Of a stretch of DNA of 64,000 nucleotides, positions 1-64,000 are shown piece after piece (position 1 is the first letter of the stretch; every line of letters begins with the position of its first letter). The stretch comes from Pseudaestuariivita atlantica (GTDB lineage: Bacteria; Pseudomonadota; Alphaproteobacteria; Rhodobacterales; Rhodobacteraceae): assembly GCF_001205715.1 (NCBI RefSeq), contig NZ_AQQZ01000004.1, forward strand, positions 1 to 64,000, read 5' to 3'. The notes beneath the pieces are model-generated. The model was not told the origin of the DNA. It was given only the letters and a program-made list of their open reading frames with translations, and did not search any database. Position numbers and translations under genes: made by a program.

Positions 1-28
1 AGAGCTGAAGGGAATCCCCAATCGAGAG

Positions 29-640
29 TCAGGCTTGGCGCAAGTTGGTATGAGTCGTGTCTTCGACGGGTCCAGGATCAGCCATGTCCCCTCGGGCCGC
101 TCGATCCGCGTCAGGCCCAGTTCCGTTAGTTCCGAGCGTGTTAGATGCACCGTCCAGAAGTAACTCGCGGCCATCATCGAGGCGCTCCCCGTCAGCACGA
201 TACCCGTGATCAGCCAGGGCGAGATCGTCAGCCAGAGGCGGATCGAGTTCAGCCGCGTCTCGAACAAGCTCGCTGTCTCGGCCTGAAAGCGGCGCGTATC
301 GCTCGCGATGGTACGCTGCGCGGCGCCCACAATGTTCTTCAAATCGATCCTGAAGCTCTTGAGCTGGGATGAGATCGAGGCGACGTGTTCCGCCCGGATC
401 GTGTCGAGCTCCGCGTTCAGTTTCTCGCTCAGTCGGGTCGGATTGCCAATCTTCATGGAAAATCTCTCCTTTCAACCGCCAGCGCTCGCCGGTTTCGGGG
501 TCGCGGGCGGTGATGTAGGCTTTGCCGGTGCGCGGCAGGTCGAAACCTGCGTCGGTGAGCGCGTCAAGCATGGTCGCGCGGTCGGTGATCAGGCCCATAT
601 CGATCTGGTCTTGTATCCATACGTGCAGCTCGTCGCGGCC
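29..640 (-). pseudogene. Relaxase/mobilization protein, C-terminal remnant
   Basis: An open frame of 189 codons starts at an internal ATG (598). Relaxase-like residues continue upstream in the same frame to about 640 (GRDELHVWIQDQID), so the ATG is not a natural start. The segments TGKAYITARDPETGERWRLK and HRERYAPL resemble the middle and C-terminal part of MobA-type relaxases on Rhodobacteraceae plasmids; the N-terminal nuclease part with its metal-binding histidines is absent. The upstream end meets the HTH gene in another frame, so this looks like a recombination remnant. The family call is from remembered motifs, not a search. Confidence 0.55.
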
Positions 641-1010
641 TTGCGCGCGGGTTGGCCCCCGTTCCGGGTCCAGTCTGGACGGAGTCCACTGTGGCCCCCG
701 TCTCGATCTCGGGTTCAGCGGTCAGTTCCAGCCCCTCGATCCGGGTGAGGTCGATCCGATAAACAACCGTGAAACCATTCTTGCAGCCGCGCGCGCCGGT
801 CTCGACCAGAATGCCTTCCTTCAGGAAGTCGCGGATCGTTCGCTTGACCGTCGTCTCGCCAAGCTCCGTATGCCGCTGAATCATCCCCTTGGAACACCAT
901 ATCCCTGAGCCGTCATCAGACGCCTTGTCCGCCAGAAACATGATGATCTGCTTGCGCGTCGCACTCCCGAACTTCCGCTCCGCACACGCGTTCGCCACCC
1001 GCCAGCTCAT
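564..1010 (-). CDS. Helix-turn-helix protein of plasmid/island type
   Basis: A 148-residue protein starting at ATG 1010 (MSWRVANACAERKFGSATRK). A winged-helix-like region at about residues 15-65 (FLADKASDDGSGIWCSKG, then TELGETTVKRTIRDFLKEG) matches HTH proteins found on plasmids, integrated elements and prophages of Rhodobacteraceae. The last ~35 residues are Arg/Pro rich and out of frame with relaxase-like sequence, so the natural C-terminus has probably been replaced at a recombination junction near 640-665. The frame stays open further upstream, but the residues before 1010 do not look protein-like. The DNA target is unknown. Confidence 0.6.
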   Translation of the reverse strand: MSWRVANACAERKFGSATRKQIIMFLADKASDDGSGIWCSKGMIQRHTELGETTVKRTIRDFLKEGILVETGARGCKNGFTVVYRIDLTRIEGLELTAEPEIETGATVDSVQTGPGTGANPRARPRRAARMDTRPDRYGPDHRPRDHA

Positions 1011-1165
1011 GAGAAGGCCCCAAAAGCCGCACGGACGTGCGAATTTTGTACAGGTTTTGTACGAGAATTCGGTCGTTTTCGGGGAATTCGGCGGAAAACG
1101 AAACGGGTGTTTCTGCACGCTTCCGCAGAACCCCTTGCAAATAGGCCATATTTTTCAGGCAGTTT

Positions 1166-1242
1166 TGGCGACCCCGGCAGGATTCGAACCTGCAACCTGC
1201 CCCTTAGGAGGGGGCTGCTCTATCCAGTTGAGCCACGGGGTC
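1166..1242 (-). tRNA. tRNA-Arg (anticodon CCU)
   Basis: The minus strand folds as a complete cloverleaf: acceptor GACCCCG pairs with CGGGGTC, the D-arm stem is GCTC/GAGC, the anticodon stem GCCCC/GGGGC encloses CTCCTAA (anticodon CCT), and the T-arm is GCAGG-TTCGAAT-CCTGC. Discriminator G and CCA are encoded (1169-1166). The 3' end faces left, towards the HTH and relaxase remnant. tRNA 3' ends are classic integrase target sites. Confidence 0.97.
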
Positions 1243-1349
1243 GCTTTCACCTCCTTAGCGGCCATGCATCGCACTGTCACCCGTCGCTTGCGCTTGTGCA
1301 GAATGGGGGGCCTGCGGTACCACGGGGAAAAGACGAGGATCGTCCCGAC

Positions 1350-2375
1350 GTGACCGCCAACGACAATCGCCCGCTCACCCTGCGCGACGTTTCCGAAGCT
1401 TCGGGCGTGTCCGAGATGACCGTCAGCCGCGTGCTGCGCAACAAGGGCGACGTCAGCGCCGCCACGCGCGAACGAGTCCTGACCGCCGCGAAGGAACTGG
1501 GATACGTCCCGAACAAGATCGCGGGCGCGCTCGCATCGAGCCGCGTGAACCTTGTCGCGGTCATCATCCCGTCCCTGCGCAACATGGTGTTCCCCGAGGT
1601 CCTCGCCGGCATCTCCCGCGTGCTGGAAGACACCGATCTGCAACCCGTTGTGGGCGTCACCGACTACCTGCCCGAAAAGGAAGAGCGGGTGTTGTACGAG
1701 ATGCTGTCATGGCGGCCCTCGGGCGTCATCATCGCGGGGCTGGAACATTCCGACGCGTCCAAGGCGATGCTGAAAAGCGCGGGCATCCCGGTGGTCGAGA
1801 TCATGGATACCGACGGCACGCCCATCGATTGCTCGGTCGGAATTTCGCACCGCCGCGCCGGGCGGCAGATGGCCGAGGCGATCGTGAAGGCGGGGTATGA
1901 ACGGATCGGGTTCCTCGGCACCAAGATGCCGCTCGACCACCGCGCGCGCAAACGGTTCGAAGGCTTTACCGAGGCGCTCGCCAAACGCGGGGTCGAGGTC
2001 GTGGACCAGGAATTCTATTCGGGCGGCTCGGCGCTCAAGAAGGGCCGGGAACTGACAAAGGCTCTGCTCGAACGCGATCCAGATCTCGATTTCCTCTACT
2101 ACTCGAACGACATGATCGCGGCGGGCGGGTTGTTGTACCTGCTTGAACAGCAGATCGACATTCCGGGCCGGATCGGGCTTGCCGGTTTCAACGATGTCGA
2201 ACTGCTTGATGGCCTGCCGCGCAGGCTGGCCACGATGGACAGTTGCCGGAACGAGATCGGGACGAAGGCCGCCCAGATCATCGCGTCGCGCGTCGCCGAT
2301 CCGAACGCCGCCTACGAGGAAGTGACGGAACTGTCGCCCACCATCGACGTCGGCGACACGCTCAAACGGTGGTGA
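1350..2375 (+). CDS. LacI-family transcriptional regulator
   Basis: A 341-residue LacI/GalR-type repressor. The N-terminal HTH is clear (LTLRDVSEASGVSEMTVSRV, then an LGYVPNKIAGALAS hinge), followed by a periplasmic-binding-protein-like effector domain ending in the usual GLAGFNDVELL segment. GTG 1350 was chosen because the HTH begins about ten residues later and the frame upstream runs through the tRNA; ACGAGG lies 11 bases before it. The sequence recalls gluconate-type GntR repressors, but no sugar gene is adjacent, so the effector is unknown. It overlaps ycaQ by four bases (GTGA) and probably heads a three-gene operon. Confidence 0.85.
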   Translation: MTANDNRPLTLRDVSEASGVSEMTVSRVLRNKGDVSAATRERVLTAAKELGYVPNKIAGALASSRVNLVAVIIPSLRNMVFPEVLAGISRVLEDTDLQPVVGVTDYLPEKEERVLYEMLSWRPSGVIIAGLEHSDASKAMLKSAGIPVVEIMDTDGTPIDCSVGISHRRAGRQMAEAIVKAGYERIGFLGTKMPLDHRARKRFEGFTEALAKRGVEVVDQEFYSGGSALKKGRELTKALLERDPDLDFLYYSNDMIAAGGLLYLLEQQIDIPGRIGLAGFNDVELLDGLPRRLATMDSCRNEIGTKAAQIIASRVADPNAAYEEVTELSPTIDVGDTLKRW

Positions 2376-3577
2376 CACGGCCGGTCCTGTCGAACCGCGC
2401 CGCGCGCGCGCATTTCCTTGACGCCCATGCGCTTGCCGAAGCACCGACCGGCGGCACCGATCCGGCCGCGCTGCACGGGCTGATCCACCGCCTTGGGTTC
2501 GTGCAGGTCGACAGCGTGCGCACCGTCGAACGCGCGCATGACATGATCCTGTTCGCCCGCCGCCCGGCCTATCGCCCGAAACACCTGCCCCGCGTGATCG
2601 AGAAAGAGCGCCGCCTGTTCGAACACTGGACCCACGATGCCGCGCTTGTCCCGGTGGATTTCTTCCCGCTCTGGCGGCTCAAGTTCGACCGCGACAGGGA
2701 GATGATCGAACGCAGGTGGGACGCGTGGCGCGGCCCCGAATACCGCGCCCTGATCGACGGCGTGCTGGCCCATGCGCAGGAAAACGGCGCCTGCCAGGCC
2801 AACGATTTCGACACGACCGCGACCAAGGGTGGCGGCTGGTGGAACTGGCAGCCGGAAAAGACGGCGCTGGAATACCTGTGGCGGTCGGGGGAGTTGACGA
2901 TCTGCCACCGCACCAATTTTCGCAAGCATTACGACGTGACCGGGCGGGTCCTGCCCGAGGCCGCCGCCCAGCCCGCGCTTGAACCCGACAGCATCGTCGA
3001 TACCCTGAACCGGATGGCGCTTGACCGGCTGTCCTTCGCCACGTCCGGAGAGATCGCCGCGTTCTGGGACATCGTCACACCGGCCGAGGCCAAGGCATGG
3101 GTCGCCGACCGGCTCGCCGACGGCACGCTCGAAGAGGTCGAGGTCACCTGCGCCGACGGCTCCCTGCGCCGCGTGGTCGCCCGCCCCGGCCTTGCCGACA
3201 GGGACCTCCCGAACGTCACGGGCCGCCTGCGCGTTCTCAGCCCTTTCGACCCCGCCCTGCGCGACCGCAAGCGCGCGGCGCGGCTCTTCGGGTTCGATTA
3301 CCGGATCGAGATTTTCGTGCCCGCCCCCAAACGCAAGTACGGCTATTACGTCTTCCCGCTGCTCGAAGGGGACCGGCTGGTGGGGCGGATCGACATGAAA
3401 ACCGACCGCGAAGCCGACATGCTTGCCGTCACCGCGCTCTGGCCCGAACCACCCGTCGCGTGGACCTCCGGGCGGCAAAAGCGGCTCGAAGCCGAACTGG
3501 CCCGCGTCGCCCGGTTCACCGGCGTCGGGGGCGTGAGTTTCGCCGATGGCTGGCTGCGTCCGCCGGTCCTCACCTGA
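2372..3577 (+). CDS. YcaQ-family DNA glycosylase-like winged-helix protein
   Basis: About 401 residues, matching the COG3214/YcaQ family of winged-helix DNA-binding proteins; E. coli YcaQ is an interstrand-crosslink DNA glycosylase. Supporting segments are RLGFVQVDSVRTVERAHD near the N-terminus, WHWA-like WWNWQPEKTALEYLW centrally, and LRVLSPFDPALRDRKRAARL followed by KRKYGYYVFPLLEGDRLVGR at the C-terminal end. GTG 2372 overlaps the lacI stop by four bases, which points to translational coupling; an adjacent GTG at 2369 is equally possible. The frame is open further upstream, but there it is antisense-like over lacI. Confidence 0.85.
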   Translation: MTRPVLSNRAARAHFLDAHALAEAPTGGTDPAALHGLIHRLGFVQVDSVRTVERAHDMILFARRPAYRPKHLPRVIEKERRLFEHWTHDAALVPVDFFPLWRLKFDRDREMIERRWDAWRGPEYRALIDGVLAHAQENGACQANDFDTTATKGGGWWNWQPEKTALEYLWRSGELTICHRTNFRKHYDVTGRVLPEAAAQPALEPDSIVDTLNRMALDRLSFATSGEIAAFWDIVTPAEAKAWVADRLADGTLEEVEVTCADGSLRRVVARPGLADRDLPNVTGRLRVLSPFDPALRDRKRAARLFGFDYRIEIFVPAPKRKYGYYVFPLLEGDRLVGRIDMKTDREADMLAVTALWPEPPVAWTSGRQKRLEAELARVARFTGVGGVSFADGWLRPPVLT

Positions 3578-3586
3578 CCCGCCGCC

Positions 3587-4270
3587 ATGTCCGCCGATCC
3601 CCCACGAACCCGATACGCGATCTACTACACGCCGCCGCCCGGCCCGCTTGCAGCGTTCGGCGCGGCATGGCTGGGATGGGACCCGGTGCTCGGCACCACC
3701 GTGCCGCATCCCGAGATCGGCCTGCCGGTGGCGGAGCTGACCAAGACACCCCGCAAGTACGGCCTGCACGGCACGATCAAGCCGCCCTTCCACCTCGCCC
3801 CCGGCACGACGTTTGCGGACCTGCTGACCAAAGCGCGCAAGCTCTGCGCGGCCCAACCGCCCCTCGACCTGCCGCCGCTGCACCTCGACCGGATCGGGCG
3901 CTTCCTTGCGCTGACCATCGCTGGCGAGCAGGCGCCGCTTGCCCGGCTGGCCGCGACCGTGGTGAAGGACCTCGACCCGTTCCGCGCGCCGCCGTCAGAG
4001 GCGGAACTGGACAAACGCCGCAAGGCCAACCTGACCCCGGCGCAGGACGCGAACCTCACGGCATGGGGTTACCCATACGTGATGGACGAATTCCGGTTTC
4101 ACATCACCCTGACGGGCCGCCTGCAGGATCCCGCCAGCGCGGCCGCAGCCCTGCGGCCGCATGTTGACCCGCTCCTCGAACCGCGCACGCGCATCACCGA
4201 CCTGACGCTTCTGGCCTCGGACGAGGCGGGCCGTTTCCACGAAAGGGCCCGCCTGCCGCTCGGGGGCTAA
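3587..4270 (+). CDS. DUF1045 protein, 2H phosphoesterase fold
   Basis: A 227-residue protein beginning nine bases after ycaQ. Two histidine motifs typical of 2H phosphoesterases are visible: LHGTIKPPF at about residue 65 and FHITLTG at about residue 168. DUF1045 genes are often found in phosphonate (phn) clusters, where the family is annotated as a phosphonate-metabolism protein, but no phn genes occur here. It is the last gene of the lacI-ycaQ operon and converges on the alpha/beta hydrolase, with the two stop codons overlapping by four bases. The substrate is unknown. Confidence 0.85.
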   Translation: MSADPPRTRYAIYYTPPPGPLAAFGAAWLGWDPVLGTTVPHPEIGLPVAELTKTPRKYGLHGTIKPPFHLAPGTTFADLLTKARKLCAAQPPLDLPPLHLDRIGRFLALTIAGEQAPLARLAATVVKDLDPFRAPPSEAELDKRRKANLTPAQDANLTAWGYPYVMDEFRFHITLTGRLQDPASAAAALRPHVDPLLEPRTRITDLTLLASDEAGRFHERARLPLGG

Positions 4271-5271
4271 AGCCCCGCCGCCGTTGCAATGGCCTCCACG
4301 ATCCGCGCATGGATCGCCGCACGGTCGGCGCCCTCGGGATCGGTGCAGACCGGGTCATCCCCCGTCTCCGCAAGGATCGCCGCACCCGCCCCGGTGCACA
4401 GCGGCATGGCCGAGAAATGGGTGCCCGGCACGATCCGGTCAACCGTCGCATCGGGCATCATCCCCGCCAGCCCGCTGGCATCGAAATTCGCCGCCGGAAG
4501 ACGGCTGGCCCCATGGCCCAGCCCGATCAGCGTCGCGGGCACGGCCAGCGCCGCCACGTCGGACTGGGACAGCCCCCAGACAAGGCCGGGATCGATCGCC
4601 ACGACCGCATCGACCCTCGCGTCGGCATAAGACGCATCCCATGCGCTCGGGTCCTGCCCGCGCAGGTCCACCTCCGGCGCCATCAGCTGCGCGCAGACCG
4701 GGTCGCTGGCCCGTGCCGCCTCGCAATGCGCGACGAAGCCCGCATGATCCGCAGTCATCCCGCCCAGCGACAGCGCCGTCCACCCGCCATAGGAAAACCC
4801 GGCGGCAACCACCCGCGACAGGTCAAGCTTTGGCCCGTCGGCAATCACCGCATCCAGCGCCGCGCCCAGATCCTGCGCGCGGGTCCAGTGGCGGATGCCT
4901 CGGGACAGGTCGAAATCGGAAAACGTGGTGCCGGGATGGCTGACGGCGATCACCACTGCGCCCCGCTCGGCCAGTGCCGCGCCCAGCCACGCGGTGGATT
5001 GCACCGCGCCGCCCATGCCGTGGCTCAAAAGAACCACCGGATGCGGCCCCTCCGCCTCTGCCGCGTCGCGCCACGCCTCGACACCTTGAAAGACCGGGTT
5101 TTGCGCAAAGGTCTCGCGCGTCCCTGTCCCATCCTCTGCCGGGTACCAGACCACCCCGCGCACCGGCTCATCCTGGTGCGCCGGGGCAAACGTCAGGTCC
5201 GTCAGGCCAGCCGGACCCGCCGCCAGCGGGGTCGAGGCCAACAGTGCCAATACAAGAATTGCGTGTCTCAT
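4267..5271 (-). CDS. Secreted alpha/beta hydrolase (dienelactone-hydrolase-like)
   Basis: A 334-residue protein with a cleavable signal peptide (hydrophobic stretch to about residue 18). The hydrolase core shows PVVLLSHGMGGAVQSTAWLG as the oxyanion-hole strand, nucleophile elbow AAGFSYGGWTAL (Ser near residue 165), and a late His in GTHFSAMPLC. The ATG has GGAG nine bases upstream. Family members are generally annotated as predicted dienelactone hydrolases or lipases; the substrate cannot be deduced. It is transcribed divergently from the AraC-type membrane regulator across a tandem repeat, so it is the likely regulated target. Confidence 0.85.
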   Translation of the reverse strand: MRHAILVLALLASTPLAAGPAGLTDLTFAPAHQDEPVRGVVWYPAEDGTGTRETFAQNPVFQGVEAWRDAAEAEGPHPVVLLSHGMGGAVQSTAWLGAALAERGAVVIAVSHPGTTFSDFDLSRGIRHWTRAQDLGAALDAVIADGPKLDLSRVVAAGFSYGGWTALSLGGMTADHAGFVAHCEAARASDPVCAQLMAPEVDLRGQDPSAWDASYADARVDAVVAIDPGLVWGLSQSDVAALAVPATLIGLGHGASRLPAANFDASGLAGMMPDATVDRIVPGTHFSAMPLCTGAGAAILAETGDDPVCTDPEGADRAAIHARIVEAIATAAGL

Positions 5272-5334
5272 GGTGCATACTCCAAAAGGTTGCGATGCCC
5301 CCGACCTGCCCCGCGCCGCGCGGAAAAGCGTCCG

Positions 5335-5376
5335 AGAACCGGTTTCAGGACGTGCAGAACCGGTTTAAGGACGTGG
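5335..5376. promoter_or_regulatory. Two tandem 21-bp direct repeats, likely AraC-type operator
   Basis: Two adjacent 21-base units (5335-5355 and 5356-5376) differ at only two positions. Each contains AGAACCGGTTT followed by AGGACGTG, including the palindrome AACCGGTT. A period of 21 bases equals two helical turns, the usual spacing of tandem AraC/XylS half-sites. The block lies 64 bases upstream of the hydrolase ATG and 27 bases upstream of the AraC GTG. Confidence 0.65.
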
Positions 5377-5403
5377 GCAGACCCCTCGTTTCCCGTGTGC
5401 CCC

Positions 5404-6387
5404 GTGCCCAGCCTGCCCATCCCCGTCTTCGTCGCCATGATCCTCGCCTTCCTCGTGGTGCGCCTCTGGGTGACCGACCGGCGGATGGCCCCCGTGGCAT
5501 GGCTGGTCCTTCTATGCGCGGCGCAATCGCTCATCATCGCGCTGGGCCAGCATTTCGGCGTGGCCGCCGCGCGATGGGTGCAGCCGGTCACGGCGGCAAT
5601 GGTGGCCCCGGCGGCGTGGGTCGTGTTCCTCGCCAGCGCGCGCCGGACCCTGCGCGCCGCCGACCTCGTCCACCTCTCCGGACCGGTTGCCGCACTCGTG
5701 GCCCGGCTGGCCGCGCCCGCGATGCTCGACGCGCTGCTCCCGCTCCTGTTCGCGGGCTACGGCGCGGGCATCCTGTGGTTCGGGTTGCGCGGTGCGGACG
5801 CGCTGCCGCAGCACCGCCTGAATGCCGGGGACCTGCCAAGTCGCCTGTGGCTGGTGATCGCGGCGACGCTGATCGCCTCGGCCTTCGCCGACCTCGTCAT
5901 CATCGCGGCCCAGATCGCGGGGCTTGCGGCGTGGCAGCCCTGGATCATCACGCTCTTCTCCGGCATCAACCTGCTGCTGATCGGCGGCCTTGGCCTGTCC
6001 CGCGCGCTGGAAAGCGGCCCCTCCGATCCCGAACCGGACACGCCTGCCGCGCCCAGCCCCGAAGATGCCGACCTCATGGCGCGGCTCGATGCGCTGATGG
6101 AGGCCGAACGCCCCTACCTCGACCCCGACCTCACGCTGGCCCGGCTGGCGCGCCGGCTGCACGTCCCGGTCAAGCAGCTCTCGACCGCGATCAACCGCTC
6201 CACCGGCGACAACGTCTCTCGCTACGTGAACGCCGCGCGCGTGGCCGCCGCGCAAACCGCCCTGCGCAGCGGCGAAAGCGTCACCGGCGCGATGCTGACC
6301 GCGGGCTTCGGCACGAAATCGAATTTCAACCGCGAGTTTCTGCGGGTGACGGGCCAGTCGCCCAGCGCGTGGCGCGCGGCACTCTGA
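5404..6387 (+). CDS. Membrane-anchored AraC-family regulator
   Basis: A 327-residue protein with an N-terminal half made of about six or seven hydrophobic segments (AMILAFLVVRLWV, WLVLLCAAQSLIIALG, LLLIGGLGLSRAL and others) and a C-terminal AraC HTH domain: LTLARLARRLHVPVKQLSTA for the first helix-turn-helix, then MLTAGFGTKSNFNREFLRVT for the second and conserved signature. GTG 5404 is preferred; ATG 5437 is an alternative that would shorten the first membrane segment. It probably senses a membrane or periplasmic signal and controls the divergent hydrolase, inferred from the shared promoter region. Confidence 0.8.
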   Translation: MPSLPIPVFVAMILAFLVVRLWVTDRRMAPVAWLVLLCAAQSLIIALGQHFGVAAARWVQPVTAAMVAPAAWVVFLASARRTLRAADLVHLSGPVAALVARLAAPAMLDALLPLLFAGYGAGILWFGLRGADALPQHRLNAGDLPSRLWLVIAATLIASAFADLVIIAAQIAGLAAWQPWIITLFSGINLLLIGGLGLSRALESGPSDPEPDTPAAPSPEDADLMARLDALMEAERPYLDPDLTLARLARRLHVPVKQLSTAINRSTGDNVSRYVNAARVAAAQTALRSGESVTGAMLTAGFGTKSNFNREFLRVTGQSPSAWRAAL

Positions 6388-6449
6388 CCCTTGGCTCGGC
6401 GGTCCGGCAGGCGTAGCATCGCGACCAAACCCATGACCGGGAGGCCCCC

Positions 6450-7799
6450 ATGAAAGACGACAACTTCCTGCGCGAAAATAACGCCCGCCACCTGTGGCAC
6501 CCGATGGGCCATCCCGGCGCGCTTCAGGAAAACCCGCCGACCATCTTCACCGGGGCCGAGGGCGTCTACCTGCACGACATCGACGGGCACAAGGTCGTCG
6601 ACGCCGTGGGGGGCCTCTGGTGCGTGAACCTCGGCTATACCAACGACGCGCTGAAGGCGACCATCGCCGAACGCGTCCACACCCTGCCCTATTGCTCGAA
6701 CTTCGGTGGGTCGACCAACGACGCCGCGATCGAAGCCTCCTTCGCCGTGCGTGAATTCTTCGCCGAAGACGGCATGGCGCGGGTCTTCTTCACCTCGGGT
6801 GGGTCGGACGCCGTCGACACCGCCCTGCGCCTTGCCCGGCAATACCACCGCCTGCGCGGGGAGCCCGGCCGCACCAAGTTCCTGTCGCTGAAAAAGGGCT
6901 ACCACGGCACCCATTGGGGCGGCGCATCGGTCAACGGCAACAACCGCTTCCGCATCAACTACGAACCGCTCCTGCCCGGCTGCCACCACCTGCCCGCGCC
7001 CTACACCTACCGCAACCCGTTTAACGAGACCGACCCCGAAAAGCTGGCCGACGGCATCGTCGCCGCGATGGCGGACGAGATTGCCTTCCACGGGGCCGGG
7101 TCCATCGCCGCCTTCATCATGGAGCCGATCCTCGGCGCGGGCGGCGTGCTTGTCCCCCACGACAGCCTCATGCCCCGCCTGCGCGACATGTGCGCCGATC
7201 ACGGCATCCTGTTTATCGCGGACGAGGTGATCTGCGGCTTCGGGCGCACCGGCGCGTGGACCGGCTCCCGCAAGTTCGGCGTCAAACCCGACATGATGAC
7301 AGTCGCCAAGGGCATCACGTCGGCCTATTTCCCCGTCGGCGGCTGCCTCGTGTCGGACGAGGTGGCCGAGGTGTTCGAGACCTCGGGCGCGGACGGCGCG
7401 ATCTTCACCGGCTACACCTATTCCGCGCACCCGGTGGGCGCGGCTGCGGTCGTGACCTGCCTGTCCGAAACCCTGCGGCTCGAAACCAAGTCGAACGCCG
7501 GCCCCCGCGGCGCGCAACTCTACGAAGGCGCCTTGAAGCTGGCCGAGAAATACGACTGCGTCGGCGACGTGCGCGGCGGCGTCGGCCTGATGTGCGGCAT
7601 CGAACTGGTCAAGGACCGCGCCACCAAGGAGCCGATGGACATGGACACCATGAACCGCGTCCACCGCGCCACCTACGAGGCCGGCACGAACGTCCGCCTC
7701 GGCGCCAACAACATCCTCATGTCCCCCCCGCTGGTGATCTCCGAGACCGAGGTGCAAACCATCCTCGACAGCCTCGACGCGGGGCTGGCGGTGGTTTGA
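6450..7799 (+). CDS. Class III PLP-dependent aminotransferase
   Basis: A 449-residue aminotransferase of the omega-amino-acid:pyruvate type. Visible landmarks are LYLH-like VYLHDIDGHKVVDAVGGLW, FTSGGSDAVDTALRLARQYH for PLP phosphate binding, the Asp of ILFIADEVICGFGRTG, and the Schiff-base Lys in MMTVAKGITSAYFPVGG. GGGAGG sits eight bases before the ATG. It could act on beta-alanine, taurine, putrescine or aromatic amines; sequence alone does not decide. A beta-alanine transaminase would complete the uracil pathway encoded at 14-25 kb, but the gene is unlinked. No operon partner is seen. Confidence 0.85.
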   Translation: MKDDNFLRENNARHLWHPMGHPGALQENPPTIFTGAEGVYLHDIDGHKVVDAVGGLWCVNLGYTNDALKATIAERVHTLPYCSNFGGSTNDAAIEASFAVREFFAEDGMARVFFTSGGSDAVDTALRLARQYHRLRGEPGRTKFLSLKKGYHGTHWGGASVNGNNRFRINYEPLLPGCHHLPAPYTYRNPFNETDPEKLADGIVAAMADEIAFHGAGSIAAFIMEPILGAGGVLVPHDSLMPRLRDMCADHGILFIADEVICGFGRTGAWTGSRKFGVKPDMMTVAKGITSAYFPVGGCLVSDEVAEVFETSGADGAIFTGYTYSAHPVGAAAVVTCLSETLRLETKSNAGPRGAQLYEGALKLAEKYDCVGDVRGGVGLMCGIELVKDRATKEPMDMDTMNRVHRATYEAGTNVRLGANNILMSPPLVISETEVQTILDSLDAGLAVV

Positions 7800-7976
7800 G
7801 GGGGGCGCGGGCTTGTGATCCCGAGGTCGCCTTGGCGGGGTCGCAAGCTATTCAGGAGAAACAGCAATTCGCGCCAGGATCGCCGATGACCCCTTCGTGT
7901 CTGGAAACCCGGTGAAACAGGTGTGTTAAGGGCGCGCAGGAACGCCACGATAAATCTTACCGTCTGATCTCGCACG

Positions 7977-8928
7977 TCATCGTGCGACAGACAGGCGGAA
8001 CTCTGGTTCGCTTGGCTGTGCAGCGATGTTCGCGTTCAAGCGGGCATGAATAGTTCTGGGAACCAGACGCGACGCCGAAATGCGTGGATAATCCATTTCG
8101 CGAATTGGCCTGCCTTCCCCGTATAGCGCCACATATTCAGCATAGTTACCAAAGTGTTGGCGGCCAACATAGTCGACATAGGTTTCAGCAGGCACGCCTT
8201 CGGCCAGAACAAGATCGTGGTCTTCGGTTTCGATGTGGTAAACCCTGTACTGACCATCGAATTCAGAAAGTGGCACGTAATCGATACTGGAGCCATTTAC
8301 GAGTTGGCCCGCGTTGATGAGGTATCCGTCGACCAGCAATGCATGATCCGAGGTCAGGACCAGATCCCGCTCCGGAAGGCCGTCACCCAACGCGCCGGCA
8401 CGTACACGGACGGGCATCAAACGCTCTGCGGGGCCAAACATGGTGAAGACGGTTTGAATGAAATTGAAACGTATCGGCACCACGCGACCATCATGGGTCG
8501 AAACCAGATCACCTACCTGCAAGTCCTCGATTCTTCGGGGGCCCTTCGGGGTAGAAATCTCTGTCCCTTCGGCGAAACAGGTCACCGCATATGGTCTGAG
8601 ATCGATTTCCGGCAAGGTATCGGGAAACACCTGGTTAGGGTTCGGGCTAAAAATAGTCAGAAAACCGGAGCCGTTGAGTGCAACCCCTACCGGCGTTATC
8701 CATCCCCCCCCCAAGGTCCACGGTACCCACCATTTCGAGCGTAAAAAGCCTCAATCCACCTGACCAGACGTCCATGTTTATTCCGGTCAAAAAAGTTACG
8801 GGATTGGCTGAATTGAAGGGAAAACCGTTCTCTTGGATCACAAAGCCGGTAGCAGGGCTGCTAAGCAAGAGTTCACCGCTACCACTATAAAGTGCATTGC
8901 TTTCGAAGTCATATCGCGCAAAGTACAT
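7977..8928 (-). pseudogene. Hint-domain protein, frameshifted at a G9 tract
   Basis: Two frames together encode one protein of about 316 residues. The first (ATG 8928) runs through a beta-rich N-terminal part up to VGTVDLGGG; the second continues as WITPVGVALNGSG and holds a Hint (hedgehog/intein) domain: nucleophile CFAEGTEISTPKGPRRIEDL, then LTSDHALLVDG, then VGRQHFGNYAEYV. With eight G residues instead of nine at 8704-8712 the frames join exactly. Such Hint proteins are usually secreted or surface proteins with predicted self-processing. Codon use and GC are lower than in the flanks. The break may be mutation, sequencing error or phase variation. Confidence 0.7.
8704..8712 (-). repeat. Homopolymer tract (G9 on coding strand)
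   Basis: Nine consecutive C on the plus strand, read as G9 within the Hint-protein gene. The tract lies exactly where the reading frame changes. Removing one base restores a continuous 316-codon frame. Confidence 0.9.
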
Positions 8929-9318
8929 AAGAAAATCTCCCTAATATGATTCATCATATGAAATTTTCGTTATAGCTCAAGCTCTTTGCGACTATTGCGT
9001 GGCAACGGCTCAGGTGGGTTCGAAAGGTTGAAATTGGCGACTGTTCAAGGTCCAATATCCGCACATCTTTCAGTTGAATTTATTGCGGCCACTATCTCTT
9101 CACGATTTCAACACACCTGTTTTTCCTAAAAATTCTGCCTTAATTACATTCCATGACATAATTATTAAGGGAACTTTCTTGCCTAACTTAAAGCTGAAAA
9201 TTGGGGAGGAACGGACCTTCGACAGCATTTTGCAACTCGGTTGCGAGGGACTCCAAACGGACCTTAGTGCTGAATCGCCGAACACCGACTCTTCCTGCCG
9301 CGAATCCATCCACCCCCT
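8929..9318. other. AT-rich intergenic stretch, no gene seen
   Basis: This 390-base interval is visibly more AT-rich than the rest of the window and holds only short open frames with no recognisable protein features. No inverted-repeat insertion-sequence ends or transposase motifs were seen. It separates the Hint gene from the truncated 3' end of dnaE2 and may be the residue of a transferred segment. Confidence 0.5.
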
Positions 9319-12240
9319 TCAAACAGACACAACCCGCGAAGCGGCCTCCTCCCCCTCCGGCGTCAGCGCGGAGCGGAGGAAGGCCATGGGGTGGGATCGC
9401 AGGGTCAGGCGCATGGAGACGAAATCCTCCACCACCTCCTCTCCTTCGGTCATCGCGGGCAGGTGGGCGGCGGGTTCGTCGATCATCTCTCCTCCCAGGT
9501 CGCCCGCGAACAGGGGCAGCGGCTTGTCGGCCATCAGCGCCTTGGCCGCCCACAGGGCCTCCCGCCGCGAGATGCCGATATCGGCAAAGGCGTCCGCCTC
9601 GGCCAGCCGGGTGATGATGGCGGGGCCGACGCCCGCGCGGCGCCACACGTCCTCCACTGCCATGTACCCGTTGCCGCGCGCCGCGCTCAGCCATGCCGCG
9701 TCTTCCTCGGCCAGCCCCTTGATCTGCCGGAACCCCAGCCGCAGGGCCAGCCCGCCGCGCCCGTCGGGTTCCATCACGTTGTCCCAGTAGCTGGCATTGA
9801 TGCAGATCGGCCGGACCTCCACCCCGTGCTCCCGCGCGTCCCGCACGATCTGCGCGGGCGCGTAGAACCCCATCGGCTGCGAGTTGAGAAGCGCGCAGGC
9901 GAAGATGCCGGGGTGGTGGCACTTGATCCACGCCGAGGCATAGACAAGCAGCGCGAAGGAGGCGGCGTGGCTTTCGGGGAAGCCGTAGGATCCGAACCCC
10001 TCGATCTGGCCAAAGCAGCGGGCGGCGAAATCGTCGTCATACCCGTTGCGCTTCATGCCACGCATGAACAGCTCGCGGAACTCGGACACGTTGCCGTGCT
10101 TCTTGAACGTCGCCAGTGACCGCCGCAGGCGGTCGGCCTGTTCCGGCGTGAACCCCGCGCCGACGATGGCGATCTGCATCGCCTGTTCCTGGAACAGCGG
10201 CACACCCAGCGTCTTGCCCAGCACCGCGCCCAGCGCGTCCGACGGGAAGGACACCTCCTCCTCCCCGTTGCGGCGGCGGATATAGGGATGCACCATGTCG
10301 CCCTGGATCGGGCCGGGGCGGATGATCGCCACCTCGATCACGAGGTCATAGAAATTGCGCGGCTTCATCCGGGGCAGGAAGTTCATCTGCGCCCGGCTTT
10401 CGATCTGGAAGACGCCTATCGTGTCCGCCTTGCACATCATGTCGTACACCACCGGGTCCTCCGCCGGCAGCGTCGCCAGCGTCCAGTCCTTCTGGTGGTG
10501 CATCTTCAGCAGGTCGAACGCCTTGCGGATGCAGGTCAGCATGCCCAGCGCCAGCACGTCGACCTTGAGGATGCCAAGGCTGTCGATATCGTCCTTGTCC
10601 CAGCAGATGACGGTGCGGTCCTCCATCGTCGCGTTCTCGATGGGGACCAGCTCGTCCAGCCGACCCTCGGTCATGATGAACCCGCCCACGTGCTGCGACA
10701 GGTGGCGCGGGAAGCCCTGTATCTCGAACACCAGTTCCATCGTCTGGCGCAGGCGGCGGTCGGTCGGGTCCAGCCCGATCTCCCGCATCCGCTGATCCTC
10801 CAGCCCGTTGGTCGAGAAGAAGCCCCACAGCTGCGAACTGAGCGCGCTGATCGTGTCCTGCGTCAGCCCCATCGCCGTGCCGACCTCGCGGATGGCGCGC
10901 TTGCCGCGATAGTGGATGACGGTGGCGCACAGGCCCGCGCGGTGGCGGCCATAGCGTTCATAGATGTGCTGGATCACCTCCTCGCGGCGCTCGTGTTCGA
11001 AATCGACGTCGATGTCGGGCGGCTCGTCCCGCGCCTCGCTGACGAAGCGTTCGAACACCATCGTCCCGATCTCGGGCGAGACCGAGGTGACGCCAAGGCA
11101 ATAGCAGACGACCGAGTTGGCCGCCGACCCGCGCCCCTGGCACAGGATCCCGCGCGACCGGGCGAAATGCACCACGTCGCGGACGGTCAGGAAGTAGGGT
11201 TCGTAGTTCAGCTTGGCGATCAGCGCGAGTTCGTGGTCGAGCAGCTTTTTCACCCGCTCGGGGGCACCACCGGGATAGCGCCAGTCCATCCCCTTCAGCG
11301 CCAGCCGCCGCAGGCGGGCGGTGGGCGTCTCCCCCTCGGCGATCTCGGACGGGTATTCGTACCGCAACTCGTCAAGGCTGAAGGTCAGGCGTGCGGCAAG
11401 CCGCCCGGCGCGGTCCACCGCCCCGGCATGGGCGCCCAGCAGGCGGCGCATCTCGGTCTCGGAGCGCAGGCGCTGTTCGGAATTGGCCAGCGCCCGCGCG
11501 CCCAGCGCATCGACCCGCGTGCCGGTACGGATCGCCGTCAGCACATCAGCCATGCGCCGCCGCCGCCCATGATGCATCAGCGGCAGGGCCGAAGCGAGCG
11601 TCGGCACGCCCAGCCGCCCGGCCAGCCGCGCACAGCGGTCGAACCGCGCCGTGTCCTGCCCGTCATAGGCGGGCGCCAGCATCAGGTGCATCTCTGACCC
11701 AAAGCGGCGCGTCAGCCGTTCCGCCTGTGGCAACCACGGGCGCGCGCCGCGCTCCACCTCCTGCGCCTCTGGCGGACGGTGCAGGAGCAGGTGAAGACCG
11801 TCGGCAAACTCCATCAGGTCATCAAGGCGCAGATGGCACGACCCCTTCTCGGCCCTCAGCCGCCCCTTGGTCAGAAGACGGCACAGGCTGGCCCACCCCG
11901 TGCGGTCCAGCGGCAGGGCGGTGACGGTGATCCCCTCGTCAAAGGTCAGGGTCGCCGCCGGGATCAGGCGCGGCACGTTGAACACAGGCGACACGGGTTG
12001 CGGGTCGGGCGCGGGCGGGCCGATCAGCCCGTGTTCGGCATCCCAGTCCTGCCGCTCCTTCACCCGCCGCGCGATCTCCCGCGCGCGCGTATGCGCCCGC
12101 ACGATGCCCGCCACCGAGTTTTCGTCGGCAATGGCAATCGCCGCGATCCCAAGCTCCCCCGCACGCTCCATGAACTCCTCGGGGTGGGAGGCCCCGGTGA
12201 GGAACGTGAAGTTCGAGGTGATTCCAAGCTCGGCGAACAT
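9319..12240 (-). CDS. dnaE2: Error-prone DNA polymerase DnaE2 (ImuC), C-terminally truncated
   Basis: A 973-residue C-family polymerase. The PHP domain opens with FAELGITSNFTFLTGASHPE; the palm shows GRGSAANSVVCY (residues 369-380) and the catalytic aspartates in PDIDVDFEHERR (408-419); finger and helix-hairpin-helix regions follow to about residue 950. The usual family length is nearer 1,080 residues: the C-terminal OB-fold is missing and the frame stops shortly after LRSHPMAFLRSALTPEG. DnaE2 acts with ImuA/ImuB in SOS mutagenesis; neither gene is nearby. A LexA box lies just upstream of the ATG. The catalytic core looks intact, but partner interaction may be altered. Confidence 0.9.
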   Translation of the reverse strand: MFAELGITSNFTFLTGASHPEEFMERAGELGIAAIAIADENSVAGIVRAHTRAREIARRVKERQDWDAEHGLIGPPAPDPQPVSPVFNVPRLIPAATLTFDEGITVTALPLDRTGWASLCRLLTKGRLRAEKGSCHLRLDDLMEFADGLHLLLHRPPEAQEVERGARPWLPQAERLTRRFGSEMHLMLAPAYDGQDTARFDRCARLAGRLGVPTLASALPLMHHGRRRRMADVLTAIRTGTRVDALGARALANSEQRLRSETEMRRLLGAHAGAVDRAGRLAARLTFSLDELRYEYPSEIAEGETPTARLRRLALKGMDWRYPGGAPERVKKLLDHELALIAKLNYEPYFLTVRDVVHFARSRGILCQGRGSAANSVVCYCLGVTSVSPEIGTMVFERFVSEARDEPPDIDVDFEHERREEVIQHIYERYGRHRAGLCATVIHYRGKRAIREVGTAMGLTQDTISALSSQLWGFFSTNGLEDQRMREIGLDPTDRRLRQTMELVFEIQGFPRHLSQHVGGFIMTEGRLDELVPIENATMEDRTVICWDKDDIDSLGILKVDVLALGMLTCIRKAFDLLKMHHQKDWTLATLPAEDPVVYDMMCKADTIGVFQIESRAQMNFLPRMKPRNFYDLVIEVAIIRPGPIQGDMVHPYIRRRNGEEEVSFPSDALGAVLGKTLGVPLFQEQAMQIAIVGAGFTPEQADRLRRSLATFKKHGNVSEFRELFMRGMKRNGYDDDFAARCFGQIEGFGSYGFPESHAASFALLVYASAWIKCHHPGIFACALLNSQPMGFYAPAQIVRDAREHGVEVRPICINASYWDNVMEPDGRGGLALRLGFRQIKGLAEEDAAWLSAARGNGYMAVEDVWRRAGVGPAIITRLAEADAFADIGISRREALWAAKALMADKPLPLFAGDLGGEMIDEPAAHLPAMTEGEEVVEDFVSMRLTLRSHPMAFLRSALTPEGEEAASRVVSV

Positions 12241-12251
12241 CGCACCAGTAT

Positions 12252-12266
12252 GTTCCTATTTTGTTC
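12252..12266. promoter_or_regulatory. LexA (SOS) box of dnaE2
   Basis: The sequence GTTC-CTATTTT-GTTC matches the alphaproteobacterial LexA direct-repeat consensus GTTC-N7-GTTC exactly. It lies 12 bases upstream of the dnaE2 ATG, where bound LexA would block transcription. This supports SOS control of dnaE2 as a single gene rather than as the third gene of an imuAB cassette. Confidence 0.85.
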
Positions 12267-12398
12267 CAATGTGGAGTCCCGCAACGTCGCAGCCCGCCCC
12301 GGTTGAAGAGTGCCCGCCAGATACCCACCTCAATGCCAGAGGGCTGACCGGCCCGACCCGCCGATCACCCTCGCCCCGGATGCCAAGGAGTGCGCCCG

Positions 12399-12773
12399 AT
12401 GATCGCGATCACCAAACCCTCGCCCAACCGGCTCAACCTGCACATCAGCGGCACGCTCGATGCCGAAACGATGCGAAAGACGCTGGACGATTTCATCGCC
12501 AAGTCCGAAGGCGTCGAAAACGGCACGCTGCTTTACACGATCCCGGCCATGGCATGGCCCACCTTCGGCGCCATCGCCGTCGAATTCGCCCGCCTGCCCG
12601 AACTCTTCCGCCTGCTCAAGCATTACAGGAAATGCGCCGTGCTCAGCGATGCGGGCTGGATCAAGACCATTGCCGAACTCGAAGGTGCGGTCCTGCCGGG
12701 GATCGAGATCAAGGGCTTCAACCTGTCTGAAACCAAAGCCGCCGAGGCATGGCTGGCCGCGCCGGGCGACTGA
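12399..12773 (+). CDS. SpoIIAA-like (STAS-fold) protein
   Basis: A 124-residue cytoplasmic protein matching the SpoIIAA-like family with a STAS-related fold. It has an N-terminal beta strand and helix (LHISGTLDAETMRKTLDDFI), the conserved KHYRKCAVLSDAGWIKTIAE segment, and a C-terminal EAWLAAPG. ATG 12399 was chosen because AAGGAG ends nine bases before it; a GTG at 12390 overlaps that ribosome-binding site. The family's function is poorly defined, with lipid binding or membrane association suggested. It is divergent from dnaE2 and followed by a GC hairpin. Confidence 0.8.
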   Translation: MIAITKPSPNRLNLHISGTLDAETMRKTLDDFIAKSEGVENGTLLYTIPAMAWPTFGAIAVEFARLPELFRLLKHYRKCAVLSDAGWIKTIAELEGAVLPGIEIKGFNLSETKAAEAWLAAPGD

Positions 12774-12791
12774 CCCGCACCGCGCCCCGAC

Positions 12792-12819
12792 GGGCGGCGC
12801 ATATTCCGTGACGCCGCCC
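12792..12819 (+). terminator. GC-rich hairpin after the SpoIIAA-like gene
   Basis: A perfect 8-bp stem GGGCGGCG/CGCCGCCC encloses a 12-base loop between the SpoIIAA-like stop and the MATE start. There is no T tract, so it may attenuate or protect the transcript rather than terminate it. Confidence 0.35.
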
Positions 12820-12835
12820 GCGTAACCGGCTACGC

Positions 12836-14206
12836 ATGGGCCACCCCATGCGCGACGTCGACCTGACACAGGGCCCCATCGCGGGCCATTTCCGCACCCT
12901 TGCCGTGCCCGCGGCGATGGGGATGCTGTTCTCCACGCTCTACAACGTGGTCGACGTGTTCTTTGCCGGGCAAATCTCGACCGACGCGCAGGCGGGCCTC
13001 GCCATCGGGTTCCAGGCGTTCTTCATCATGATGGCCGTGGGGTTCGGCATCGGCGCGGCCATGGGCGCGCTTGTCGGCAATGCCCGCGGGAAGAAGGACG
13101 ACCCCACCACCCGCCGCACCGCCATGCAGGGCCTGTCCTTTGCCGTGGTGACCTGCGGCCTGCTGATCGTGCTGGGCGCGTTCTGCGGCCCCCTGCTGAT
13201 CCAGCTTGTGTCCGAACCCGGTGCCTACCGCGATGCGGCTACAGGATATTTCTATTGGCTGCTCGCAGCACTACCCGGTTTCCTGATCGCCTATGCCGGC
13301 AACGGCATCCTGCAGGCGCATGGCGACAGCGTGACGATGCAACGCGCCATGATGGCCGCCTTCGTCGCCAATATCGGCCTGAACCCGCTCTTCATCTACG
13401 GCATCCCCGGCGTGATCCCCGGCATCGGGTTCAACGGCATCGCCCTGTCGACCATCGTCAGCCAGACCGGCGTGATGCTGTTCGTCCTGCGCGCCGTCCT
13501 GCGCCTGCGCGTGATCGAGGACGCACGGCCCGCCGAACTCCGCCCCGACCTCGCCAGCTACCGCGAGATCGCCGTTCAGATGGCCCCGACCTCCGCCTCC
13601 TTCGTGGTGCTCTTCGTGTCGGGGTTCGTGGTGCAATACGCGCTCAGCCGGTTCGGAGGCCACGCCATCGCCGCCTACGGCATCGCCCTGCGCATCGAAC
13701 AGATCCTGCTCTTGCCCGTCCTCGGCATGACCGGCGCGCTCCTGCCCATCGCCGCCCAGAACTTCGGCGCCGCGCAACCCGACCGCGTCCGCGCCGCGCT
13801 GTGGTTCTGCTGGCGCGTCGGGGGCCTCATCACCCTCGTCGCCGCCCCCATCCTGTGGTTCGGCGGCGGCCTGTTCATGCGCCTCTTCACCGACGACCCC
13901 GCCGTGATCGCCGTCGGCCACAGCTATCTGAAAATCGACAGTGTGCTGTTCGGCATCTACATGATGCTCTTCTCGATCAACTCGCTCCTGCAGGCCTTCA
14001 AACGACCGATCTGGACGCTCTGGATCTCGATCTACCGGCAGGGGTTCGGCGTCGCCTTCTTCATCTGGCTCCTGATCGGCGTGCTGGGCATGGATGTCTG
14101 GGGCGTGTTCCTCGGCATCGGCATCGCCGTCGGCACCGGCTGGCTCCTGTCCCTCTGGATTGCCATCCGTATCTCGCGCGAGGAAATCGGCGGATTGCGC
14201 GGATAA
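12836..14206 (+). CDS. MATE-family multidrug/metabolite efflux transporter
   Basis: A 456-residue inner-membrane protein with about twelve hydrophobic segments and the two-fold MATE architecture. Typical family signatures are TLYNVVDVFFAGQ in helix 1-2, GIGAAMGALVGNARGKKD, GNGILQAHGDS, and the second-half equivalents MTGALLPIAAQNFGA and SLLQAFKRPIW. MATE proteins export cationic drugs or metabolites using Na+ or H+ gradients; the substrate is not predictable. The start is ATG 12836, with ATG 12848 an alternative. It is convergent with the pyrimidine-type ABC operon, separated by a terminator. Confidence 0.88.
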   Translation: MGHPMRDVDLTQGPIAGHFRTLAVPAAMGMLFSTLYNVVDVFFAGQISTDAQAGLAIGFQAFFIMMAVGFGIGAAMGALVGNARGKKDDPTTRRTAMQGLSFAVVTCGLLIVLGAFCGPLLIQLVSEPGAYRDAATGYFYWLLAALPGFLIAYAGNGILQAHGDSVTMQRAMMAAFVANIGLNPLFIYGIPGVIPGIGFNGIALSTIVSQTGVMLFVLRAVLRLRVIEDARPAELRPDLASYREIAVQMAPTSASFVVLFVSGFVVQYALSRFGGHAIAAYGIALRIEQILLLPVLGMTGALLPIAAQNFGAAQPDRVRAALWFCWRVGGLITLVAAPILWFGGGLFMRLFTDDPAVIAVGHSYLKIDSVLFGIYMMLFSINSLLQAFKRPIWTLWISIYRQGFGVAFFIWLLIGVLGMDVWGVFLGIGIAVGTGWLLSLWIAIRISREEIGGLRG

Positions 14207-14220
14207 GACCACCGCACAAA

Positions 14221-14245
14221 GAAAAAGGCGGGCCGAAACCCGCCT
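14221..14245 (-). terminator. Intrinsic terminator of the ABC transporter operon
   Basis: On the minus strand AGGCGGG and CCCGCCT form a 7-bp stem with a TTTCGG loop, followed directly by TTTTC. It lies 22 bases beyond the substrate-binding-protein stop and also faces the convergent MATE gene. Confidence 0.8.
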
Positions 14246-14267
14246 CTCACATCGTTTCACAACAGGC

Positions 14268-15248
14268 TTATTTCAGCGCCGCATCCGTGATCGCATGCGT
14301 CCACGCCCCTTCCGGCGCTTTCGAAATCACCGGGTCCGACCCACCGGACAGCAGCGACGCAACCGTGCGTTCGTAATCGGCGGGATCAAGGGAGCCATCC
14401 GACCCGGCGGTCAGCTTGGCAATCTCGCCCATCATGCGCTTCTGGTGCTCCTCGGTCTGGGCACCGGTCTCGTCATATTCCAGCACGATCTCGGCCGCCT
14501 CGTCGGGGTTCTCCTCGGCGTATTTCCAGCCCTTCATCGAGGCCGCCACGAACCGCGTCAGCTTGTCGACCATCGCCGGATCGCTCAGGTTGTCCTCCAG
14601 CGTGTAAAGGCCATCTTCCAGCGTCGCGACGCCCTGATCCTCGTACTTGAAGGTCACGATCTCGTCCGGCGACAGCCCGCCATCGATCACCTGCCAGTAC
14701 TCGTTATAGGTCATGGTCGATACGCAATCGGCCTGCCCGTTGAAGATCGGATCGACGTTGAAGCCCTGCTTCAGAACCGTCACGCCCCCTTCGCTGCCAT
14801 CCGTCGCCAGCCCAAGCTGGCTCATCCACGACAGGAACGGGAACTCGTTGCCGAAGAACCAGACGCCCAGCGTCTTGTCCGCGAAATCGGCCGGCGTGGT
14901 GATCCCGGTATCCTTGCGGCAGGTCAGCATCATGCCCGACGACTTGAACGGCTGCGCGATATTCACCATCGGCAGGCCTTTCTCGCGCGCGGCCAGTGCC
15001 GCGGGCATCCACTCGACGGTGACGTCAGCACCGCCGCCTGCCAGCACCTGCGTCGGCGCGATGTCCGGGCCACCGGGCTTGATGGTGACGTCCAGATCGG
15101 CCTCTTCGTAAAAGCCCTTCTCAAGCGCCACGTAATACCCCGCGAACTGCGCCTGCGTGACCCATTTCAGCTGCAACGTCAGCTCGTCCGCCGCCTGCGC
15201 CGCGGTTGCCGCGACAGCCAGCGCGGCCCCTGTCAGAATGTGTTTCAT
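14268..15248 (-). CDS. ABC transporter substrate-binding protein, NMT1/THI5 type
   Basis: A 326-residue periplasmic protein with a signal peptide ending near AAQA (residue 19). The mature start LTLQLKWVTQAQFAGYYVAL is characteristic of the NMT1/THI5-like family, which binds pyrimidine-like or sulfonate-like ligands. PGGPDIAPTQVLAGGGADVT forms the expected ligand loop. It is the last gene of a run starting with the beta-ureidopropionase and dihydropyrimidinase, so a pyrimidine or hydantoin-related ligand is the best inference; hydroxymethylpyrimidine is an alternative from the family. Confidence 0.85.
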   Translation of the reverse strand: MKHILTGAALAVAATAAQAADELTLQLKWVTQAQFAGYYVALEKGFYEEADLDVTIKPGGPDIAPTQVLAGGGADVTVEWMPAALAAREKGLPMVNIAQPFKSSGMMLTCRKDTGITTPADFADKTLGVWFFGNEFPFLSWMSQLGLATDGSEGGVTVLKQGFNVDPIFNGQADCVSTMTYNEYWQVIDGGLSPDEIVTFKYEDQGVATLEDGLYTLEDNLSDPAMVDKLTRFVAASMKGWKYAEENPDEAAEIVLEYDETGAQTEEHQKRMMGEIAKLTAGSDGSLDPADYERTVASLLSGGSDPVISKAPEGAWTHAITDAALK

Positions 15249-15278
15249 CTCTCTTCTCTCCTCTGTTGTCCTGTGTGC

Positions 15279-16106
15279 TCAGCCTCGTTGCGACGGGTGC
15301 CAGAAGGTCACCCGTTTCTCGATCAATACCATAAGTCCGTACAGAACCGACCCGGCCAGCGCCGCCACGGCAATCTCGGCCCAGACCATGTCGATGTTCA
15401 AGCGCCCCACCTCGGTCGAGATGCGGAAGCCCATCCCCCGCGTCGGAGAGCCGAAATATTCGGCAACAATCGCCCCGATCAGGGCCAGCGTGGTCGCGAT
15501 CTTCAGCCCGTTGAAGATGAACGGCATCGCCGCAGGCAGCCGCAGCTTGAACAGCGTCTCCCAGTAGGACGCGCCGTAGGTCCGCATCAGGTCCCGCTGC
15601 ATCGTCGTCGTGTCCTTCAGCCCCGCCACCGTGTTCACCAGCACCGGGAAGAACACCATCACGACGACCACCGCCGCCTTCGACTGCCAGTCGAACCCGA
15701 ACCACCCCACCAGAATGGGCGCGGTCCCCACGATGGGCAAAGCCGCCACGAAATTCCCGATGGGCAGCAGCCCCCGCTGCAGGAACGGCGACCGGTCCAC
15801 CGCAATCGCCATAACGAACGCCGCCGCCGTGCCAATCGCGAACCCGGTAAAGGCCCCCTTCACCACCGTCTGCGTGAAATCCCCCCACAAGGTTCCCGTC
15901 TCGGCCACGAACCGCGCCCCGATGGCCGACGGCGCCGGCAGGATGATCGGCGAGATCCCGAACCCCCGCACCACGCCCTCCCACAGAACCAGCACCGCGA
16001 CGCCGAACACCACTGGCACCAGCCACGACAGCGACGACCCGCGCGCCAGCCGCACGTTCAGCACCCACAGCGCCAGCCAGACAGCGATGGCAAGGACAAC
16101 GATCAT
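15279..16106 (-). CDS. ABC transporter permease (NitT/TauT-like)
   Basis: A 275-residue inner-membrane permease with six or seven predicted helices. The BPD_transp_1 core carries the EAA-loop segment LMRTYGASYWETLFKLRLPAAMP that contacts the ATPase. The ATG overlaps the stop of the preceding permease by four bases (ATGA, 16103-16106), so the two permeases are translationally coupled and probably form a heterodimeric channel. It lies 30 bases upstream of the substrate-binding-protein gene. Transport of a pyrimidine-related compound is inferred from the operon. Confidence 0.88.
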   Translation of the reverse strand: MIVVLAIAVWLALWVLNVRLARGSSLSWLVPVVFGVAVLVLWEGVVRGFGISPIILPAPSAIGARFVAETGTLWGDFTQTVVKGAFTGFAIGTAAAFVMAIAVDRSPFLQRGLLPIGNFVAALPIVGTAPILVGWFGFDWQSKAAVVVVMVFFPVLVNTVAGLKDTTTMQRDLMRTYGASYWETLFKLRLPAAMPFIFNGLKIATTLALIGAIVAEYFGSPTRGMGFRISTEVGRLNIDMVWAEIAVAALAGSVLYGLMVLIEKRVTFWHPSQRG

Positions 16107-16972
16107 CGCGCCGCCCCCATCCGCCTCAGCGTCAGCCTCTCGATCACCCCGAACAGGATCACCAACCCGCCCGCGAGGATTGCCGCCGCGAACAGCGCCG
16201 ACCAGATCATGATCGGATTGCCGAACTGATCCCCGATCAGGATCCGCGCGCCCAGCCCCCGGATCGCGCCGGTCGGCAACTCACCCACGATGGTCCCCAC
16301 CAGCGCCGCCGCGATCCCGATCTTGAGCGAGGCAAAGAGGTACGGCACCGACGCCGGCATGCGCAGCTTCCAGAACACCTCCGCCCCCGACGCCCCGTAG
16401 GTCCGCATCAAATCCAGCTGATCGCGGGATGGAGACCGCAACCCCTTCACCATCCCCACCAGCACCGGGAAGAAACATAAGTATGCCGAGATGATCGCCT
16501 TCGGCACCCCCCGCCCCTCGATCCCCGCGCTCGACGCCAACACGATGATCATCGGCGCCAGTGCCACGATGGGAATGGTCTGCGAGATCACCGCCCACGG
16601 CATCACGCTCAACTCCATCACGCGGGAATAGACGATGGCCACGGCCAGCAGGATCCCCACGACCACACCCAAGGCAAAGCCCCACAAGGTCGATTGCAAC
16701 GTGATCCACCCATGGAACACCAGCGACCGTTTCGAGGTCACCTTCTTCTCCACCGTCGTGTCCCACAACTCGCCGAACACCTGGTGCGGCGTCGGCAACC
16801 GGGGCCGCTTCTGATCCATCGTCTCGACCACAAGCTGCGAGAACGACAGAACCTCGCCCCGCTTCTCCGCCTGCCCCAGCGCCCAGCCCGAATTCATCCA
16901 GACCGCCGCCGCGTACCAGATCACGACCAGCGCCACCAAAACCGTCAACACCGCGCCCACCGACCTCATCAT
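16103..16972 (-). CDS. ABC transporter permease (NitT/TauT-like)
   Basis: A 289-residue permease, the second of the pair. An N-terminal helix (VGAVLTVLVALVVIWYAAAV) is followed by a longer periplasmic segment and the BPD_transp_1 domain, with EAA loop DLMRTYGASGAEVFWKLRMP. It resembles the downstream permease in its C-terminal half, so both likely arose by duplication. The start is at the first of two adjacent ATG codons (16972 or 16969). One copy of the short operon-leader repeat lies just upstream. Confidence 0.87.
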   Translation of the reverse strand: MMRSVGAVLTVLVALVVIWYAAAVWMNSGWALGQAEKRGEVLSFSQLVVETMDQKRPRLPTPHQVFGELWDTTVEKKVTSKRSLVFHGWITLQSTLWGFALGVVVGILLAVAIVYSRVMELSVMPWAVISQTIPIVALAPMIIVLASSAGIEGRGVPKAIISAYLCFFPVLVGMVKGLRSPSRDQLDLMRTYGASGAEVFWKLRMPASVPYLFASLKIGIAAALVGTIVGELPTGAIRGLGARILIGDQFGNPIMIWSALFAAAILAGGLVILFGVIERLTLRRMGAAR

Positions 16973-16986
16973 CGCGCACGCCCCGG

Positions 16987-17010
16987 CTTCTTCGGTTCAG
17001 AAATACCTCC
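16987..17010 (-). repeat. Operon-leader repeat, copy 1
   Basis: The plus strand reads CTTCTTCGGTTCAGAAATAC followed by CTCC. Similar blocks precede three other minus-strand genes at 20011, 23714 and 39853. It lies 15 bases upstream of the permease ATG and next to a 26-bp hairpin repeat. Confidence 0.6.
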
Positions 17011-17026
17011 GCCGGAGGCTGAACCG

Positions 17027-17052
17027 CGAGGCCGCCCATCAGGGCGGATGAG
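17027..17052 (-). repeat. 26-bp hairpin repeat, copy 1
   Basis: A 26-base unit with core CCGCCCATCAGGGCGG (stem CCGCCC/GGGCGG, loop ATCA) flanked by CGAGG and ATGAG. It lies eight bases beyond the stop of the N-acetyltransferase gene. Identical copies are at 28382 and 33517. Confidence 0.85.
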
Positions 17053-17060
17053 CACCCCCC

Positions 17061-17486
17061 TCACCGCGACCATTCGAACCTCACTTCGCGCACCACTTCC
17101 GGCGGCTCGGGATCATGCCGCGACACCTCCACGAACCCCTCGCGCGCATAGAACTTCTGCGCCCGCAGGTTCGGCTCATGCGTCGTCAGCCACAGGTAAT
17201 CCCGCCCCGCCTTCACCGCATCCATCAGCGCTTTCCCGACACCCCGGCCCGGTTCGGAGGAATAAAGCGCCACCAACTGCTTCGTCTCCGGGTTGAACGA
17301 CGCATAGGCGTAAATCGGATCGCCCAGCACCCAGAACTCCCGCGCATCAAACCCGTCGTGAAAGAACCTCTCGATGGTCTCGGCGTCATAGACACGCGGC
17401 ATCCAGTCGGTCGCATCGATCCACGCATTCACCACCGCCGCACAGGCGGGCATGTCCTCGCGGGTGGCGCGTCTCGGCTCAGGCAT
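17061..17486 (-). CDS. GNAT-family N-acetyltransferase
   Basis: A 141-residue single-domain GNAT protein. The acetyl-CoA-binding loop is seen as YSSEPGRGVGKALMDAVKAG near residues 75-95, followed by LWLTTHEPNLRAQKFYAREGF, the usual late strand and helix. It overlaps the start of the ABC ATPase gene's 3' end by eight bases and sits between ATPase and permeases, so it is co-transcribed with the transporter. The substrate is unknown; acetylation of an amine produced in the pathway is possible but not shown. Confidence 0.82.
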   Translation of the reverse strand: MPEPRRATREDMPACAAVVNAWIDATDWMPRVYDAETIERFFHDGFDAREFWVLGDPIYAYASFNPETKQLVALYSSEPGRGVGKALMDAVKAGRDYLWLTTHEPNLRAQKFYAREGFVEVSRHDPEPPEVVREVRFEWSR

Positions 17487-18255
17487 CGACGGTCCCCGCC
17501 CGCAAGCCCTCGCGCACCCGGCGCGCGATCTCGATGAACTCCGGCGTCTCCCGCACGTCCAGACCCCTCTCGGGCGGAAACGGGCTCTCGATCACGTCCG
17601 TGATCCGGCCGGGCCGTGGAGACATCACGACGATCTTCGTCGACAAAAACACCGCTTCGTCGATCGAGTGCGTCACGAACGCAATCGTCTTCTGCGTCCG
17701 TCGCCACAGCGCCAGAACCTGTTCGTTCAGGTGATCCCGCACGATCTCGTCCAGCGCCCCGAACGGCTCGTCCATCAGAAGGATGTCCGCATCAAACGCC
17801 AAGGCCCGCGCGATGGAGGCCCGCTGCTGCATCCCGCCCGACAACTGCCACGGAAACTTCTTCTCGAACCCGCTCAACTCGACCAGGTCCAGCACCCGCC
17901 CGATCCGCTCCTGCTGCTCGGCTTTCGAGAACCCCATGATCTCCAGCGGCAGCGCGATATTCCGCCCCACCGTCCGCCACGGATAAAGGCCCGCTGCCTG
18001 GAACACGTACCCATAAGCCCGCGCCCGCCGCGCCTCGTCCGCGCTCATGCCGTTCACGGTCAGCGACCCGCCCGTCGGCTCCTCCAGCGCCGCGATGCAC
18101 CGCAGGAACGTGGTCTTCCCACACCCCGACGGCCCGATGAACGACACGAACTCGCCCTTCCCGATCTCAAGGCTCACGTCCTTCAGAGCATGCACCGGCC
18201 CGTCATTCGTCTGAAACGTCAGCGACAGGTCCCTCGCCGAGATCACGCTCCCCAT
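17479..18255 (-). CDS. ABC transporter ATP-binding protein (NitT/TauT-like)
   Basis: A 258-residue ATPase. Walker A is FIGPSGCGKTTFLR (residues ~39-52), Q-loop YVFQAAGLYPWRTV, signature QLSGGMQQRASIARAL, Walker B ILLMDEPFGALD and H-loop AFVTHSIDEAV are all present and intact. It powers the permease pair at 15279-16972. The 271-base gap to the upstream dihydropyrimidinase contains a copy of the 150-bp repeat, so expression may drop or be reset there. Confidence 0.9.
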   Translation of the reverse strand: MGSVISARDLSLTFQTNDGPVHALKDVSLEIGKGEFVSFIGPSGCGKTTFLRCIAALEEPTGGSLTVNGMSADEARRARAYGYVFQAAGLYPWRTVGRNIALPLEIMGFSKAEQQERIGRVLDLVELSGFEKKFPWQLSGGMQQRASIARALAFDADILLMDEPFGALDEIVRDHLNEQVLALWRRTQKTIAFVTHSIDEAVFLSTKIVVMSPRPGRITDVIESPFPPERGLDVRETPEFIEIARRVREGLRAGTVDA

Positions 18256-18282
18256 CTGCCCCCCCGTACACGCAACGCACCC

Positions 18283-18437
18283 GGCGCGGAATCAAGGCCG
18301 CAGGCCGCCGCGCCATCGACGGGCCGCCCCCACGGCACGGCGATTTGGCCACCACCAGCGCCCCGCCCGCATGTCGTCCAGCCTTGGCCACCATAAAAGT
18401 GCTCAGTAAAACCTTCGGATCGCCGCACCGCGGCCCA
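18283..18437 (+). repeat. 150-bp dispersed intergenic repeat, copy A
   Basis: Conserved ends start GCGCGGAATCAAGGCCGCAG and finish CGGATCGCCGCACCGCGGCC, around a variable middle of about 65 bases. Two more copies lie at 25608 (opposite orientation) and 55276. It fills the gap between the dihydropyrimidinase and ABC ATPase genes; no gene is seen in the gap (18256-18526). Confidence 0.75.
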
Positions 18438-18526
18438 TCGATGACGCTCTGTCATTCTATCGTCTCGAAAAGAGGTCGCCGGAAACGCCGCCCCCTCAAC
18501 TACCCTGCAGTCCGTCACAGCCGTCA

Positions 18527-19981
18527 TCACACTCCGGTCGCCGGGATACCCGTCCGCTGCACGGGCTGCGGCGCGGTCAACTCCTTCCACGAAGACAGCG
18601 CCCGGTTCACCGGGGTGTTGCCCTCGCGCGAGACGAACTTGCCATGCCCTTCCTGCGTGCGGATCTCCCCGTCATGCACGGCCACATGGCCCCGCGTCAG
18701 CGTGAACCGGGGCAAGCCCTTCACCTCCTTGCCCTCGAACACGTTGTAATCGATGGCCGATTGCTGGTTGCCCGCGCTGATCGTCTTGGACTTCTCCGGA
18801 TCCCACACCACAAGGTCGGCATCCGCACCCACGGCCACCGCCCCCTTCTTGGGATAACAGTTCAAAATCTTCGCGATGTTGGTCGAGGTCACGGCAACGA
18901 ACTCGTTCGGCGTCAGCCGCCCCGTTGCCACGCCATGCGTCCACAGCATCGGCATCCGGTCCTCCAGCCCTCCGGTCCCGTTCGGGATCTTGGTGAAATC
19001 ACCCACGCCATACCGCTTCTGCTCGGTCGTGAAGGCACAATGGTCCGTCGCCACGACCGACAAGGACCCCGCCTGCAGACCCGCCCAAAGGCTGTCCTGA
19101 TGCATCTTGTTCCGGAACGGCGGCGACATGACCCGCCGCGCCGCATGGTCCCAGTCGGCGTTGAAATACTCGCTCTCATCCAGCGTCAGGTGCTGGATCA
19201 ACGGCTCTCCCCACACCCGCTTGCCCTGTTGACGCGCGCGCCGGATCGCCTCGTGCGCCTCCTCGCAGGAGGTATGCACCACGTAGAGCGGCACCCCCGC
19301 CATGTCCGCGATCATGATCGCCCGGTTCGTCGCCTCGCCTTCAACCTGAGAGGGCCGCGAATAGGCATGCGCCTCCGGCCCGGTATTGCCCTCCGCCAAC
19401 AGCTTGGCCGACAATTCCGCCACCACGTCACCGTTCTCGGCATGGACCATCGCGATCCCGCCCAACTCGGCCAACCGATTGAAGCTCGCGAACAACTCGT
19501 CGTCGTTCACCATCAAGGCCCCCTTGTAGGCAAGGAAGTGCTTGAAGGTATTGATGCCCCGCTCCTCGATCACGGTCTTCATGTCGTTGAACACCTGCTC
19601 GCCCCACCACGTCACCGCCATGTGGAACGAGTAATCGCAGTTCGCGCGGGTCGACTTGTTGTCCCACCGCTTGATCGCGTCCAAGAGGCTCTCGCCCTGG
19701 TTCGGCAGGCAGAAATCGACGACCATCGTCGTCCCCCCCGCCAACCCGGCCCGCGTCCCGCTCTCGAAATCGTCGCTGGAGTACGTCCCCATGAACGGCA
19801 TCTCCAGATGCACATGCGGATCGATCCCGCCGGGCATCACGTAACACCCCGTCGCGTCCAGCTCCTCCCCGCCCGTCAGGTTCGGCCCAATCTCGGTGAT
19901 CGTCCCGTTCTCCACCCGGACATCCGCCTCATAGGTCAGGTCATGCGTGACGACGGTGCCGTTTCTGATGATCTTGCTCAT
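18527..19981 (-). CDS. hydA: Dihydropyrimidinase
   Basis: A 484-residue cyclic amidohydrolase that opens 5,6-dihydrouracil to N-carbamoyl-beta-alanine. The binuclear-metal ligands are visible: GGIDPHVHLEMPF (two His, ~residue 59), a carbamylatable Lys in FKHFLAYKGALM (~150), VHAENGDV, LYVVHTSCEEA and the Asp of VATDHCAFTTEQKRYG (~315). AGGAG precedes the ATG by eight bases. Length and motifs fit D-hydantoinase/dihydropyrimidinase (PydB); hydantoin specificity cannot be excluded. It follows the beta-ureidopropionase in the same operon. Confidence 0.92.
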   Translation of the reverse strand: MSKIIRNGTVVTHDLTYEADVRVENGTITEIGPNLTGGEELDATGCYVMPGGIDPHVHLEMPFMGTYSSDDFESGTRAGLAGGTTMVVDFCLPNQGESLLDAIKRWDNKSTRANCDYSFHMAVTWWGEQVFNDMKTVIEERGINTFKHFLAYKGALMVNDDELFASFNRLAELGGIAMVHAENGDVVAELSAKLLAEGNTGPEAHAYSRPSQVEGEATNRAIMIADMAGVPLYVVHTSCEEAHEAIRRARQQGKRVWGEPLIQHLTLDESEYFNADWDHAARRVMSPPFRNKMHQDSLWAGLQAGSLSVVATDHCAFTTEQKRYGVGDFTKIPNGTGGLEDRMPMLWTHGVATGRLTPNEFVAVTSTNIAKILNCYPKKGAVAVGADADLVVWDPEKSKTISAGNQQSAIDYNVFEGKEVKGLPRFTLTRGHVAVHDGEIRTQEGHGKFVSREGNTPVNRALSSWKELTAPQPVQRTGIPATGV

Positions 19982-20010
19982 GGTCCGTCTCCTATCTCGC
20001 CGGTCCGCAT

Positions 20011-20036
20011 CTTCTCTGGTTCCAAAATACCTCGGG
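20011..20036 (-). repeat. Operon-leader repeat, copy 2
   Basis: The plus strand reads CTTCTCTGGTTCCAAAATAC then CTCGGG, a variant of the blocks at 16987, 23714 and 39853. It lies about 30 bases upstream of the dihydropyrimidinase ATG in the gap after the hydrolase. Confidence 0.55.
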
Positions 20037-20068
20037 GAATCCCGCAGGGACGGGGCAGAGCCGCAATG

Positions 20069-21319
20069 TCACCCCTGCACCCCCGCCGTCTCGACCACGG
20101 CATGCATCAGCACGTCCGCACCCGCCGTCGCCCACTCCTTGGAAATCTCCTCGGCCTCGTTATGGCTCAGCCCGTCCACGCAAGGACACATCACCATCGC
20201 GGTCGGGTAGATATCGTTGATCCAGCACGCGTCGTGCCCCGCGCCGGAAACGATATCCATGTGGGAGTACCCCAGCCGCTCCGCCGCATCGCGCACGGCG
20301 GTCACGCAGCCTTCGTCAAACGCGGGCGGATCGAACTGGCCGACGATCTCGGCCGAGAACTCCACGCCAATATCGGCACACAAGGCCGGCGCGCGCGCCA
20401 TCAACTCGTCCACCATCCCGTTCAGCTTGTCGAGAAGATGCGTCCGCATATCCACCGTGAACACGACCTTGCCGGGGATGATGTTGCGCGAGTTCGGGTA
20501 GACATCGATATGCCCGATCGCGCCCACCGCGTTCGGCTGGTTCTTCATCGCGATCTCGTGCACCAGTTCGGTGATCAGCGCCAGCCCGCGCCCCGCATTC
20601 CTGCGCATCGACATCGGCGTTGAACCGGTGTGGCTCTCTTTCCCGGTCACCGTGCATTCGATCCAGCGCAGGCCCTGCCCGTGGGTGACGACCCCGATAT
20701 CCTTGCCCTCGGCCTCAAGGATCGGACCCTGTTCGATATGCAACTCGAAGAAGGCGTGCATCTTGCGGTCGCCCACCTTCTCGGGCCCCTTCCAGCCGAT
20801 CCGCTCCAACTCGTCTCCGAACCGCTTGCCTTGCGCGTCAACCCGGTCATTGGCCCAGTCGAGGTCATGCTTGCCCGCGAACACACCCGACGCCAGCATC
20901 GCGGGCGCGAACCGCGTGCCTTCCTCGTTGGTCCAGTTGGTCACGACGATGGGGTGCTTGGTCTGGATACCCAGGTCGTTCAGCGTGCGAACGATCTCCA
21001 GCCCCCCCAGCACACCGAGGACGCCATCATACTTCCCGCCCGTCGGCTGCGTATCCAGATGCGATCCGACATAGACCGGCAGCGCATCCGGGTCCGTCCC
21101 CTCGCGCCGGGCGAACATGTTGCCGATCTCGTCGACACCCATGGTCATGCCCGCATCCTCGCACCAGCGCTGGAATAGGTGACGGCCCTCGCTGTCCTCG
21201 TCCGTCAGCGTCTGGCGGTTGTTGCCACCCGCCACGCCGGGGCCGATCCTAGCCATCTCCATCAGGCTGTCCCACAGCCGGTCACCGTTGATCTTCAGGT
21301 TCTCGCCGGGGGCGGCCAT
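20069..21319 (-). CDS. Zn-dependent hydrolase: beta-ureidopropionase/N-carbamoyl-amidase
   Basis: A 416-residue M20-type amidohydrolase of the hydantoinase/carbamoylase family, which releases beta-alanine, CO2 and NH3 from N-carbamoyl-beta-alanine. Metal-binding VGSHLDTQPTGGKYDGVLG (~residue 85), catalytic Glu in TNWTNEEGTRF, and SGAGHDACWI and GLSHNEAEE near the end are present. ATG 21319 is chosen: GGAG lies eight bases upstream, whereas the longer frame begins with TTG. It is the first gene of the left-going pyrimidine operon, and its promoter region carries a RutR-like site. Confidence 0.9.
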   Translation of the reverse strand: MAAPGENLKINGDRLWDSLMEMARIGPGVAGGNNRQTLTDEDSEGRHLFQRWCEDAGMTMGVDEIGNMFARREGTDPDALPVYVGSHLDTQPTGGKYDGVLGVLGGLEIVRTLNDLGIQTKHPIVVTNWTNEEGTRFAPAMLASGVFAGKHDLDWANDRVDAQGKRFGDELERIGWKGPEKVGDRKMHAFFELHIEQGPILEAEGKDIGVVTHGQGLRWIECTVTGKESHTGSTPMSMRRNAGRGLALITELVHEIAMKNQPNAVGAIGHIDVYPNSRNIIPGKVVFTVDMRTHLLDKLNGMVDELMARAPALCADIGVEFSAEIVGQFDPPAFDEGCVTAVRDAAERLGYSHMDIVSGAGHDACWINDIYPTAMVMCPCVDGLSHNEAEEISKEWATAGADVLMHAVVETAGVQG

Positions 21320-21334
21320 CGCGGACTCCAATTT

Positions 21335-21350
21335 TTGACCGTTTGGTAAA
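21335..21350. promoter_or_regulatory. Candidate RutR operator 1
   Basis: TTGACCGTTTGGTAAA matches the E. coli RutR consensus TTGACCA-NN-TGGTCAA at 12 of 14 defined positions and keeps the dyad. It is 15 bases from the beta-ureidopropionase ATG and about 100 bases from the divergent rutR-like start, so one dimer site could control both. Confidence 0.65.
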
Positions 21351-21366
21351 CGATTGCGCGTGAGGT

Positions 21367-21384
21367 TTATTCTGTCAAGAATAA
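21367..21384 (-). promoter_or_regulatory. Inverted repeat containing a TTGACA -35 element
   Basis: On the minus strand the sequence is TTATTC-TTGACA-GAATAA: a 6-bp inverted repeat around an exact -35 hexamer directed at the beta-ureidopropionase operon. A -10 at the expected distance is weak and would lie next to the RutR-like site, consistent with repression. Confidence 0.45.
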
Positions 21385-21453
21385 GCCCACACGCCGCGCC
21401 GGGCCGACCGGCTTGGAATCAGGCACCAGCACAAGGTTTGAGCACCGCACGAC

Positions 21454-22065
21454 ATGCCCGCCGACACCGCGAAAAAGCCCAGCCGGATCCAGTTGAAGAA
21501 CCGCGGCATCATCCTCGACGCGGCGCTCGACGTGTTCTCGACCCACGGCTTCCGCGGTGCCACGCTCGACCAGATCGCCGAAGCCGCGGGCCTGTCGAAA
21601 CCCAACATCCTCTACTATTTCGGCGGCAAGGACGACATCCACCGCACCCTCCTGAACGCGCTTCTCGACGTGTGGCTCGCTCCGCTGGTGGAGATGACGG
21701 ATACCGACGACCCGCTCGACGCAATCATGGACTACGTGCACCGCAAGCTGGAAATGAGCTGGGAAATGCCCCGCGAAAGCCGCCTCTTCGCCGGCGAAGT
21801 CATCCGCGGCGCCCCCCGCATGGCGACCGACCTGGAGACCGGGCTCAAACCGCTCTTCGACGAGAAATGCGCCCTGATCCAGCGGTGGGTCGATGACGGC
21901 AGGATCGCGCAAGTCTCGCCCGCGCATCTCATCATGTCGATCTGGGCCGTCACCCAGCACTACGCCGATTTCGAAGCGCAGGTGGGCGTGCTCGTCGGCT
22001 CCGGGTCACAGGACGACGCCCGCGCACATGTCGACGCGATGTTCCGATCCCTGCTGACGCCTTAA
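21454..22065 (+). CDS. rutR: TetR-family regulator, RutR-like
   Basis: A 203-residue TetR regulator. The HTH is NRGIILDAALDVFSTHGFRG followed by TLDQIAEAAGLSKPNILYYF, and the C-terminal domain (RESRLFAGEVIRGAPRM, then IWAVTQHYADFEAQV) resembles RutR, which senses uracil/thymine in E. coli. It is divergent from the pyrimidine-degradation operon and flanked by two RutR-like operator sites, which supports the assignment. Expected behaviour, by analogy, is release from DNA when pyrimidine is present. The symbol is by similarity only. Confidence 0.78.
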   Translation: MPADTAKKPSRIQLKNRGIILDAALDVFSTHGFRGATLDQIAEAAGLSKPNILYYFGGKDDIHRTLLNALLDVWLAPLVEMTDTDDPLDAIMDYVHRKLEMSWEMPRESRLFAGEVIRGAPRMATDLETGLKPLFDEKCALIQRWVDDGRIAQVSPAHLIMSIWAVTQHYADFEAQVGVLVGSGSQDDARAHVDAMFRSLLTP

Positions 22066-22088
22066 CCCACCATTTACCACGACGCGCC

Positions 22089-22112
22089 CATCATGTTCGC
22101 ATGAACATGATG
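22089..22112. promoter_or_regulatory. Perfect 10-bp inverted repeat spanning a start codon
   Basis: CATCATGTTC and GAACATGATG are exact reverse complements separated by GCAT. The first ATG of the 79-residue gene (22101) overlaps the loop, and ATG 22107 and 22110 lie in the right arm. It could be a DNA operator or an mRNA hairpin hiding the start. Confidence 0.6.
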
Positions 22113-22340
22113 CCGTCCCGCCTGAACCGTCCAATCAACCACGGCTTCACCCGACAGCTCTTCGGCGCCAAGGCTGCACAAAAGGGCGGCGTCGTGCGCC
22201 GATCCAAAAGGGATGTGCACAGGGAAGTCGGGCTTGACCACCTGATGCGCGAAGTGACGCGGCGCGGCTTTCACCTCGTCGAAAGCGGCGATCAATACGT
22301 GATCATCTGCCACCCCGGCCACATCCGCATCCTCTGCTGA
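22101..22340 (+). CDS. Conserved small protein of Rhodobacteraceae type
   Basis: A 79-residue basic protein. Its segment QLFGAKAAQKGGVVRRSKRDV followed by REVTRRGFHLVESGDQYVIICH resembles short Rhodobacteraceae proteins often annotated as N-(5'-phosphoribosyl)anthranilate isomerase, although it is far too short for TrpF and shows no TIM-barrel motif. Function is unknown. Three in-frame ATG codons (22101, 22107, 22110) lie inside a perfect inverted repeat. It follows rutR after 35 bases and is closed by a symmetrical terminator. Confidence 0.65.
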   Translation: MNMMPSRLNRPINHGFTRQLFGAKAAQKGGVVRRSKRDVHREVGLDHLMREVTRRGFHLVESGDQYVIICHPGHIRILC

Positions 22341-22342
22341 CG

Positions 22343-22369
22343 TCAAAAAGTTCGTACGAACTTTTTTGA
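22343..22369. terminator. Bidirectional terminator
   Basis: TCAAAAAGTTCG and CGAACTTTTTTGA form a long symmetrical hairpin with A and T tracts on either side, so it works in both directions. It separates the convergent small gene (stop 22340) and preA (stop 22402). Confidence 0.85.
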
Positions 22370-22401
22370 TCCAACATTTTTCGCAGGAAAAGTGTCGCGC
22401 C

Positions 22402-23703
22402 TCACTCCGCCGCTTCGGCCGCAGGGTTGTTGGGGTGCGTCGTCCAGTTGGCGTAATCAGGCTCCACCACCCGGCCCGTGCGCGGATCGGTCTGGCCGGG
22501 CGTCATCGCTTCCATCGTGATGCAGTCTTCCACCGGGCAGACATTGACGCAGAGGTTGCAGGCGACACATTCGTCATCCTTTACCGAGAACACCCGGTCG
22601 TCCGACATCGCGATCGCCTGGTGGGACGTGTCCTCGCACGCGGCATAACACCGCCCGCACTTGATGCAGAGCTCCTGGTCGATCTTCGCCTTGGCGACGT
22701 AGTTCAGGTTCAGATGCTGCCAGTCGCTGCAATTCGGAACCGCGCGCCCGACGATCTCGTTCACCGACGAAAAGCCCTTCTCGTCCATGTATTCCGACAG
22801 GCCCGAAATCATCTCCTGCACGATCTTGAACCCGTATGTCATGGCCGCCGTGCACACCTGCACGTTGCCCGCGCCCAGCGCCATGAACTCCGCCGCGTCG
22901 CGCCACGTGGTGATCCCGCCGATCCCGCTGACCGGCAGCCCCACCAGGTCGGCATCCCGCGCAATCTCCGCCACCATGTTCAGCGCAATGGGCTTCACCG
23001 CCGGCCCGCAATAGCCGCCATGCGCGCCCTTGCCGTCGATCGTCGGCTCCGGTGCGAACAGGTCGAGGTTCACCGACGTGATCGAGTTGATCGTGTTGAT
23101 CAGGCTTACCGCATCCGCGCCACCCGCCTTCGCCGCCGCCGCGGGCTTGCGGATATCGGTGATGTTGGGCGTCAGCTTCACAATCACCGGCATGCGCGTG
23201 TTGGCCTTGGCCCAGCGCGTGACCATCTCGATATATTCCGGCACCTGCCCGACGGCGCTGCCCATGCCGCGCTCGCTCATCCCGTGGGGACATCCGAAAT
23301 TCAGCTCCACCGCATCTGCGCCGGTATCCTCGACCTTTTCAAGGATGAACCGCCACGGCGCTTCCTCGCAGGGCACCATCAGCGACACAACCATCGCCCG
23401 GTCGGGATAGTCGCGCTTGACCATCTTGATCTCCTGCAGGTTCACCTCCAGCGGCCGGTCGGTGATCAACTCGATGTTGTTCAGCCCCAGCAAACGCCGG
23501 TCCGCCCCCCAGATCGCGCCATACCGCGGCCCGTTCACGTTCACGATATGCGGGTCCAGCCCCAGCGTCTTCCAGACCACTCCGCCCCACCCGGCCTCGA
23601 AAGCGCGGCGGACGTTGTATTCCTTGTCGGTCGGCGGGGCCGAGGCCAGCCAGAACGGATTGGGGCTCTTGATGCCCAGGAAGTCGCTTGTCAGGTCAGC
23701 CAT
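22402..23703 (-). CDS. preA: NAD-dependent dihydropyrimidine dehydrogenase, PreA subunit
   Basis: A 433-residue FMN and iron-sulfur subunit (PydA/PreA) that reduces uracil or thymine. The dihydroorotate-dehydrogenase-like barrel carries NFGCPHGMSERGMGSAVGQ near the pyrimidine site; the C-terminal ferredoxin part has CIKCGRCYAAC and CVACNLCVNVC for two 4Fe-4S clusters. The active loop has Val where mammalian enzyme has the acid Cys, which I recall as usual for bacterial forms. It follows preT by 50 bases and carries the leader repeat in the gap. The first step of the reductive pathway in this locus. Confidence 0.93.
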   Translation of the reverse strand: MADLTSDFLGIKSPNPFWLASAPPTDKEYNVRRAFEAGWGGVVWKTLGLDPHIVNVNGPRYGAIWGADRRLLGLNNIELITDRPLEVNLQEIKMVKRDYPDRAMVVSLMVPCEEAPWRFILEKVEDTGADAVELNFGCPHGMSERGMGSAVGQVPEYIEMVTRWAKANTRMPVIVKLTPNITDIRKPAAAAKAGGADAVSLINTINSITSVNLDLFAPEPTIDGKGAHGGYCGPAVKPIALNMVAEIARDADLVGLPVSGIGGITTWRDAAEFMALGAGNVQVCTAAMTYGFKIVQEMISGLSEYMDEKGFSSVNEIVGRAVPNCSDWQHLNLNYVAKAKIDQELCIKCGRCYAACEDTSHQAIAMSDDRVFSVKDDECVACNLCVNVCPVEDCITMEAMTPGQTDPRTGRVVEPDYANWTTHPNNPAAEAAE

Positions 23704-23713
23704 CGCGTCCTCG

Positions 23714-23742
23714 CTTCTTCTCTTTCACAAATATGTCCCCCG
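23714..23742 (-). repeat. Operon-leader repeat, copy 3
   Basis: The plus strand has CTTCTTCTCTTTCACAAATA followed by TGTCCCCCGG, a diverged version of the blocks at 16987, 20011 and 39853. It sits between preT and preA, 11 bases before the preA ATG. Confidence 0.5.
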
Positions 23743-23753
23743 GAGGGCCGGGT

Positions 23754-25070
23754 TCAGCCCGCACCCAGGGTTGCATGGATGTCCTCGGCGGCGTCCCGCC
23801 CCTCGGCCACCGCCGTCACGGTCAGGTCGTCGCCCCCCGCGGCGCAATCGCCGCCGGCCCAGACACCGTCCATCGACGTGCGGCCTGCGCCCGTCACGGC
23901 GATCTTGCGCCCGTCCATCGCCAGCCCGTCGAATTCCAGCGACTGGCCGATGGCGCGGAACACCTGGTCTGCTGCGAGGCGCACCGTCTCGCCGGTCTCC
24001 TTCAGATCGTCGTCGACATAGGCGAACTCGATCTCGCGCACCGCGCCGTTGCCATGCACGGCCACGGGTTGCGCGTTGCAGATGATCCGCACGCCTTTCG
24101 ACGCCGCCAGGTCCTGCTCGAACACGCTTGCATTCATCCGCGCGCGCGAGCGGCGGTAAACCAGCGTCACGTTCAGCGCGCCCAAGAGCTTCGCCTGCAC
24201 CGCCGCATCCACCGCTGTCATGCCGCCGCCGATCACCACGACGTCCCGGCCCACGCTCAGCCCCGAAAGATCGCCCTGCCGCAGGTCGGCGATGAAATCC
24301 ACGGCGTCCAGAACACCCTTGCGGTCATCACCCTCGACGCCCAGCGCGTTCACCCCCGCAAGGCCCAGCCCGAGGAACACCGCGTCATACGCGCCTTTCA
24401 ACGCCTCCAGCGTCACATCCCGGCCCAGCATCTGGCCGGGCTTCCACGTGATCCCGCCGATCTGCATCAGCCAGTCGACCTCGGCTTGCGCGAACCCGTC
24501 CACCGTCTTGTAGGCGGCGATGCCGAACTCGTTCAGCCCTCCGGGCTTTTCCCGCGCGTCCAGGATGTCGACGTCATGCCCCTTCATCGCCAGCCGGTGC
24601 GCGCAGGCCAATCCTGCCGGACCGGCCCCGACAACCGCAATCCTGCGCCCTGTCGGAGCCGCCCGGGAGAAAGGATGAATCCCCGCCGCCATCAGCGTGT
24701 CGGTGGCGTATCTCTGTAGCTGCCCGATCTTCACGGGCTTGCCCTCTGCCGCCTCGCGCACGCAGGCTTCTTCGCACAGCGTCTCGGTCGGGCAGACCCG
24801 CGCGCACATGCCGCCCAGGATGTTCTGGCTCAGGATCGTCTTGGCCGCCGCCTCGGGCGTGCCGGTCGCGATCTGGCGGATGAACAGCGGGATATCGATA
24901 TCGGTCGGGCAGGCCGTGATGCAGGGCGCGTCGTGGCAGAAATAGCAGCGATCGGATGCCACCAGCGCCTCGTGATCCGAAAGCCGCGGGTGCAGGTCGG
25001 CGAAATTCGCCTCCAGCTCCTCGGGCGACAGCCGCCCCGCCACGATGCCCGCGCTCAACTGATCCGCCAT
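23754..25070 (-). CDS. preT: NAD(P)-dependent dihydropyrimidine dehydrogenase, PreT subunit
   Basis: A 438-residue flavoprotein of the glutamate-synthase small-subunit type that passes electrons from NAD(P)H to PreA. The N-terminal cysteine-rich region (CYFCHDAPCITACPTDIDIP, CARVCPTETLCEEAC) binds 4Fe-4S clusters; IAVVGAGPAGLACAHRLA binds FAD, and VVVIGGGMTAVDAAVQ binds NAD(P). The start is ATG 25070 (MADQLSAG); the frame continues upstream to 25094 without a better site. It heads the preT-preA operon and has a RutR-like operator about 50 bases upstream. Confidence 0.92.
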   Translation of the reverse strand: MADQLSAGIVAGRLSPEELEANFADLHPRLSDHEALVASDRCYFCHDAPCITACPTDIDIPLFIRQIATGTPEAAAKTILSQNILGGMCARVCPTETLCEEACVREAAEGKPVKIGQLQRYATDTLMAAGIHPFSRAAPTGRRIAVVGAGPAGLACAHRLAMKGHDVDILDAREKPGGLNEFGIAAYKTVDGFAQAEVDWLMQIGGITWKPGQMLGRDVTLEALKGAYDAVFLGLGLAGVNALGVEGDDRKGVLDAVDFIADLRQGDLSGLSVGRDVVVIGGGMTAVDAAVQAKLLGALNVTLVYRRSRARMNASVFEQDLAASKGVRIICNAQPVAVHGNGAVREIEFAYVDDDLKETGETVRLAADQVFRAIGQSLEFDGLAMDGRKIAVTGAGRTSMDGVWAGGDCAAGGDDLTVTAVAEGRDAAEDIHATLGAG

Positions 25071-25118
25071 GCCGCGCCTCCTGCGATGCTTCAACCTCAG
25101 CGTGACTCAGGTCAAAAA

Positions 25119-25136
25119 TTTTATCAACTGGTAAAA
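25119..25136. promoter_or_regulatory. Candidate RutR operator 2
   Basis: TTTTATCA-AC-TGGTAAAA is an 18-bp near-perfect dyad that fits the RutR consensus TTGACCA-NN-TGGTCAA at 11 of 14 defined positions and shares the TGGTAAA half with operator 1. It lies 48 bases upstream of the preT ATG. Confidence 0.55.
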
Positions 25137-25305
25137 TAATCCGGGGTCCGCCCTGTGCCGCAACTGCCCAAAAGCCATGCACCCTGCCCCGACAGCCATG
25201 CGCCTCCCGCAATGCGGCATTGCAGCATCAGACCTACTCCGTCACCGGGACCACCCCTATCTTTCGGTCACACCACAGGATTTCACACCGCCAAGGAGCT
25301 GGACC

Positions 25306-25527
25306 ATGGCCTATACCACCGCCGACACTGCCGCACACCGCTCGGGCAACCCGATCACCAATGCCCTGAACGGCATCTGGAACTGGCTGATCTCGATCTC
25401 GGAAGCCGACCACAAGCTGCGCCAGGTCGAAAAGCTGCAATCGCTGTCCGACGACCAACTCGCCAAGCTGGGCCTGAAACGTCAGGACATCGTGCCGTAC
25501 GTCTTCCGCGACTACTACTACGTCTGA
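25306..25527 (+). CDS. DUF1127 small protein
   Basis: A 73-residue protein starting at ATG 25306, with AAGGAG seven bases upstream. The C-terminal half carries the DUF1127 pattern LQSLSDDQLAKLGLKRQDIV followed by PYVFRDYYYV. DUF1127 proteins in Rhodobacter include RNA-binding regulators linked to stress and phosphate metabolism; this one's partner is unknown. Longer upstream frames lack a ribosome-binding site. It is monocistronic, with its own strong terminator. Confidence 0.9.
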   Translation: MAYTTADTAAHRSGNPITNALNGIWNWLISISEADHKLRQVEKLQSLSDDQLAKLGLKRQDIVPYVFRDYYYV

Positions 25528-25553
25528 CGCCACCGCTCTCGTGACGTGCAAAG

Positions 25554-25583
25554 GCCCGCGCCGGGGATGGCGCGGGCTTTTTT
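25554..25583 (+). terminator. Intrinsic terminator of the DUF1127 gene
   Basis: GCCCGCGCC and GGCGCGGGC form a perfect 9-bp stem with a six-base loop, followed by six T. It lies 26 bases beyond the stop. Confidence 0.93.
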
Positions 25584-25607
25584 GTTCGATCCGAAAAGCG
25601 CATTGAT

Positions 25608-25757
25608 GGGCCCTGGACCGGCGATCCTGACATATGGCACCGGGCGCTTTATCTCTCAAATCCGCAAAAGGTCCGAACCGCGCACTGGCGGCAGACATAT
25701 CGCCGGGCCGTGGGAGGGCCCGTCGATGCGCGGCGGCCTGCGGCCTTGATTCCGCGC
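25608..25757 (-). repeat. 150-bp dispersed intergenic repeat, copy B
   Basis: In inverted orientation relative to copies A and C. The GCGCGGAATCAAGGCCGCAG end is at the right (25757) and the GGATCGCC end at the left; the left end is more diverged. It lies between the DUF1127 terminator and the kdsA stop codon. Confidence 0.65.
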
Positions 25758-25763
25758 GGGGCT

Positions 25764-26591
25764 TCAGCCCAGCCCGATCCGCTCCTTGAACAGCGCATCG
25801 AACGCCCGCAAGTCAGCGATCAACCCCGCCATCTGGTCCACCGGGATCATGTTCGGCCCGTCCGACGGCGCGCGATCGGGGTCCTCGTGCGTCTCGATGA
25901 ATAGCGCCGACACACCCACCGCGCAGGCCGCCCGCGCCAGCACCGGCGCGAACTCGCGCTGCCCGCCCGAGGACGTCCCCTTCCCGCCCGGCTGCTGCAC
26001 CGAATGGGTCGCGTCGAACACCACCGGGTACCCCGTCGCCGCCATCGTCGGCAGGCCGCGGAAATCCGTCACCAGCGTGTTGTAGCCGAACGACGCTCCC
26101 CGCTCGCACAGCATGATCCGCGTGTTCCCGGTCGAGGCGACCTTGTCCGCCACGTTCGCCATGTCCCACGGCGCCAGGAACTGTCCCTTCTTGATGTTGA
26201 TCGCGGCCCCCGTCTCCCCGGCGGCGAGCAGCAAATCCGTCTGGCGACACAGGAAGGCCGGGATCTGCAACACGTCGCACACCTCGGCCGCCTTGGCGCA
26301 ATGGCCCGGCTCATGCACATCCGTGAGCACCGGCACGCCGAACTCGTCCCGGATGCGGCCAAGGATCTCCAGCCCGGCCTCCATCCCCAGCCCACGCGTG
26401 CCTTTCAGGGACGACCGGTTCGCCTTGTCATAACTGGCCTTGAAGATGAACTTCGTGCCCGTCGGCGCGCAAGCCTCGGCAATGCGCTCCGCCATCATCC
26501 GCGCGTGATCCAGCGATTCAAGCTGGCACGGCCCGGTGATCAGCGCGAAAGGCTCCGCCCCGCCGATCCTGATATCGCCGACTTCAATCAT
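25764..26591 (-). CDS. kdsA: 3-deoxy-8-phosphooctulonate (KDO-8-P) synthase
   Basis: A 275-residue enzyme that condenses phosphoenolpyruvate with arabinose-5-phosphate to give KDO-8-phosphate in the cytoplasm. Family motifs are clear: [70 protein letters not shown] and [20 protein letters not shown]. The ATG overlaps the kdsB stop by four bases. It is third in the kdsD-kdsB-kdsA operon for KDO supply to lipopolysaccharide or capsule. Confidence 0.96.
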
Positions 26592-27364
26592 CGCTCACCT
26601 CGCAACACCGCTTCGATCCGCGGCACGTCCTCGGGGTTGTTCAACTCCCAGAACACCCGCCCCTGCGCCTCCACCTCGACACATCGCACCTTGTGGCCGT
26701 TTTCGAGGAAGCGCAGCTGCTCCAACCCCTCCAGCCGCTCCAGCGGTCCCTCGGACCAACCGCCATAAGCGGCCAAGGCCGCGGGCGTATACGCATAAAC
26801 ACCCACATGGTGGTAAACCGGCGGCCGGGCCTTCTCGGCCTCGGGCAGATACGGGATCACCTCTTTCGAGAAGTACAAAGCATCGCGGGCGTGATCGAAC
26901 ACGGCGGTCGTGCCGCCGACCCGCCCCGCGCGGCGGTCTTCCATGAAATTGGCATAGGTCTGCGGGTCGCACTTCAGAACGGGCGTGGCCATCTGCACGC
27001 CGTCCTTCATCGCGTCGATCAGGGCGGTCAGGAACCACGGCGGCGTTAGCGGCGCGTCACCCTGCAGGTTCACCGCCACGTCGATATCCATGCCGCGCAC
27101 CGCCTCGGCCACGCGCTCGGTCCCGTTGCGGCAGGTGTCCGAGGTCATCACCACCTCGGCCCCGAAGGCCCGCGACGCCTCGGCAATCCGGTCGTCATCG
27201 GTGGCGACGTAAACGCCCGCCACGCCTTCGATCCCCTGCGCGGCCTCCCACGTCATCTGGATCAGCGACTTCCGCGTGCCATCGCCCTGGTCCAGCGTCA
27301 CCAGCGGCTTGCCGGGATAGCGCGACGACGCATAACGGGCGGGAATGACGATGACGGTTTTCAT
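26588..27364 (-). CDS. kdsB: 3-deoxy-manno-octulosonate cytidylyltransferase
   Basis: A 258-residue CMP-KDO synthetase, which activates KDO with CTP. The nucleotide-binding start [19 protein letters not shown], the [20 protein letters not shown] region with metal-binding Asp, and [18 protein letters not shown] fit KdsB/KpsU. It overlaps kdsD (upstream) and kdsA (downstream) by four bases each, so the three proteins are translationally coupled. Confidence 0.96.
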
Positions 27365-28311
27365 ACGATCCCTGCGTTCAGGCAGTCGAGGATGCGGAGC
27401 AGCCCCACGGGCCGCGCATGCTCGGTCACGACGATAGAGGCGATCTTGCGCGTCTGCATCGCGTGCAGCGCGGTCAGGGCCAGCGTTTCGGAAGAAATCG
27501 TCACCGGCGTCCGCGTCGCGATCTCTCCCGCGCTGCGCTCCATCAACCCGTCCATGTTGCGCCGCAGATCGCCGTCAGACAGCACGCCCGTCAGCACTCC
27601 CCGCTCGACCACCAGCGCGATACCGAACCCCTTGGCCGTCATGGTGAACAACGTGTCCATCATCGACGTCTCCGGCGTCACGATGGGCAGATCGGTCTGC
27701 ATCAGTTGCCCCACCGTCGCCAGCTGCGCCCCCAGCTTGCCGCCGGGATGGAAGACGCGGAAATTCTCCGGCTCGAACCCGCGCTCCTCCATCAGCGCGA
27801 CGGCCAGCGCGTCGCCCAGCGCCAGCGTCAGGGTCGAGGACGTCGTGGGCGCCATCCCGATCGCACAGGCCTCGGGCGCGTCGGGCAGCAACAGCTTGTG
27901 ATCGGCGGCGGCCATGATCGTGCTGTCGGCCTTGCGCGACATCGCGACCAGCGGGATGCCGAACCGGCGGGTGTGGGCGACCACGTCCCGCAACTCCGGC
28001 GTCTCCCCCGACATCGAGATCACCAGCACCACGTCATCCGCGCCGATCATCCCCATGTCGCCATGCGACGCTTCCGAGGCGTGCACGAACAGCGATGGCG
28101 TCCCGGTCGAGGCAAGGGTGGCGCTGATCTTGCGCCCGATATGGCCCGACTTGCCGATGCCGGACACGATCACCCGCCCCTTCGCGGCCAGTATCAGGTC
28201 GACCACTGCGCCGAAATCCTCGGGCAGCGCGCCGCGCAACTGCCGCAACGCATCCGCTTCGATGTCCAGCACGCGCTGTGCAACGGCAATTGGATCTGAC
28301 CGCTCTGTCAT
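27361..28311 (-). CDS. kdsD: Arabinose-5-phosphate isomerase (KpsF/GutQ type)
   Basis: A 316-residue isomerase converting ribulose-5-phosphate to arabinose-5-phosphate, the first committed KDO step. The N-terminal SIS domain shows VIVSGIGKSGHIGRKISATL and FVHASEASHGDMGMI; two CBS domains follow from about residue 205 (ETSMMDTLFTMTAKGFGIAL; ETLALTALHAMQTRKIASIV). It is the first gene of the kds operon. A KpsF capsule role or a KdsD lipopolysaccharide role cannot be separated from sequence. Confidence 0.93.
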   Translation of the reverse strand: MTERSDPIAVAQRVLDIEADALRQLRGALPEDFGAVVDLILAAKGRVIVSGIGKSGHIGRKISATLASTGTPSLFVHASEASHGDMGMIGADDVVLVISMSGETPELRDVVAHTRRFGIPLVAMSRKADSTIMAAADHKLLLPDAPEACAIGMAPTTSSTLTLALGDALAVALMEERGFEPENFRVFHPGGKLGAQLATVGQLMQTDLPIVTPETSMMDTLFTMTAKGFGIALVVERGVLTGVLSDGDLRRNMDGLMERSAGEIATRTPVTISSETLALTALHAMQTRKIASIVVTEHARPVGLLRILDCLNAGIV

Positions 28312-28381
28312 TCTGCCCCGGGTCCTGTTTCGCCCCGTCCTAGCGCAAGGGCAGGCGCGTTACCAGATCACCGGCGCTTCA

Positions 28382-28407
28382 CGAGGCCGCCCATCAGGGC
28401 GGATGAG
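28382..28407 (-). repeat. 26-bp hairpin repeat, copy 2
   Basis: Identical to the units at 17027 and 33517 (core CCGCCCATCAGGGCGG). It abuts the stop codon of the mannose-1-phosphate guanylyltransferase gene with no gap. Confidence 0.85.
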
Positions 28408-29850
28408 TTATCCCTTGCCGTTCCCATCCTCGGGGCGGCGGGCATACAGGTCCTCGTACCGTACGATGTCGTCCTCGCCCAGATAGGCGCCGGTCTGAAC
28501 TTCGATCAGAACCATCGGCACCTTGCCGGGGTTTTCCATCCGGTGGACCGCGCCCAATGGGACATAGATCGACTGGTTCTCCGCAACGAGACTCACGACA
28601 TTGTCTACCGTCACCCGCGCCGTGCCCGCCACCACGATCCAGTGCTCGGACCGGTGCACGTGGCTCTGCAGCGACAAAGCCGCGCCGGGATTGACCACGA
28701 TCCGCTTCACCTGGAACCGGTCGGCCAGCGTCAGCGTCTCGAAATAGCCCCAAGGCCGGTGATCCTTGGGAAAGGCCGTCGCCTGCGGCGCACCCGCCGC
28801 CTTCAGCCGGTCGACCGCCTGTTTCACGTCCTGCGCGCGGTCCCTGTGCGCGACCAGCACCGCGTCGGGCAGCGCGACGGCCACGATATCCTCCAGCCCC
28901 AGCCCGACGATCACCTGCCCGCCCGCTTCGGACCGCAACAGCGTGTCGCGGCAATCGATAGCATGGGCCGGGCCGTGCAGGCCGACGCCGGCCTCGTCCG
29001 CCCCGGACTGGCGCCAGATCGCCGCCCAGTCACCCAGGTCGGACCACTCGCCTTCGAAGGGGACCGCTCCCAACCGTTCGGCCTTTTCCATGATCGCGTA
29101 GTCGATCGAGATATCCGGCGCGCGGCTCCACGCCTCCGGCTCCAGCCGCAGGAAACCCAGGTCCGGCTCGGCATGGTCGACCGCCGCGCGCACCGCGCTC
29201 AGAACCTGCGGCGCATGCGCCTCGAACGCCGCGATCAGCGCACGGGCCGACATCAGGAAGATGCCCGCGTTCCAAAGGTAACCGCCGTCGTCCAGCATCC
29301 TGCGGGCCGCGACCTCGTCGGGCTTTTCCACGAACCGCTCCAGCGGCACCACCGGCCCCGCGCCTTCCTTGCCCAGCTTGAGGTAGCCATACCCCGTCTC
29401 GGGCCGATGCGGGCGGATGCCGAAGGTGACCAGCACACCGTCGCGTGCGGCCGCCACACCCTGTTGCACCGCCTCCCGGAACGCCGCCGCGTCGGGGATC
29501 AGGTGATCGGACGGCAGCGCCAGCATCAGCGCGCCGGGCGTATCCGCCTCGACCTTCAGGGCTGCCGCCAGCAGCGCGGGCGCGGTGTTGCGCGCCGACG
29601 GCTCGATCAGGACCGCGCCGGGATCGACGCCGCACTCGGCCAGCTGCTGGGTCGCGATGAACCGGAAATCCGACGCCGTCACCACCAGCGGCGCGCCGAA
29701 CCCCTCTCCGCTCACCCGCAGGGCGGTGTCCTGGAACAGCGACCGCTCCCCGACCAGCGCCGCGAACTGCTTGGGATAGGACTTGCGGGACAAAGGCCAA
29801 AGCCGCGTCCCGGACCCGCCACACAGGATCACCGGTTGAATGTCGTGCAT
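28408..29850 (-). CDS. manC: Mannose-1-phosphate guanylyltransferase/mannose-6-phosphate isomerase
   Basis: A 480-residue bifunctional type II enzyme making GDP-mannose and interconverting mannose-6-P and fructose-6-P. The nucleotidyltransferase start is VILCGGSGTRLWPLSRKSYP then KQFAAL; PSDHLIPD and FVEKPDEVAA are typical; the C-terminal cupin isomerase shows HVHRSEHWIVVAGTARVTV. ATG 29850 is used because GGAG is five bases upstream, though the frame opens at 29880. It feeds polysaccharide synthesis with the adjacent kds genes and the divergent dehydratase. Confidence 0.93.
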   Translation of the reverse strand: MHDIQPVILCGGSGTRLWPLSRKSYPKQFAALVGERSLFQDTALRVSGEGFGAPLVVTASDFRFIATQQLAECGVDPGAVLIEPSARNTAPALLAAALKVEADTPGALMLALPSDHLIPDAAAFREAVQQGVAAARDGVLVTFGIRPHRPETGYGYLKLGKEGAGPVVPLERFVEKPDEVAARRMLDDGGYLWNAGIFLMSARALIAAFEAHAPQVLSAVRAAVDHAEPDLGFLRLEPEAWSRAPDISIDYAIMEKAERLGAVPFEGEWSDLGDWAAIWRQSGADEAGVGLHGPAHAIDCRDTLLRSEAGGQVIVGLGLEDIVAVALPDAVLVAHRDRAQDVKQAVDRLKAAGAPQATAFPKDHRPWGYFETLTLADRFQVKRIVVNPGAALSLQSHVHRSEHWIVVAGTARVTVDNVVSLVAENQSIYVPLGAVHRMENPGKVPMVLIEVQTGAYLGEDDIVRYEDLYARRPEDGNGKG

Positions 29851-30162
29851 GTCCGCTCCTGCGCCGCCTGCTCGCGTCATAGCAGAGTGATTCGTTCAAA
29901 ATCTTGATAAATTCACCACATCAACGTGGCTTTTCTGAGACATACCCTGCGCCTTTCGGCGCCTTGCCGCCCAATATCTTGTCAGAAGGTCGGGTATTTC
30001 GCACTTGCAGCAACCCCGCCTTGCCTGTTGAAACGGCAATCGACTAATGTTGAGGCCGAGCTTTTTCGTGGCCTTAAGTGAAAGTGTGGTGCGTGCGTAA
30101 CTTCGACGATCCGGTTGCGATAACACCGGGCAATCGCCCACGAATTGAACAAAGGCGCTGAC
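29851..30162. other. Divergent intergenic region, manC and WbpM-like gene
   Basis: These 312 bases hold no convincing gene. The region is more AT-rich than its flanks and must contain both divergent promoters, but I could not assign -35/-10 pairs or an operator with confidence. Confidence 0.5.
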
Positions 30163-32034
30163 GTGTTTTATCGACTGGCCATTTCCCTGACCCGCATGCA
30201 GAAAAGCCTGATTTTCCTGGCGCTGGATGTGGCTGTCGTCCCGGTCGCGCTGCTCCTCGCCCTACTGCTGCACGGCACCACGGCCCTGACACCCGCGACG
30301 CTCTGGGCGATTTCGCCGCTGGTCCTGTCGCTCATGTTGATCGCCGCCTTCCTGTTCCGGCAACTGGGCCTGTCCAAGTACAAGCTGAACTCGTACGAGA
30401 CGCGCGGCGTCATGACGACCGCGATGGTGGCGATCCTGCTGGGCGCGTTCGGGGCCGCGATCAACTCGGTCATCGGCACCCCGGTGGCCTATTCGGTCTT
30501 CATCATCTTCTCGGCGCTGGCCGCGATCATGGGCGTTGCGTGGCGGCTGGCGCTGCGGCGGTTCCTGCTCAGCGTGTACCGGCGCGGCAAGCGGCACGTG
30601 CGCGTGCTGGTCTACGGCGCCGGGCAGACGGGCCAGCAACTGGCCGCCGCCCTGCGCACCGACGACGCTGTCGAACCGATCGCCTTCATCGACGACAACC
30701 CCAAACTGCAATCCATGATGATCTCTGGCCTGCCGGTCTATGCCAAGAGCCAGATCAAGGAACTCGTCACCTCCAAGCAGATCGACCGCGTGGTGCTGGC
30801 GATGCCCTCGCTCAGCCAGCCGGAACAGGCGCGCATCGCCATGTCCCTGCGCGAGCTTGATTGCGAGGTGCACGCCCTGCCGTCCTTCGCCGAACTGGTC
30901 GGGCGCGGCGGGATCGGCGCGCGGGTCAAACCCGTCTCGCTCGACACGCTGCTTGGCCGCAACAAGCTGGAAAACGAACTGCCGGGCGTCAGCCATGCCT
31001 ATTCCGGCCGCCGCATCCTCGTGACCGGCGCGGGCGGGTCGATCGGGTCGGAACTCTGCCGCCAGCTGATCTCGTGCCAGCCCGCCTGCGTCGTGCTGCT
31101 CGACCATTCCGAACTGGCGCTCTACCAGATCGACAAGGACCTGCGCGACCTGCGCGATGACCTGCACGTGGTTCCGGTGCTGGGCTCTGTATGCGACGCG
31201 GCGCTGGTGGCCGATGTCCTGGCCGACAACCAGGTCGACGTCGTCCTGCACGCCGCCGCCTACAAACACGTGCCCATGGTCGAAATGAACCCGCTGGGCG
31301 GGCTCGACAACAACGTCTTCGGCACCCGCGTCGTGGCCGAGGCGTCGCGCGATGCGGGCGTCGAACGGTTCATCCTCGTGTCGTCCGACAAGGCCGTGCG
31401 CCCGACCAACGTGATGGGCGCGTCCAAGCGCCTCGCCGAACTGGTCGTGCAGGACCTCGCGACCCGGTCGTCCGGCACCCGCTTCTCGATGGTGCGCTTC
31501 GGCAACGTGCTCGGCTCCTCCGGCTCGGTCATCCCCCGGTTCGAGGAACAGATCGCGCGCGGCGGCCCGGTGACGCTCACCCACGGATCGGTCACGCGCT
31601 ACTTCATGACCATCTCCGAAGCCGCGCGGCTCGTCCTCCTGGCAGGCTCCTTCGCGCGCGGCGGCGACGTCTTCGTGCTCGACATGGGCGAACCGGTGCC
31701 GATCCGCAAACTGGCCCGCCAGATGATCGAAGGCGCGGGCTACTCGGTGAAGGACGCCAACCACCCCGATGGCGATATCGAGATCAAGATAACCGGCCTG
31801 CGCCCCGGCGAGAAGCTGCATGAAGAGCTGCTGATCTCCCCCGACATGCTGACCACGCCGCACACCAAGATCCTGCGCGCGCAGGAAAGCTATTTGTCCG
31901 AGATCGAGATGGCGAACGCCCTGCGCGAGCTGCGCAAGGCGCTCGATACGCGCGACGTGCCCGCCGCCCGTGCCGTGATCGCGCGGTGGGTCGAACAGTT
32001 CAACGAGGCGAACCGCGCAGCGGAAGAAGCCTGA
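30163..32034 (+). CDS. WbpM/CapD-type nucleotide-sugar 4,6-dehydratase
   Basis: A 623-residue membrane protein. About four N-terminal helices (to ~residue 115) precede a CoA-binding-like Rossmann domain (VRVLVYGAGQTGQQLAAALR) and an SDR dehydratase domain with RRILVTGAGGSIGSELCRQL, LHAAAYKHVPMVE and SSDKAVRPTNVMGASKRLAE. In the last, Met replaces the usual SDR Tyr (MxxxK), as in WbpM/PglF. It makes a UDP-4-keto-6-deoxy-hexosamine for O-antigen, capsule or glycosylation. GTG 30163 (AAAGG upstream) is preferred over TTG 30145. Confidence 0.9.
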   Translation: MFYRLAISLTRMQKSLIFLALDVAVVPVALLLALLLHGTTALTPATLWAISPLVLSLMLIAAFLFRQLGLSKYKLNSYETRGVMTTAMVAILLGAFGAAINSVIGTPVAYSVFIIFSALAAIMGVAWRLALRRFLLSVYRRGKRHVRVLVYGAGQTGQQLAAALRTDDAVEPIAFIDDNPKLQSMMISGLPVYAKSQIKELVTSKQIDRVVLAMPSLSQPEQARIAMSLRELDCEVHALPSFAELVGRGGIGARVKPVSLDTLLGRNKLENELPGVSHAYSGRRILVTGAGGSIGSELCRQLISCQPACVVLLDHSELALYQIDKDLRDLRDDLHVVPVLGSVCDAALVADVLADNQVDVVLHAAAYKHVPMVEMNPLGGLDNNVFGTRVVAEASRDAGVERFILVSSDKAVRPTNVMGASKRLAELVVQDLATRSSGTRFSMVRFGNVLGSSGSVIPRFEEQIARGGPVTLTHGSVTRYFMTISEAARLVLLAGSFARGGDVFVLDMGEPVPIRKLARQMIEGAGYSVKDANHPDGDIEIKITGLRPGEKLHEELLISPDMLTTPHTKILRAQESYLSEIEMANALRELRKALDTRDVPAARAVIARWVEQFNEANRAAEEA

Positions 32035-32502
32035 TCAGCCGGCTGTGCCCGCGACATGATCGCGGAACAGCCTGCCAAGGATCGCACCCCATCCACTGAC
32101 ATACCCGTCCCGAATAGATCCGGCCTGATAGCCCAGCGCCTCCCAGTTGTCATGCACCAGCGTCACCGCGCATCTGCCGTCATCGGTGGGGGCGAAATGC
32201 ACCGTCACATGCGTCGCTTCCTTCGGCGTACGCCCGACGAACCATGAAAACGCCAACTGCTCCGGTGGCGCCCATGTCCGGATGACCCCCCAGACATGCC
32301 GTCCGCCTTCGGCATCCACCTCGACAATCTCGCCACCCTCATGCAGAGCGACCGTGACGGTCCGGGCAGGCGATTTCAGCCGCCCCGCCGACATCGAATG
32401 CGTGTCCAGCGGCCACCATGCCGCCATGTGACGAGTGAAGGCGTCAAAGGCTTGCTCTGGTGTCGCATCCACCACCGTTTCGACGCGCACGGGATCAAGC
32501 AT
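32035..32502 (-). CDS. SRPBCC/AHSA1-like protein
   Basis: A 155-residue START-like domain protein: VRVETVVDATPEQAFDAFTR opens the hydrophobic-cavity fold and LVHDNWEALG followed by a C-terminal helix closes it. Genes of this type are frequently paired with ArsR repressors; here it overlaps the arsR-type gene by eight bases and is transcribed behind it. The ligand is unknown. Confidence 0.88.
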   Translation of the reverse strand: MLDPVRVETVVDATPEQAFDAFTRHMAAWWPLDTHSMSAGRLKSPARTVTVALHEGGEIVEVDAEGGRHVWGVIRTWAPPEQLAFSWFVGRTPKEATHVTVHFAPTDDGRCAVTLVHDNWEALGYQAGSIRDGYVSGWGAILGRLFRDHVAGTAG

Positions 32503-32803
32503 CTCTGTCTTCCTCCCCTGCCGCCACCGCGCCCTCGATCACCTGCAACCACTGGGTTTCAAGATAAGTCAGCAGCACTTCCAGCCCTTCCGCCTCCACC
32601 CCGTAGACCCTTCGGGTGCCCTGCTCCTCGACGCTGACAAGGCCCGCGTCGCGCAACACTTTCAGATGCTGTGACACAACGGGTTGCGAGGTGCCCGCCA
32701 CCTCGGTCAGGTGCCGGACATTGGCCGGACCTTGCGCAAGCTCCCGCAGGATCGTCTGGCGGATCGGATGGCCAAGAGCCGCGAACTGATCTTCATAAGG
32801 CAT
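32495..32803 (-). CDS. ArsR-family transcriptional regulator
   Basis: A 102-residue winged-helix repressor. The sequence ALGHPIRQTILRELAQGPAN, then AGTSQPVVSQHLKVLRDAGL as recognition helix and RRVYGVEAEGLEVL as wing, matches the ArsR type. No CxC metal site is present, so a non-metal signal is likely. It is first in the arsR-SRPBCC operon and probably represses it through the AT-rich inverted repeat that overlaps the start codon. Confidence 0.92.
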   Translation of the reverse strand: MPYEDQFAALGHPIRQTILRELAQGPANVRHLTEVAGTSQPVVSQHLKVLRDAGLVSVEEQGTRRVYGVEAEGLEVLLTYLETQWLQVIEGAVAAGEEDRDA

Positions 32804-32821
32804 ATCTTATCATAAAAGATA
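32803..32821. promoter_or_regulatory. Candidate ArsR operator
   Basis: TATCTT and AAGATA form an inverted repeat with a 7-base spacer in an AT-rich stretch that begins at the regulator's start codon. The surrounding TTATATAAGG-like sequence may hold the -10. Confidence 0.5.
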
Positions 32822-32839
32822 CCTTATATAAGTGCAAGC

Positions 32840-33484
32840 TCAGAACGGCACCGGGTCCCGCAGGTTCAGCGCCGGTCCGCCGGTCGGGTGCGACATCCGC
32901 AACCGCTCGGCATGCAGCATCAGCCTTGGCCAGCGCTCCACATCTTCGGAATAGAACGGGTCGCCAAGGATCGGATGGCCCATCTCGCGGCAATGCACGC
33001 GCAACTGGTGCGACCGCCCCGTGCGCGGCATCAGCCGCAGCCGCGTTTCGTCCGCTCCGCGCTTCATCACCGCCCAGTCGGTCACCGCCTGCTTGCCGGT
33101 CTCGTGGCACACCTTCTGCACCGGCCGGTTCGGCCAGTCGACGATCAGCGGCAGGTCCACCGTGCCGGCATCCTCGGCCACCACGCCCGCCACGCGCGCG
33201 ACATAGGTCTTCTTCGCCCGGCGGTACTCGAATTGCTGGCCCAGGAACTTCTGCGCATGCGGCGTCAGCGCGAACACCATCACGCCCGACGTGTCCCGGT
33301 CCAGCCGGTGCACCAGCAACGCCATGGGAAAGACCGCCTGCACCCGCGCCAGCAGGCAATCGGCGAGGTGCGCGCCCTTGCCCGGCACCGACAACAGGCC
33401 CGACGGCTTGGACACGGCCAGCACGTCGGCATCCTCGTGCAGGATCACCAGCGGGTCGTCCGGGGGGTCGTATTCGGCGCTCAT
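32840..33484 (-). CDS. RluA-family pseudouridine synthase
   Basis: A 214-residue RNA pseudouridine synthase, short form without an S4 domain. The catalytic Asp lies in LLVHRLDRDTSGVMVFALT; VLAVSKPSGLLSVPGKG and LMPRTGRSHQLRVHCREMGHP are other RluA signatures. Modification of rRNA or tRNA is expected; the exact site is not predictable. ATG 33484 (MSAEYDPPDD) is chosen over an ATG at 33529, because the latter sequence lacks family similarity. Confidence 0.9.
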   Translation of the reverse strand: MSAEYDPPDDPLVILHEDADVLAVSKPSGLLSVPGKGAHLADCLLARVQAVFPMALLVHRLDRDTSGVMVFALTPHAQKFLGQQFEYRRAKKTYVARVAGVVAEDAGTVDLPLIVDWPNRPVQKVCHETGKQAVTDWAVMKRGADETRLRLMPRTGRSHQLRVHCREMGHPILGDPFYSEDVERWPRLMLHAERLRMSHPTGGPALNLRDPVPF

Positions 33485-33516
33485 GCACCGCCCATACCGC
33501 GCCGCGCCGCACAATG

Positions 33517-33542
33517 CGAGGCCGCCCATCAGGGCGGATGAG
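33517..33542 (-). repeat. 26-bp hairpin repeat, copy 3
   Basis: Identical to the units at 17027 and 28382. It lies eight bases beyond the stop codon of the haem peroxidase gene, in the same orientation relative to the gene as the other copies. Confidence 0.85.
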
Positions 33543-33550
33543 CGCGCGCC

Positions 33551-35656
33551 TCAGACGACGATGATCGCCGCCGCCACCTCTTCGGCCAGCGCGTCGGCCA
33601 CCGTGATCGTGGTCCCGTCGGCCAGCGTCACCACGGCGCCGTCCTCGGTCTCCTCGATCAGGCCCGGATCGAACGCCCCGTCGTCGTCGAGGTCGAGGGA
33701 AATCATGTCCTCCCCGTCAAAATCGAGGATCACGTCGCTGCCGCTGCCCGCGCCGAAGGTGAACAGGTCCATGCCATCTCCGCCTTCCAGCAGGTCGTCG
33801 CCCGCTCCGCCATCCAGCACGTCCGACCCGGCACCGCCCTGAAGGTCGTCGTCGCCCTCGCCGCCCGACAGCACGTCGTCGCCCTCGCCGCCCTGCACCA
33901 CGTCGTCACCCGCCGCGCCGTCCAGCGTGTCGTCGCCCGACAGGCCAAAGACAAGGTCGCGCACCTCCGACCCGACAAGGATATCGCCCTCGTCCGTCCC
34001 GCCGATGCGTTCATGCGCGATGAAGATGTCGTCCTGCAGCGCCTCGATCCCGGTATTGGCCAGCACGATGTCGGCCAGCGTCGTCTCCTGCAACTCCGCC
34101 AGCTCGTCCGCCGGGATCAGCCCCTCGGCATCACCCCAGCCCTCGTCGCCGTCGCGCAACCGCGTGAACTGGTCGATGATGATGATGGCGAAGGTCTCGC
34201 CCACCACGCCGCCCTCGACCGGGTCCTCCGCCAGCCCGCCGACCCACGCATCGACAAGGTCCACGTCGCCATAGGCCTCTTCCAGCCGCCCCGCGATCTC
34301 AGGGTCGGACGATATCTCGTCAAACGACGTGACCCGCTCCAGCCCCAGCGTCTCGCGCAGGTCGTTGTAGCTTTCGATGCCAAGGTCGCGCCCGCGCATG
34401 ATGTTCAGCGCCGCAAGGTCCAGCCCTTGCGTTCCGTCCTCGCCGATCAGGAAGGACCGCACGTCCTCCACGATCATCGTGTCCAGCTCCTGCGCATGGC
34501 TGCCCGCCAGCCCCCGGATCACCGGATCTATCCCGCCACCTTCGGCCAGAATGTCGGGGTTGAAAAAGGCTTCCCGCAGGCTCAGCGCGCCGCCGTCGAT
34601 ATCGCTGCCATCCTCGTTCAGCCGTTCGATCTCGGCCGACAGCAGGGTGTGGCCGAACCGGAACGCCGCGCCCGAAAACTCCACCGCGATCGACGGATCG
34701 ACCTCCGGGTCGTAACCTTCGTATTCCGCGATCGCGTTCTCGCCCACCAGCAGCGGCAACCACTCGTTGTAGGTGATCGCCTGCACCTCGATCTCAAGCC
34801 GCAGCCGCGCGCCCTCGAACAACTCTTCATCGGTCAGCGACGGATCGCTTTCGCGCAATTCCTCGACCAGCCGGTTGTGCTCCCGCACGAACAGTTCATG
34901 CATCGACGACAGCGCAACATTCTCGCCCGCCCGCACGTCACCGGCGACAAGGTTGCCGTCCTCGTCCCGCGGCAGGCCGTTCTGCTGCATCGCAAGATAC
35001 GGGCAGGAGCTCACCGCCTCCTCGGTCACCGCGTCCGAGCCATAGACCATCGACGCATCGAGGATCGAGGTGATCTCGTTGGTGAATTCGCGCGGCCCGT
35101 CGACGCCGGTGCCGTCATTCGGCGTAACGCGGGTAAAGGTGATCTCGCTGCCCGCCTCGAACTGCGGATCGCCTTCGGGAATGACGATCGCAATTTCCTC
35201 ACCGCCCTCGCCCGCGGGCGTCAGCCCCATGTCGTGGTCGATGAACTGGCCCCAGGCCCAGAAGAAATCACTCAGCCCGGCGCTGTTCGGCACGTCGCCG
35301 TCCTGCTGCGAGACGATGTTCGAAATCTCGCGCGCGTTCGGCAGGTCGGCATCTATCGCGCCGACGCCATCGCTGTAATTCGCATCGCCCAGACGGATCA
35401 GCGGGGCACCGGCCTCTTCGCCCGACGGAACGTCATCCGCCCCGCTGCCAAGCCCGCCCTGCACGCCACCTTCACCGTCGCCGTCGCCGTCATCCTCGGG
35501 ATCCCTCTCCCGATCGTCGTCCTGCGCGTTGTCGGCCACAAGGTCCCAGATGCTGTCCCACTGTTTCGCCGGCACGCCGCCGTCATCTTCGGCCGCCTTG
35601 CCTCGGCTTCCGAACATGAAAAAGGGAGACATCAAAAGAAACAGAAGGAATTGCAC
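33551..35656 (-). CDS. Animal-type haem peroxidase with RTX repeats
   Basis: About 701 residues, from a hydrophobic leader (VQFLLFLLMSPFFMFG) through an acidic linker to a myeloperoxidase-like domain: distal FWAWGQFIDHDMGL, ALSSMHELFVREHNRL, proximal FRFGHTLL and NIMRGRDLGIESYNDLR. The C-terminus has calcium-binding RTX nonapeptides (GGEGDDVLSGGEGDD and similar, ~residues 575-635), typical of type I secretion. GTG 35656 has AGGAG eight bases upstream; TTG 35662 is possible. No hlyD/tolC secretion genes are near. Probably an extracellular halide or phenol peroxidase. Confidence 0.85.
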   Translation of the reverse strand: MQFLLFLLMSPFFMFGSRGKAAEDDGGVPAKQWDSIWDLVADNAQDDDRERDPEDDGDGDGEGGVQGGLGSGADDVPSGEEAGAPLIRLGDANYSDGVGAIDADLPNAREISNIVSQQDGDVPNSAGLSDFFWAWGQFIDHDMGLTPAGEGGEEIAIVIPEGDPQFEAGSEITFTRVTPNDGTGVDGPREFTNEITSILDASMVYGSDAVTEEAVSSCPYLAMQQNGLPRDEDGNLVAGDVRAGENVALSSMHELFVREHNRLVEELRESDPSLTDEELFEGARLRLEIEVQAITYNEWLPLLVGENAIAEYEGYDPEVDPSIAVEFSGAAFRFGHTLLSAEIERLNEDGSDIDGGALSLREAFFNPDILAEGGGIDPVIRGLAGSHAQELDTMIVEDVRSFLIGEDGTQGLDLAALNIMRGRDLGIESYNDLRETLGLERVTSFDEISSDPEIAGRLEEAYGDVDLVDAWVGGLAEDPVEGGVVGETFAIIIIDQFTRLRDGDEGWGDAEGLIPADELAELQETTLADIVLANTGIEALQDDIFIAHERIGGTDEGDILVGSEVRDLVFGLSGDDTLDGAAGDDVVQGGEGDDVLSGGEGDDDLQGGAGSDVLDGGAGDDLLEGGDGMDLFTFGAGSGSDVILDFDGEDMISLDLDDDGAFDPGLIEETEDGAVVTLADGTTITVADALAEEVAAAIIVV

Positions 35657-35906
35657 GGTCAACGCTCCTGAAGCCCACGGCAAAACAGGCCGGGGCGGGC
35701 AATACGGGCCACAAGTGACTGCGGTGCGTCCACTTTCGCGCAGTCCCGAGACTTTGGCAAAAATTAGGCGCAAAACCCGGCCAACTGTCGCCGTCGCGCG
35801 GATAAACCTTAGCGCGTCAGGGGGATCGGTAACAAGTTGGCAACGATGGCGTCACATTCCCGCAGGACGTGTGGCGCCTCGATTCTCGCACGCGGGGGCC
35901 GGGCGT

Positions 35907-38345
35907 TCAGACCTTCACGCGTTCCGACCTGGGATCATACATCGGCTTCAGCGACGCCTCTGCCGCCACACGAGTCCCAGCCACGTCGATCTCGTAGGAC
36001 GATCCAAGGACATCCGCCGCGCTCTGGCCCTTGCACGGCACGTATCCCATGCCAATCGCCCCGCCCAGCGCGTGACCATAGGCACCGGAGGACAGGTACC
36101 CAACGATCTCGCCATCCCGCACGATGGGCTCGTTGTGATACAAAAGCGGCTCGGGGTCCGTCAGCCGGAACTGCACCAGCCGCGCGTCCAGCCCCGCCTC
36201 CTTCTTCCGCAATACCGCGTCGCGCCCGATGAAATCCGGCTTGTCCGTCTTCACGGCAAAGCCCAGCCCCGCCTCCAGCACGTGATCCTCGCAGGTGATA
36301 TCGTGGCCGAAGTGGCGGAAGCCCTTCTCGATCCGGCAGGTGTCCATCATGTGCATCCCGCACAGTTTCAGCCCCATGTCCTGCCCGGCCTCGTGCAGCA
36401 CCTCGAACACGTGCCCCGCCATGTCGGAGGAGACATAGACCTCCCAGCCCAGCTCCCCCACGTAGGTCACCCGGTGCACGCGGGCCAATCCCATGCCGAT
36501 CTCGATCTCCTGCGCCGTCCCGAACGGGTTCACCTCGTTCGAGAAGTCTGCCGGGGACACCTTCTGCAACAGGTCCCGCGCCTTCGGCCCCATCACCGCC
36601 AGCACGCCCTCGCCCGCCGTCACGTCGGTGATGACGACGCGATGATCGCCCACATGCCGCTGCAACCACGCCTGATCCTGCAACCGCGTCGCCGCCGGGG
36701 TCACGACAAGGTACGCCGTTTCCGACAGGCGGGTGACGGTCACATCCGCCTCGATCCCGCCGCGGTCGTTCAGGAACTGGGTATAGACGATCTTGCCCGC
36801 CGGCACGTCATACTGCCCGCCCGCCACGTAGTTGAGGAAGGCGCACGCATCCGGCCCTTCGACCCGCAGCTTCCCGAAGGAAGACATGTCGTACATGCCC
36901 ACGTTCTCGCGCACCGCCATATGCTCATCGCGCACGTTGTCGAAAAAGTTCTGCCGGTCCCACGAATACTCATAAGCCGGGTCCTGCCCGTCCTTCGCAA
37001 ACCAGTTGGCCCGCTCCCAGCCCGCCAACTCGCCCATGACAGCGCCATGCTGCAAAAGCTGCCCGTGGAACGGCGTCCGCCGCACCCCCCGCGCCGTCGC
37101 CTTCTGACGGTAGGGATAGTGATCGGCATAAAGCAGGCCCAGCGTCTCCACCGACCGCGCCATCAGGTAGTGCTTGTTGCCCTGGAACGGCTGCATCCGG
37201 CTGATATCCACATCACCCAGATCAAACGGCTTCTCACTCGTATCCATCCACGAAGCGAGCGCGCTGCCCGCACCCCCCGCCGACTGGATGCCGACCGAGT
37301 TGAAGCCCGCCGCGACCCACACATTGTCCATCTCCGGACACTGGCCCAGATGGTACGCATCATCCGGCGTGAAACTCTCCGGCCCGTTGAAGAACGTGTG
37401 AATACCCGCCTCCGCCAGCATCGGCATCCGCTCTACAGCAGCTTCAAGGATCGGCTCGAAGTGATCAAAATCCTCGGGCAACTGGTCGAATTCGAAATCC
37501 TGCGGGATCGGCCCCCACGGCTTCGCCACCGGTTCGAACGCGCCCAGCAGCATCTTGCCCGCATCTTCCTTGTAATACGCGCACTCATCCGGCACCCGCA
37601 GGACGGGGAGTTGCGTCAGGCCCTGAATGGCCTCGGTCACGATATAGAAATGCTCGCAGGCCTGCAGCGGTACGTTCGTGCCCAGCATCTTGCCCACCTC
37701 GCGGCCCCACATGCCACCGCAATTCACCACATGCTCACAAGCGATATGGCCCGACGACCCGTCCGCCGCCTCCCAATCGACGCCGGTAATCCGCCGCCCC
37801 TCGCGGCTGACACCCGTCGCCTTCACGCGTTCCTTCACGATGCCACCTCGCTGCCGCGCCCCCTTGGCCAGCGCCTGCGCGATGTTCGCCGGATCGCCCT
37901 GCCCGTCCAGCGGCAGGTACACCCCCGCCACCACGTCATCCACGTTCAGATGCTCGTACTTGGCCTTCACCTCCGCAGGCGAGATCTCCTCGACCTCCAC
38001 CCCGAACGCGCGCGCCATCGCCGCCTGACGGTAAATCTCTTCCCTCCGCGCCTCGGTCAGCGCCACGGTGATCGACCCGCAGCGCTTGAACCCCGTGGCC
38101 ACACCCGTCTCCGCCTCCAGATCGCCGTAAAGCTCCTGCGAATACTTGGCGAGCTTCGTCATGTTCGCCGTCGCCCTAAGCTGCGCGATCAGCCCCGCCG
38201 CATGCCACGTCGTGCCGCTGGTCAACTGCTTGCGCTCCAAGAGCACAACGTCGGTCCAGCCCAGCTTGGTCAGGTGATAAGCCACCGAACAGCCGACAAC
38301 CCCGCCGCCGATGATGACAACCCGCGCTTTTTCAGGAAGGTCCAT
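35907..38345 (-). CDS. FAD-dependent oxidoreductase with GcvT domain (DMGDH-like) 2
   Basis: An 812-residue protein. It has an FAD-binding start ARVVIIGGGVVGCSVAYHL and TSGTTWHAAGL, whose His corresponds to the flavinylation site of dimethylglycine dehydrogenase. The second half is the folate-binding GcvT/aminomethyltransferase domain (GWERANWFAKDG, GELGWEVYVSSDMAG, CRIEKGFRHFGHDI). Such enzymes demethylate dimethylglycine, sarcosine or related N-methyl amines and pass one-carbon units to tetrahydrofolate. It is last in the seven-gene cluster and paralogous to 39938-42388. Confidence 0.87.
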   Translation of the reverse strand: MDLPEKARVVIIGGGVVGCSVAYHLTKLGWTDVVLLERKQLTSGTTWHAAGLIAQLRATANMTKLAKYSQELYGDLEAETGVATGFKRCGSITVALTEARREEIYRQAAMARAFGVEVEEISPAEVKAKYEHLNVDDVVAGVYLPLDGQGDPANIAQALAKGARQRGGIVKERVKATGVSREGRRITGVDWEAADGSSGHIACEHVVNCGGMWGREVGKMLGTNVPLQACEHFYIVTEAIQGLTQLPVLRVPDECAYYKEDAGKMLLGAFEPVAKPWGPIPQDFEFDQLPEDFDHFEPILEAAVERMPMLAEAGIHTFFNGPESFTPDDAYHLGQCPEMDNVWVAAGFNSVGIQSAGGAGSALASWMDTSEKPFDLGDVDISRMQPFQGNKHYLMARSVETLGLLYADHYPYRQKATARGVRRTPFHGQLLQHGAVMGELAGWERANWFAKDGQDPAYEYSWDRQNFFDNVRDEHMAVRENVGMYDMSSFGKLRVEGPDACAFLNYVAGGQYDVPAGKIVYTQFLNDRGGIEADVTVTRLSETAYLVVTPAATRLQDQAWLQRHVGDHRVVITDVTAGEGVLAVMGPKARDLLQKVSPADFSNEVNPFGTAQEIEIGMGLARVHRVTYVGELGWEVYVSSDMAGHVFEVLHEAGQDMGLKLCGMHMMDTCRIEKGFRHFGHDITCEDHVLEAGLGFAVKTDKPDFIGRDAVLRKKEAGLDARLVQFRLTDPEPLLYHNEPIVRDGEIVGYLSSGAYGHALGGAIGMGYVPCKGQSAADVLGSSYEIDVAGTRVAAEASLKPMYDPRSERVKV

Positions 38346-38348
38346 CGC

Positions 38349-38972
38349 TTATCCCCTTTCGATCTCGATATCTTTCAAGGCCAGGAACCCGGCCGCGAGC
38401 AGCATCAGCGTCCCGCTCACCCGCGTCAGCCACGGGCCATTCAACAGATCCATCCGCTCGCTCAGCTTCCTCGCGCTCCACGCCCAGAACACAAGCTGCA
38501 CGAAGTCGAACATCAGGTACGTCACCCCCAGCAGCAACAACTGCGGCAGAATCGGATCGCCCGCCGTGATGAATTGCGGGAACAAGGCGGCAAAGAACAT
38601 GATCGGCCACGGGTTCACCATCGAGTTGACGAAGCCCTGCCAGACCAGCCTCCGCCCCGGCACCACCTCCGCCTGCACCCGCCCCGGCTTCGACAACAGC
38701 GTCGTCAGCCCAAGGTAGGCAAGGTAGGCCACCCCCGCCCACTTCACCGCACCCAGCACCCAGCCCGCCTGCGCCACCAGCGCGGCAAGCCCGAAGGCCG
38801 CGATCGTCATCTGCACTGCGTTGGCGCTCAAATCGCCCAGAATAGTCAGCCGCGTGCCGCGCTTCCCGTGCCGCACGGTGTTCGACATGACGAGGAATTC
38901 CGTCGCATCCGGCGGCCCCACGAAGAAAGCCACCAGCGTCAGCAGGTAAAGGGTATAGACCTCACCCAGCAC
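38349..38972 (-). CDS. LysE-family exporter 2
   Basis: A 207-residue inner-membrane protein with about six helices, of the LysE/RhtB amino-acid exporter family (FFVGPPDATEFLVMSNTVRH, then FVNSMVNPWPIMFFAALFPQ, the usual N-P-x-x-x-x-F motif region). GTG 38972 is chosen because GGGAG lies eight bases upstream; it overlaps the preceding methyltransferase gene by 11 bases. The oxidoreductase follows after three bases. Export of a methylated amino acid or glycine-related product is inferred from context only. Confidence 0.85.
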   Translation of the reverse strand: MLGEVYTLYLLTLVAFFVGPPDATEFLVMSNTVRHGKRGTRLTILGDLSANAVQMTIAAFGLAALVAQAGWVLGAVKWAGVAYLAYLGLTTLLSKPGRVQAEVVPGRRLVWQGFVNSMVNPWPIMFFAALFPQFITAGDPILPQLLLLGVTYLMFDFVQLVFWAWSARKLSERMDLLNGPWLTRVSGTLMLLAAGFLALKDIEIERG

Positions 38973-39852
38973 CCACCGTCTCCCTCTTGAACTCCGCCGC
39001 CAGCGCCGCGATATGCGCCGGCCCCACCTCGCAACAGCCACCGATCAGCGTGGCGCCCTCCCGCACCCAGTCCTGCGCATGCGCAAGATAGGTCTCGGGG
39101 TCGAGGTCCCTGCGGGCCGTCAACAAATCCACCGTCGCCAGCGTGTCGTTGAATTCCGCCTCGATCCCCTCGAACCCGTTGGCATAGGCCCCGAACGGCA
39201 CGCCCAGCTTGGCCAGCTCCCGGACCCCGTGCCGCACCGCCTCGGGCCGCGAGCAATTGATCAACACCGCTTCCGGCGCGAACTCGCGCAACAGGGGCGC
39301 CACGTCGGTCACCATCTCGCCCGACCGCAACCTCCGCCCGTCAGCATCGTCCACCGTCAGGGCCAGCCAGACGGGCTTGCCCGTCACCCCGGCCCCCATC
39401 AGCCCGCCCCTCGCCTGATCGACCGAGGCCATGGTCTCCAGCAAATGCACATCCACGTATTCCGCCTGCATCCGCGCCAGCCGGGCATAGACCTCCGCCG
39501 CCTCCTCCGCCGGCGGTGCCTTGTCCGGCTGGTAGGAAAACCCCTGCGGCCCAAGGCTGCCCGCGACGATCCCCGAACCATGCGCATCCCGCGCCGCCAC
39601 GGCCAATGCACAGGCCCTCCGCATCAACGGCTCCAGCCGGTCACCATAGCCCTTGGGTTCCAGCCGGTCCGGCAACACCGAATAGGAATTCGTCGTCGCG
39701 ACATCCGCGCCCGCGGCAAAGAACTCGTCATGCACCACCCGCACCATGTCCGGCGCATCCATCAGCGCCTTCAGCGACCACAGGTCCGTGGCCTCACCCG
39801 CACGCCGGATCAGCTCCTGCCCCATGCCGCCATCAAGAATGGTGATCGTCAT
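38962..39852 (-). CDS. Homocysteine S-methyltransferase family protein (BHMT-like)
   Basis: A 296-residue single-domain zinc methyltransferase. Catalytic zinc ligands are visible as Cys in VLINCSRPEAV (~residue 200) and the Cys pair in LIGGCCEVGPAHIAAL (~residue 280); DGGMGQELIRR opens the barrel. Family members use betaine, S-methylmethionine or other donors. The DMGDH-like enzymes on either side make betaine:homocysteine methyltransferase the best inference, giving methionine and dimethylglycine. It overlaps the lysE-type gene by 11 bases. Confidence 0.85.
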   Translation of the reverse strand: MTITILDGGMGQELIRRAGEATDLWSLKALMDAPDMVRVVHDEFFAAGADVATTNSYSVLPDRLEPKGYGDRLEPLMRRACALAVAARDAHGSGIVAGSLGPQGFSYQPDKAPPAEEAAEVYARLARMQAEYVDVHLLETMASVDQARGGLMGAGVTGKPVWLALTVDDADGRRLRSGEMVTDVAPLLREFAPEAVLINCSRPEAVRHGVRELAKLGVPFGAYANGFEGIEAEFNDTLATVDLLTARRDLDPETYLAHAQDWVREGATLIGGCCEVGPAHIAALAAEFKRETVGAG

Positions 39853-39880
39853 CTTCTTCGGTTCCCAAATACCTCGGGGG
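39853..39880 (-). repeat. Operon-leader repeat, copy 4
   Basis: The plus strand reads CTTCTTCGGTTCCCAAATAC then CTCGGGGG, the closest match to copies at 16987 and 20011. It abuts the ATG of the homocysteine methyltransferase gene. Confidence 0.6.
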
Positions 39881-39888
39881 GGATGAGG

Positions 39889-39932
39889 GGGGCAGCGCCC
39901 CCCAGGGGTGGGTGGGCGGGAGCCCACCCAGC
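39889..39932 (-). repeat. Two GC-rich hairpins inside the operon
   Basis: First hairpin: GGGGGGC/GCCCCCC with an AGC loop (39889-39905). Second: TGGGTGGGC/GCCCACCCA with a GGGA loop (39911-39932). Both lie between the first DMGDH-like gene and the homocysteine methyltransferase, without a T tract, so a role in mRNA processing or stability is more likely than termination. Confidence 0.7.
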
Positions 39933-39937
39933 CAAAC

Positions 39938-42388
39938 TCATGCACGCAGCCGCGCGTTCTCCGGATCCCAGATCGGACCGTCCGGCTGCACCACGGCGCG
40001 GCATTTCTGGCCGTAGATATCCACTTCCAGCTCCGTGCCCGGCTCCGCCAGTTCCGGCGCGACCATTCCCAGCGCGACGGATGCTCCCACGCGGTACCCC
40101 CAAGCACCCGACGTGGTCTCGCCCACGATCTTGCCGTCCGCCCAGACCGTCGACATGTACGGCGCATCCGCCCCGTTCGCGTCCACGATCATCGACACAA
40201 ATGCCTTCTTGCGCCCCTGCTGCTTCTCGTTCTGGATCGCGGCCTTGCCGGGGAAATCCTGCGGCTTGTCGAGCTTCACGAACCGCTCCAGCCCGCCTTC
40301 CAGCAGGGAGTAATCGGTCGACAGATCGCCCTTCCACGCCCGGTACCCCTTCTCGATCCGCATCGAGTTCAGCGCGTACATTCCGAACGGCACCGCACCC
40401 GCATCCAGCACCGCATCGTACAGCGCCGGGATATGCTCCATCCGCGCATGGATCTCCCAACCCAATTCCCCGGCAAAGGACACCCGCGCCAGCTTGCAGG
40501 GCTTGCCCGCGACGATCGCCTCCTGATGCGTCAGCCAGCCCAGCGACAGGTCCGCATCGGTGCCGATCTGTACGAACAGGTCCCGGCTCTTGGGACCGGT
40601 CACGATCAGGGTCGAAAACTCCTTGGTGCGGTCGGTCAGCGTCAGGCCGTCCGGCAACACGCGGTCCAGCACCTCGAAATCGTGCCACTGGGCCGAGGCG
40701 GCGGTGATCAGGGTAAAGGCATCCTCGCCCCGCCGGATCACGCTCATCTCGGTCAGGATGCGGCCCCGGTCGTCGGCGAAATAGGCGAGGTTCATCCGTC
40801 CCACCTTGGGCAGCGCACCCGCGATGCGGCCCCGCAGGAACTCCGCCGCGCCTTCGCCTTCCAGATCGAACCGCGAGAAGCCCGGCAGGTCCAGCACGCC
40901 GACGCCGTCGCGCACGGCCTCCACCTCTTCGCGGATGCGCGGCTCCCACGGGCCCTCGCGGCCCCATGTCTCCGTCGCCTCCAGCGAGGTATCGTCCCCG
41001 TCCTTCGCAAACCAGTTGGCCCGCTCCCAACCGTTATAGGCGCCCATCTGGCCACCCATCTCCCGCACCTTGGCATCGACCGGAGACAGCTTCCGGTCCC
41101 GCCCGGCCGGCCATTCCTTCTGCGGGAAATGCATGCCGTATTCGTGGCCGTAGATCTCCATCGCCTTGTCGATGCAGTACTGCTGGTCGGTGTAATCGGT
41201 GTACCGCCGCGGATCGACGGCCCACATGTCCCACTCGGTCTGGCCCTCGGTGATCCACTCGGCCAGCACCTTGCCCGCGCCACCGCCTTGCGTGATCCCG
41301 AAGGTGAACACACAGGCCTCGAACGCGTTCGGCACACCGGGCATCGGCCCGATCAGCGGCAGCCCGTCCGGCGCATAGGGGATCGGCCCGTTGATGTTGC
41401 GGCCCACGCCGCCTTCACCCAGCAGCGGCACCCGCGCCATCGCATCCTCAATATACCACTCCAGCCGCTCCAGGTCGTCGGGGTACAGCTGGAACGAGAA
41501 ATCCTCGGGCATCGGATCGTCAGGCGTGATCCAGTGCGCCTTGCAGTTGCGCTCGTAGGGGCCAAGGTTCAGCCCGTACTTCTCCTGCCGCAGGTAATAC
41601 GACGAATCCACGTCGCGCAGCAGCGGCAGCTTGCGCTTGCCCGTGCCCTCGCACCATTCCTTGATCGCGGGGATCTCCTCGGTCAGGAAATACTGGTGGC
41701 TCATCACCGCCATCGGCACGGTCCGCCCGCCATAGGGCTTGAACCACTCGCCCACGCGCTGCGCATAGTACCCGGCCGCGTTCACCACGTATTCACAGCG
41801 AATGTCGCCCTTGGGCGTGTGCACGATCCACTCGCCATTCTCGCGGGAAACACCGGTCGCGGGGCAGAACCGCTCGATCCGGGCACCCATGTTGCGCGCG
41901 CCCTTGGCCAGCGCCTGCGTCAACTGCGCGGGGTCGATATCGCCGTCGTCGGGGTCGTACATGCCGCCCACAAGATCGTGGGTCTCAAGGAAGGGATAGA
42001 TCTCCTGCATCTCGGCATTGGTCATCATCTTCAGGTCCATGCCCTGATAGATGCCCATCGAACACGCCCGCTCGAACTCCTGCATCCGCTCCTTCGAATG
42101 CGCCAGCCGGATCGAGCCCGTGACGTGATAGTTCATCGGGTAATCGACCTCGTCGGCAAGGCCGCGATAGAGCTCCAGCGAATAGCGCTGCATGTTCATC
42201 ACCGCCCACGAGGTCGAGAACGACGGGCAGTTCCCCGCCGCGTGCCACGTCGACCCTGCGGTCAGCTCGTTCTTCTCCAGCAACACGCAGTCAGACCACC
42301 CCGCCTTTGCCAGGTGATAGAGGCTCGACGCCCCTACCGCGCCACCGCCGATGATGACCACGCGGGCCGTTGTCGGAAAATCGCTCAT
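39938..42388 (-). CDS. FAD-dependent oxidoreductase with GcvT domain (DMGDH-like) 1
   Basis: An 816-residue paralogue of the protein at 35907. It shares TARVVIIGGGAVGASSLYHL, AGSTWHAAGNCPSFSTSWAV with the flavinylation His, NGWERANWFAKDG, and SFAGELGWEIHARMEHIP in the GcvT part. The substrate pocket differs between the paralogues, so one may act on dimethylglycine and the other on sarcosine or another N-methyl amine. ATG 42388 has GGAG eight bases upstream; the longer frame to 42571 is an artefact over the small membrane gene. Confidence 0.87.
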   Translation of the reverse strand: MSDFPTTARVVIIGGGAVGASSLYHLAKAGWSDCVLLEKNELTAGSTWHAAGNCPSFSTSWAVMNMQRYSLELYRGLADEVDYPMNYHVTGSIRLAHSKERMQEFERACSMGIYQGMDLKMMTNAEMQEIYPFLETHDLVGGMYDPDDGDIDPAQLTQALAKGARNMGARIERFCPATGVSRENGEWIVHTPKGDIRCEYVVNAAGYYAQRVGEWFKPYGGRTVPMAVMSHQYFLTEEIPAIKEWCEGTGKRKLPLLRDVDSSYYLRQEKYGLNLGPYERNCKAHWITPDDPMPEDFSFQLYPDDLERLEWYIEDAMARVPLLGEGGVGRNINGPIPYAPDGLPLIGPMPGVPNAFEACVFTFGITQGGGAGKVLAEWITEGQTEWDMWAVDPRRYTDYTDQQYCIDKAMEIYGHEYGMHFPQKEWPAGRDRKLSPVDAKVREMGGQMGAYNGWERANWFAKDGDDTSLEATETWGREGPWEPRIREEVEAVRDGVGVLDLPGFSRFDLEGEGAAEFLRGRIAGALPKVGRMNLAYFADDRGRILTEMSVIRRGEDAFTLITAASAQWHDFEVLDRVLPDGLTLTDRTKEFSTLIVTGPKSRDLFVQIGTDADLSLGWLTHQEAIVAGKPCKLARVSFAGELGWEIHARMEHIPALYDAVLDAGAVPFGMYALNSMRIEKGYRAWKGDLSTDYSLLEGGLERFVKLDKPQDFPGKAAIQNEKQQGRKKAFVSMIVDANGADAPYMSTVWADGKIVGETTSGAWGYRVGASVALGMVAPELAEPGTELEVDIYGQKCRAVVQPDGPIWDPENARLRA

Positions 42389-42408
42389 CCCATGTTCTCC
42401 AGTGTTCG

Positions 42409-42549
42409 CTACCAAAGCGGTGCCAGCATCGCATCCGGGGCAAGCCATACGGCCCACAACCCCAGTGCAACCGCACCGAAAAATCCAATCCCAAGCGCCC
42501 GAAAGCGCACACTCTTCGCCTGCGTCAGGTTCCCGACAAACGCGCTCAT
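42409..42549 (-). CDS. 46-residue predicted membrane protein
   Basis: A short frame from ATG 42549, which overlaps the lysE-type stop (ATGA), to 42409. It encodes a basic N-terminus (SAFVGNLTQAKSVRFRALG) followed by one hydrophobic segment (IGFFGAVALGLWAVWLAP). The start overlap and the 20-base gap to the next gene indicate translation in the operon. No family is recognised. It could be a small subunit or modulator of the preceding exporter. Confidence 0.55.
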   Translation of the reverse strand: MSAFVGNLTQAKSVRFRALGIGFFGAVALGLWAVWLAPDAMLAPLW

Positions 42550-43172
42550 TCCAGCACCAGCCGCGCAGCAAGCCCGCCGAACAGAACCGCTGTCACCTTG
42601 TTCAGGAACCGCACCCGCGCCCGCAGCGCATCGGCGAACAACCCCGCCGCCGTCCCAAGACACAGCGCGAAGATCGTGCCGAAGAACAGGAAAATCGCGC
42701 CCAGCACCGCGATCTGCATCCAGACCGGGCCAATGGCCGGGTCGGTGAATTGCGGGATGAAGGCAAAGATGAAAAGCGCCGTCTTGGGGTTCAGCACGTT
42801 CGTCACGAATCCCCGCCGCACCGCCGCCCACGGGCCGGGGGCCGCGCGGCCTTCGCCCAACTTGCCGTCATCGCGCCACGCCTGCACCGCCAGCCATAGC
42901 AGGTAGGCCGCGCCCGCATAGCGGATCACGTCATACGAGGCCGGATAGGCCAAAAGCAGCGCCGACACCCCCGCCGCCGCCAGCGCCACGTGCACGGCCA
43001 CGCCGATGCACACGCCGATCCCCGCCGCCATGCCGATGCGCGGCCCGCCCGCGATCCCGCTGGCCGAGATAAAGACGAAATCCGCCCCCGGCGTGAAGTT
43101 CAACAGCAGCCCGGCACCGATGAACGCGACCAGAACCGCCGGATCGAACCCTGTCAGAACCTCCCACATCAT
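42546..43172 (-). CDS. LysE-family exporter 1
   Basis: A 208-residue inner-membrane exporter of the LysE/RhtB family with about six helices. The N-terminal LLLNFTPGADFVFISASGIA and the loop RRGFVTNVLNPKTALFIFAF (N-P-K motif) are characteristic. It begins nine bases after the XRE-cupin stop and overlaps the 46-residue gene by four bases. Export of an amino acid or methylated derivative is expected; a cupin-type regulator in front suggests the exported compound or its precursor is the signal. Confidence 0.9.
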   Translation of the reverse strand: MMWEVLTGFDPAVLVAFIGAGLLLNFTPGADFVFISASGIAGGPRIGMAAGIGVCIGVAVHVALAAAGVSALLLAYPASYDVIRYAGAAYLLWLAVQAWRDDGKLGEGRAAPGPWAAVRRGFVTNVLNPKTALFIFAFIPQFTDPAIGPVWMQIAVLGAIFLFFGTIFALCLGTAAGLFADALRARVRFLNKVTAVLFGGLAARLVLE

Positions 43173-43181
43173 TCGCGTCCC

Positions 43182-43754
43182 TCAGTAGACGGGCGGCGCG
43201 ATCACCCAGATCGCGACGGCAGGTTGGTCATAGGGGTTGGCCCAGCGATAGCTCTCTCCGCGAATGCGGAAACTGTCACCCGCCTCGATGATGAAGGCGT
43301 CGTCACCGATCCACAGGTCCAGCGTGCCGCTGACAAGGTAGGCCACCTCCTGCGTCGGACGCGTGACCGCCTCGGTCATCTCGGCCCCCGGCTGGAACAC
43401 GGAATGCACCATCTCGAAATCGTCGGTCAGATCGGGCGACAGCAGTTCCTCGACCAGCCCGTCCGCCGCGCCGATCTTGCGCCGCGCTCCGCTACGCACC
43501 ACGCGGCCCGCCTCGGCCACCGGCCCGCCCGATTGCCCGAACAGGATCGACACCGACACGTCGAAGATCTTCGCAAGGTCCCGCAGGTCGCCGATCGACG
43601 GGGCCGAGATGTCGCGCTCCACCTGGCTCACCCATCCGACCGAGCGGTTCAGCGCGTCGGCCATGTCCTGCAATGTCAGACCACGCGCCTTGCGCAGGGC
43701 GCGAATATCCGCCCCCAGCGACCGCCCGCTGATCCGCTCCTGCAACACCGCCAT
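43182..43754 (-). CDS. XRE-family regulator with C-terminal cupin domain
   Basis: A 190-residue protein: an HTH_3 domain (IRALRKARGLTLQDMADALN, RSVGWVSQVERDISAPSIGD) and a small cupin effector domain (VAYLVSGTLDLWIGDDAFII, EAGDSFRIRGESYRWANPYD). Such regulators sense small molecules and control catabolic or export genes. ATG 43754 is preferred because the upstream extension to 43829 would run through two inverted repeats; GTG 43748 is another possibility. It heads the seven-gene cluster and probably autoregulates it. Confidence 0.87.
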   Translation of the reverse strand: MAVLQERISGRSLGADIRALRKARGLTLQDMADALNRSVGWVSQVERDISAPSIGDLRDLAKIFDVSVSILFGQSGGPVAEAGRVVRSGARRKIGAADGLVEELLSPDLTDDFEMVHSVFQPGAEMTEAVTRPTQEVAYLVSGTLDLWIGDDAFIIEAGDSFRIRGESYRWANPYDQPAVAIWVIAPPVY

Positions 43755-43764
43755 CGACTCCGCG

Positions 43765-43829
43765 CGTGAAAAATCTCTTCCGTTTTTCACGATGCGAATG
43801 TGGCGTGAAAAATCAAGAAGAATTTTCAC
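43765..43829. promoter_or_regulatory. Double inverted-repeat operator for the XRE-cupin regulator
   Basis: Two dyads share the half-site CGTGAAAAA. The first is CGTGAAAAA-N9-TTTTTCACG (43765-43791); the second is CGTGAAAAAT with right arm ATTTTCAC (43804-43829). Left arms are 39 bases apart. They lie 10-75 bases upstream of the regulator's start, covering the expected promoter. Confidence 0.65.
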
Positions 43830-43966
43830 ACGCGGGTTTGGCCGAGAGAAATTTCGTGAAGGTCGGCCCGTTAGGGCGTCGTTACTTGTTTCCTGCCGTC
43901 AGGTTGGTCCCTTGATCGAGGCCGAACTGCTCATTTTCTAGGGCGAAATGAGCAAATTGAGCAGAA

Positions 43967-44422
43967 TCACCGCGCAAACGTCGCGTCGAGGATGGCCGCC
44001 AGCCCCTCGGCATCTTCGGCGTCAAACGCGGCCGGTTGATCGCTGTCGATGTCCAGAACCGCGATCAGATCGCCGCCCTTGTTGCGCACCGGAAGCACGA
44101 TTTCCGACCGGGTCGACGAGGCGCAGGCGATATGCCCCGGAAAGGCATCCACGTCGTCCACCAACTGCACTTCACCCGTCCGCGCGGCGGCGCCGCACAC
44201 ACCCCGGCTGAAGGGGATCACAAGGCAGCCATGCCCGCCCTGGTACGGCCCGATCTTCATCAATTCCGGCTCTGTGACGCGATAAAACCCTGTCCAGTCA
44301 AAGCGTTGGTCGCTGTGGTGGATCTCGCAGGCCAGCGTCGCCATCAGTGCGACCTCGTCCGTTTCACCCTCTGTCAGCGCCGCGATCTGCTTGGCGAGGT
44401 CGCCGTAATCGACGCGGCTCAC
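43967..44422 (-). CDS. msrC: Free methionine-(R)-sulfoxide reductase (GAF domain)
   Basis: A 151-residue single GAF-domain enzyme. The three cysteines of fRMsr are present in GCLVIPFSRGVCGAAA and DAFPGHIACASSTRSEIVLP, and DWTGFYRV matches the substrate-binding strand. It repairs free methionine sulfoxide using thioredoxin or glutaredoxin. GTG 44420-44422 overlaps the thiolase stop by four bases, so translation is coupled; the long upstream frame is a shadow of the thiolase gene. Confidence 0.87.
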   Translation of the reverse strand: MSRVDYGDLAKQIAALTEGETDEVALMATLACEIHHSDQRFDWTGFYRVTEPELMKIGPYQGGHGCLVIPFSRGVCGAAARTGEVQLVDDVDAFPGHIACASSTRSEIVLPVRNKGGDLIAVLDIDSDQPAAFDAEDAEGLAAILDATFAR

Positions 44423-45570
44423 GGGCGTTCGATGGCGATGGCCGTGCCCTCGCCCCCGCCGATGCAGATCGCCGCCACGCCTCGCTTCAGGCCGCGTTTT
44501 TCCATGGCATTCAAAAGGGTAACGATGATCCGCGCACCGCTGGCGCCAATCGGGTGGCCCAAGGCGCAGGCCCCGCCATTCACGTTCACCCTGTCCCGCG
44601 ACAGGCCCAGCTCGTGCATGAAGGCCATGGGCACCACGGCAAAGGCTTCGTTCACCTCCCAAAGGTCCACGTCGCCGACGCTCCAACCCACCGTATCCAA
44701 TAGCTTTTTCGCCGCTGGCACCGGGGCTGTCGTGAACCATCCCGGCGCTTGCGCGTGGCTGGCATAGCCCCGGATCCACGCACGCACCGGCCCGTCCGTG
44801 CCCAGCACCAGCGCCGCCGCCCCGTCCGAGATCGACGAGGCATTCGCCGCCGTCACCGTCCCGTCCTTGCGAAAGGCGGGTTTCAGTTGCGGGATCTTGT
44901 CAGGCCGTGCGCTGGCGGGCTGTTCATCGGCCGACACCACGACTTCCCCCTTGCGGGTTTTCACCGTGAAATCAACGATTTCTCCGTCGAACGCCCCGTC
45001 TTCCTGCGCCTTCAGGGCGTTGGACAAAGAGGTCAGCGCATACTCGTCCTGCGCCTCGCGGGTGTACTGGAACTTCTCGGCGCAATCCTCGGCAAAGGTG
45101 CCCATCAGGCGGCCCTTGTCATAGGCGTCTTCCAGCCCGTCGAGGAACATGTGGTCGATCACCTGCGTGTGCCCGATCCGTGCCCCTCCACGCATTTTCG
45201 GCAGCAAATACGGGGCGTTGGACATGCTCTCCATCCCGCCCGCGACGACGGTTCCGGCCCGGCCCAGCCGCAACTGGTCACACGCTGACATCACCGCCTG
45301 CATCCCCGATCCGCACATCTTGTTGAGCGTCGTGGCGGGCACCTCTTCGCCCAGCCCGGCGGCAAACCCCGCCTGCCGCGCCGGCGCCTGCCCTTGCCCT
45401 GCGGGCAGCACGCACCCCATCACCACCTCGTCCACCGTCCGGACACCCGCATGCGCCATCGCGCCCCTGATCGCGGTACCGCCCAGTTCGGCGGCAGGCA
45501 CGCCGTCGAACACGCCCTGAAAGCCACCCATCGCGGTGCGCGCCGCACCGAGGATTGCCACGTCTGTCAT
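44419..45570 (-). CDS. Acetyl-CoA C-acyltransferase (thiolase)
   Basis: A 383-residue thiolase. The nucleophile lies in ATTLNKMCGSGMQAVMSA (Cys ~residue 86), the second active-site set in VNGGACALGHPIGASGARI and the terminal CIGGGEGTAIAIER. It condenses two acetyl-CoA or cleaves 3-ketoacyl-CoA; which direction cannot be told from sequence. ATG 45570 has GGAG eight bases upstream. It is followed by msrC with a GTGA overlap and is divergent from the STAS gene. Confidence 0.93.
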   Translation of the reverse strand: MTDVAILGAARTAMGGFQGVFDGVPAAELGGTAIRGAMAHAGVRTVDEVVMGCVLPAGQGQAPARQAGFAAGLGEEVPATTLNKMCGSGMQAVMSACDQLRLGRAGTVVAGGMESMSNAPYLLPKMRGGARIGHTQVIDHMFLDGLEDAYDKGRLMGTFAEDCAEKFQYTREAQDEYALTSLSNALKAQEDGAFDGEIVDFTVKTRKGEVVVSADEQPASARPDKIPQLKPAFRKDGTVTAANASSISDGAAALVLGTDGPVRAWIRGYASHAQAPGWFTTAPVPAAKKLLDTVGWSVGDVDLWEVNEAFAVVPMAFMHELGLSRDRVNVNGGACALGHPIGASGARIIVTLLNAMEKRGLKRGVAAICIGGGEGTAIAIERP

Positions 45571-45648
45571 CACACTTCTCCGGTGAACTTCTTGGTAACG
45601 AATGGCCGCTATGCCTGCACAGGAATGACAGGCCTGCAAGAGGACACC

Positions 45649-45984
45649 ATGAAACTTTCCAGCACAATGCAGGGTGACGCCCAGATCATCGTCGCGCAGG
45701 AACCACGGATCGACGCGGCGGTCGCGATCCAGTTCAAGGACCGGATGAAGGCGGAAACCGAACAGGGCGAGGGCCGGGTCATCCTTGACCTCAGCCGCGT
45801 GGAATTCATCGATTCCAGCGGGTTAGGCGCAATCGTCGCCGCCATGAAGCAGATCTCGGGCCAGCGCCGGATGGAGCTCGCGGGCCTGACCGAAACGGTG
45901 CAGAAGGTGTTCCGGCTTACCCGCATGGACACGATCTTTGCCATTCACCCCACGGTCGAGGATGCCTTGGGCAAGCAGGTGTGA
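45649..45984 (+). CDS. STAS-domain anti-sigma factor antagonist
   Basis: A 111-residue STAS protein. The phosphorylatable Ser is in RVEFIDSSGLGAIVAAM (~residues 55-58), the typical RsbV/SpoIIAA motif. It probably binds the anti-sigma kinase encoded seven bases downstream when dephosphorylated. No sigma factor or PP2C phosphatase gene is in the neighbourhood, so the controlled target is elsewhere. ATG 45649 was chosen because the motif spacing then matches the family; the upstream frame lacks it. Confidence 0.9.
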   Translation: MKLSSTMQGDAQIIVAQEPRIDAAVAIQFKDRMKAETEQGEGRVILDLSRVEFIDSSGLGAIVAAMKQISGQRRMELAGLTETVQKVFRLTRMDTIFAIHPTVEDALGKQV

Positions 45985-45991
45985 CGGCACC

Positions 45992-46432
45992 ATGGACGGA
46001 CCAAGCCCACCGGCGGACCTGAACGTCCGCCTGACCAGCGACAACCTCAGCATCCGCAGCGCCCTTGGTGAAGTCATCGCCGCGCTCAAGGCGCGCCGGG
46101 TCGACCCGGACGCGCTCGGATCGGTGGAAATCGTGCTGGCCGAAGCGCTCAACAACGTGGCCGAACATGCCTATGCCATGCGCGGCGACGGCCTGATCGA
46201 AATCAACGGCCACGTGATGCCGGGCCAGCTGCAATTCGACATCGTGGACGAAGGCGCACCCATGCCGATGGGGGATGCCCCCGAAGGATGCGCCGCGAAC
46301 CTCGACGTGCCGCTTGGCGACATGCCCGAAGGCGGGTTCGGCTGGTTCCTGATCCGCCAGATGACCGAGGACCTGACCTATCTGCGCTCGAACGGCCGCA
46401 ACCATCTGAGCCTGACACTCGCCGTCATATAG
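45992..46432 (+). CDS. Anti-sigma factor serine kinase (RsbW-like ATPase)
   Basis: A 146-residue HATPase_c protein of the RsbW/SpoIIAB type. The N-box is VEIVLAEALNNVAEHAYAM (~residues 48-66), and the G1 box and lid regions are FDIVDEGAPMPMG and GGFGWFLIRQMTEDLTYLRS. It would phosphorylate the STAS protein encoded just upstream and sequester a sigma factor or response regulator. An insertion between the boxes (DAPEGCAANLDVPLGDMPEG) is typical of proteobacterial forms. A terminator follows. Confidence 0.88.
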   Translation: MDGPSPPADLNVRLTSDNLSIRSALGEVIAALKARRVDPDALGSVEIVLAEALNNVAEHAYAMRGDGLIEINGHVMPGQLQFDIVDEGAPMPMGDAPEGCAANLDVPLGDMPEGGFGWFLIRQMTEDLTYLRSNGRNHLSLTLAVI

Positions 46433-46750
46433 TCGGTTCTCCAGCCGAAGAGTGCCGATCCCGGCACCGAAGGACGTGGCCCGCAAGCCGCGTCCTTTTC
46501 CGTTGCGCCATGCGCCACACGGCCCGCCACGCGCCCCGCGAAATCGGGTTGCCGCAAAATGGTCCGATTTGCTCCCAAGTGCCGTCCCAAAGACTCGTCA
46601 TACCTGATCGGGTAGCTGCATATGGCTTCCCTCGGCGCCGTGCGTTAACAGCCCCCACCCAGTGTGCGGCGTCGAGGTTCTAACCCCCCCTTCCATTGGC
46701 AATCGGCGCGGCGCGACCTAGGGTCACGCGGACTGAGAAGAGGGAACCCA
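46433..46750. other. Intergenic region with terminator and GGT promoter
   Basis: Apart from the terminator at 46471-46499, the 318 bases hold no convincing gene; short open frames lack ribosome-binding sites. The promoter of the gamma-glutamyltransferase gene must lie here, but no clear -35/-10 pair was found. Confidence 0.5.
46471..46499 (+). terminator. Intrinsic terminator of the STAS-kinase operon
   Basis: AGGACG-TGGC and GCCG-CGTCCT form a stem with one internal mismatch around CCGCAA, followed by TTTTCC. It lies about 40 bases after the kinase stop. Confidence 0.75.
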
Positions 46751-48325
46751 ATGCGCGACTTTCACCTGCCCGGCCGTTCGACCGTATATGCCGATAACGG
46801 CATGTGCGCGGCCTCGCATCCACTCGCGGCCTCCGTCGCCATCGACATCCTGAAACGCGGCGGCAACGCCATGGACGCGGCGATCGCGGGCGCGCTTGTC
46901 CTTGGCTATTGCGAACCGGCGATGACCGGGATCGGCGGCGACTGCTTCGCGCTGTGGTCGCCCGCCGGATCGGGCGAGGTCAGGGCGCTGAACGGATCGG
47001 GCCGCGCGCCCGCCGCCGCCTCCGCCGCGGCCCTGCGCGAGGCCGGACACGCCACCGTCCCGCTGGAAGATCCCGCCGCCGTCACCATCCCCGGCGCGAT
47101 CGACGCCTTCTGCCACCTTGCCGAAACCGAGGGCAAGCTGGGCCTCGACGCGATCCTCGCCCCCGCCATCCACTACGCCGAACACGGCGTACCGGTCGCG
47201 CCCCGCGTCGCGTTCGACTTTGCACAGGACGGGCCGAAACTCACCAAGCACGGACAATCGCACCTCAACGCCGGCGTCCTCTACACCCTCGGTGAAAGGT
47301 TCCGCCTGCCGGGCCAGGCCGAGGTCCTGCGCCGCGTTGCCCGCGACGGGCGCGACGCGTTTTATACCGGCGAAGTCGCCGACGACATGGTCAGCACGCT
47401 CAAACGGCTGGGCGGCGTGCACACGGCAGAGGATTTCTCCGCCAACGCCCCCACCCCGACGGACCCCGTCAGCGGCATGTACAAGGGCGTGGAACTGCTG
47501 GAACATCCGCCCAACGGCCAAGGCGCCACGGCGATCCTGATGCTGAACATGATGGCGCAGATGGACCTTGCCTCGCTCGACCCGTTCGGCGCCGAACGGG
47601 TGCATCTGGAGGCCGAGATTTCCAAGCTCGCCTACGACGCCCGCAACCGCATCCTCGCCGATGCCGACCACACCACCCGCCTGCAGGACATGCTGTCCCC
47701 GGATTTCGCGGCGCGTCTGGTGGCGCTGATCTCTCCCGACAAGGTGATCGACCGGCCCGCCGCCGTGGCCGAGGCCGTGCACAAGGACACGATCACGCTC
47801 AGCGTCGTGGACCGCGACCGCATGTCGGTGGCGATGATCTACTCGATCTTCCACGGCTTCGGGTCCGGCATCGCGTCGGACAAGTTCGGCATCCTGTTCC
47901 AGAACCGCGGCGCGGGCTTCACCCTGGCCGAAGGCCACCCGAACGAGATGGCCGGCGGGAAACGGCCGATGCACACGATCATCCCAGGCATGTTGCGCGT
48001 TAACGGACAAGTCACCATGCCGTTTGGCGTGATGGGCGGGCAGTACCAGCCCGCAGGCCACGCGCGGCTGGTCAGCAACCTCGTCGACCACGGGATGGAC
48101 CTGCAGGCCGCCATCGACGCGCCGCGCAGCTTTGCCGACCCCGAGGCGCTGATGCTCGAACGCGGCTATGGCGAGGACGTGCGCGCCGGGCTGACCGCCC
48201 TTGGCCACAAGATCGACACCCCCGCCGTGCCCATCGGGGGCGCGCAGGCGATCCGCATCCGCGCCGATGGCGTGCTTGAAGGCGGATCGGATCCGCGCAA
48301 GGACGGCATCGCGCTTGGCTACTGA
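46751..48325 (+). CDS. Gamma-glutamyltransferase family protein
   Basis: A 524-residue Ntn-hydrolase precursor of the gamma-glutamyltranspeptidase family, without a clear signal peptide. Large-subunit signature SVAIDILKRGGNAMDAAIAG and the small-subunit start TITLSVVDRD (~residue 350) are visible. The nucleophile Thr is kept, but the usual Thr-Thr-His is Thr-Ile-Thr here, so the substrate may not be glutathione. Late glycine-rich segment MPFGVMGGQYQPAGHARLVS fits. RBS GAGGGAA precedes ATG 46751. Related bacterial proteins act on cephalosporin-like or gamma-glutamyl amides. Confidence 0.87.
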   Translation: MRDFHLPGRSTVYADNGMCAASHPLAASVAIDILKRGGNAMDAAIAGALVLGYCEPAMTGIGGDCFALWSPAGSGEVRALNGSGRAPAAASAAALREAGHATVPLEDPAAVTIPGAIDAFCHLAETEGKLGLDAILAPAIHYAEHGVPVAPRVAFDFAQDGPKLTKHGQSHLNAGVLYTLGERFRLPGQAEVLRRVARDGRDAFYTGEVADDMVSTLKRLGGVHTAEDFSANAPTPTDPVSGMYKGVELLEHPPNGQGATAILMLNMMAQMDLASLDPFGAERVHLEAEISKLAYDARNRILADADHTTRLQDMLSPDFAARLVALISPDKVIDRPAAVAEAVHKDTITLSVVDRDRMSVAMIYSIFHGFGSGIASDKFGILFQNRGAGFTLAEGHPNEMAGGKRPMHTIIPGMLRVNGQVTMPFGVMGGQYQPAGHARLVSNLVDHGMDLQAAIDAPRSFADPEALMLERGYGEDVRAGLTALGHKIDTPAVPIGGAQAIRIRADGVLEGGSDPRKDGIALGY

Positions 48326-48334
48326 ACCGCGGAC

Positions 48335-48358
48335 GGGATGGGTGGCGTCACCCGTCCC
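48335..48358. terminator. Hairpin between convergent GGT and hspQ genes
   Basis: GGGATGGGTG and CACCCGTCCC pair over 10 bp (one G-T) around a GCGT loop. There is no T tract, but its position between two convergent stop codons suggests a shared termination role. Confidence 0.5.
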
Positions 48359-48367
48359 GCAATGGGC

Positions 48368-48694
48368 TCAATTCATCTGGAAATGAAGGGGATAGGAGCC
48401 ATCCTGGAACGGTCCGAACAGGTCGGGAATGTCGGGATGGTCAACCGGCTGGCCGGAATAGTCGGCGACAAGGTTCTGCTCGGACACGTAGGCCACGTAA
48501 AAGCTCTGATCGTTCTCGGCCAGCAGGTGGTAGAACGGCTGCTCCTTCGCCGGGCGCGAATCCTCGGGGATGGCTTCGTACCATTCCTCGGTGTTGTTGA
48601 ACTCGGGATCGACGTCAAAGATCACACCGCGAAACGGATGCTTCTTGTGGCGGACAACCTGTCCAAGGTGATATTTCGCGCGAGTGTGGTGCAT
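48368..48694 (-). CDS. hspQ: Heat shock protein HspQ
   Basis: A 108-residue protein with the HspQ/YccV hemimethylated-DNA-binding-like domain: KYHLGQVVRHKKHPFRGVIF, DVDPEFNNTEEWYEAIP, PFYHLLAENDQSFYVAYVSE, QNLVADYSGQPVDHPDI. In Enterobacteria HspQ modulates Lon protease specificity; here the role is assumed similar. It is convergent with the gamma-glutamyltransferase gene and divergent from the AEC transporter. Confidence 0.93.
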   Translation of the reverse strand: MHHTRAKYHLGQVVRHKKHPFRGVIFDVDPEFNNTEEWYEAIPEDSRPAKEQPFYHLLAENDQSFYVAYVSEQNLVADYSGQPVDHPDIPDLFGPFQDGSYPLHFQMN

Positions 48695-48774
48695 ATCTTG
48701 GCCCTACCCAAAGGGTTTAGCGCGTTCAACCCACGTTTGTCCACGTTCGCGACCCGGATGGAAAGAAACAGTCT

Positions 48775-49656
48775 GTGAACCTTGTTACGACAGTTCTCGA
48801 GATCGTCGCCCCGGTTTTCATTCTTGCCGGACTAGGTTTCGCATGGGTGCGGCTGGGGTTCGAATACCGGGTGGAGTTCGTCACGCGGCTGGGAATGACG
48901 CTGGCGGTGCCGTGCCTTGTCTTCGTCGCGCTGATGGAAACGACGCTGCCCGCCGGGGCCGTTTCGGGGGCCGCGCTGGCGGCGCTGGCGGCCCATGGCG
49001 GCGTGACGGTGGCCAGTTTCGTGATCGTGCGGGTGATGCGGCTTGAGCTGCGGACATATCTTGCGCCGCTGATCTTCGGCAATACCGGCAACCTTGGCCT
49101 GCCGCTGGCGCTGTTCGCCTTCGGGGCCGAGGGGCTGTCCTATGCCGTGATCGTCTTCGCGGTCACCAGCTTCCTCAGTTTCACCTTCGGCCTGTGGCTC
49201 GTATCGGGCGGCGGGTCGCTGCGCCGGGTCGTGCAGGAGCCGCTGGTGGCGGCGACGGTGCTGGGCGCGATCTTCCTGTGGCAGGGCTGGCAGACGCCGC
49301 GTTTCCTGACCAACGCAATCGACCTGATCGGGCAGATGGCGATCCCCTTGATGCTCATCACGCTGGGTGTCGCGGTTGCGCGCCTGTCGCCGGGCCGGGT
49401 CGGCCGGGCGGTGCTGCTCACGGTGCTGAAATTCGTGGTCTGCGCCTCGGTCGCGTGGGGCACGGCCGTCCTGTTCGGGCTGGGGCCCGTGGCGGCGGCG
49501 GTCCTCATCATGCAGATGTCGACGCCCGTGGCGGTCACCTCGTACCTGCTGGCGGAAAAATACGGCGCGCAATCGGACGCGGTGGCGGGGCTTGTCGTCG
49601 TGTCGACCGTGATGTCGGTCGGCACGCTCCCGCTGCTTCTGGCGTTTCTCGTCTGA
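48775..49656 (+). CDS. AEC-family transporter (auxin efflux carrier type)
   Basis: A 293-residue inner-membrane protein with about ten helices in two inverted halves: IVAPVFILAGLGFAWVRLG at the N-terminus and LIFGNTGNLGLPLALFAFG followed by ALPLMLITLGVAVARL-like IPLMLITLGVAVARLSPG. Bacterial AEC proteins export malonate, malate or other carboxylates; the substrate is unknown. The start is GTG 48775. It is monocistronic. Confidence 0.9.
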   Translation: MNLVTTVLEIVAPVFILAGLGFAWVRLGFEYRVEFVTRLGMTLAVPCLVFVALMETTLPAGAVSGAALAALAAHGGVTVASFVIVRVMRLELRTYLAPLIFGNTGNLGLPLALFAFGAEGLSYAVIVFAVTSFLSFTFGLWLVSGGGSLRRVVQEPLVAATVLGAIFLWQGWQTPRFLTNAIDLIGQMAIPLMLITLGVAVARLSPGRVGRAVLLTVLKFVVCASVAWGTAVLFGLGPVAAAVLIMQMSTPVAVTSYLLAEKYGAQSDAVAGLVVVSTVMSVGTLPLLLAFLV

Positions 49657-49725
49657 CCGCACCACCGATTGTGATTTCGCCACCGCGCCGGATCGGGTAT
49701 ACTCGGCCTCAACGATAAGAAACGA

Positions 49726-50328
49726 ATGGTGAGGCAGATGCGCAGAGTTTTCCGCGCGATGGTGCTTGTTTTACTGACCGCGTCCTGTGGCGGGGCGAAG
49801 TATTCCGCGCCGCGCAACCTCGACAACGCGTGCAGCATTCTCAAGCAGCGTCCGCACTACATCAAGGCGTTCCGCGCGACCGAACGCCGCTGGGGCGTGC
49901 CCGTCGCCGTGCAGATGGCCACGATCTACCAGGAGAGCAAGTTCATCGGCGATGCGCGCACACCGCTGCGCTACACGCTCGGCGTCATCCCCATGGGGCG
50001 GCAAAGCTCGGCCTTCGGATACGCGCAGGCGCTGGACGCGACGTGGAAGGAATACCAGCGCGAAACCAACAACCGCTCGGCCAAGCGTGACGACATCCGC
50101 GACGCGACCGATTTCATGGGCTGGTACATGAACAAGACGCGCAACCGCAACGGCGTGCGCCTGTCGGATGCCCGCAACCAGTACCTCGCCTATCACGAGG
50201 GCCATACCGGGTTCTCGCGCGGCACTTACAACGGCAAGCCGTGGCTGGTGCGCATCGCGGACGAGGTCGGCGCGCGCGCCACGACCTATGACGTGCAACT
50301 GGCGTCGTGCCGGGCGGCGCGGCGGTAG
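49726..50328 (+). CDS. Lysozyme-like (SLT-type) lipoprotein
   Basis: About 200 residues with a lipoprotein signal peptide: VLVLLTASCGGAK holds the lipobox Cys near residue 21. The mature part resembles a transglycosylase SLT fold (GVPVAVQMATIYQESKFIGD, with the catalytic Glu, then SSAFGYAQALDATWKEYQRE and NQYLAYHEGHTGFSRG). It is probably an outer-membrane-anchored murein lytic enzyme. ATG 49726 or 49738 may be used; the latter has GAGG closer. Confidence 0.82.
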   Translation: MVRQMRRVFRAMVLVLLTASCGGAKYSAPRNLDNACSILKQRPHYIKAFRATERRWGVPVAVQMATIYQESKFIGDARTPLRYTLGVIPMGRQSSAFGYAQALDATWKEYQRETNNRSAKRDDIRDATDFMGWYMNKTRNRNGVRLSDARNQYLAYHEGHTGFSRGTYNGKPWLVRIADEVGARATTYDVQLASCRAARR

Positions 50329-50334
50329 AACGCC

Positions 50335-50925
50335 TTACTGGTTCAGCAGCGCCTGGATGTTGAACAGGCCGTTCGGGAGCGAGGCGGAACGGTCCATCTC
50401 ACCAAGGATCACCGTGGTGCTGGACCCGTCATCGCTGTTGACGACCCATTGCCGCAACTCGATCGGGTTGTCAGTGAACTTCAGCTGGATGTTGCCGTAA
50501 TCGGGGTTGTCGGGGTCCTGCGCCGTGATGATCGTGGCCGTCCCGTCATAGCTGTGCCCGGTCACCATCCGCGCGCGCGTCAGGTCGACGTTGCGGGCAA
50601 GGATGATCGACAGGGGCGTGCGCTTCAGCGGGTACCGGTCCGGCCCGATATTCGACTTCTTGTCGAAGATCGCCACCTCGCCGCCGCCCACGACAACCAG
50701 CGTCTGTTCGGGCGGGTCGTATTCGAACCGCATCCGCCCCGGACGGCGGATCATTAGCGTCCCGGTCGAGATGGACCCGTCCGAGTTGATCTGCGTGATC
50801 ACACCCTTCGCGCGCTGCAGGTCGTTGAGGTACTTAGACACGGCCGCAAGCGACAGTTTCTCGGCCGCGGCGGGCAGGGCCAGCGCGAGCCATGTGACGG
50901 GAACCAATAGAAATCTCATCTTCAT
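50335..50925 (-). CDS. lolA: Outer-membrane lipoprotein carrier protein LolA-like
   Basis: A 196-residue periplasmic chaperone. A signal peptide (MRFLLVPVTWLALALPAAA) is followed by a LolA-like beta-barrel: VITQINSDGSISTGTLMIRR then PGRMRFEYDPPEQTLVVVGG, a signature of the family. It would shuttle lipoproteins from LolCDE to LolB. ATG 50925 and 50919 are both possible. It is located 91 bases after the ftsK stop, co-oriented, a pairing common in Rhodobacteraceae. Confidence 0.9.
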   Translation of the reverse strand: MKMRFLLVPVTWLALALPAAAEKLSLAAVSKYLNDLQRAKGVITQINSDGSISTGTLMIRRPGRMRFEYDPPEQTLVVVGGGEVAIFDKKSNIGPDRYPLKRTPLSIILARNVDLTRARMVTGHSYDGTATIITAQDPDNPDYGNIQLKFTDNPIELRQWVVNSDDGSSTTVILGEMDRSASLPNGLFNIQALLNQ

Positions 50926-51016
50926 GGCCAGATAACTAACCTGTGCGGCGCGACGTTTCACCCCTGCCACGCATTTGTGAAAAGGCGGTGCGCAATCTTC
51001 TGCCCATTCCCACGGG

Positions 51017-53926
51017 TCACGCCTGTTCCGGCACAAGAATCTCGCGCTTGCCCACGTGGTTGGCCGACGACACCAGTCCCTCGTCCTCCATCTGCTCCAC
51101 CAGCCGGGCGGCCTTGTTGTAGCCGATGCCCAGCTTGCGCTGGATATAGCTGGTCGAACACTTGCGGTCGGTGATGACGATCTGCACCGCCTGGTCGTAC
51201 AGCGCATCCTCGCCATTCGTGTTGCCGCCCGTGTTCAGGCCCAGCACCGCATCGATGTTGTCGGCCTTGTCGTCCTCTGGCCCGCTGACCACGCCCGACA
51301 CGTAATCGGGCGGCCCGAACGCCTTGAGGTGGTTGACGATCTCTTCAACCTCTTCGTCGCTGACGAAGGGCGCGTGGCAGCGCGTGATCTTGCCGCCACC
51401 AGCCATGTAAAGCATGTCGCCCATGCCCAGAAGCTGTTCGGCCCCCATTTCGCCAAGGATGGTGCGGCTGTCGATCTTGGAGGTCACCTGGAACGAGATC
51501 CGGGTGGGGAAGTTCGCCTTGATCGTGCCGGTGATCACGTCCACGGACGGGCGCTGCGTCGCCATGATCAGGTGGATGCCCGACGCCCGCGCCATCTGTG
51601 CCAGACGCTGGATGCAGGCCTCGATCTCCTTGCCCGCAACCATCATCAGGTCGGCCATCTCGTCGACGATAACGACGATGAAGGGCATCTTTTCGGGCAT
51701 GATTTCTTCGGTCTCGAACACGGGTTCACCCGTCTCGTCGTCGAACCCCGTCTGCACCGTGCGGGAGAACGTCTCCCCCTTTGACAGCGCATCCGCCACG
51801 CGGCTGTTGTAGCCGTCGATGTTGCGCACGCCCATCTTGGACATCTTGCGATAGCGTTCCTCCATCTCGCCCACGACCCATTTCAGGGCCACCACGGCCT
51901 TCTTGGGATCGGTCACGACGGGCGACAGAAGGTGCGGGATGCCGTCATAGACGCTCAGTTCCAGCATCTTGGGGTCGATCATGATGAGCCGGCAATCATC
52001 CGGCGTCAGCTTATACAGGAGCGACATGATCATCGTGTTGATCGCCACCGACTTGCCCGACCCGGTCGTCCCCGCGATCAGGAGGTGGGGCATCTTGGCA
52101 AGGTTCGACACGACGTGGTCGCCGCCGATATCCTTGCCCAGCACCAGCGGCAGCTTGTGCGCGCCGTCGCCGTAATCGCGGCCAGACAGGATTTCGCGGA
52201 AATTCACCATCTCGCGCTGTTCGTTGGGCAATTCGATCCCGATGACCGACCGGCCCGGCACCGTGCTGACCCGTGCCGACAGGGCCGACATCGACCGCGC
52301 GATGTCGTCGGCCAGCCCGATCACGCGCGAGGCCTTGAGGCCCGGCGCGGGTTCAAGCTCGTACATGGTGACGACGGGGCCGGGGCGGACGCTCACGATC
52401 TCGCCCTTCACGCCGTAATCGTCCAGCACCGATTCCAGCATCCGCGCATTGGCTTCCAGCGCCTCGTCCGACAGCTGATGACGCTTCACGAGGTCCGGGC
52501 TCGACAACAGCGACAGGGGCGGCAGTTCGTAGGCCGCCGCGCGGTCTTCGAAGGCAAGCTGCGGCTGCGCCTCGGCGCGGGCGCGTTTCGATTGCGGCAC
52601 CGATTTACGGGCCTGCTGGACCACCTTGCGCGCCTCGGGCTGCGCTTCGGCGACACGGGCCGCCGGGCGGAACACCGGTGCTGCGGGCGGCATGTCTTCG
52701 ACCAGTTCGCTTTCCGGCAGGGGCGGCAGGTTGATCGCCACGGGTGCGGCGGCGGGTGCTTCGACCTCGGCCGGGATCGACGGTGCCTGAACGGCAGTCA
52801 AGGGCGGCTCGGGCGGCAATTCGACGGGGTGGGACGTATCGAGCAACAGCGGATCGGGCCCCCGGCCCCGCCCCTTGGTCAGGGGTGCGGCGCTTTCGAA
52901 CTGCACGGCGGGGTTGGCGCGCGCACGGGACTTGATCGCATCGGTGATGCGCGCCTTCACGCGGTCTTCTTCCTGCGGCTCGGCGACAGGCGCGGCGGTC
53001 AGGGGCGGTTCCGCCCGGCGTCCGATCAGCGGCACGCGCGACAGGAACCCGGCTTTCTGTTCCTCGGCGGGCGCGGCCTCTTCGACCGGTTCGATCATCG
53101 GTTCATCGACCAGCGACGGCTCTTCCACGCGGTGCACGCGGGGGGCGGCGGGAATGGCGGCTTCGGCGGCTGCGATCTCGGCCGCCTCGGCGGCCATCGC
53201 CTCGGCCTGCGCGCGGCGTTCGGCGGCGCGTTCGGCCTGCCGGGCCTGCAAGCCCTGTGCCGCGCGCACCGTTTCCGACGCGCCCCGACCCAGAACGGCG
53301 AGGATCGCGGCATAGGTCACGATCAGCCCGACCAGCAGGAACCGCGCGGCGCGGCGCAACTCGGCAAAGGTGGTGCCCGCGACAAAGGCCAGCGCGATCA
53401 CGGTCATCACGCCCAGCGCCAGCGACAGGAGTTTCAGGCCCGTCGCCGCGCCGAAGGGCAGCATCACCAGAAGCGTGCCCAGAACGGTATCGCCGAAGAG
53501 GCCACCCAGCCCGAAATTGTGCGTCCACGACGGCCCCGGCACCAGCGTCGCGGCATAGATCGCCGCAAGCGCGATGGCGATGGGCGCGAAAACCAGCCGC
53601 CACAAGGCGCGCTCGGCCCCGACATGCAGGGCGAACCGCAGGCCCCACGCGCACAGGATGAACGCCGCGGCCCAGCTTCCCCAGCCGACGATCATGAAGA
53701 ACGGCGCGGCCAGCGAGGCCCCCGTGCGGCCCATCCAGTTCTGGACCGGCGCATCGGTGGCCGACAGCCAGCTGGGATCGTCCGGCGTGTAGGACGCGAT
53801 CATCGCCGCCGCCATCAGGCCAAGGATGAACAGCGCGATCCCGATCAGCTCCTTCCCACGCTTCTCGATCGAGGCCTGTGTGGTGCTGTCAAAGAGCGGG
53901 TCGCGTCCTCGTGCCTGGTATGCCAT
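51017..53926 (-). CDS. ftsK: DNA translocase FtsK/SpoIIIE
   Basis: A 969-residue inner-membrane DNA pump for chromosome dimer resolution and division. Four to five N-terminal helices (to ~residue 215) anchor it; a Pro/Ala/Glu-rich linker runs to ~residue 470; the motor has Walker [21 protein letters not shown] (~residue 620) and Walker [13 protein letters not shown]; the C-terminal gamma winged helix ([20 protein letters not shown]) reads KOPS. ATG 53926 is the second of two adjacent Met codons. Full length for the family. Confidence 0.96.
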
Positions 53927-53942
53927 CACTTACACCTCGTCG

Positions 53943-55121
53943 TCAGTCGTACAGGCCCGCGCGGATAGCCCGCAGCCCGGCCTCGGTTTGGTCAAAAGGC
54001 GCGACCATGGCCGCGCGAATGTAGTGTTTGCCGGGGTTCACGCCGTCCGCGTCCTGCGCAAGGTACGCCCCCGGCAGAACCTTGACGCCGTATTCCGTCC
54101 ACAGCTTGACGGTGGCCGCCTCGCCGTCCTCGACCGGCAGCCACAGGAAGAAGCCCGCCTGCGGGCGCAGGTAGCCCGGCACGTTGCCGAAGATCGCGTC
54201 GGCCAGTTCGTATTTCTTCAGGTACAGCGCGCGGTTTTCTTCCACGTGCGCCTCGTCGGCCCAGACCTTTTCCGCCGCCCGCTGCAGCGGCAAAGGCAGG
54301 GGCGCCCCGGCATAACTGCGCAATTGCCGCGCCCGCGTGATGGTCTTCGCGCCTGATGCGACAAACCCCGACCGCAGGCCCGGCAGGTTCGACCGCTTCG
54401 ACAACGAGTGGAATGCAACCACCCGGTCCGGGTCGGCCCCGGCCTCTGCCGCGACGGTCAGGATGCCCGTTGGTGCCTCTCCGCGATAGATCTCGGAATA
54501 GCACTCGTCGGCGAAAATCTTGAAATCGTACCGCTCGGCCAGGTCCAGCAGGTCACCCCAGTACCCCGCATCGGCCACCGCGCCCTGCGGGTTGGCGGGC
54601 GAACAGATGTAGACAGCCGCGGTGCGGTTCAGCACGTCGGGCGCAAGGCCCATGAAATCTGGCAGATGCCCGGTTTCTGCCGTGGCGTTCACGAAACGCG
54701 GGATCGCCGCAACCGACAGGGTCGCCACCATGTAGACCTGGTAGAACGGGTTGGGCGACAGCACGTAAGGCGCGGCCCCGCCCTTTTCCTCGGGCACGAA
54801 GGCCATGCAGGCGTTGTAAAGCCCCTCGCGCGTGCCGTTCACCGGCATGACCTGCGTGTCGGGATCGAAGGTGACGCCGAACCGGCGCTGCAGCCAGCCG
54901 GCATAGGCCGCGCGCAACTCGGGCGTGCCCTCGTTCGGCGGATAGCTGTTGAAGCCACTGGAATGTTTGACGATTTCCTCGGTCACCCAAGCCGGGAACG
55001 GGTGTTCGGGGTCACCGATCGTCATCTGCACCACGGGGCCACCCGGCTCCAGCCCGTCCAACAGGACGCGCAGGCGCGGGAACGCATAGGCCGGTAGGTT
55101 CGAAAACCGCTCGGGGAACAT
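53943..55121 (-). CDS. PLP-dependent aminotransferase, class I/II
   Basis: A 392-residue fold-type I aminotransferase. VMPVNGTREGLYNACMAFVP, YICSPANPQGAVADAGYW, FKIFADECYSEIYRG, and the Schiff-base Lys in VVAFHSLSKRSNLPGLRSGF support DapC-like N-succinyl-diaminopimelate or aspartate-type transamination. ATG 55121 (MFPERFSNLPAYAFPRLR) matches the family's N-terminus; the longer frame to 55271 does not. It precedes ftsK by 16 bases in the same direction, a conserved arrangement. Confidence 0.88.
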   Translation of the reverse strand: MFPERFSNLPAYAFPRLRVLLDGLEPGGPVVQMTIGDPEHPFPAWVTEEIVKHSSGFNSYPPNEGTPELRAAYAGWLQRRFGVTFDPDTQVMPVNGTREGLYNACMAFVPEEKGGAAPYVLSPNPFYQVYMVATLSVAAIPRFVNATAETGHLPDFMGLAPDVLNRTAAVYICSPANPQGAVADAGYWGDLLDLAERYDFKIFADECYSEIYRGEAPTGILTVAAEAGADPDRVVAFHSLSKRSNLPGLRSGFVASGAKTITRARQLRSYAGAPLPLPLQRAAEKVWADEAHVEENRALYLKKYELADAIFGNVPGYLRPQAGFFLWLPVEDGEAATVKLWTEYGVKVLPGAYLAQDADGVNPGKHYIRAAMVAPFDQTEAGLRAIRAGLYD

Positions 55122-55448
55122 CTGCAACTGCCTCAAGGTGCTGGGGTCATTTCGCCCCATTCGGCTCCAAGAATAGCCAAGCGGTGGACGTCGTGTCCAG
55201 CGCAAGCGCGGCAAACTGGCGGTGTGTGTCCTTTCGGCCAAGCGACTTTTGCATGCGGTCAGCCGCAGCATTCCAGCGCGGAATCAAGGCCGTAGGCCGC
55301 CGCGCATCGCCGGGCCGCCCCCCGGCACGGCGATTTGGCCGGGCTTGGTGCCACGCGGCCCGGTTTTCCGGTTTTGTCCGGGATAAAGCGCGTCGCGGAC
55401 CTGCGGATCGCCGCACCGCGGCCCGACGATCCACGGCTCATGCCGGTA
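55122..55448. other. Intergenic region with dispersed repeat
   Basis: These 327 bases contain copy C of the 150-bp repeat (55276-55425) and no gene. The remaining sequence upstream of the aminotransferase start should hold its promoter, which I could not define. Confidence 0.6.
55276..55425 (+). repeat. 150-bp dispersed intergenic repeat, copy C
   Basis: It starts GCGCGGAATCAAGGCCGTAG and ends CGGATCGCCGCACCGCGGCC. The first 65 and last 21 bases nearly match copy A at 18283; the middle differs. A GATAAAGCGC segment is shared with copy B. Confidence 0.75.
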
Positions 55449-56771
55449 TCACCCCAGCGCCCGCTCTGCCGCCACGCCCAGCCGCAACAGCTTTTCCTCG
55501 CCCATCGGCGCGCCCATCAGGCTGATCCCGCAGGACGGGGTGCCCGTCGGCAGCGTCAGCACCGCCAGCCCCATCAGATTGCCGATCCGCGTGTTGCGCA
55601 ACGCCAGCAGGTTCTCCGTCACGTAATAGGCGTGATCGGTCGTCAAACGCTCCAGCTTGGGCGGCAGGATAGGCGAGGTCGGCACCAGCACCGCGTCAAA
55701 CGCCGCCGTCGCATCGGCATAGGCCGCGCGGCACCGGTCCAGCACCTGCCACGCCGCGACGTAATCGGCCGCCTTTACGTCCGCCCCACCGCGGAACCGC
55801 GCGAGGATCTCGGGGTACATCTTCTCGGGCGCGGCCTCGATCACGTCTTTCCACGTGCCATAGGCCTCGGCCGGGAACAGCGTGCCGCTCAGGGCCAGCG
55901 CCTCGGCCACTTCGGGCACGGTGATGCGCGTGATCTTGGCGCCCACCGCGCCCAGTCGCGCAACCGCATCGTCAAAAGCGGCAGCAGGCGCGTCGCGGAT
56001 ATCGTCGAACGCCGCCGTCTCCAGTACCGCGAACCGGACACCGCTCAACGTGGCACCGGCAAGGTCCGCCACCCGGCCCGCTTCCATCGCGGCGAGCATC
56101 TGCGCGGCATCCTCGACGCTGCGCGCCAGCGGTCCCAGCGTGTCGAACCGCGCCGCAAGGGCAACCGTGCCCACGCAGGACACCCGCCCCGCCGTCGTCT
56201 TCAGCCCCACCAGGTCGTTCCAAGCCGACGGGATGCGCACCGATCCGCCCGTGTCGGACCCCACCGAGGACGCCGCCAGCCCGAACGCCACCGACGCCGC
56301 CGCACCCGAGGATGATCCACCCGGCACCGCCTCTGGGTCGTTCACGTTCGGCGGTGTGGCAGTGATCGGATTGTAACCGAGGCCCGAAAAGGCGAGTTCC
56401 GACAGGTGCGTCTTGCCCAGGCAGACCAACCCCTGCATCGACGCGTTGCGCAGAGCCTCTCCATCGACGGCGGGCACCCGCCCCTTCAGCAAGGCGCTCC
56501 CCGCCTCGGTCGCGACACCGGCGCTGTCCACCAGGTCCTTCCAGCTGACCGGGAGACCGTCCAGCAGCCCGCGCCGCAGGCCCGCCTTCGCCCGGTCGCG
56601 GGCGGCGGACGCCTCGGCCCGCGCACGGTCGGCGGTCACGCGGGCATAGATGCGCCCGGCATCGGCATGGCCGTCTATCGCGGCAAGGTAGGCTTCGGTC
56701 AGGTCAACCGGGTCGAGGCGCCCCGCCGCGATGTCGCGGCCCAAATCCGATGCGGTCCGTGAAAGGTCCAT
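55449..56771 (-). CDS. Amidase signature family protein
   Basis: A 440-residue hydrolase with the Ser-cisSer-Lys triad: Lys78 in LPVSWKDLVDSAGV, cis-Ser ~154 in AVPGGSSSGAAAS and nucleophile Ser177 in GSDTGGSVRIPSAWN. Members act on amides, allophanate or aryl amides, or are GatA-like; no GatB/C partner is seen, so a free-standing amidase is likely. It overlaps the repeat-flanked region at its 3' end and is divergent from the flavoprotein hydroxylase. Confidence 0.9.
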   Translation of the reverse strand: MDLSRTASDLGRDIAAGRLDPVDLTEAYLAAIDGHADAGRIYARVTADRARAEASAARDRAKAGLRRGLLDGLPVSWKDLVDSAGVATEAGSALLKGRVPAVDGEALRNASMQGLVCLGKTHLSELAFSGLGYNPITATPPNVNDPEAVPGGSSSGAAASVAFGLAASSVGSDTGGSVRIPSAWNDLVGLKTTAGRVSCVGTVALAARFDTLGPLARSVEDAAQMLAAMEAGRVADLAGATLSGVRFAVLETAAFDDIRDAPAAAFDDAVARLGAVGAKITRITVPEVAEALALSGTLFPAEAYGTWKDVIEAAPEKMYPEILARFRGGADVKAADYVAAWQVLDRCRAAYADATAAFDAVLVPTSPILPPKLERLTTDHAYYVTENLLALRNTRIGNLMGLAVLTLPTGTPSCGISLMGAPMGEEKLLRLGVAAERALG

Positions 56772-56854
56772 GCAGCACGCTCCCTGTCTGGTCGCGCGAC
56801 GGTAGCGGCCAAGCGGCGCATGGACAATCCCGCGCCACGGCGTATGTCTGGCGC

Positions 56855-58057
56855 ATGGACGCGGATCTGATCATCGTGGGCGGCGGGCTGAACGGCCTGA
56901 CCATGGCGCTGGCCGCGCATGCGGCGGGTCTGACGCCGATGATCGTCGATGCCGCCCCGCCCCGCCCGGTCGGCGACGTGTTCGATGGCCGGTCCTACGC
57001 GCTGGCACTCGCCTCCTGCCGCCTTCTGGACGGGCTGGACGTGTGGGAAGACGTGGTCGATCACGCGCAACCGATCCTAGAAATCAAGGTGTCGGACGCG
57101 CGCGACGGCCAGCCGCCCTCGCCCATGTTCCTGCATTTCGACCATGCCGAGATCGAGGAAGGCCCGATGGGCCACCTTGTCGAAGACCGCCACCTGCGCG
57201 CGGCGCTGGAAACACGCGTGACCGGGGACGGGATCACGTGGGAGCGGGGTGCGACCGTCACCGCGCAGGCGCCGGGGCAGGTGACGCTGGCCGATGGACG
57301 CGTGCTGACCGCGCGGGTGGTGATCGGGGCCGATGGCCGGATGAGCGGCACCGCGTCCCGCGCCGGGATCCGCCACACGCGCTGGTCCTACGACCAGACG
57401 GCGCTTGTCTGCGCGCTGGAACACGACCTGCCGCATCACGGAATCGCGCACCAGTTGTTCCTGCCCGCCGGGCCGCTTGCCATCCTGCCGCTGACCGGTA
57501 ACCGGTCGTCCATCGTCTGGACCGAACGCGCCGAGGTCGCCAAGCAGCTGCAGGACGGCCCGGACGAGGCTTACTTGGACGCGCTGCGCCCCCGGTTCGG
57601 CGATTTCCTTGGCGACATCCGCCTTGTCGGCGCACGCCACACCTATCCGCTGGGCCTGTCGCTGGCGCACCATTTCGTGGCCCCACAGGTCGCGCTGATC
57701 GGCGATGCGGCGCATGGCGTGCATCCGATTGCCGGACAGGGGCTGAACGCAGGATTGCGCGACATCGCGGCGCTGGCCGAGGTGCTGGCCGATGCCGCCC
57801 GCCGGGGTGAAGACATCGCCTCCCCGCTGGTGCTGACACGCTATGAACGCTGGCGTCGGTTCGACGCGGTGTCGCTCGCGCTGGCGACGGACACGTTCAA
57901 CCGCCTGTTCTCGAACGACAATTCCGCGCTCCGCATGGTGCGCGATGTCGGGCTGGGAATCGTGAACCGGTTGCCGGGCCTGCGGCGCGGATTCATTCGG
58001 GAGGCCGCCGGGCTGACCGGCGACGTGCCCCGCCTGATGCGGGGTGAGGCGCTCTGA
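56855..58057 (+). CDS. UbiH/UbiF-type FAD-dependent hydroxylase
   Basis: A 400-residue flavoprotein monooxygenase of the ubiquinone-biosynthesis family. The FAD-binding start is DLIIVGGGLNGLTMALAAHA; VVIGADGRMSGTASRAGI and GDAAHGVHPIAGQGLNAG are the DG and GD motifs. It hydroxylates the aromatic ring of a ubiquinone precursor; position specificity (UbiH, UbiF, UbiI) is not decidable. ATG 56855 was chosen because the nucleotide-binding fold begins at once. It ends close to convergent genes. Confidence 0.9.
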   Translation: MDADLIIVGGGLNGLTMALAAHAAGLTPMIVDAAPPRPVGDVFDGRSYALALASCRLLDGLDVWEDVVDHAQPILEIKVSDARDGQPPSPMFLHFDHAEIEEGPMGHLVEDRHLRAALETRVTGDGITWERGATVTAQAPGQVTLADGRVLTARVVIGADGRMSGTASRAGIRHTRWSYDQTALVCALEHDLPHHGIAHQLFLPAGPLAILPLTGNRSSIVWTERAEVAKQLQDGPDEAYLDALRPRFGDFLGDIRLVGARHTYPLGLSLAHHFVAPQVALIGDAAHGVHPIAGQGLNAGLRDIAALAEVLADAARRGEDIASPLVLTRYERWRRFDAVSLALATDTFNRLFSNDNSALRMVRDVGLGIVNRLPGLRRGFIREAAGLTGDVPRLMRGEAL

Positions 58058-58063
58058 CCCCTG

Positions 58064-58390
58064 TCAGGCCCGGTGCACGCGCGGCCCGTCGTCCTGCCAC
58101 AACTCGATCACGGTCGCGTCGTCGTCCTCTTCCTCCACCGGCACGGCCATCGGATGCAGACGCAGTTGCAGGCTCGTCCGCGCCTCCCACAGATCGGGCG
58201 CCTCGCGGATGTAGGACGGCAGCTTGTCACGCAGGAACACGCGGCGCAGCACGGGTTTGAACTCTGCCTTGTAACGTGCGCCGGACAGGTCCCGCCGCTG
58301 CATGGCAAGCGTTGCCTTCAACTGCGCCTCGCGCGCAGTGAGCCGGGCAATTTCTGCCCGGACCTGTCCCAATTCGTCGGCTGGATGCAT
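58064..58390 (-). CDS. Conserved hypothetical protein, coiled-coil N-terminus
   Basis: A 108-residue protein that I do not assign to a named family. The N-terminal part (ELGQVRAEIARLTAREAQLK) predicts a short coiled coil; the middle is basic (RYKAEFKPVLRRVFLRDKLP) and the C-terminus is acidic (VPVEEEDDDATVIELWQDDG). ATG 58390 is used; ATG 58414 is possible. It is convergent with the ubiH-type gene, seven bases apart, and lies in front of no obvious partner. Confidence 0.7.
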   Translation of the reverse strand: MHPADELGQVRAEIARLTAREAQLKATLAMQRRDLSGARYKAEFKPVLRRVFLRDKLPSYIREAPDLWEARTSLQLRLHPMAVPVEEEDDDATVIELWQDDGPRVHRA

Positions 58391-58437
58391 GGCGTGACCT
58401 CCGGCCACTACCATCGCGCAACCCGGTGAATGTGAGG

Positions 58438-58623
58438 TTAATCGTCGTCGAGCACCCGCGCCTCGTCCCGCAGCATCACCGGGATGCCGTTGCGGATGGG
58501 AAAGGCGAGGCCCGCCGCCTTGGACACCAGTTCCTGCGTCTCGGCATCATAGCTGAGGCGCGTATGGCTGACCGGGCAGATCAGCGCCTCCAGCATGCGG
58601 CGATCATGGGGGGCTGCCGTCAT
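58438..58623 (-). CDS. Trm112 family protein
   Basis: A 61-residue protein with the Trm112/UPF0434 fold: [47 protein letters not shown]. In eukaryotes Trm112 activates methyltransferases; in bacteria the role is less defined, possibly stabilising an rRNA or tRNA methyltransferase. It overlaps the LON-domain gene's stop by four bases, indicating coupling. Confidence 0.92.
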
Positions 58624-59264
58624 TGCATCACGTCTCCGCTTCCATCGCTGCGCAGGCTGTATTCGATCAGCGTCACCAGCGTCTCGCGCCGGGTCGACAG
58701 GCTGGGCGCTTCCAGCAGGGCCTGCTTGTCCTCCGGTTCGAAGTCCAGCAGCATCGACAGCGAATTGACCAGCAATTCGTCATCCGCCTCTTTCAGCGTG
58801 TCCCAGTCGGTGTTGAGATCGCGCGCCGCGAAATACCGCCCCAGCAGGTCAAGGAACGCCGACCGGTCGAACCCGGTATCCTTCTCGGCCGGGCCGCGAT
58901 CGGCGTCGAACCCCTCCCACGAGACCGAGAAGCGGCGATAGGGGGTGAAGCCTTCGACCTCCTCCAGCACGCGATAGCGGGAGATGCCGGTCAGGGTGAT
59001 CATGTAGCGCCCGTCCTCGGTTTCCGAGAACTGGGTGATCCGCCCGACACAGCCGATCCGGTGCACGCCATGACCCGCACGCCCCGGCACGTCGTTGGGC
59101 TGGATCATCCCGATCAGCCGCTCGGGCGTCTTCAGCGCGTCATCCAGCATGGCAAGGTAGCGCGGTTCGAAGATGTGCAGCGGCAACCGCGCCCGCGGCA
59201 GCAGCAACGCGCCCGGAAGCGGGAAGGCGGGGATCACGTCGGGCAGGGTGAACGACTGGCTCAT
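58620..59264 (-). CDS. LON peptidase substrate-binding domain protein
   Basis: A 214-residue protein consisting of the Lon N-terminal (LAN) domain alone: [60 protein letters not shown], and the following helical part. It lacks AAA+ and protease domains. Such proteins are conserved in Alphaproteobacteria next to thioredoxin-TPR genes, as here; a role in protein quality control is inferred only. It overlaps the trm112-type gene by four bases. Confidence 0.92.
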
Positions 59265-59291
59265 GACCGTTGACCTAGCGTTACGGCGAGG

Positions 59292-60200
59292 TCAGGCAAA
59301 TATCATCGAACTCAGCTTCCGCCGCCCGTGCAGAACGATGGGGTCATTCGGCTTGAGCGCGTCGAAGATCGTGAAAAGCTGCGCCTTGGCGGCGCCGTCG
59401 TTCCATTCGCGGTCCCGGCGGAACAATTCCAGCAACTGGTCGACCGCGCCTTCGCTGTCGCCTGCCGCCTGCAGGGCCTGCGCCAGGTCGAACCGAGCCT
59501 GATGATCGTCGGGCGATGCCTCGACCGCCGCGCGCAGGTCCGCCACCGGGCCCGCATTCTCGGCCTGCCGAGCCAGTTCCAGCTGCGCCCGCGCCGCTTC
59601 AAGCTCAGGCGCATCGGAAATCTCTGCCGGGGCGCCGTTCAGGATCGCCTCGGCCTGATCGACGTCGTCCATCGCCAGATGCGCCCGGATCAGACCGCCA
59701 TAAGCGGCAGCATTGTTCGGGTCCTCGCCGAGGATCGCGGCAAAGGTCTGCGCGGCATCGACCGCCGCACCTTCGGCCAGCATCTGTTCGGCGGCCTCCA
59801 CGGCGTCGCCCAGCCCGCCATCCGCCGTGCCACCGGCCACTTCGGCGACGCGCTGGACAAAGGCCTTCACCTCGGATTCAGGAACCGCGCCCTGGAACCC
59901 GTCGACCGGCTGGCCCTGGTAGAAGGCATAGACCGTCGGGATCGACTGGATGCGCAGCTGTGCCGCGATGGATTGCGCCTGGTCGACATCGACCTTGGCC
60001 ATCTTCACCGCGCCCTTTGCCGCCGTCACGGCGGCTTCCAGTTGCGGCCCAAGCGTCTTGCACGGGCCGCACCACGGTGCCCAGAAATCGACGATCACGG
60101 GCACGTCTTTCGAGGCATCGATCACCTCGGTCATGAAATCGGCCTCGGTCACGTCCTTGATCAGGTCGGTGGCATCGGGGCCCTGGCCCAGTTCGATCAT
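59292..60200 (-). CDS. Thioredoxin-TPR co-chaperone (YbbN/CnoX-like)
   Basis: A 302-residue protein: an N-terminal thioredoxin domain with WAPWCGPCK (both Cys kept, unlike E. coli YbbN) and TPR-like helical repeats from ~residue 135. CnoX-type proteins hold oxidised clients and pass them to chaperones. ATG 60200 has GGAG six bases upstream; ATG 60212 overlaps that ribosome-binding site. It heads the thioredoxin, LON-domain, Trm112 run. Confidence 0.9.
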   Translation of the reverse strand: MIELGQGPDATDLIKDVTEADFMTEVIDASKDVPVIVDFWAPWCGPCKTLGPQLEAAVTAAKGAVKMAKVDVDQAQSIAAQLRIQSIPTVYAFYQGQPVDGFQGAVPESEVKAFVQRVAEVAGGTADGGLGDAVEAAEQMLAEGAAVDAAQTFAAILGEDPNNAAAYGGLIRAHLAMDDVDQAEAILNGAPAEISDAPELEAARAQLELARQAENAGPVADLRAAVEASPDDHQARFDLAQALQAAGDSEGAVDQLLELFRRDREWNDGAAKAQLFTIFDALKPNDPIVLHGRRKLSSMIFA

Positions 60201-60310
60201 GTCAGTCTCCATGCGCTCGGCTCGGTTGCCCGTTAGATGGAGTATCCCCCGCCCCTGTGCAAGGCCCCGCCCGATTGCCCACGCCGCGTTGCCGCGATAG
60301 CCTTGGCCCA

Positions 60311-60952
60311 ATGCGCACGATCCTGACCTTCGGAGACAGCAACACCCACGGCTCGCGGCCCACGCCGCCCGACGGGCGCAGCGTGGGGCGGTATGGCCCG
60401 TCGAAACGCTGGCCCACGGTCATGGCCGCCGACCTTGCCGGTGACTGGCACCTCGTGGAAGAGGGCCTGCCGGGCCGCACCACGCAATACGAAGACCCCG
60501 GCATGCCCGCCAACATGGATGGCCACGCGGGCCTCTTGATGGCGCTGAAAAGCCACGCGCCTGTCGACGTGCTGACGATCATGCTGGGCACGAACGACCT
60601 GAAGACCCGGTTCGCCGCGACGCCCATGACCATCGCGGGCGGGATTGCCGGGATGCTCGACCTTGCCCAATCGCCCGAGATGGCAGAGGCGCACCCGGCG
60701 CTCAGGATCCTGCTGATCTGCCCGCCGCCGATCCGCGAAATCGGCGTTTTCGCCAACCAGTTCATCGGGGGAGAGGGCACCTCGCTGCAATTGCGCGACA
60801 TGCTCGCCACGCTCGCCAACGCGCGCGACGTGGCCTACCTCGACGCCGGGTCGGTGATCCGCGTCAGCGATGTCGACGGCATCCATTTCGACCCCGATGC
60901 ACATAGGGCGCTGGGCCGCGCCGTGGCCGCGAAAGTCTCCACCCTCGTCTGA
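60311..60952 (+). CDS. SGNH/GDSL hydrolase family protein
   Basis: A 213-residue esterase-like protein. Block I is ILTFGDSNTHGSRPTPP (Ser ~residue 8), block III LTIMLGTNDLKTRFAATP (Asn), and block V DGIHFDPDAHRALGRAV (Asp and His). It resembles arylesterase/acyl-hydrolase GDSL proteins; no signal peptide is present, so it is probably cytoplasmic. ATG 60311 is divergent from the thioredoxin-TPR gene. Confidence 0.9.
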   Translation: MRTILTFGDSNTHGSRPTPPDGRSVGRYGPSKRWPTVMAADLAGDWHLVEEGLPGRTTQYEDPGMPANMDGHAGLLMALKSHAPVDVLTIMLGTNDLKTRFAATPMTIAGGIAGMLDLAQSPEMAEAHPALRILLICPPPIREIGVFANQFIGGEGTSLQLRDMLATLANARDVAYLDAGSVIRVSDVDGIHFDPDAHRALGRAVAAKVSTLV

Positions 60953-61033
60953 CTGCATGGAACCCGCGCGGGCATGGCCGCGTTTTTCCAGCAATCGACG
61001 CCTTAGCGTCACTTACACGAAAGGAGACCTTCC

Positions 61034-61207
61034 ATGCTTGGTTGGGCCGTTACGTTTCTGATTATCGCACTCATCGCCGCAGTGCTGGGCTTTGGCGGTA
61101 TCGCCGGGGCCTCTGCCGGTATCGCGCAGATCCTGTTCGTGATCTTCGTGATCCTGTTCCTCGTCGCCATGGTCGCGCGCGCTGTTCGCGGTCGCCCGCC
61201 GGTCTAA
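61034..61207 (+). CDS. DUF1328 small membrane protein
   Basis: A 57-residue protein with two hydrophobic segments ([20 protein letters not shown] and [16 protein letters not shown]) and a basic tail [10 protein letters not shown], matching DUF1328/YtjA-type proteins. AAGGAG ends seven bases before ATG 61034. The function is unknown; members are often stress-inducible. It has its own terminator and is convergent with the exonuclease gene. Confidence 0.9.
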
Positions 61208-61232
61208 CCCCGGCACCACGACGACACCGATC

Positions 61233-61261
61233 AAGGCACGCCACCGCGGCGTGCCTTTTTC
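61233..61261. terminator. Terminator between DUF1328 and xthA genes
   Basis: AAGGCACGCC and GGCGTGCCTT form a stem of eight GC-rich pairs extended by A-T pairs around an ACCGC loop, with TTTTT after it. It can serve both convergent genes. Confidence 0.9.
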
Positions 61262-61263
61262 GT

Positions 61264-62052
61264 TTACAGATCGAAGGTCGCGAAGACCGGGGCGTGATCG
61301 CTGGGTTGCTCCCAGCCGCGCACCTCGCGCAGGATGCGCGACCCGTGACCCGCCGCCGCGATGTCGGGTGTCGCCCAGACGTGATCCAGCCGCCGCCCCT
61401 TGTCGGCGCTGTCCCAATCGGGCGAGCGATAGGACCACCAGCTGTAAAGGTTGCCTTCGGGGATGTCCTGCCGGGTGATGTCGACCCAGCGCCCGGCCTC
61501 CTGCGTCTCGTCCAGATGCTCCACCTCGACCGGGGTGTGGCTCACCACCTTCAGAAGCTGCTTGTGGCTCCACACGTCATCCTCGCGCGGGGCGATGTTC
61601 AGGTCGCCCACGAGGATCGCCCGTTCGGGGCGGTCGCCATGGAACCAGTCCCGCATCTCGGTCAGGTAGTCGAGCTTCTGGCCGAACTTCACGTTCACCT
61701 CGCGGTCGGGCTTGTCGCCGCCCGCCGGGACATAGAAGTTGTTGACCACAACACCGTTCGGCAACCGCGCGGCGACGTGCCGCGCATGGCCGAGGCTTGC
61801 GAAATCCATCGACCCGACCCGCTCCAGAGGCAGCTTCGACAGGATCGCAACGCCGTTGTATCCCTTCTGCCCCTCGGCCTCGAGATGGGTGTATCCCAGC
61901 GCCTCGAACACCTCGCGCGGAATCTTGTCGACGGGACTCTTGCACTCCTGCAGGCACAGCACGTCCGGCGCCTCTTCCTGCAACAGGCGTGCGACCAGCC
62001 CGGCCCGCAGCCGCACCGAGTTGATGTTCCAGGTCGCAAGGGTAAAGGCCAT
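61264..62052 (-). CDS. xthA: Exodeoxyribonuclease III
   Basis: A 262-residue AP endonuclease/3'-exonuclease. The first strand LATWNINSVRLRAGLV, LCLQECKSPVDKIP with the metal Glu, ILVGDLNIAPREDDVWSHKQ with catalytic Asp-Asn, and SDHAPVFATFDL with the terminal Asp-His are all present. It acts in base-excision repair. ATG 62052 is at the family's N-terminus; the longer frame to 62895 is antisense to exoD. Confidence 0.94.
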   Translation of the reverse strand: MAFTLATWNINSVRLRAGLVARLLQEEAPDVLCLQECKSPVDKIPREVFEALGYTHLEAEGQKGYNGVAILSKLPLERVGSMDFASLGHARHVAARLPNGVVVNNFYVPAGGDKPDREVNVKFGQKLDYLTEMRDWFHGDRPERAILVGDLNIAPREDDVWSHKQLLKVVSHTPVEVEHLDETQEAGRWVDITRQDIPEGNLYSWWSYRSPDWDSADKGRRLDHVWATPDIAAAGHGSRILREVRGWEQPSDHAPVFATFDL

Positions 62053-62157
62053 GCCTGTCTCCGTCCTTTTGTCTCGGGATGGGTTGCCGGGCTTGTGTAA
62101 ATCCTCGCGTGGTGAAGAACCAGCGGAACCGCCGCCCCTGACCCACGTTGATCCAGC

Positions 62158-62775
62158 GTGAACCAGATCAACCCGCCATCCAACCCCGATCGGGCCGTCG
62201 AAGAAACGGTGCAGCACGTGGCCGAAGCCGCGCGCTCCCCCCGCGTGGCGATCAGCGATGTGATGCGCGCCCTCGGCCTCGCGGGTGGTTTGCTGCCGGT
62301 GCTGATGGTCCTTGGCCTCGTGCTGGTTTCCCCCCTCAGCGGCGTGCCACTTTTGTCGTCGGCGGTGGGGCTTTCGATCGCCGTGATCGCCGGGCGAATG
62401 CTGATGGGCCAGCAGTCGACACGCCTGCCCGAAATGCTGGCCCGCTGCGAAATGACCGGCCGGAAACTCGAACGGACGGTCGGCCTGATGCTGCGCCTTG
62501 CACGGTTCGTGGACCGGATCACCATGTCCGGGCGCATGCGCTGGCTGACGGTGCCACCGGTCGAAAAGGTCGTGCTGGCGCTGGTCATGGGCATTGGCCT
62601 CGTGATGCCGTTGATGGAGTTCGTGCCGCTCAGTTCCTCGCTCCTTGGCGCGGCGGTCATGTTCATGGCGCTTGGCCTTCTCGTGCAGGACGGGCTGGTC
62701 CTGCTTCTGGGCCTTGCCATCGCCAGCGGTGCCGCCCTGATCCCGATCACCGCGATCTCCACCATGGCGGGCTGA
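62158..62775 (+). CDS. ExoD-family membrane protein
   Basis: A 205-residue inner-membrane protein of the exopolysaccharide synthesis ExoD family: PRVAISDVMRALGLAGGLLP, MVLGLVLVSPLSGVPLLSSA, GRMLMGQQSTRLPEML and a late hydrophobic tandem. Rhizobial exoD mutants are affected in exopolysaccharide and alkaline stress; the biochemical role is unclear. GTG 62158 is the start. It is divergent from xthA. Confidence 0.88.
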   Translation: MNQINPPSNPDRAVEETVQHVAEAARSPRVAISDVMRALGLAGGLLPVLMVLGLVLVSPLSGVPLLSSAVGLSIAVIAGRMLMGQQSTRLPEMLARCEMTGRKLERTVGLMLRLARFVDRITMSGRMRWLTVPPVEKVVLALVMGIGLVMPLMEFVPLSSSLLGAAVMFMALGLLVQDGLVLLLGLAIASGAALIPITAISTMAG

Positions 62776-62854
62776 CGCCCATCGCGCGCGTTGGGGCTGG
62801 ACGTCGGGGAACGGGCGGGCGACAACGCGGCAAGCTCCTGCGAAAAGGCCTGTC

Positions 62855-63322
62855 ATGAAAGACACAGACCGCGATCTTGTCCTGCGGCGGAACATCGCCG
62901 CATCGCCCGCGCAGATCTGGAAGGCGTGGACGACCCCGCGCTACCTGCGGCAATGGTTCACGCCCGCGCCGGTCAAGACCGTCGAGGCGGTGATCGATCC
63001 CGTTCCCGGCGGCCGTTTCTACACCGTGATGGAAATGCCCGACGGAACGCGGCAGGCCAGCGAAGGCTGCATCCTGCTCGCAGAACCGCACTCGCGGCTC
63101 GTCTTCACCGACGGCCTGACCGAAGGCTTCCGCCCCACCGACGGCGCGTTCATGACCGCGTCCATCGTGCTGCGACCGGCGCGCGGCGGGACGCTTTATT
63201 CGGCGCATGTCCTGCACAAGTCCACCAAGGACCGCGACGCGCATGACGCCATGGGGTTCGAGGAAGGCTGGGGCAAGGCCCTGTCCCAACTCGAAGCACT
63301 GGCCCAGACGATCCGCAACTGA
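62855..63322 (+). CDS. SRPBCC/AHSA1-like domain protein
   Basis: A 155-residue START-like protein related to Aha1 homologues: LVLRRNIAASPAQIWKAWTT, PRYLRQWFTPAP, FYTVMEMPDGTRQASEGCIL and a C-terminal helix EEGWGKALSQLEALAQTI. It differs from the ArsR-linked member at 32035. The ligand is unknown. It precedes the MFS gene by 40 bases in the same direction. Confidence 0.9.
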   Translation: MKDTDRDLVLRRNIAASPAQIWKAWTTPRYLRQWFTPAPVKTVEAVIDPVPGGRFYTVMEMPDGTRQASEGCILLAEPHSRLVFTDGLTEGFRPTDGAFMTASIVLRPARGGTLYSAHVLHKSTKDRDAHDAMGFEEGWGKALSQLEALAQTIRN

Positions 63323-63362
63323 CCGGTGGACATGCCGCGCCGCGGCGCGCACCATCGCCGCC

Positions 63363-64000
63363 ATGCTCCTCGCCCGAAACCGCAATTTCCGCCTGCTGTT
63401 CTCTGCCTCGGCGATCTCGAACCTCGGCGACGGCATCTCGGCACTGGCGTTCCCGTGGCTGGCGACACTCATCACCCGTGATCCCCTGCTGATCGGGACA
63501 GTGGCGGCAGCGACCCGGCTGCCGTGGCTTCTGTTCGCGCTGCCCGCCGGTGTGGTGACCGACCGGGTGGACCGGCAGCAACTGATGGTGCAGGCGGACC
63601 TGCTGCGCATGATCCTGACCTTCGGCGTCGTGGCGATGATCCTCGCCGCGCCCGCGCTGCCGATGTCCGATGGCGACCCGTCGGTGCCGTGGATGATCGC
63701 CGGACTTTGCGCCGCCGCGTTCCTTCTGGGATCGGCCGAGGTGTTCCGCGACAACGCGGCGCAAACGGCGCTGCCCTCGGTGGTGGAGGCCCGCGACCTC
63801 GAACGCGCGAACGGCCAGATCTGGAGCGCGGAACAGGTCATGGGCAGCTTTGTCGGACCGCCGGTCGCGGGCCTGCTCATCGCGCTGGCCGTGCCCGCGC
63901 CCTTCATGGTCGACGCGGTGACCTTCGCGCTGGCGGCGTGGCTCGTCTGGGCGATCCGGGTGCAGGCCCCGCGACTGCCGCCGCCGACCGGCGGCTTCAT
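63363..64000 (+). CDS. MFS transporter (partial, cut by window end)
   Basis: The first ~212 residues of a major facilitator transporter starting at ATG 63363: LLARNRNFRLLFSASAISNL, GDGISALAFPWLATLITRDP, then FALPAGVVTDRVDRQQLMVQ, the motif-A loop between helices 2 and 3. Helices 4-6 follow to the end. It resembles the enterobactin-exporter-like EntS or DHA3 branch. The stop lies beyond the window. Confidence 0.85.
   Translation, partial: MLLARNRNFRLLFSASAISNLGDGISALAFPWLATLITRDPLLIGTVAAATRLPWLLFALPAGVVTDRVDRQQLMVQADLLRMILTFGVVAMILAAPALPMSDGDPSVPWMIAGLCAAAFLLGSAEVFRDNAAQTALPSVVEARDLERANGQIWSAEQVMGSFVGPPVAGLLIALAVPAPFMVDAVTFALAAWLVWAIRVQAPRLPPPTGGF

Follow-up and report, generated by a model that had tools for sequence, protein, structure and literature searches.

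Simple-sequence contingency loci are phase-variable genes that carry poly-G or poly-C tracts, as in Neisseria (PMC5084427), and a poly-C tract is likewise described in mga of group A Streptococcus (PMC10330708). On the protein side, the closest described systems are the Hint_2 proteins of Alphaproteobacteria and the related hedgehog/Hog and bacterial intein-like (BIL) domains (PMC2362128, PMC5874633). Here we analysed a window of 64,000 nucleotides from Pseudaestuariivita atlantica (contig NZ_AQQZ01000004.1, positions 1 to 64,000), in which a single Hint_2 gene is broken at a tract of nine G (Table 1).

Table 1 Features of the split Hint gene and its surroundings in the window.
Feature	Position	Strand	Evidence or description
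Whole Hint gene, split into two frames	7977..8928	-	tract, frames, PF13403, N-terminal motif
N-terminal frame, 93 codons	8647..8928	-	ATG 8928, TAG 8649-8647; motif at residues 4-18
C-half stop-free frame	7977..8750	-	open 8750-7980, stop 7979-7977; PF13403, alignment A1
G9 tract (C9 on +) at the frame break	8704..8712	-	sequence, genome run count, frame map
Frameshift interval with both frames open, 101 nt	8650..8750	-	frame map
AGGGAG Shine-Dalgarno-like sequence, 8 nt before ATG	8937..8942	-	CATATTAGGGAGATTTTCTT-ATG
Low-G+C island (43-57%), 1.5 kb	7800..9318	.	flanked by genes for a class-III aminotransferase and an error-prone DNA polymerase (both ~67-70%)

One gene divided at a nine-G tract

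No stop codon interrupts the N-terminal frame between 8940 and 8650 or the Hint frame between 8750 and 7980. The two frames are offset by one base, so that any single frameshift joining the two must fall within the 101 nucleotides in which both are open. The G9 tract lies in the middle of this interval. Given five runs of at least nine G in the 4.34 Mb genome, the chance of finding such a run in a given 101-nt interval is about 1e-4, and the frame geometry together with this rarity placed the break at the tract. The N-terminal frame follows the correct protein frame as far as the tract and then reads 18 off-frame codons to its TAG, while the C-half frame contains the end of the variable N region, the Hint_2 domain and a conserved C-terminal tail. 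The first-pass annotation had located a homopolymer at the break and had calculated that the two Hint halves would join if the tract had eight G; both the position and the frame arithmetic were correct.

The C half matched Hint_2 (PF13403) with an E-value of 1.6e-34 over model positions 1-145 of 147, scoring 119.8 bits against a gathering cut-off of 28.4. The N frame gave no Pfam match and no good match among 61 relatives, and a profile of the intact paralogues did not match it over its whole length; the N region of the Hint_2 family is highly variable. At its beginning, however variable the region, the N frame of the window gene carries ARYDFESNALYSGSG, which agrees with the N-terminal motif seen in intact homologues, e.g. 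ASYDFNSAALYTQNG in L111 and ATFDYFSAALYAPTD in L002. When scored with a matrix from 11 homologues, which were chosen by a pattern without the window sequence but after that sequence had been seen, none of 50,000 shuffles scored as high, and an earlier, noisier set of mixed N-termini had given a weak signal (119 of 20,000 shuffles). The distance from the motif to Cys1, calculated from coordinates, is about 113 codons, compared with 102-134 in those 11 intact, motif-bearing homologues. Since the N half carries the family motif, both halves are one gene, and the motif, the Hint_2 match and the single frame step bear out the original description of one Hint protein in two halves. The motif and the frame geometry also ruled out a pair of unrelated neighbouring ORFs. 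An antisense ORF at 8154-8744 (+) was rejected as the real gene, as it has no Pfam match whereas the Hint frame has homologues.

Intact relatives and the Hint domain

The proposed search for an uninterrupted protein was productive: about 85 homologue matches with long open frames were found, including ten intact paralogues in the same genome, of which seven stand in tandem on contig C1 (L031), two on C23 (L032) and one on C53 (L033). Close relatives occur in 22 of 394 genomes family-wide, sampled at about one genome per genus, with the best being 61% identical. The genus comprises two genomes, and in the other one (69% complete) we found no close relative or orthologue; the gene beside the DNA polymerase there differs from the Hint gene. 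The shorter homologue L100 was considered as another candidate for a broken gene; on inspection it seems intact, its N region being naturally short. No run of G or C longer than 7 was present in 44 homologue and paralogue frames examined, and a switch conserved across the family was ruled out by these homologues lacking the tract.

Two tandem arrays deserve a separate description. Seven Hint_2 genes occupy 2704-12754 of L031 (G000:C1:358000-374000), with N regions 20% identical on average and Hint halves 66% identical, and five lie in L034 (G006:C2) of another genus, with corresponding values of 31% and 73%. In both arrays the N regions are strongly diverged, the Hint halves are alike and the flanking genes are unrelated, a layout like that of hedgehog-related families. 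The family-matched genes beside the paralogue array are housekeeping ones (aconitase, cytochrome c assembly), and the earlier suggestion that the protein is probably surface-exposed found no support.

In alignment A1 the C half is 38-50% identical to 16 intact relatives and retains the invariant positions of the alignment, including C46 (Cys1) and T121-x-x-H124, the pair that marks the N-terminal cleavage site of autoprocessing Hint domains. No further stop interrupts the Hint frame from 8750 to 7980, and no other disabling mutation was found in the gene. The HN dipeptide is absent after the ANG/AEG block of the window protein, and an invariant Asn190 follows. A profile comparison gave a distant match to the solved BIL domain PDB 2lwy (E 8e-4), and the predicted structure of the Hint half was set aside for its low confidence (pLDDT 46). 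Self-processing by this domain is plausible from Cys1, T-x-x-H and the distant 2lwy match. Beyond the Hint_2 model, outside the Pfam-matched stretch, residues 181-232 of the window protein in A1 form a conserved tail, F-D-N-x-x-E-Y-L-A-L-Y-G ... P-R-I-S-x-x-R-x-V-P.

Long homopolymers can make polymerase slip, and transcriptional or ribosomal slippage at the tract could yield some full-length protein from the present allele. The gene carries no further lesion, in keeping with this reading, but the homologues have no conserved tract, and we regard it as very improbable.

Age and origin of the split gene

The G+C content of the Hint half at codon positions 1 and 2 (0.66/0.42) is similar to the values for the ten paralogues (0.68-0.72/0.42-0.49), and at the third position it is 0.57 compared with 0.77-0.88. 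Because Cys1 and T-x-x-H are kept and the first two codon positions resemble those of the paralogues, the break is probably young, and the gene was probably under protein-level constraint until recently. An old decayed pseudogene is disfavoured by the absence of further stops in the Hint frame and by the conserved family residues.

The low GC3 and the low-G+C island probably reflect acquisition from a source of lower G+C content, which is the simplest reading; alternatively, an older, dying gene under relaxed selection could also show a low GC3. The ends of the island carry neither direct repeats nor tRNA, and the island is absent at the corresponding place in the congener. No phage match and no plasmid DNA match was found, plasmid matches being confined to the protein level at less than 60% identity, and a phage or plasmid origin was set aside on these grounds.

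Candidate causes and comparison with known systems

The genome (4.34 Mb, 56 contigs) contains 16 runs of at least eight G and five of at least nine. Expected numbers of the latter, from order-1 to order-6 Markov models trained on 94 kb of the genome, were 16-87, so that these runs are 3- to 17-fold rarer than expected. Four of the five lie inside or at the edge of intergenic gaps, the one on contig C45 overlapping a GNAT frame just at its mechanically assigned 5' end, and the Hint-gene tract is the only one well inside coding sequence. Runs of at least eight G are strongly under-represented as well (16 observed, 76-307 expected), as though selection acted against slippery tracts. The longest run of the genome, ten C at 1535-1544 of L073 (G000:C45), is flanked by a gene for a GNAT acetyltransferase and a divergent gene of the isocitrate/isopropylmalate dehydrogenase family, and it could affect the spacing of a promoter or the GNAT gene at its 5' end.

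A nine-base homopolymer is a classic place for sequencing or assembly errors, and a miscalled tract length would mean that the gene is intact. The intragenic G8 tracts in L065, L067, L070, L072 and L076 all lie within open frames; the polymerase gene, mutS, mutL and the ten paralogues have uninterrupted frames, and long frames cover the remainder of the window. All of this weighs against an error, although a run of nine is not probed by any of it. Such a run inside a gene occurs here only, and the error rate rises with run length; on balance we consider an error improbable. Within a densely coded part of the window, one stretch of 590 bases (43829-44419) has no clear coding frame.

The first-pass annotation had read the homopolymer as the classic form of a slipped-strand phase-variable gene. 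Under selected phase variation, tract length would vary in the population and turn the Hint protein ON and OFF, so that cells would differ in one member of a diversified family. The homopolymer lies exactly at the break and within the reading frame, it is the one long G run deep in a gene, the Hint domain is undamaged and the gene is one of a family of diversified paralogues, all of which are consistent with this proposal. Instead of being over-represented in the genome or the gene class, however, long tracts are depleted genome-wide, and no homologue or paralogue examined has a tract longer than 7, which speaks against a dedicated switch. Both mutS and mutL are present, open and intact, and in the open-access literature we found neither poly-G phase variation in this group nor a phase-variable Hint_2 gene. 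The one-step break at G9 and slippage at the tract as its natural origin stood, while switching itself was unsupported, and selected phase variation appears unlikely, if still the strongest of the competing accounts. That a marine-type alphaproteobacterium would have a poly-G contingency gene toggling one hedgehog-like Hint family member, a switch of a sort that we did not find in the literature of the lineage, is rather doubtful.

The most likely reading, with about an even chance of being correct, is that this Hint gene was acquired recently and that slippage at an unstable tract has left the sequenced allele OFF. The gene is a lone member of the hedgehog-like Hint_2 family (variable N region, Hint domain, conserved tail), probably acquired recently, beside the ten intact paralogues elsewhere in the genome. 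Slippage at the tract between N region and Hint domain, a natural origin for the break that the evidence supports, would shift the frame, so that translation stops 18 codons on without the Hint domain and the allele is OFF, and the tract would render this change mechanically reversible. A selected ON/OFF switch fits the evidence no better than a young loss of function made by slippage at a chance mutation hotspot, with no selection for switching.

If the tract does switch, simple-sequence phase variation would extend to the Hint_2 family, and a cell-surface or social role for the family would be indicated. If it does not, the locus would neatly illustrate a frameshift at the sole G>=9 tract deep in a gene, in a genome otherwise avoiding such tracts.

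The window protein shares with the Hint_2 (PF13403) proteins of Rhodobacterales and other Alphaproteobacteria a Hint domain with Cys1 and T-x-x-H, a variable N region and a conserved tail, but the window copy alone is split by a frameshift and its GC3 is below that of the paralogues. Its Hint domain is related to those of hedgehog/Hog and BIL proteins, and the hedgehog arrangement of an N-terminal cargo followed by Hint is also seen in the window gene. Nevertheless, the window protein is distant from them and has no visible C-terminal His-Asn dipeptide, with self-processing predicted from sequence. Compared with the contingency loci of Neisseria and the mga tract, the tracts of this genome are depleted rather than enriched, and the tract is not conserved in homologues. 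What the Hint gene has in common with those loci is a homopolymer in the reading frame, a frame step of one base and a gene that is otherwise undamaged.
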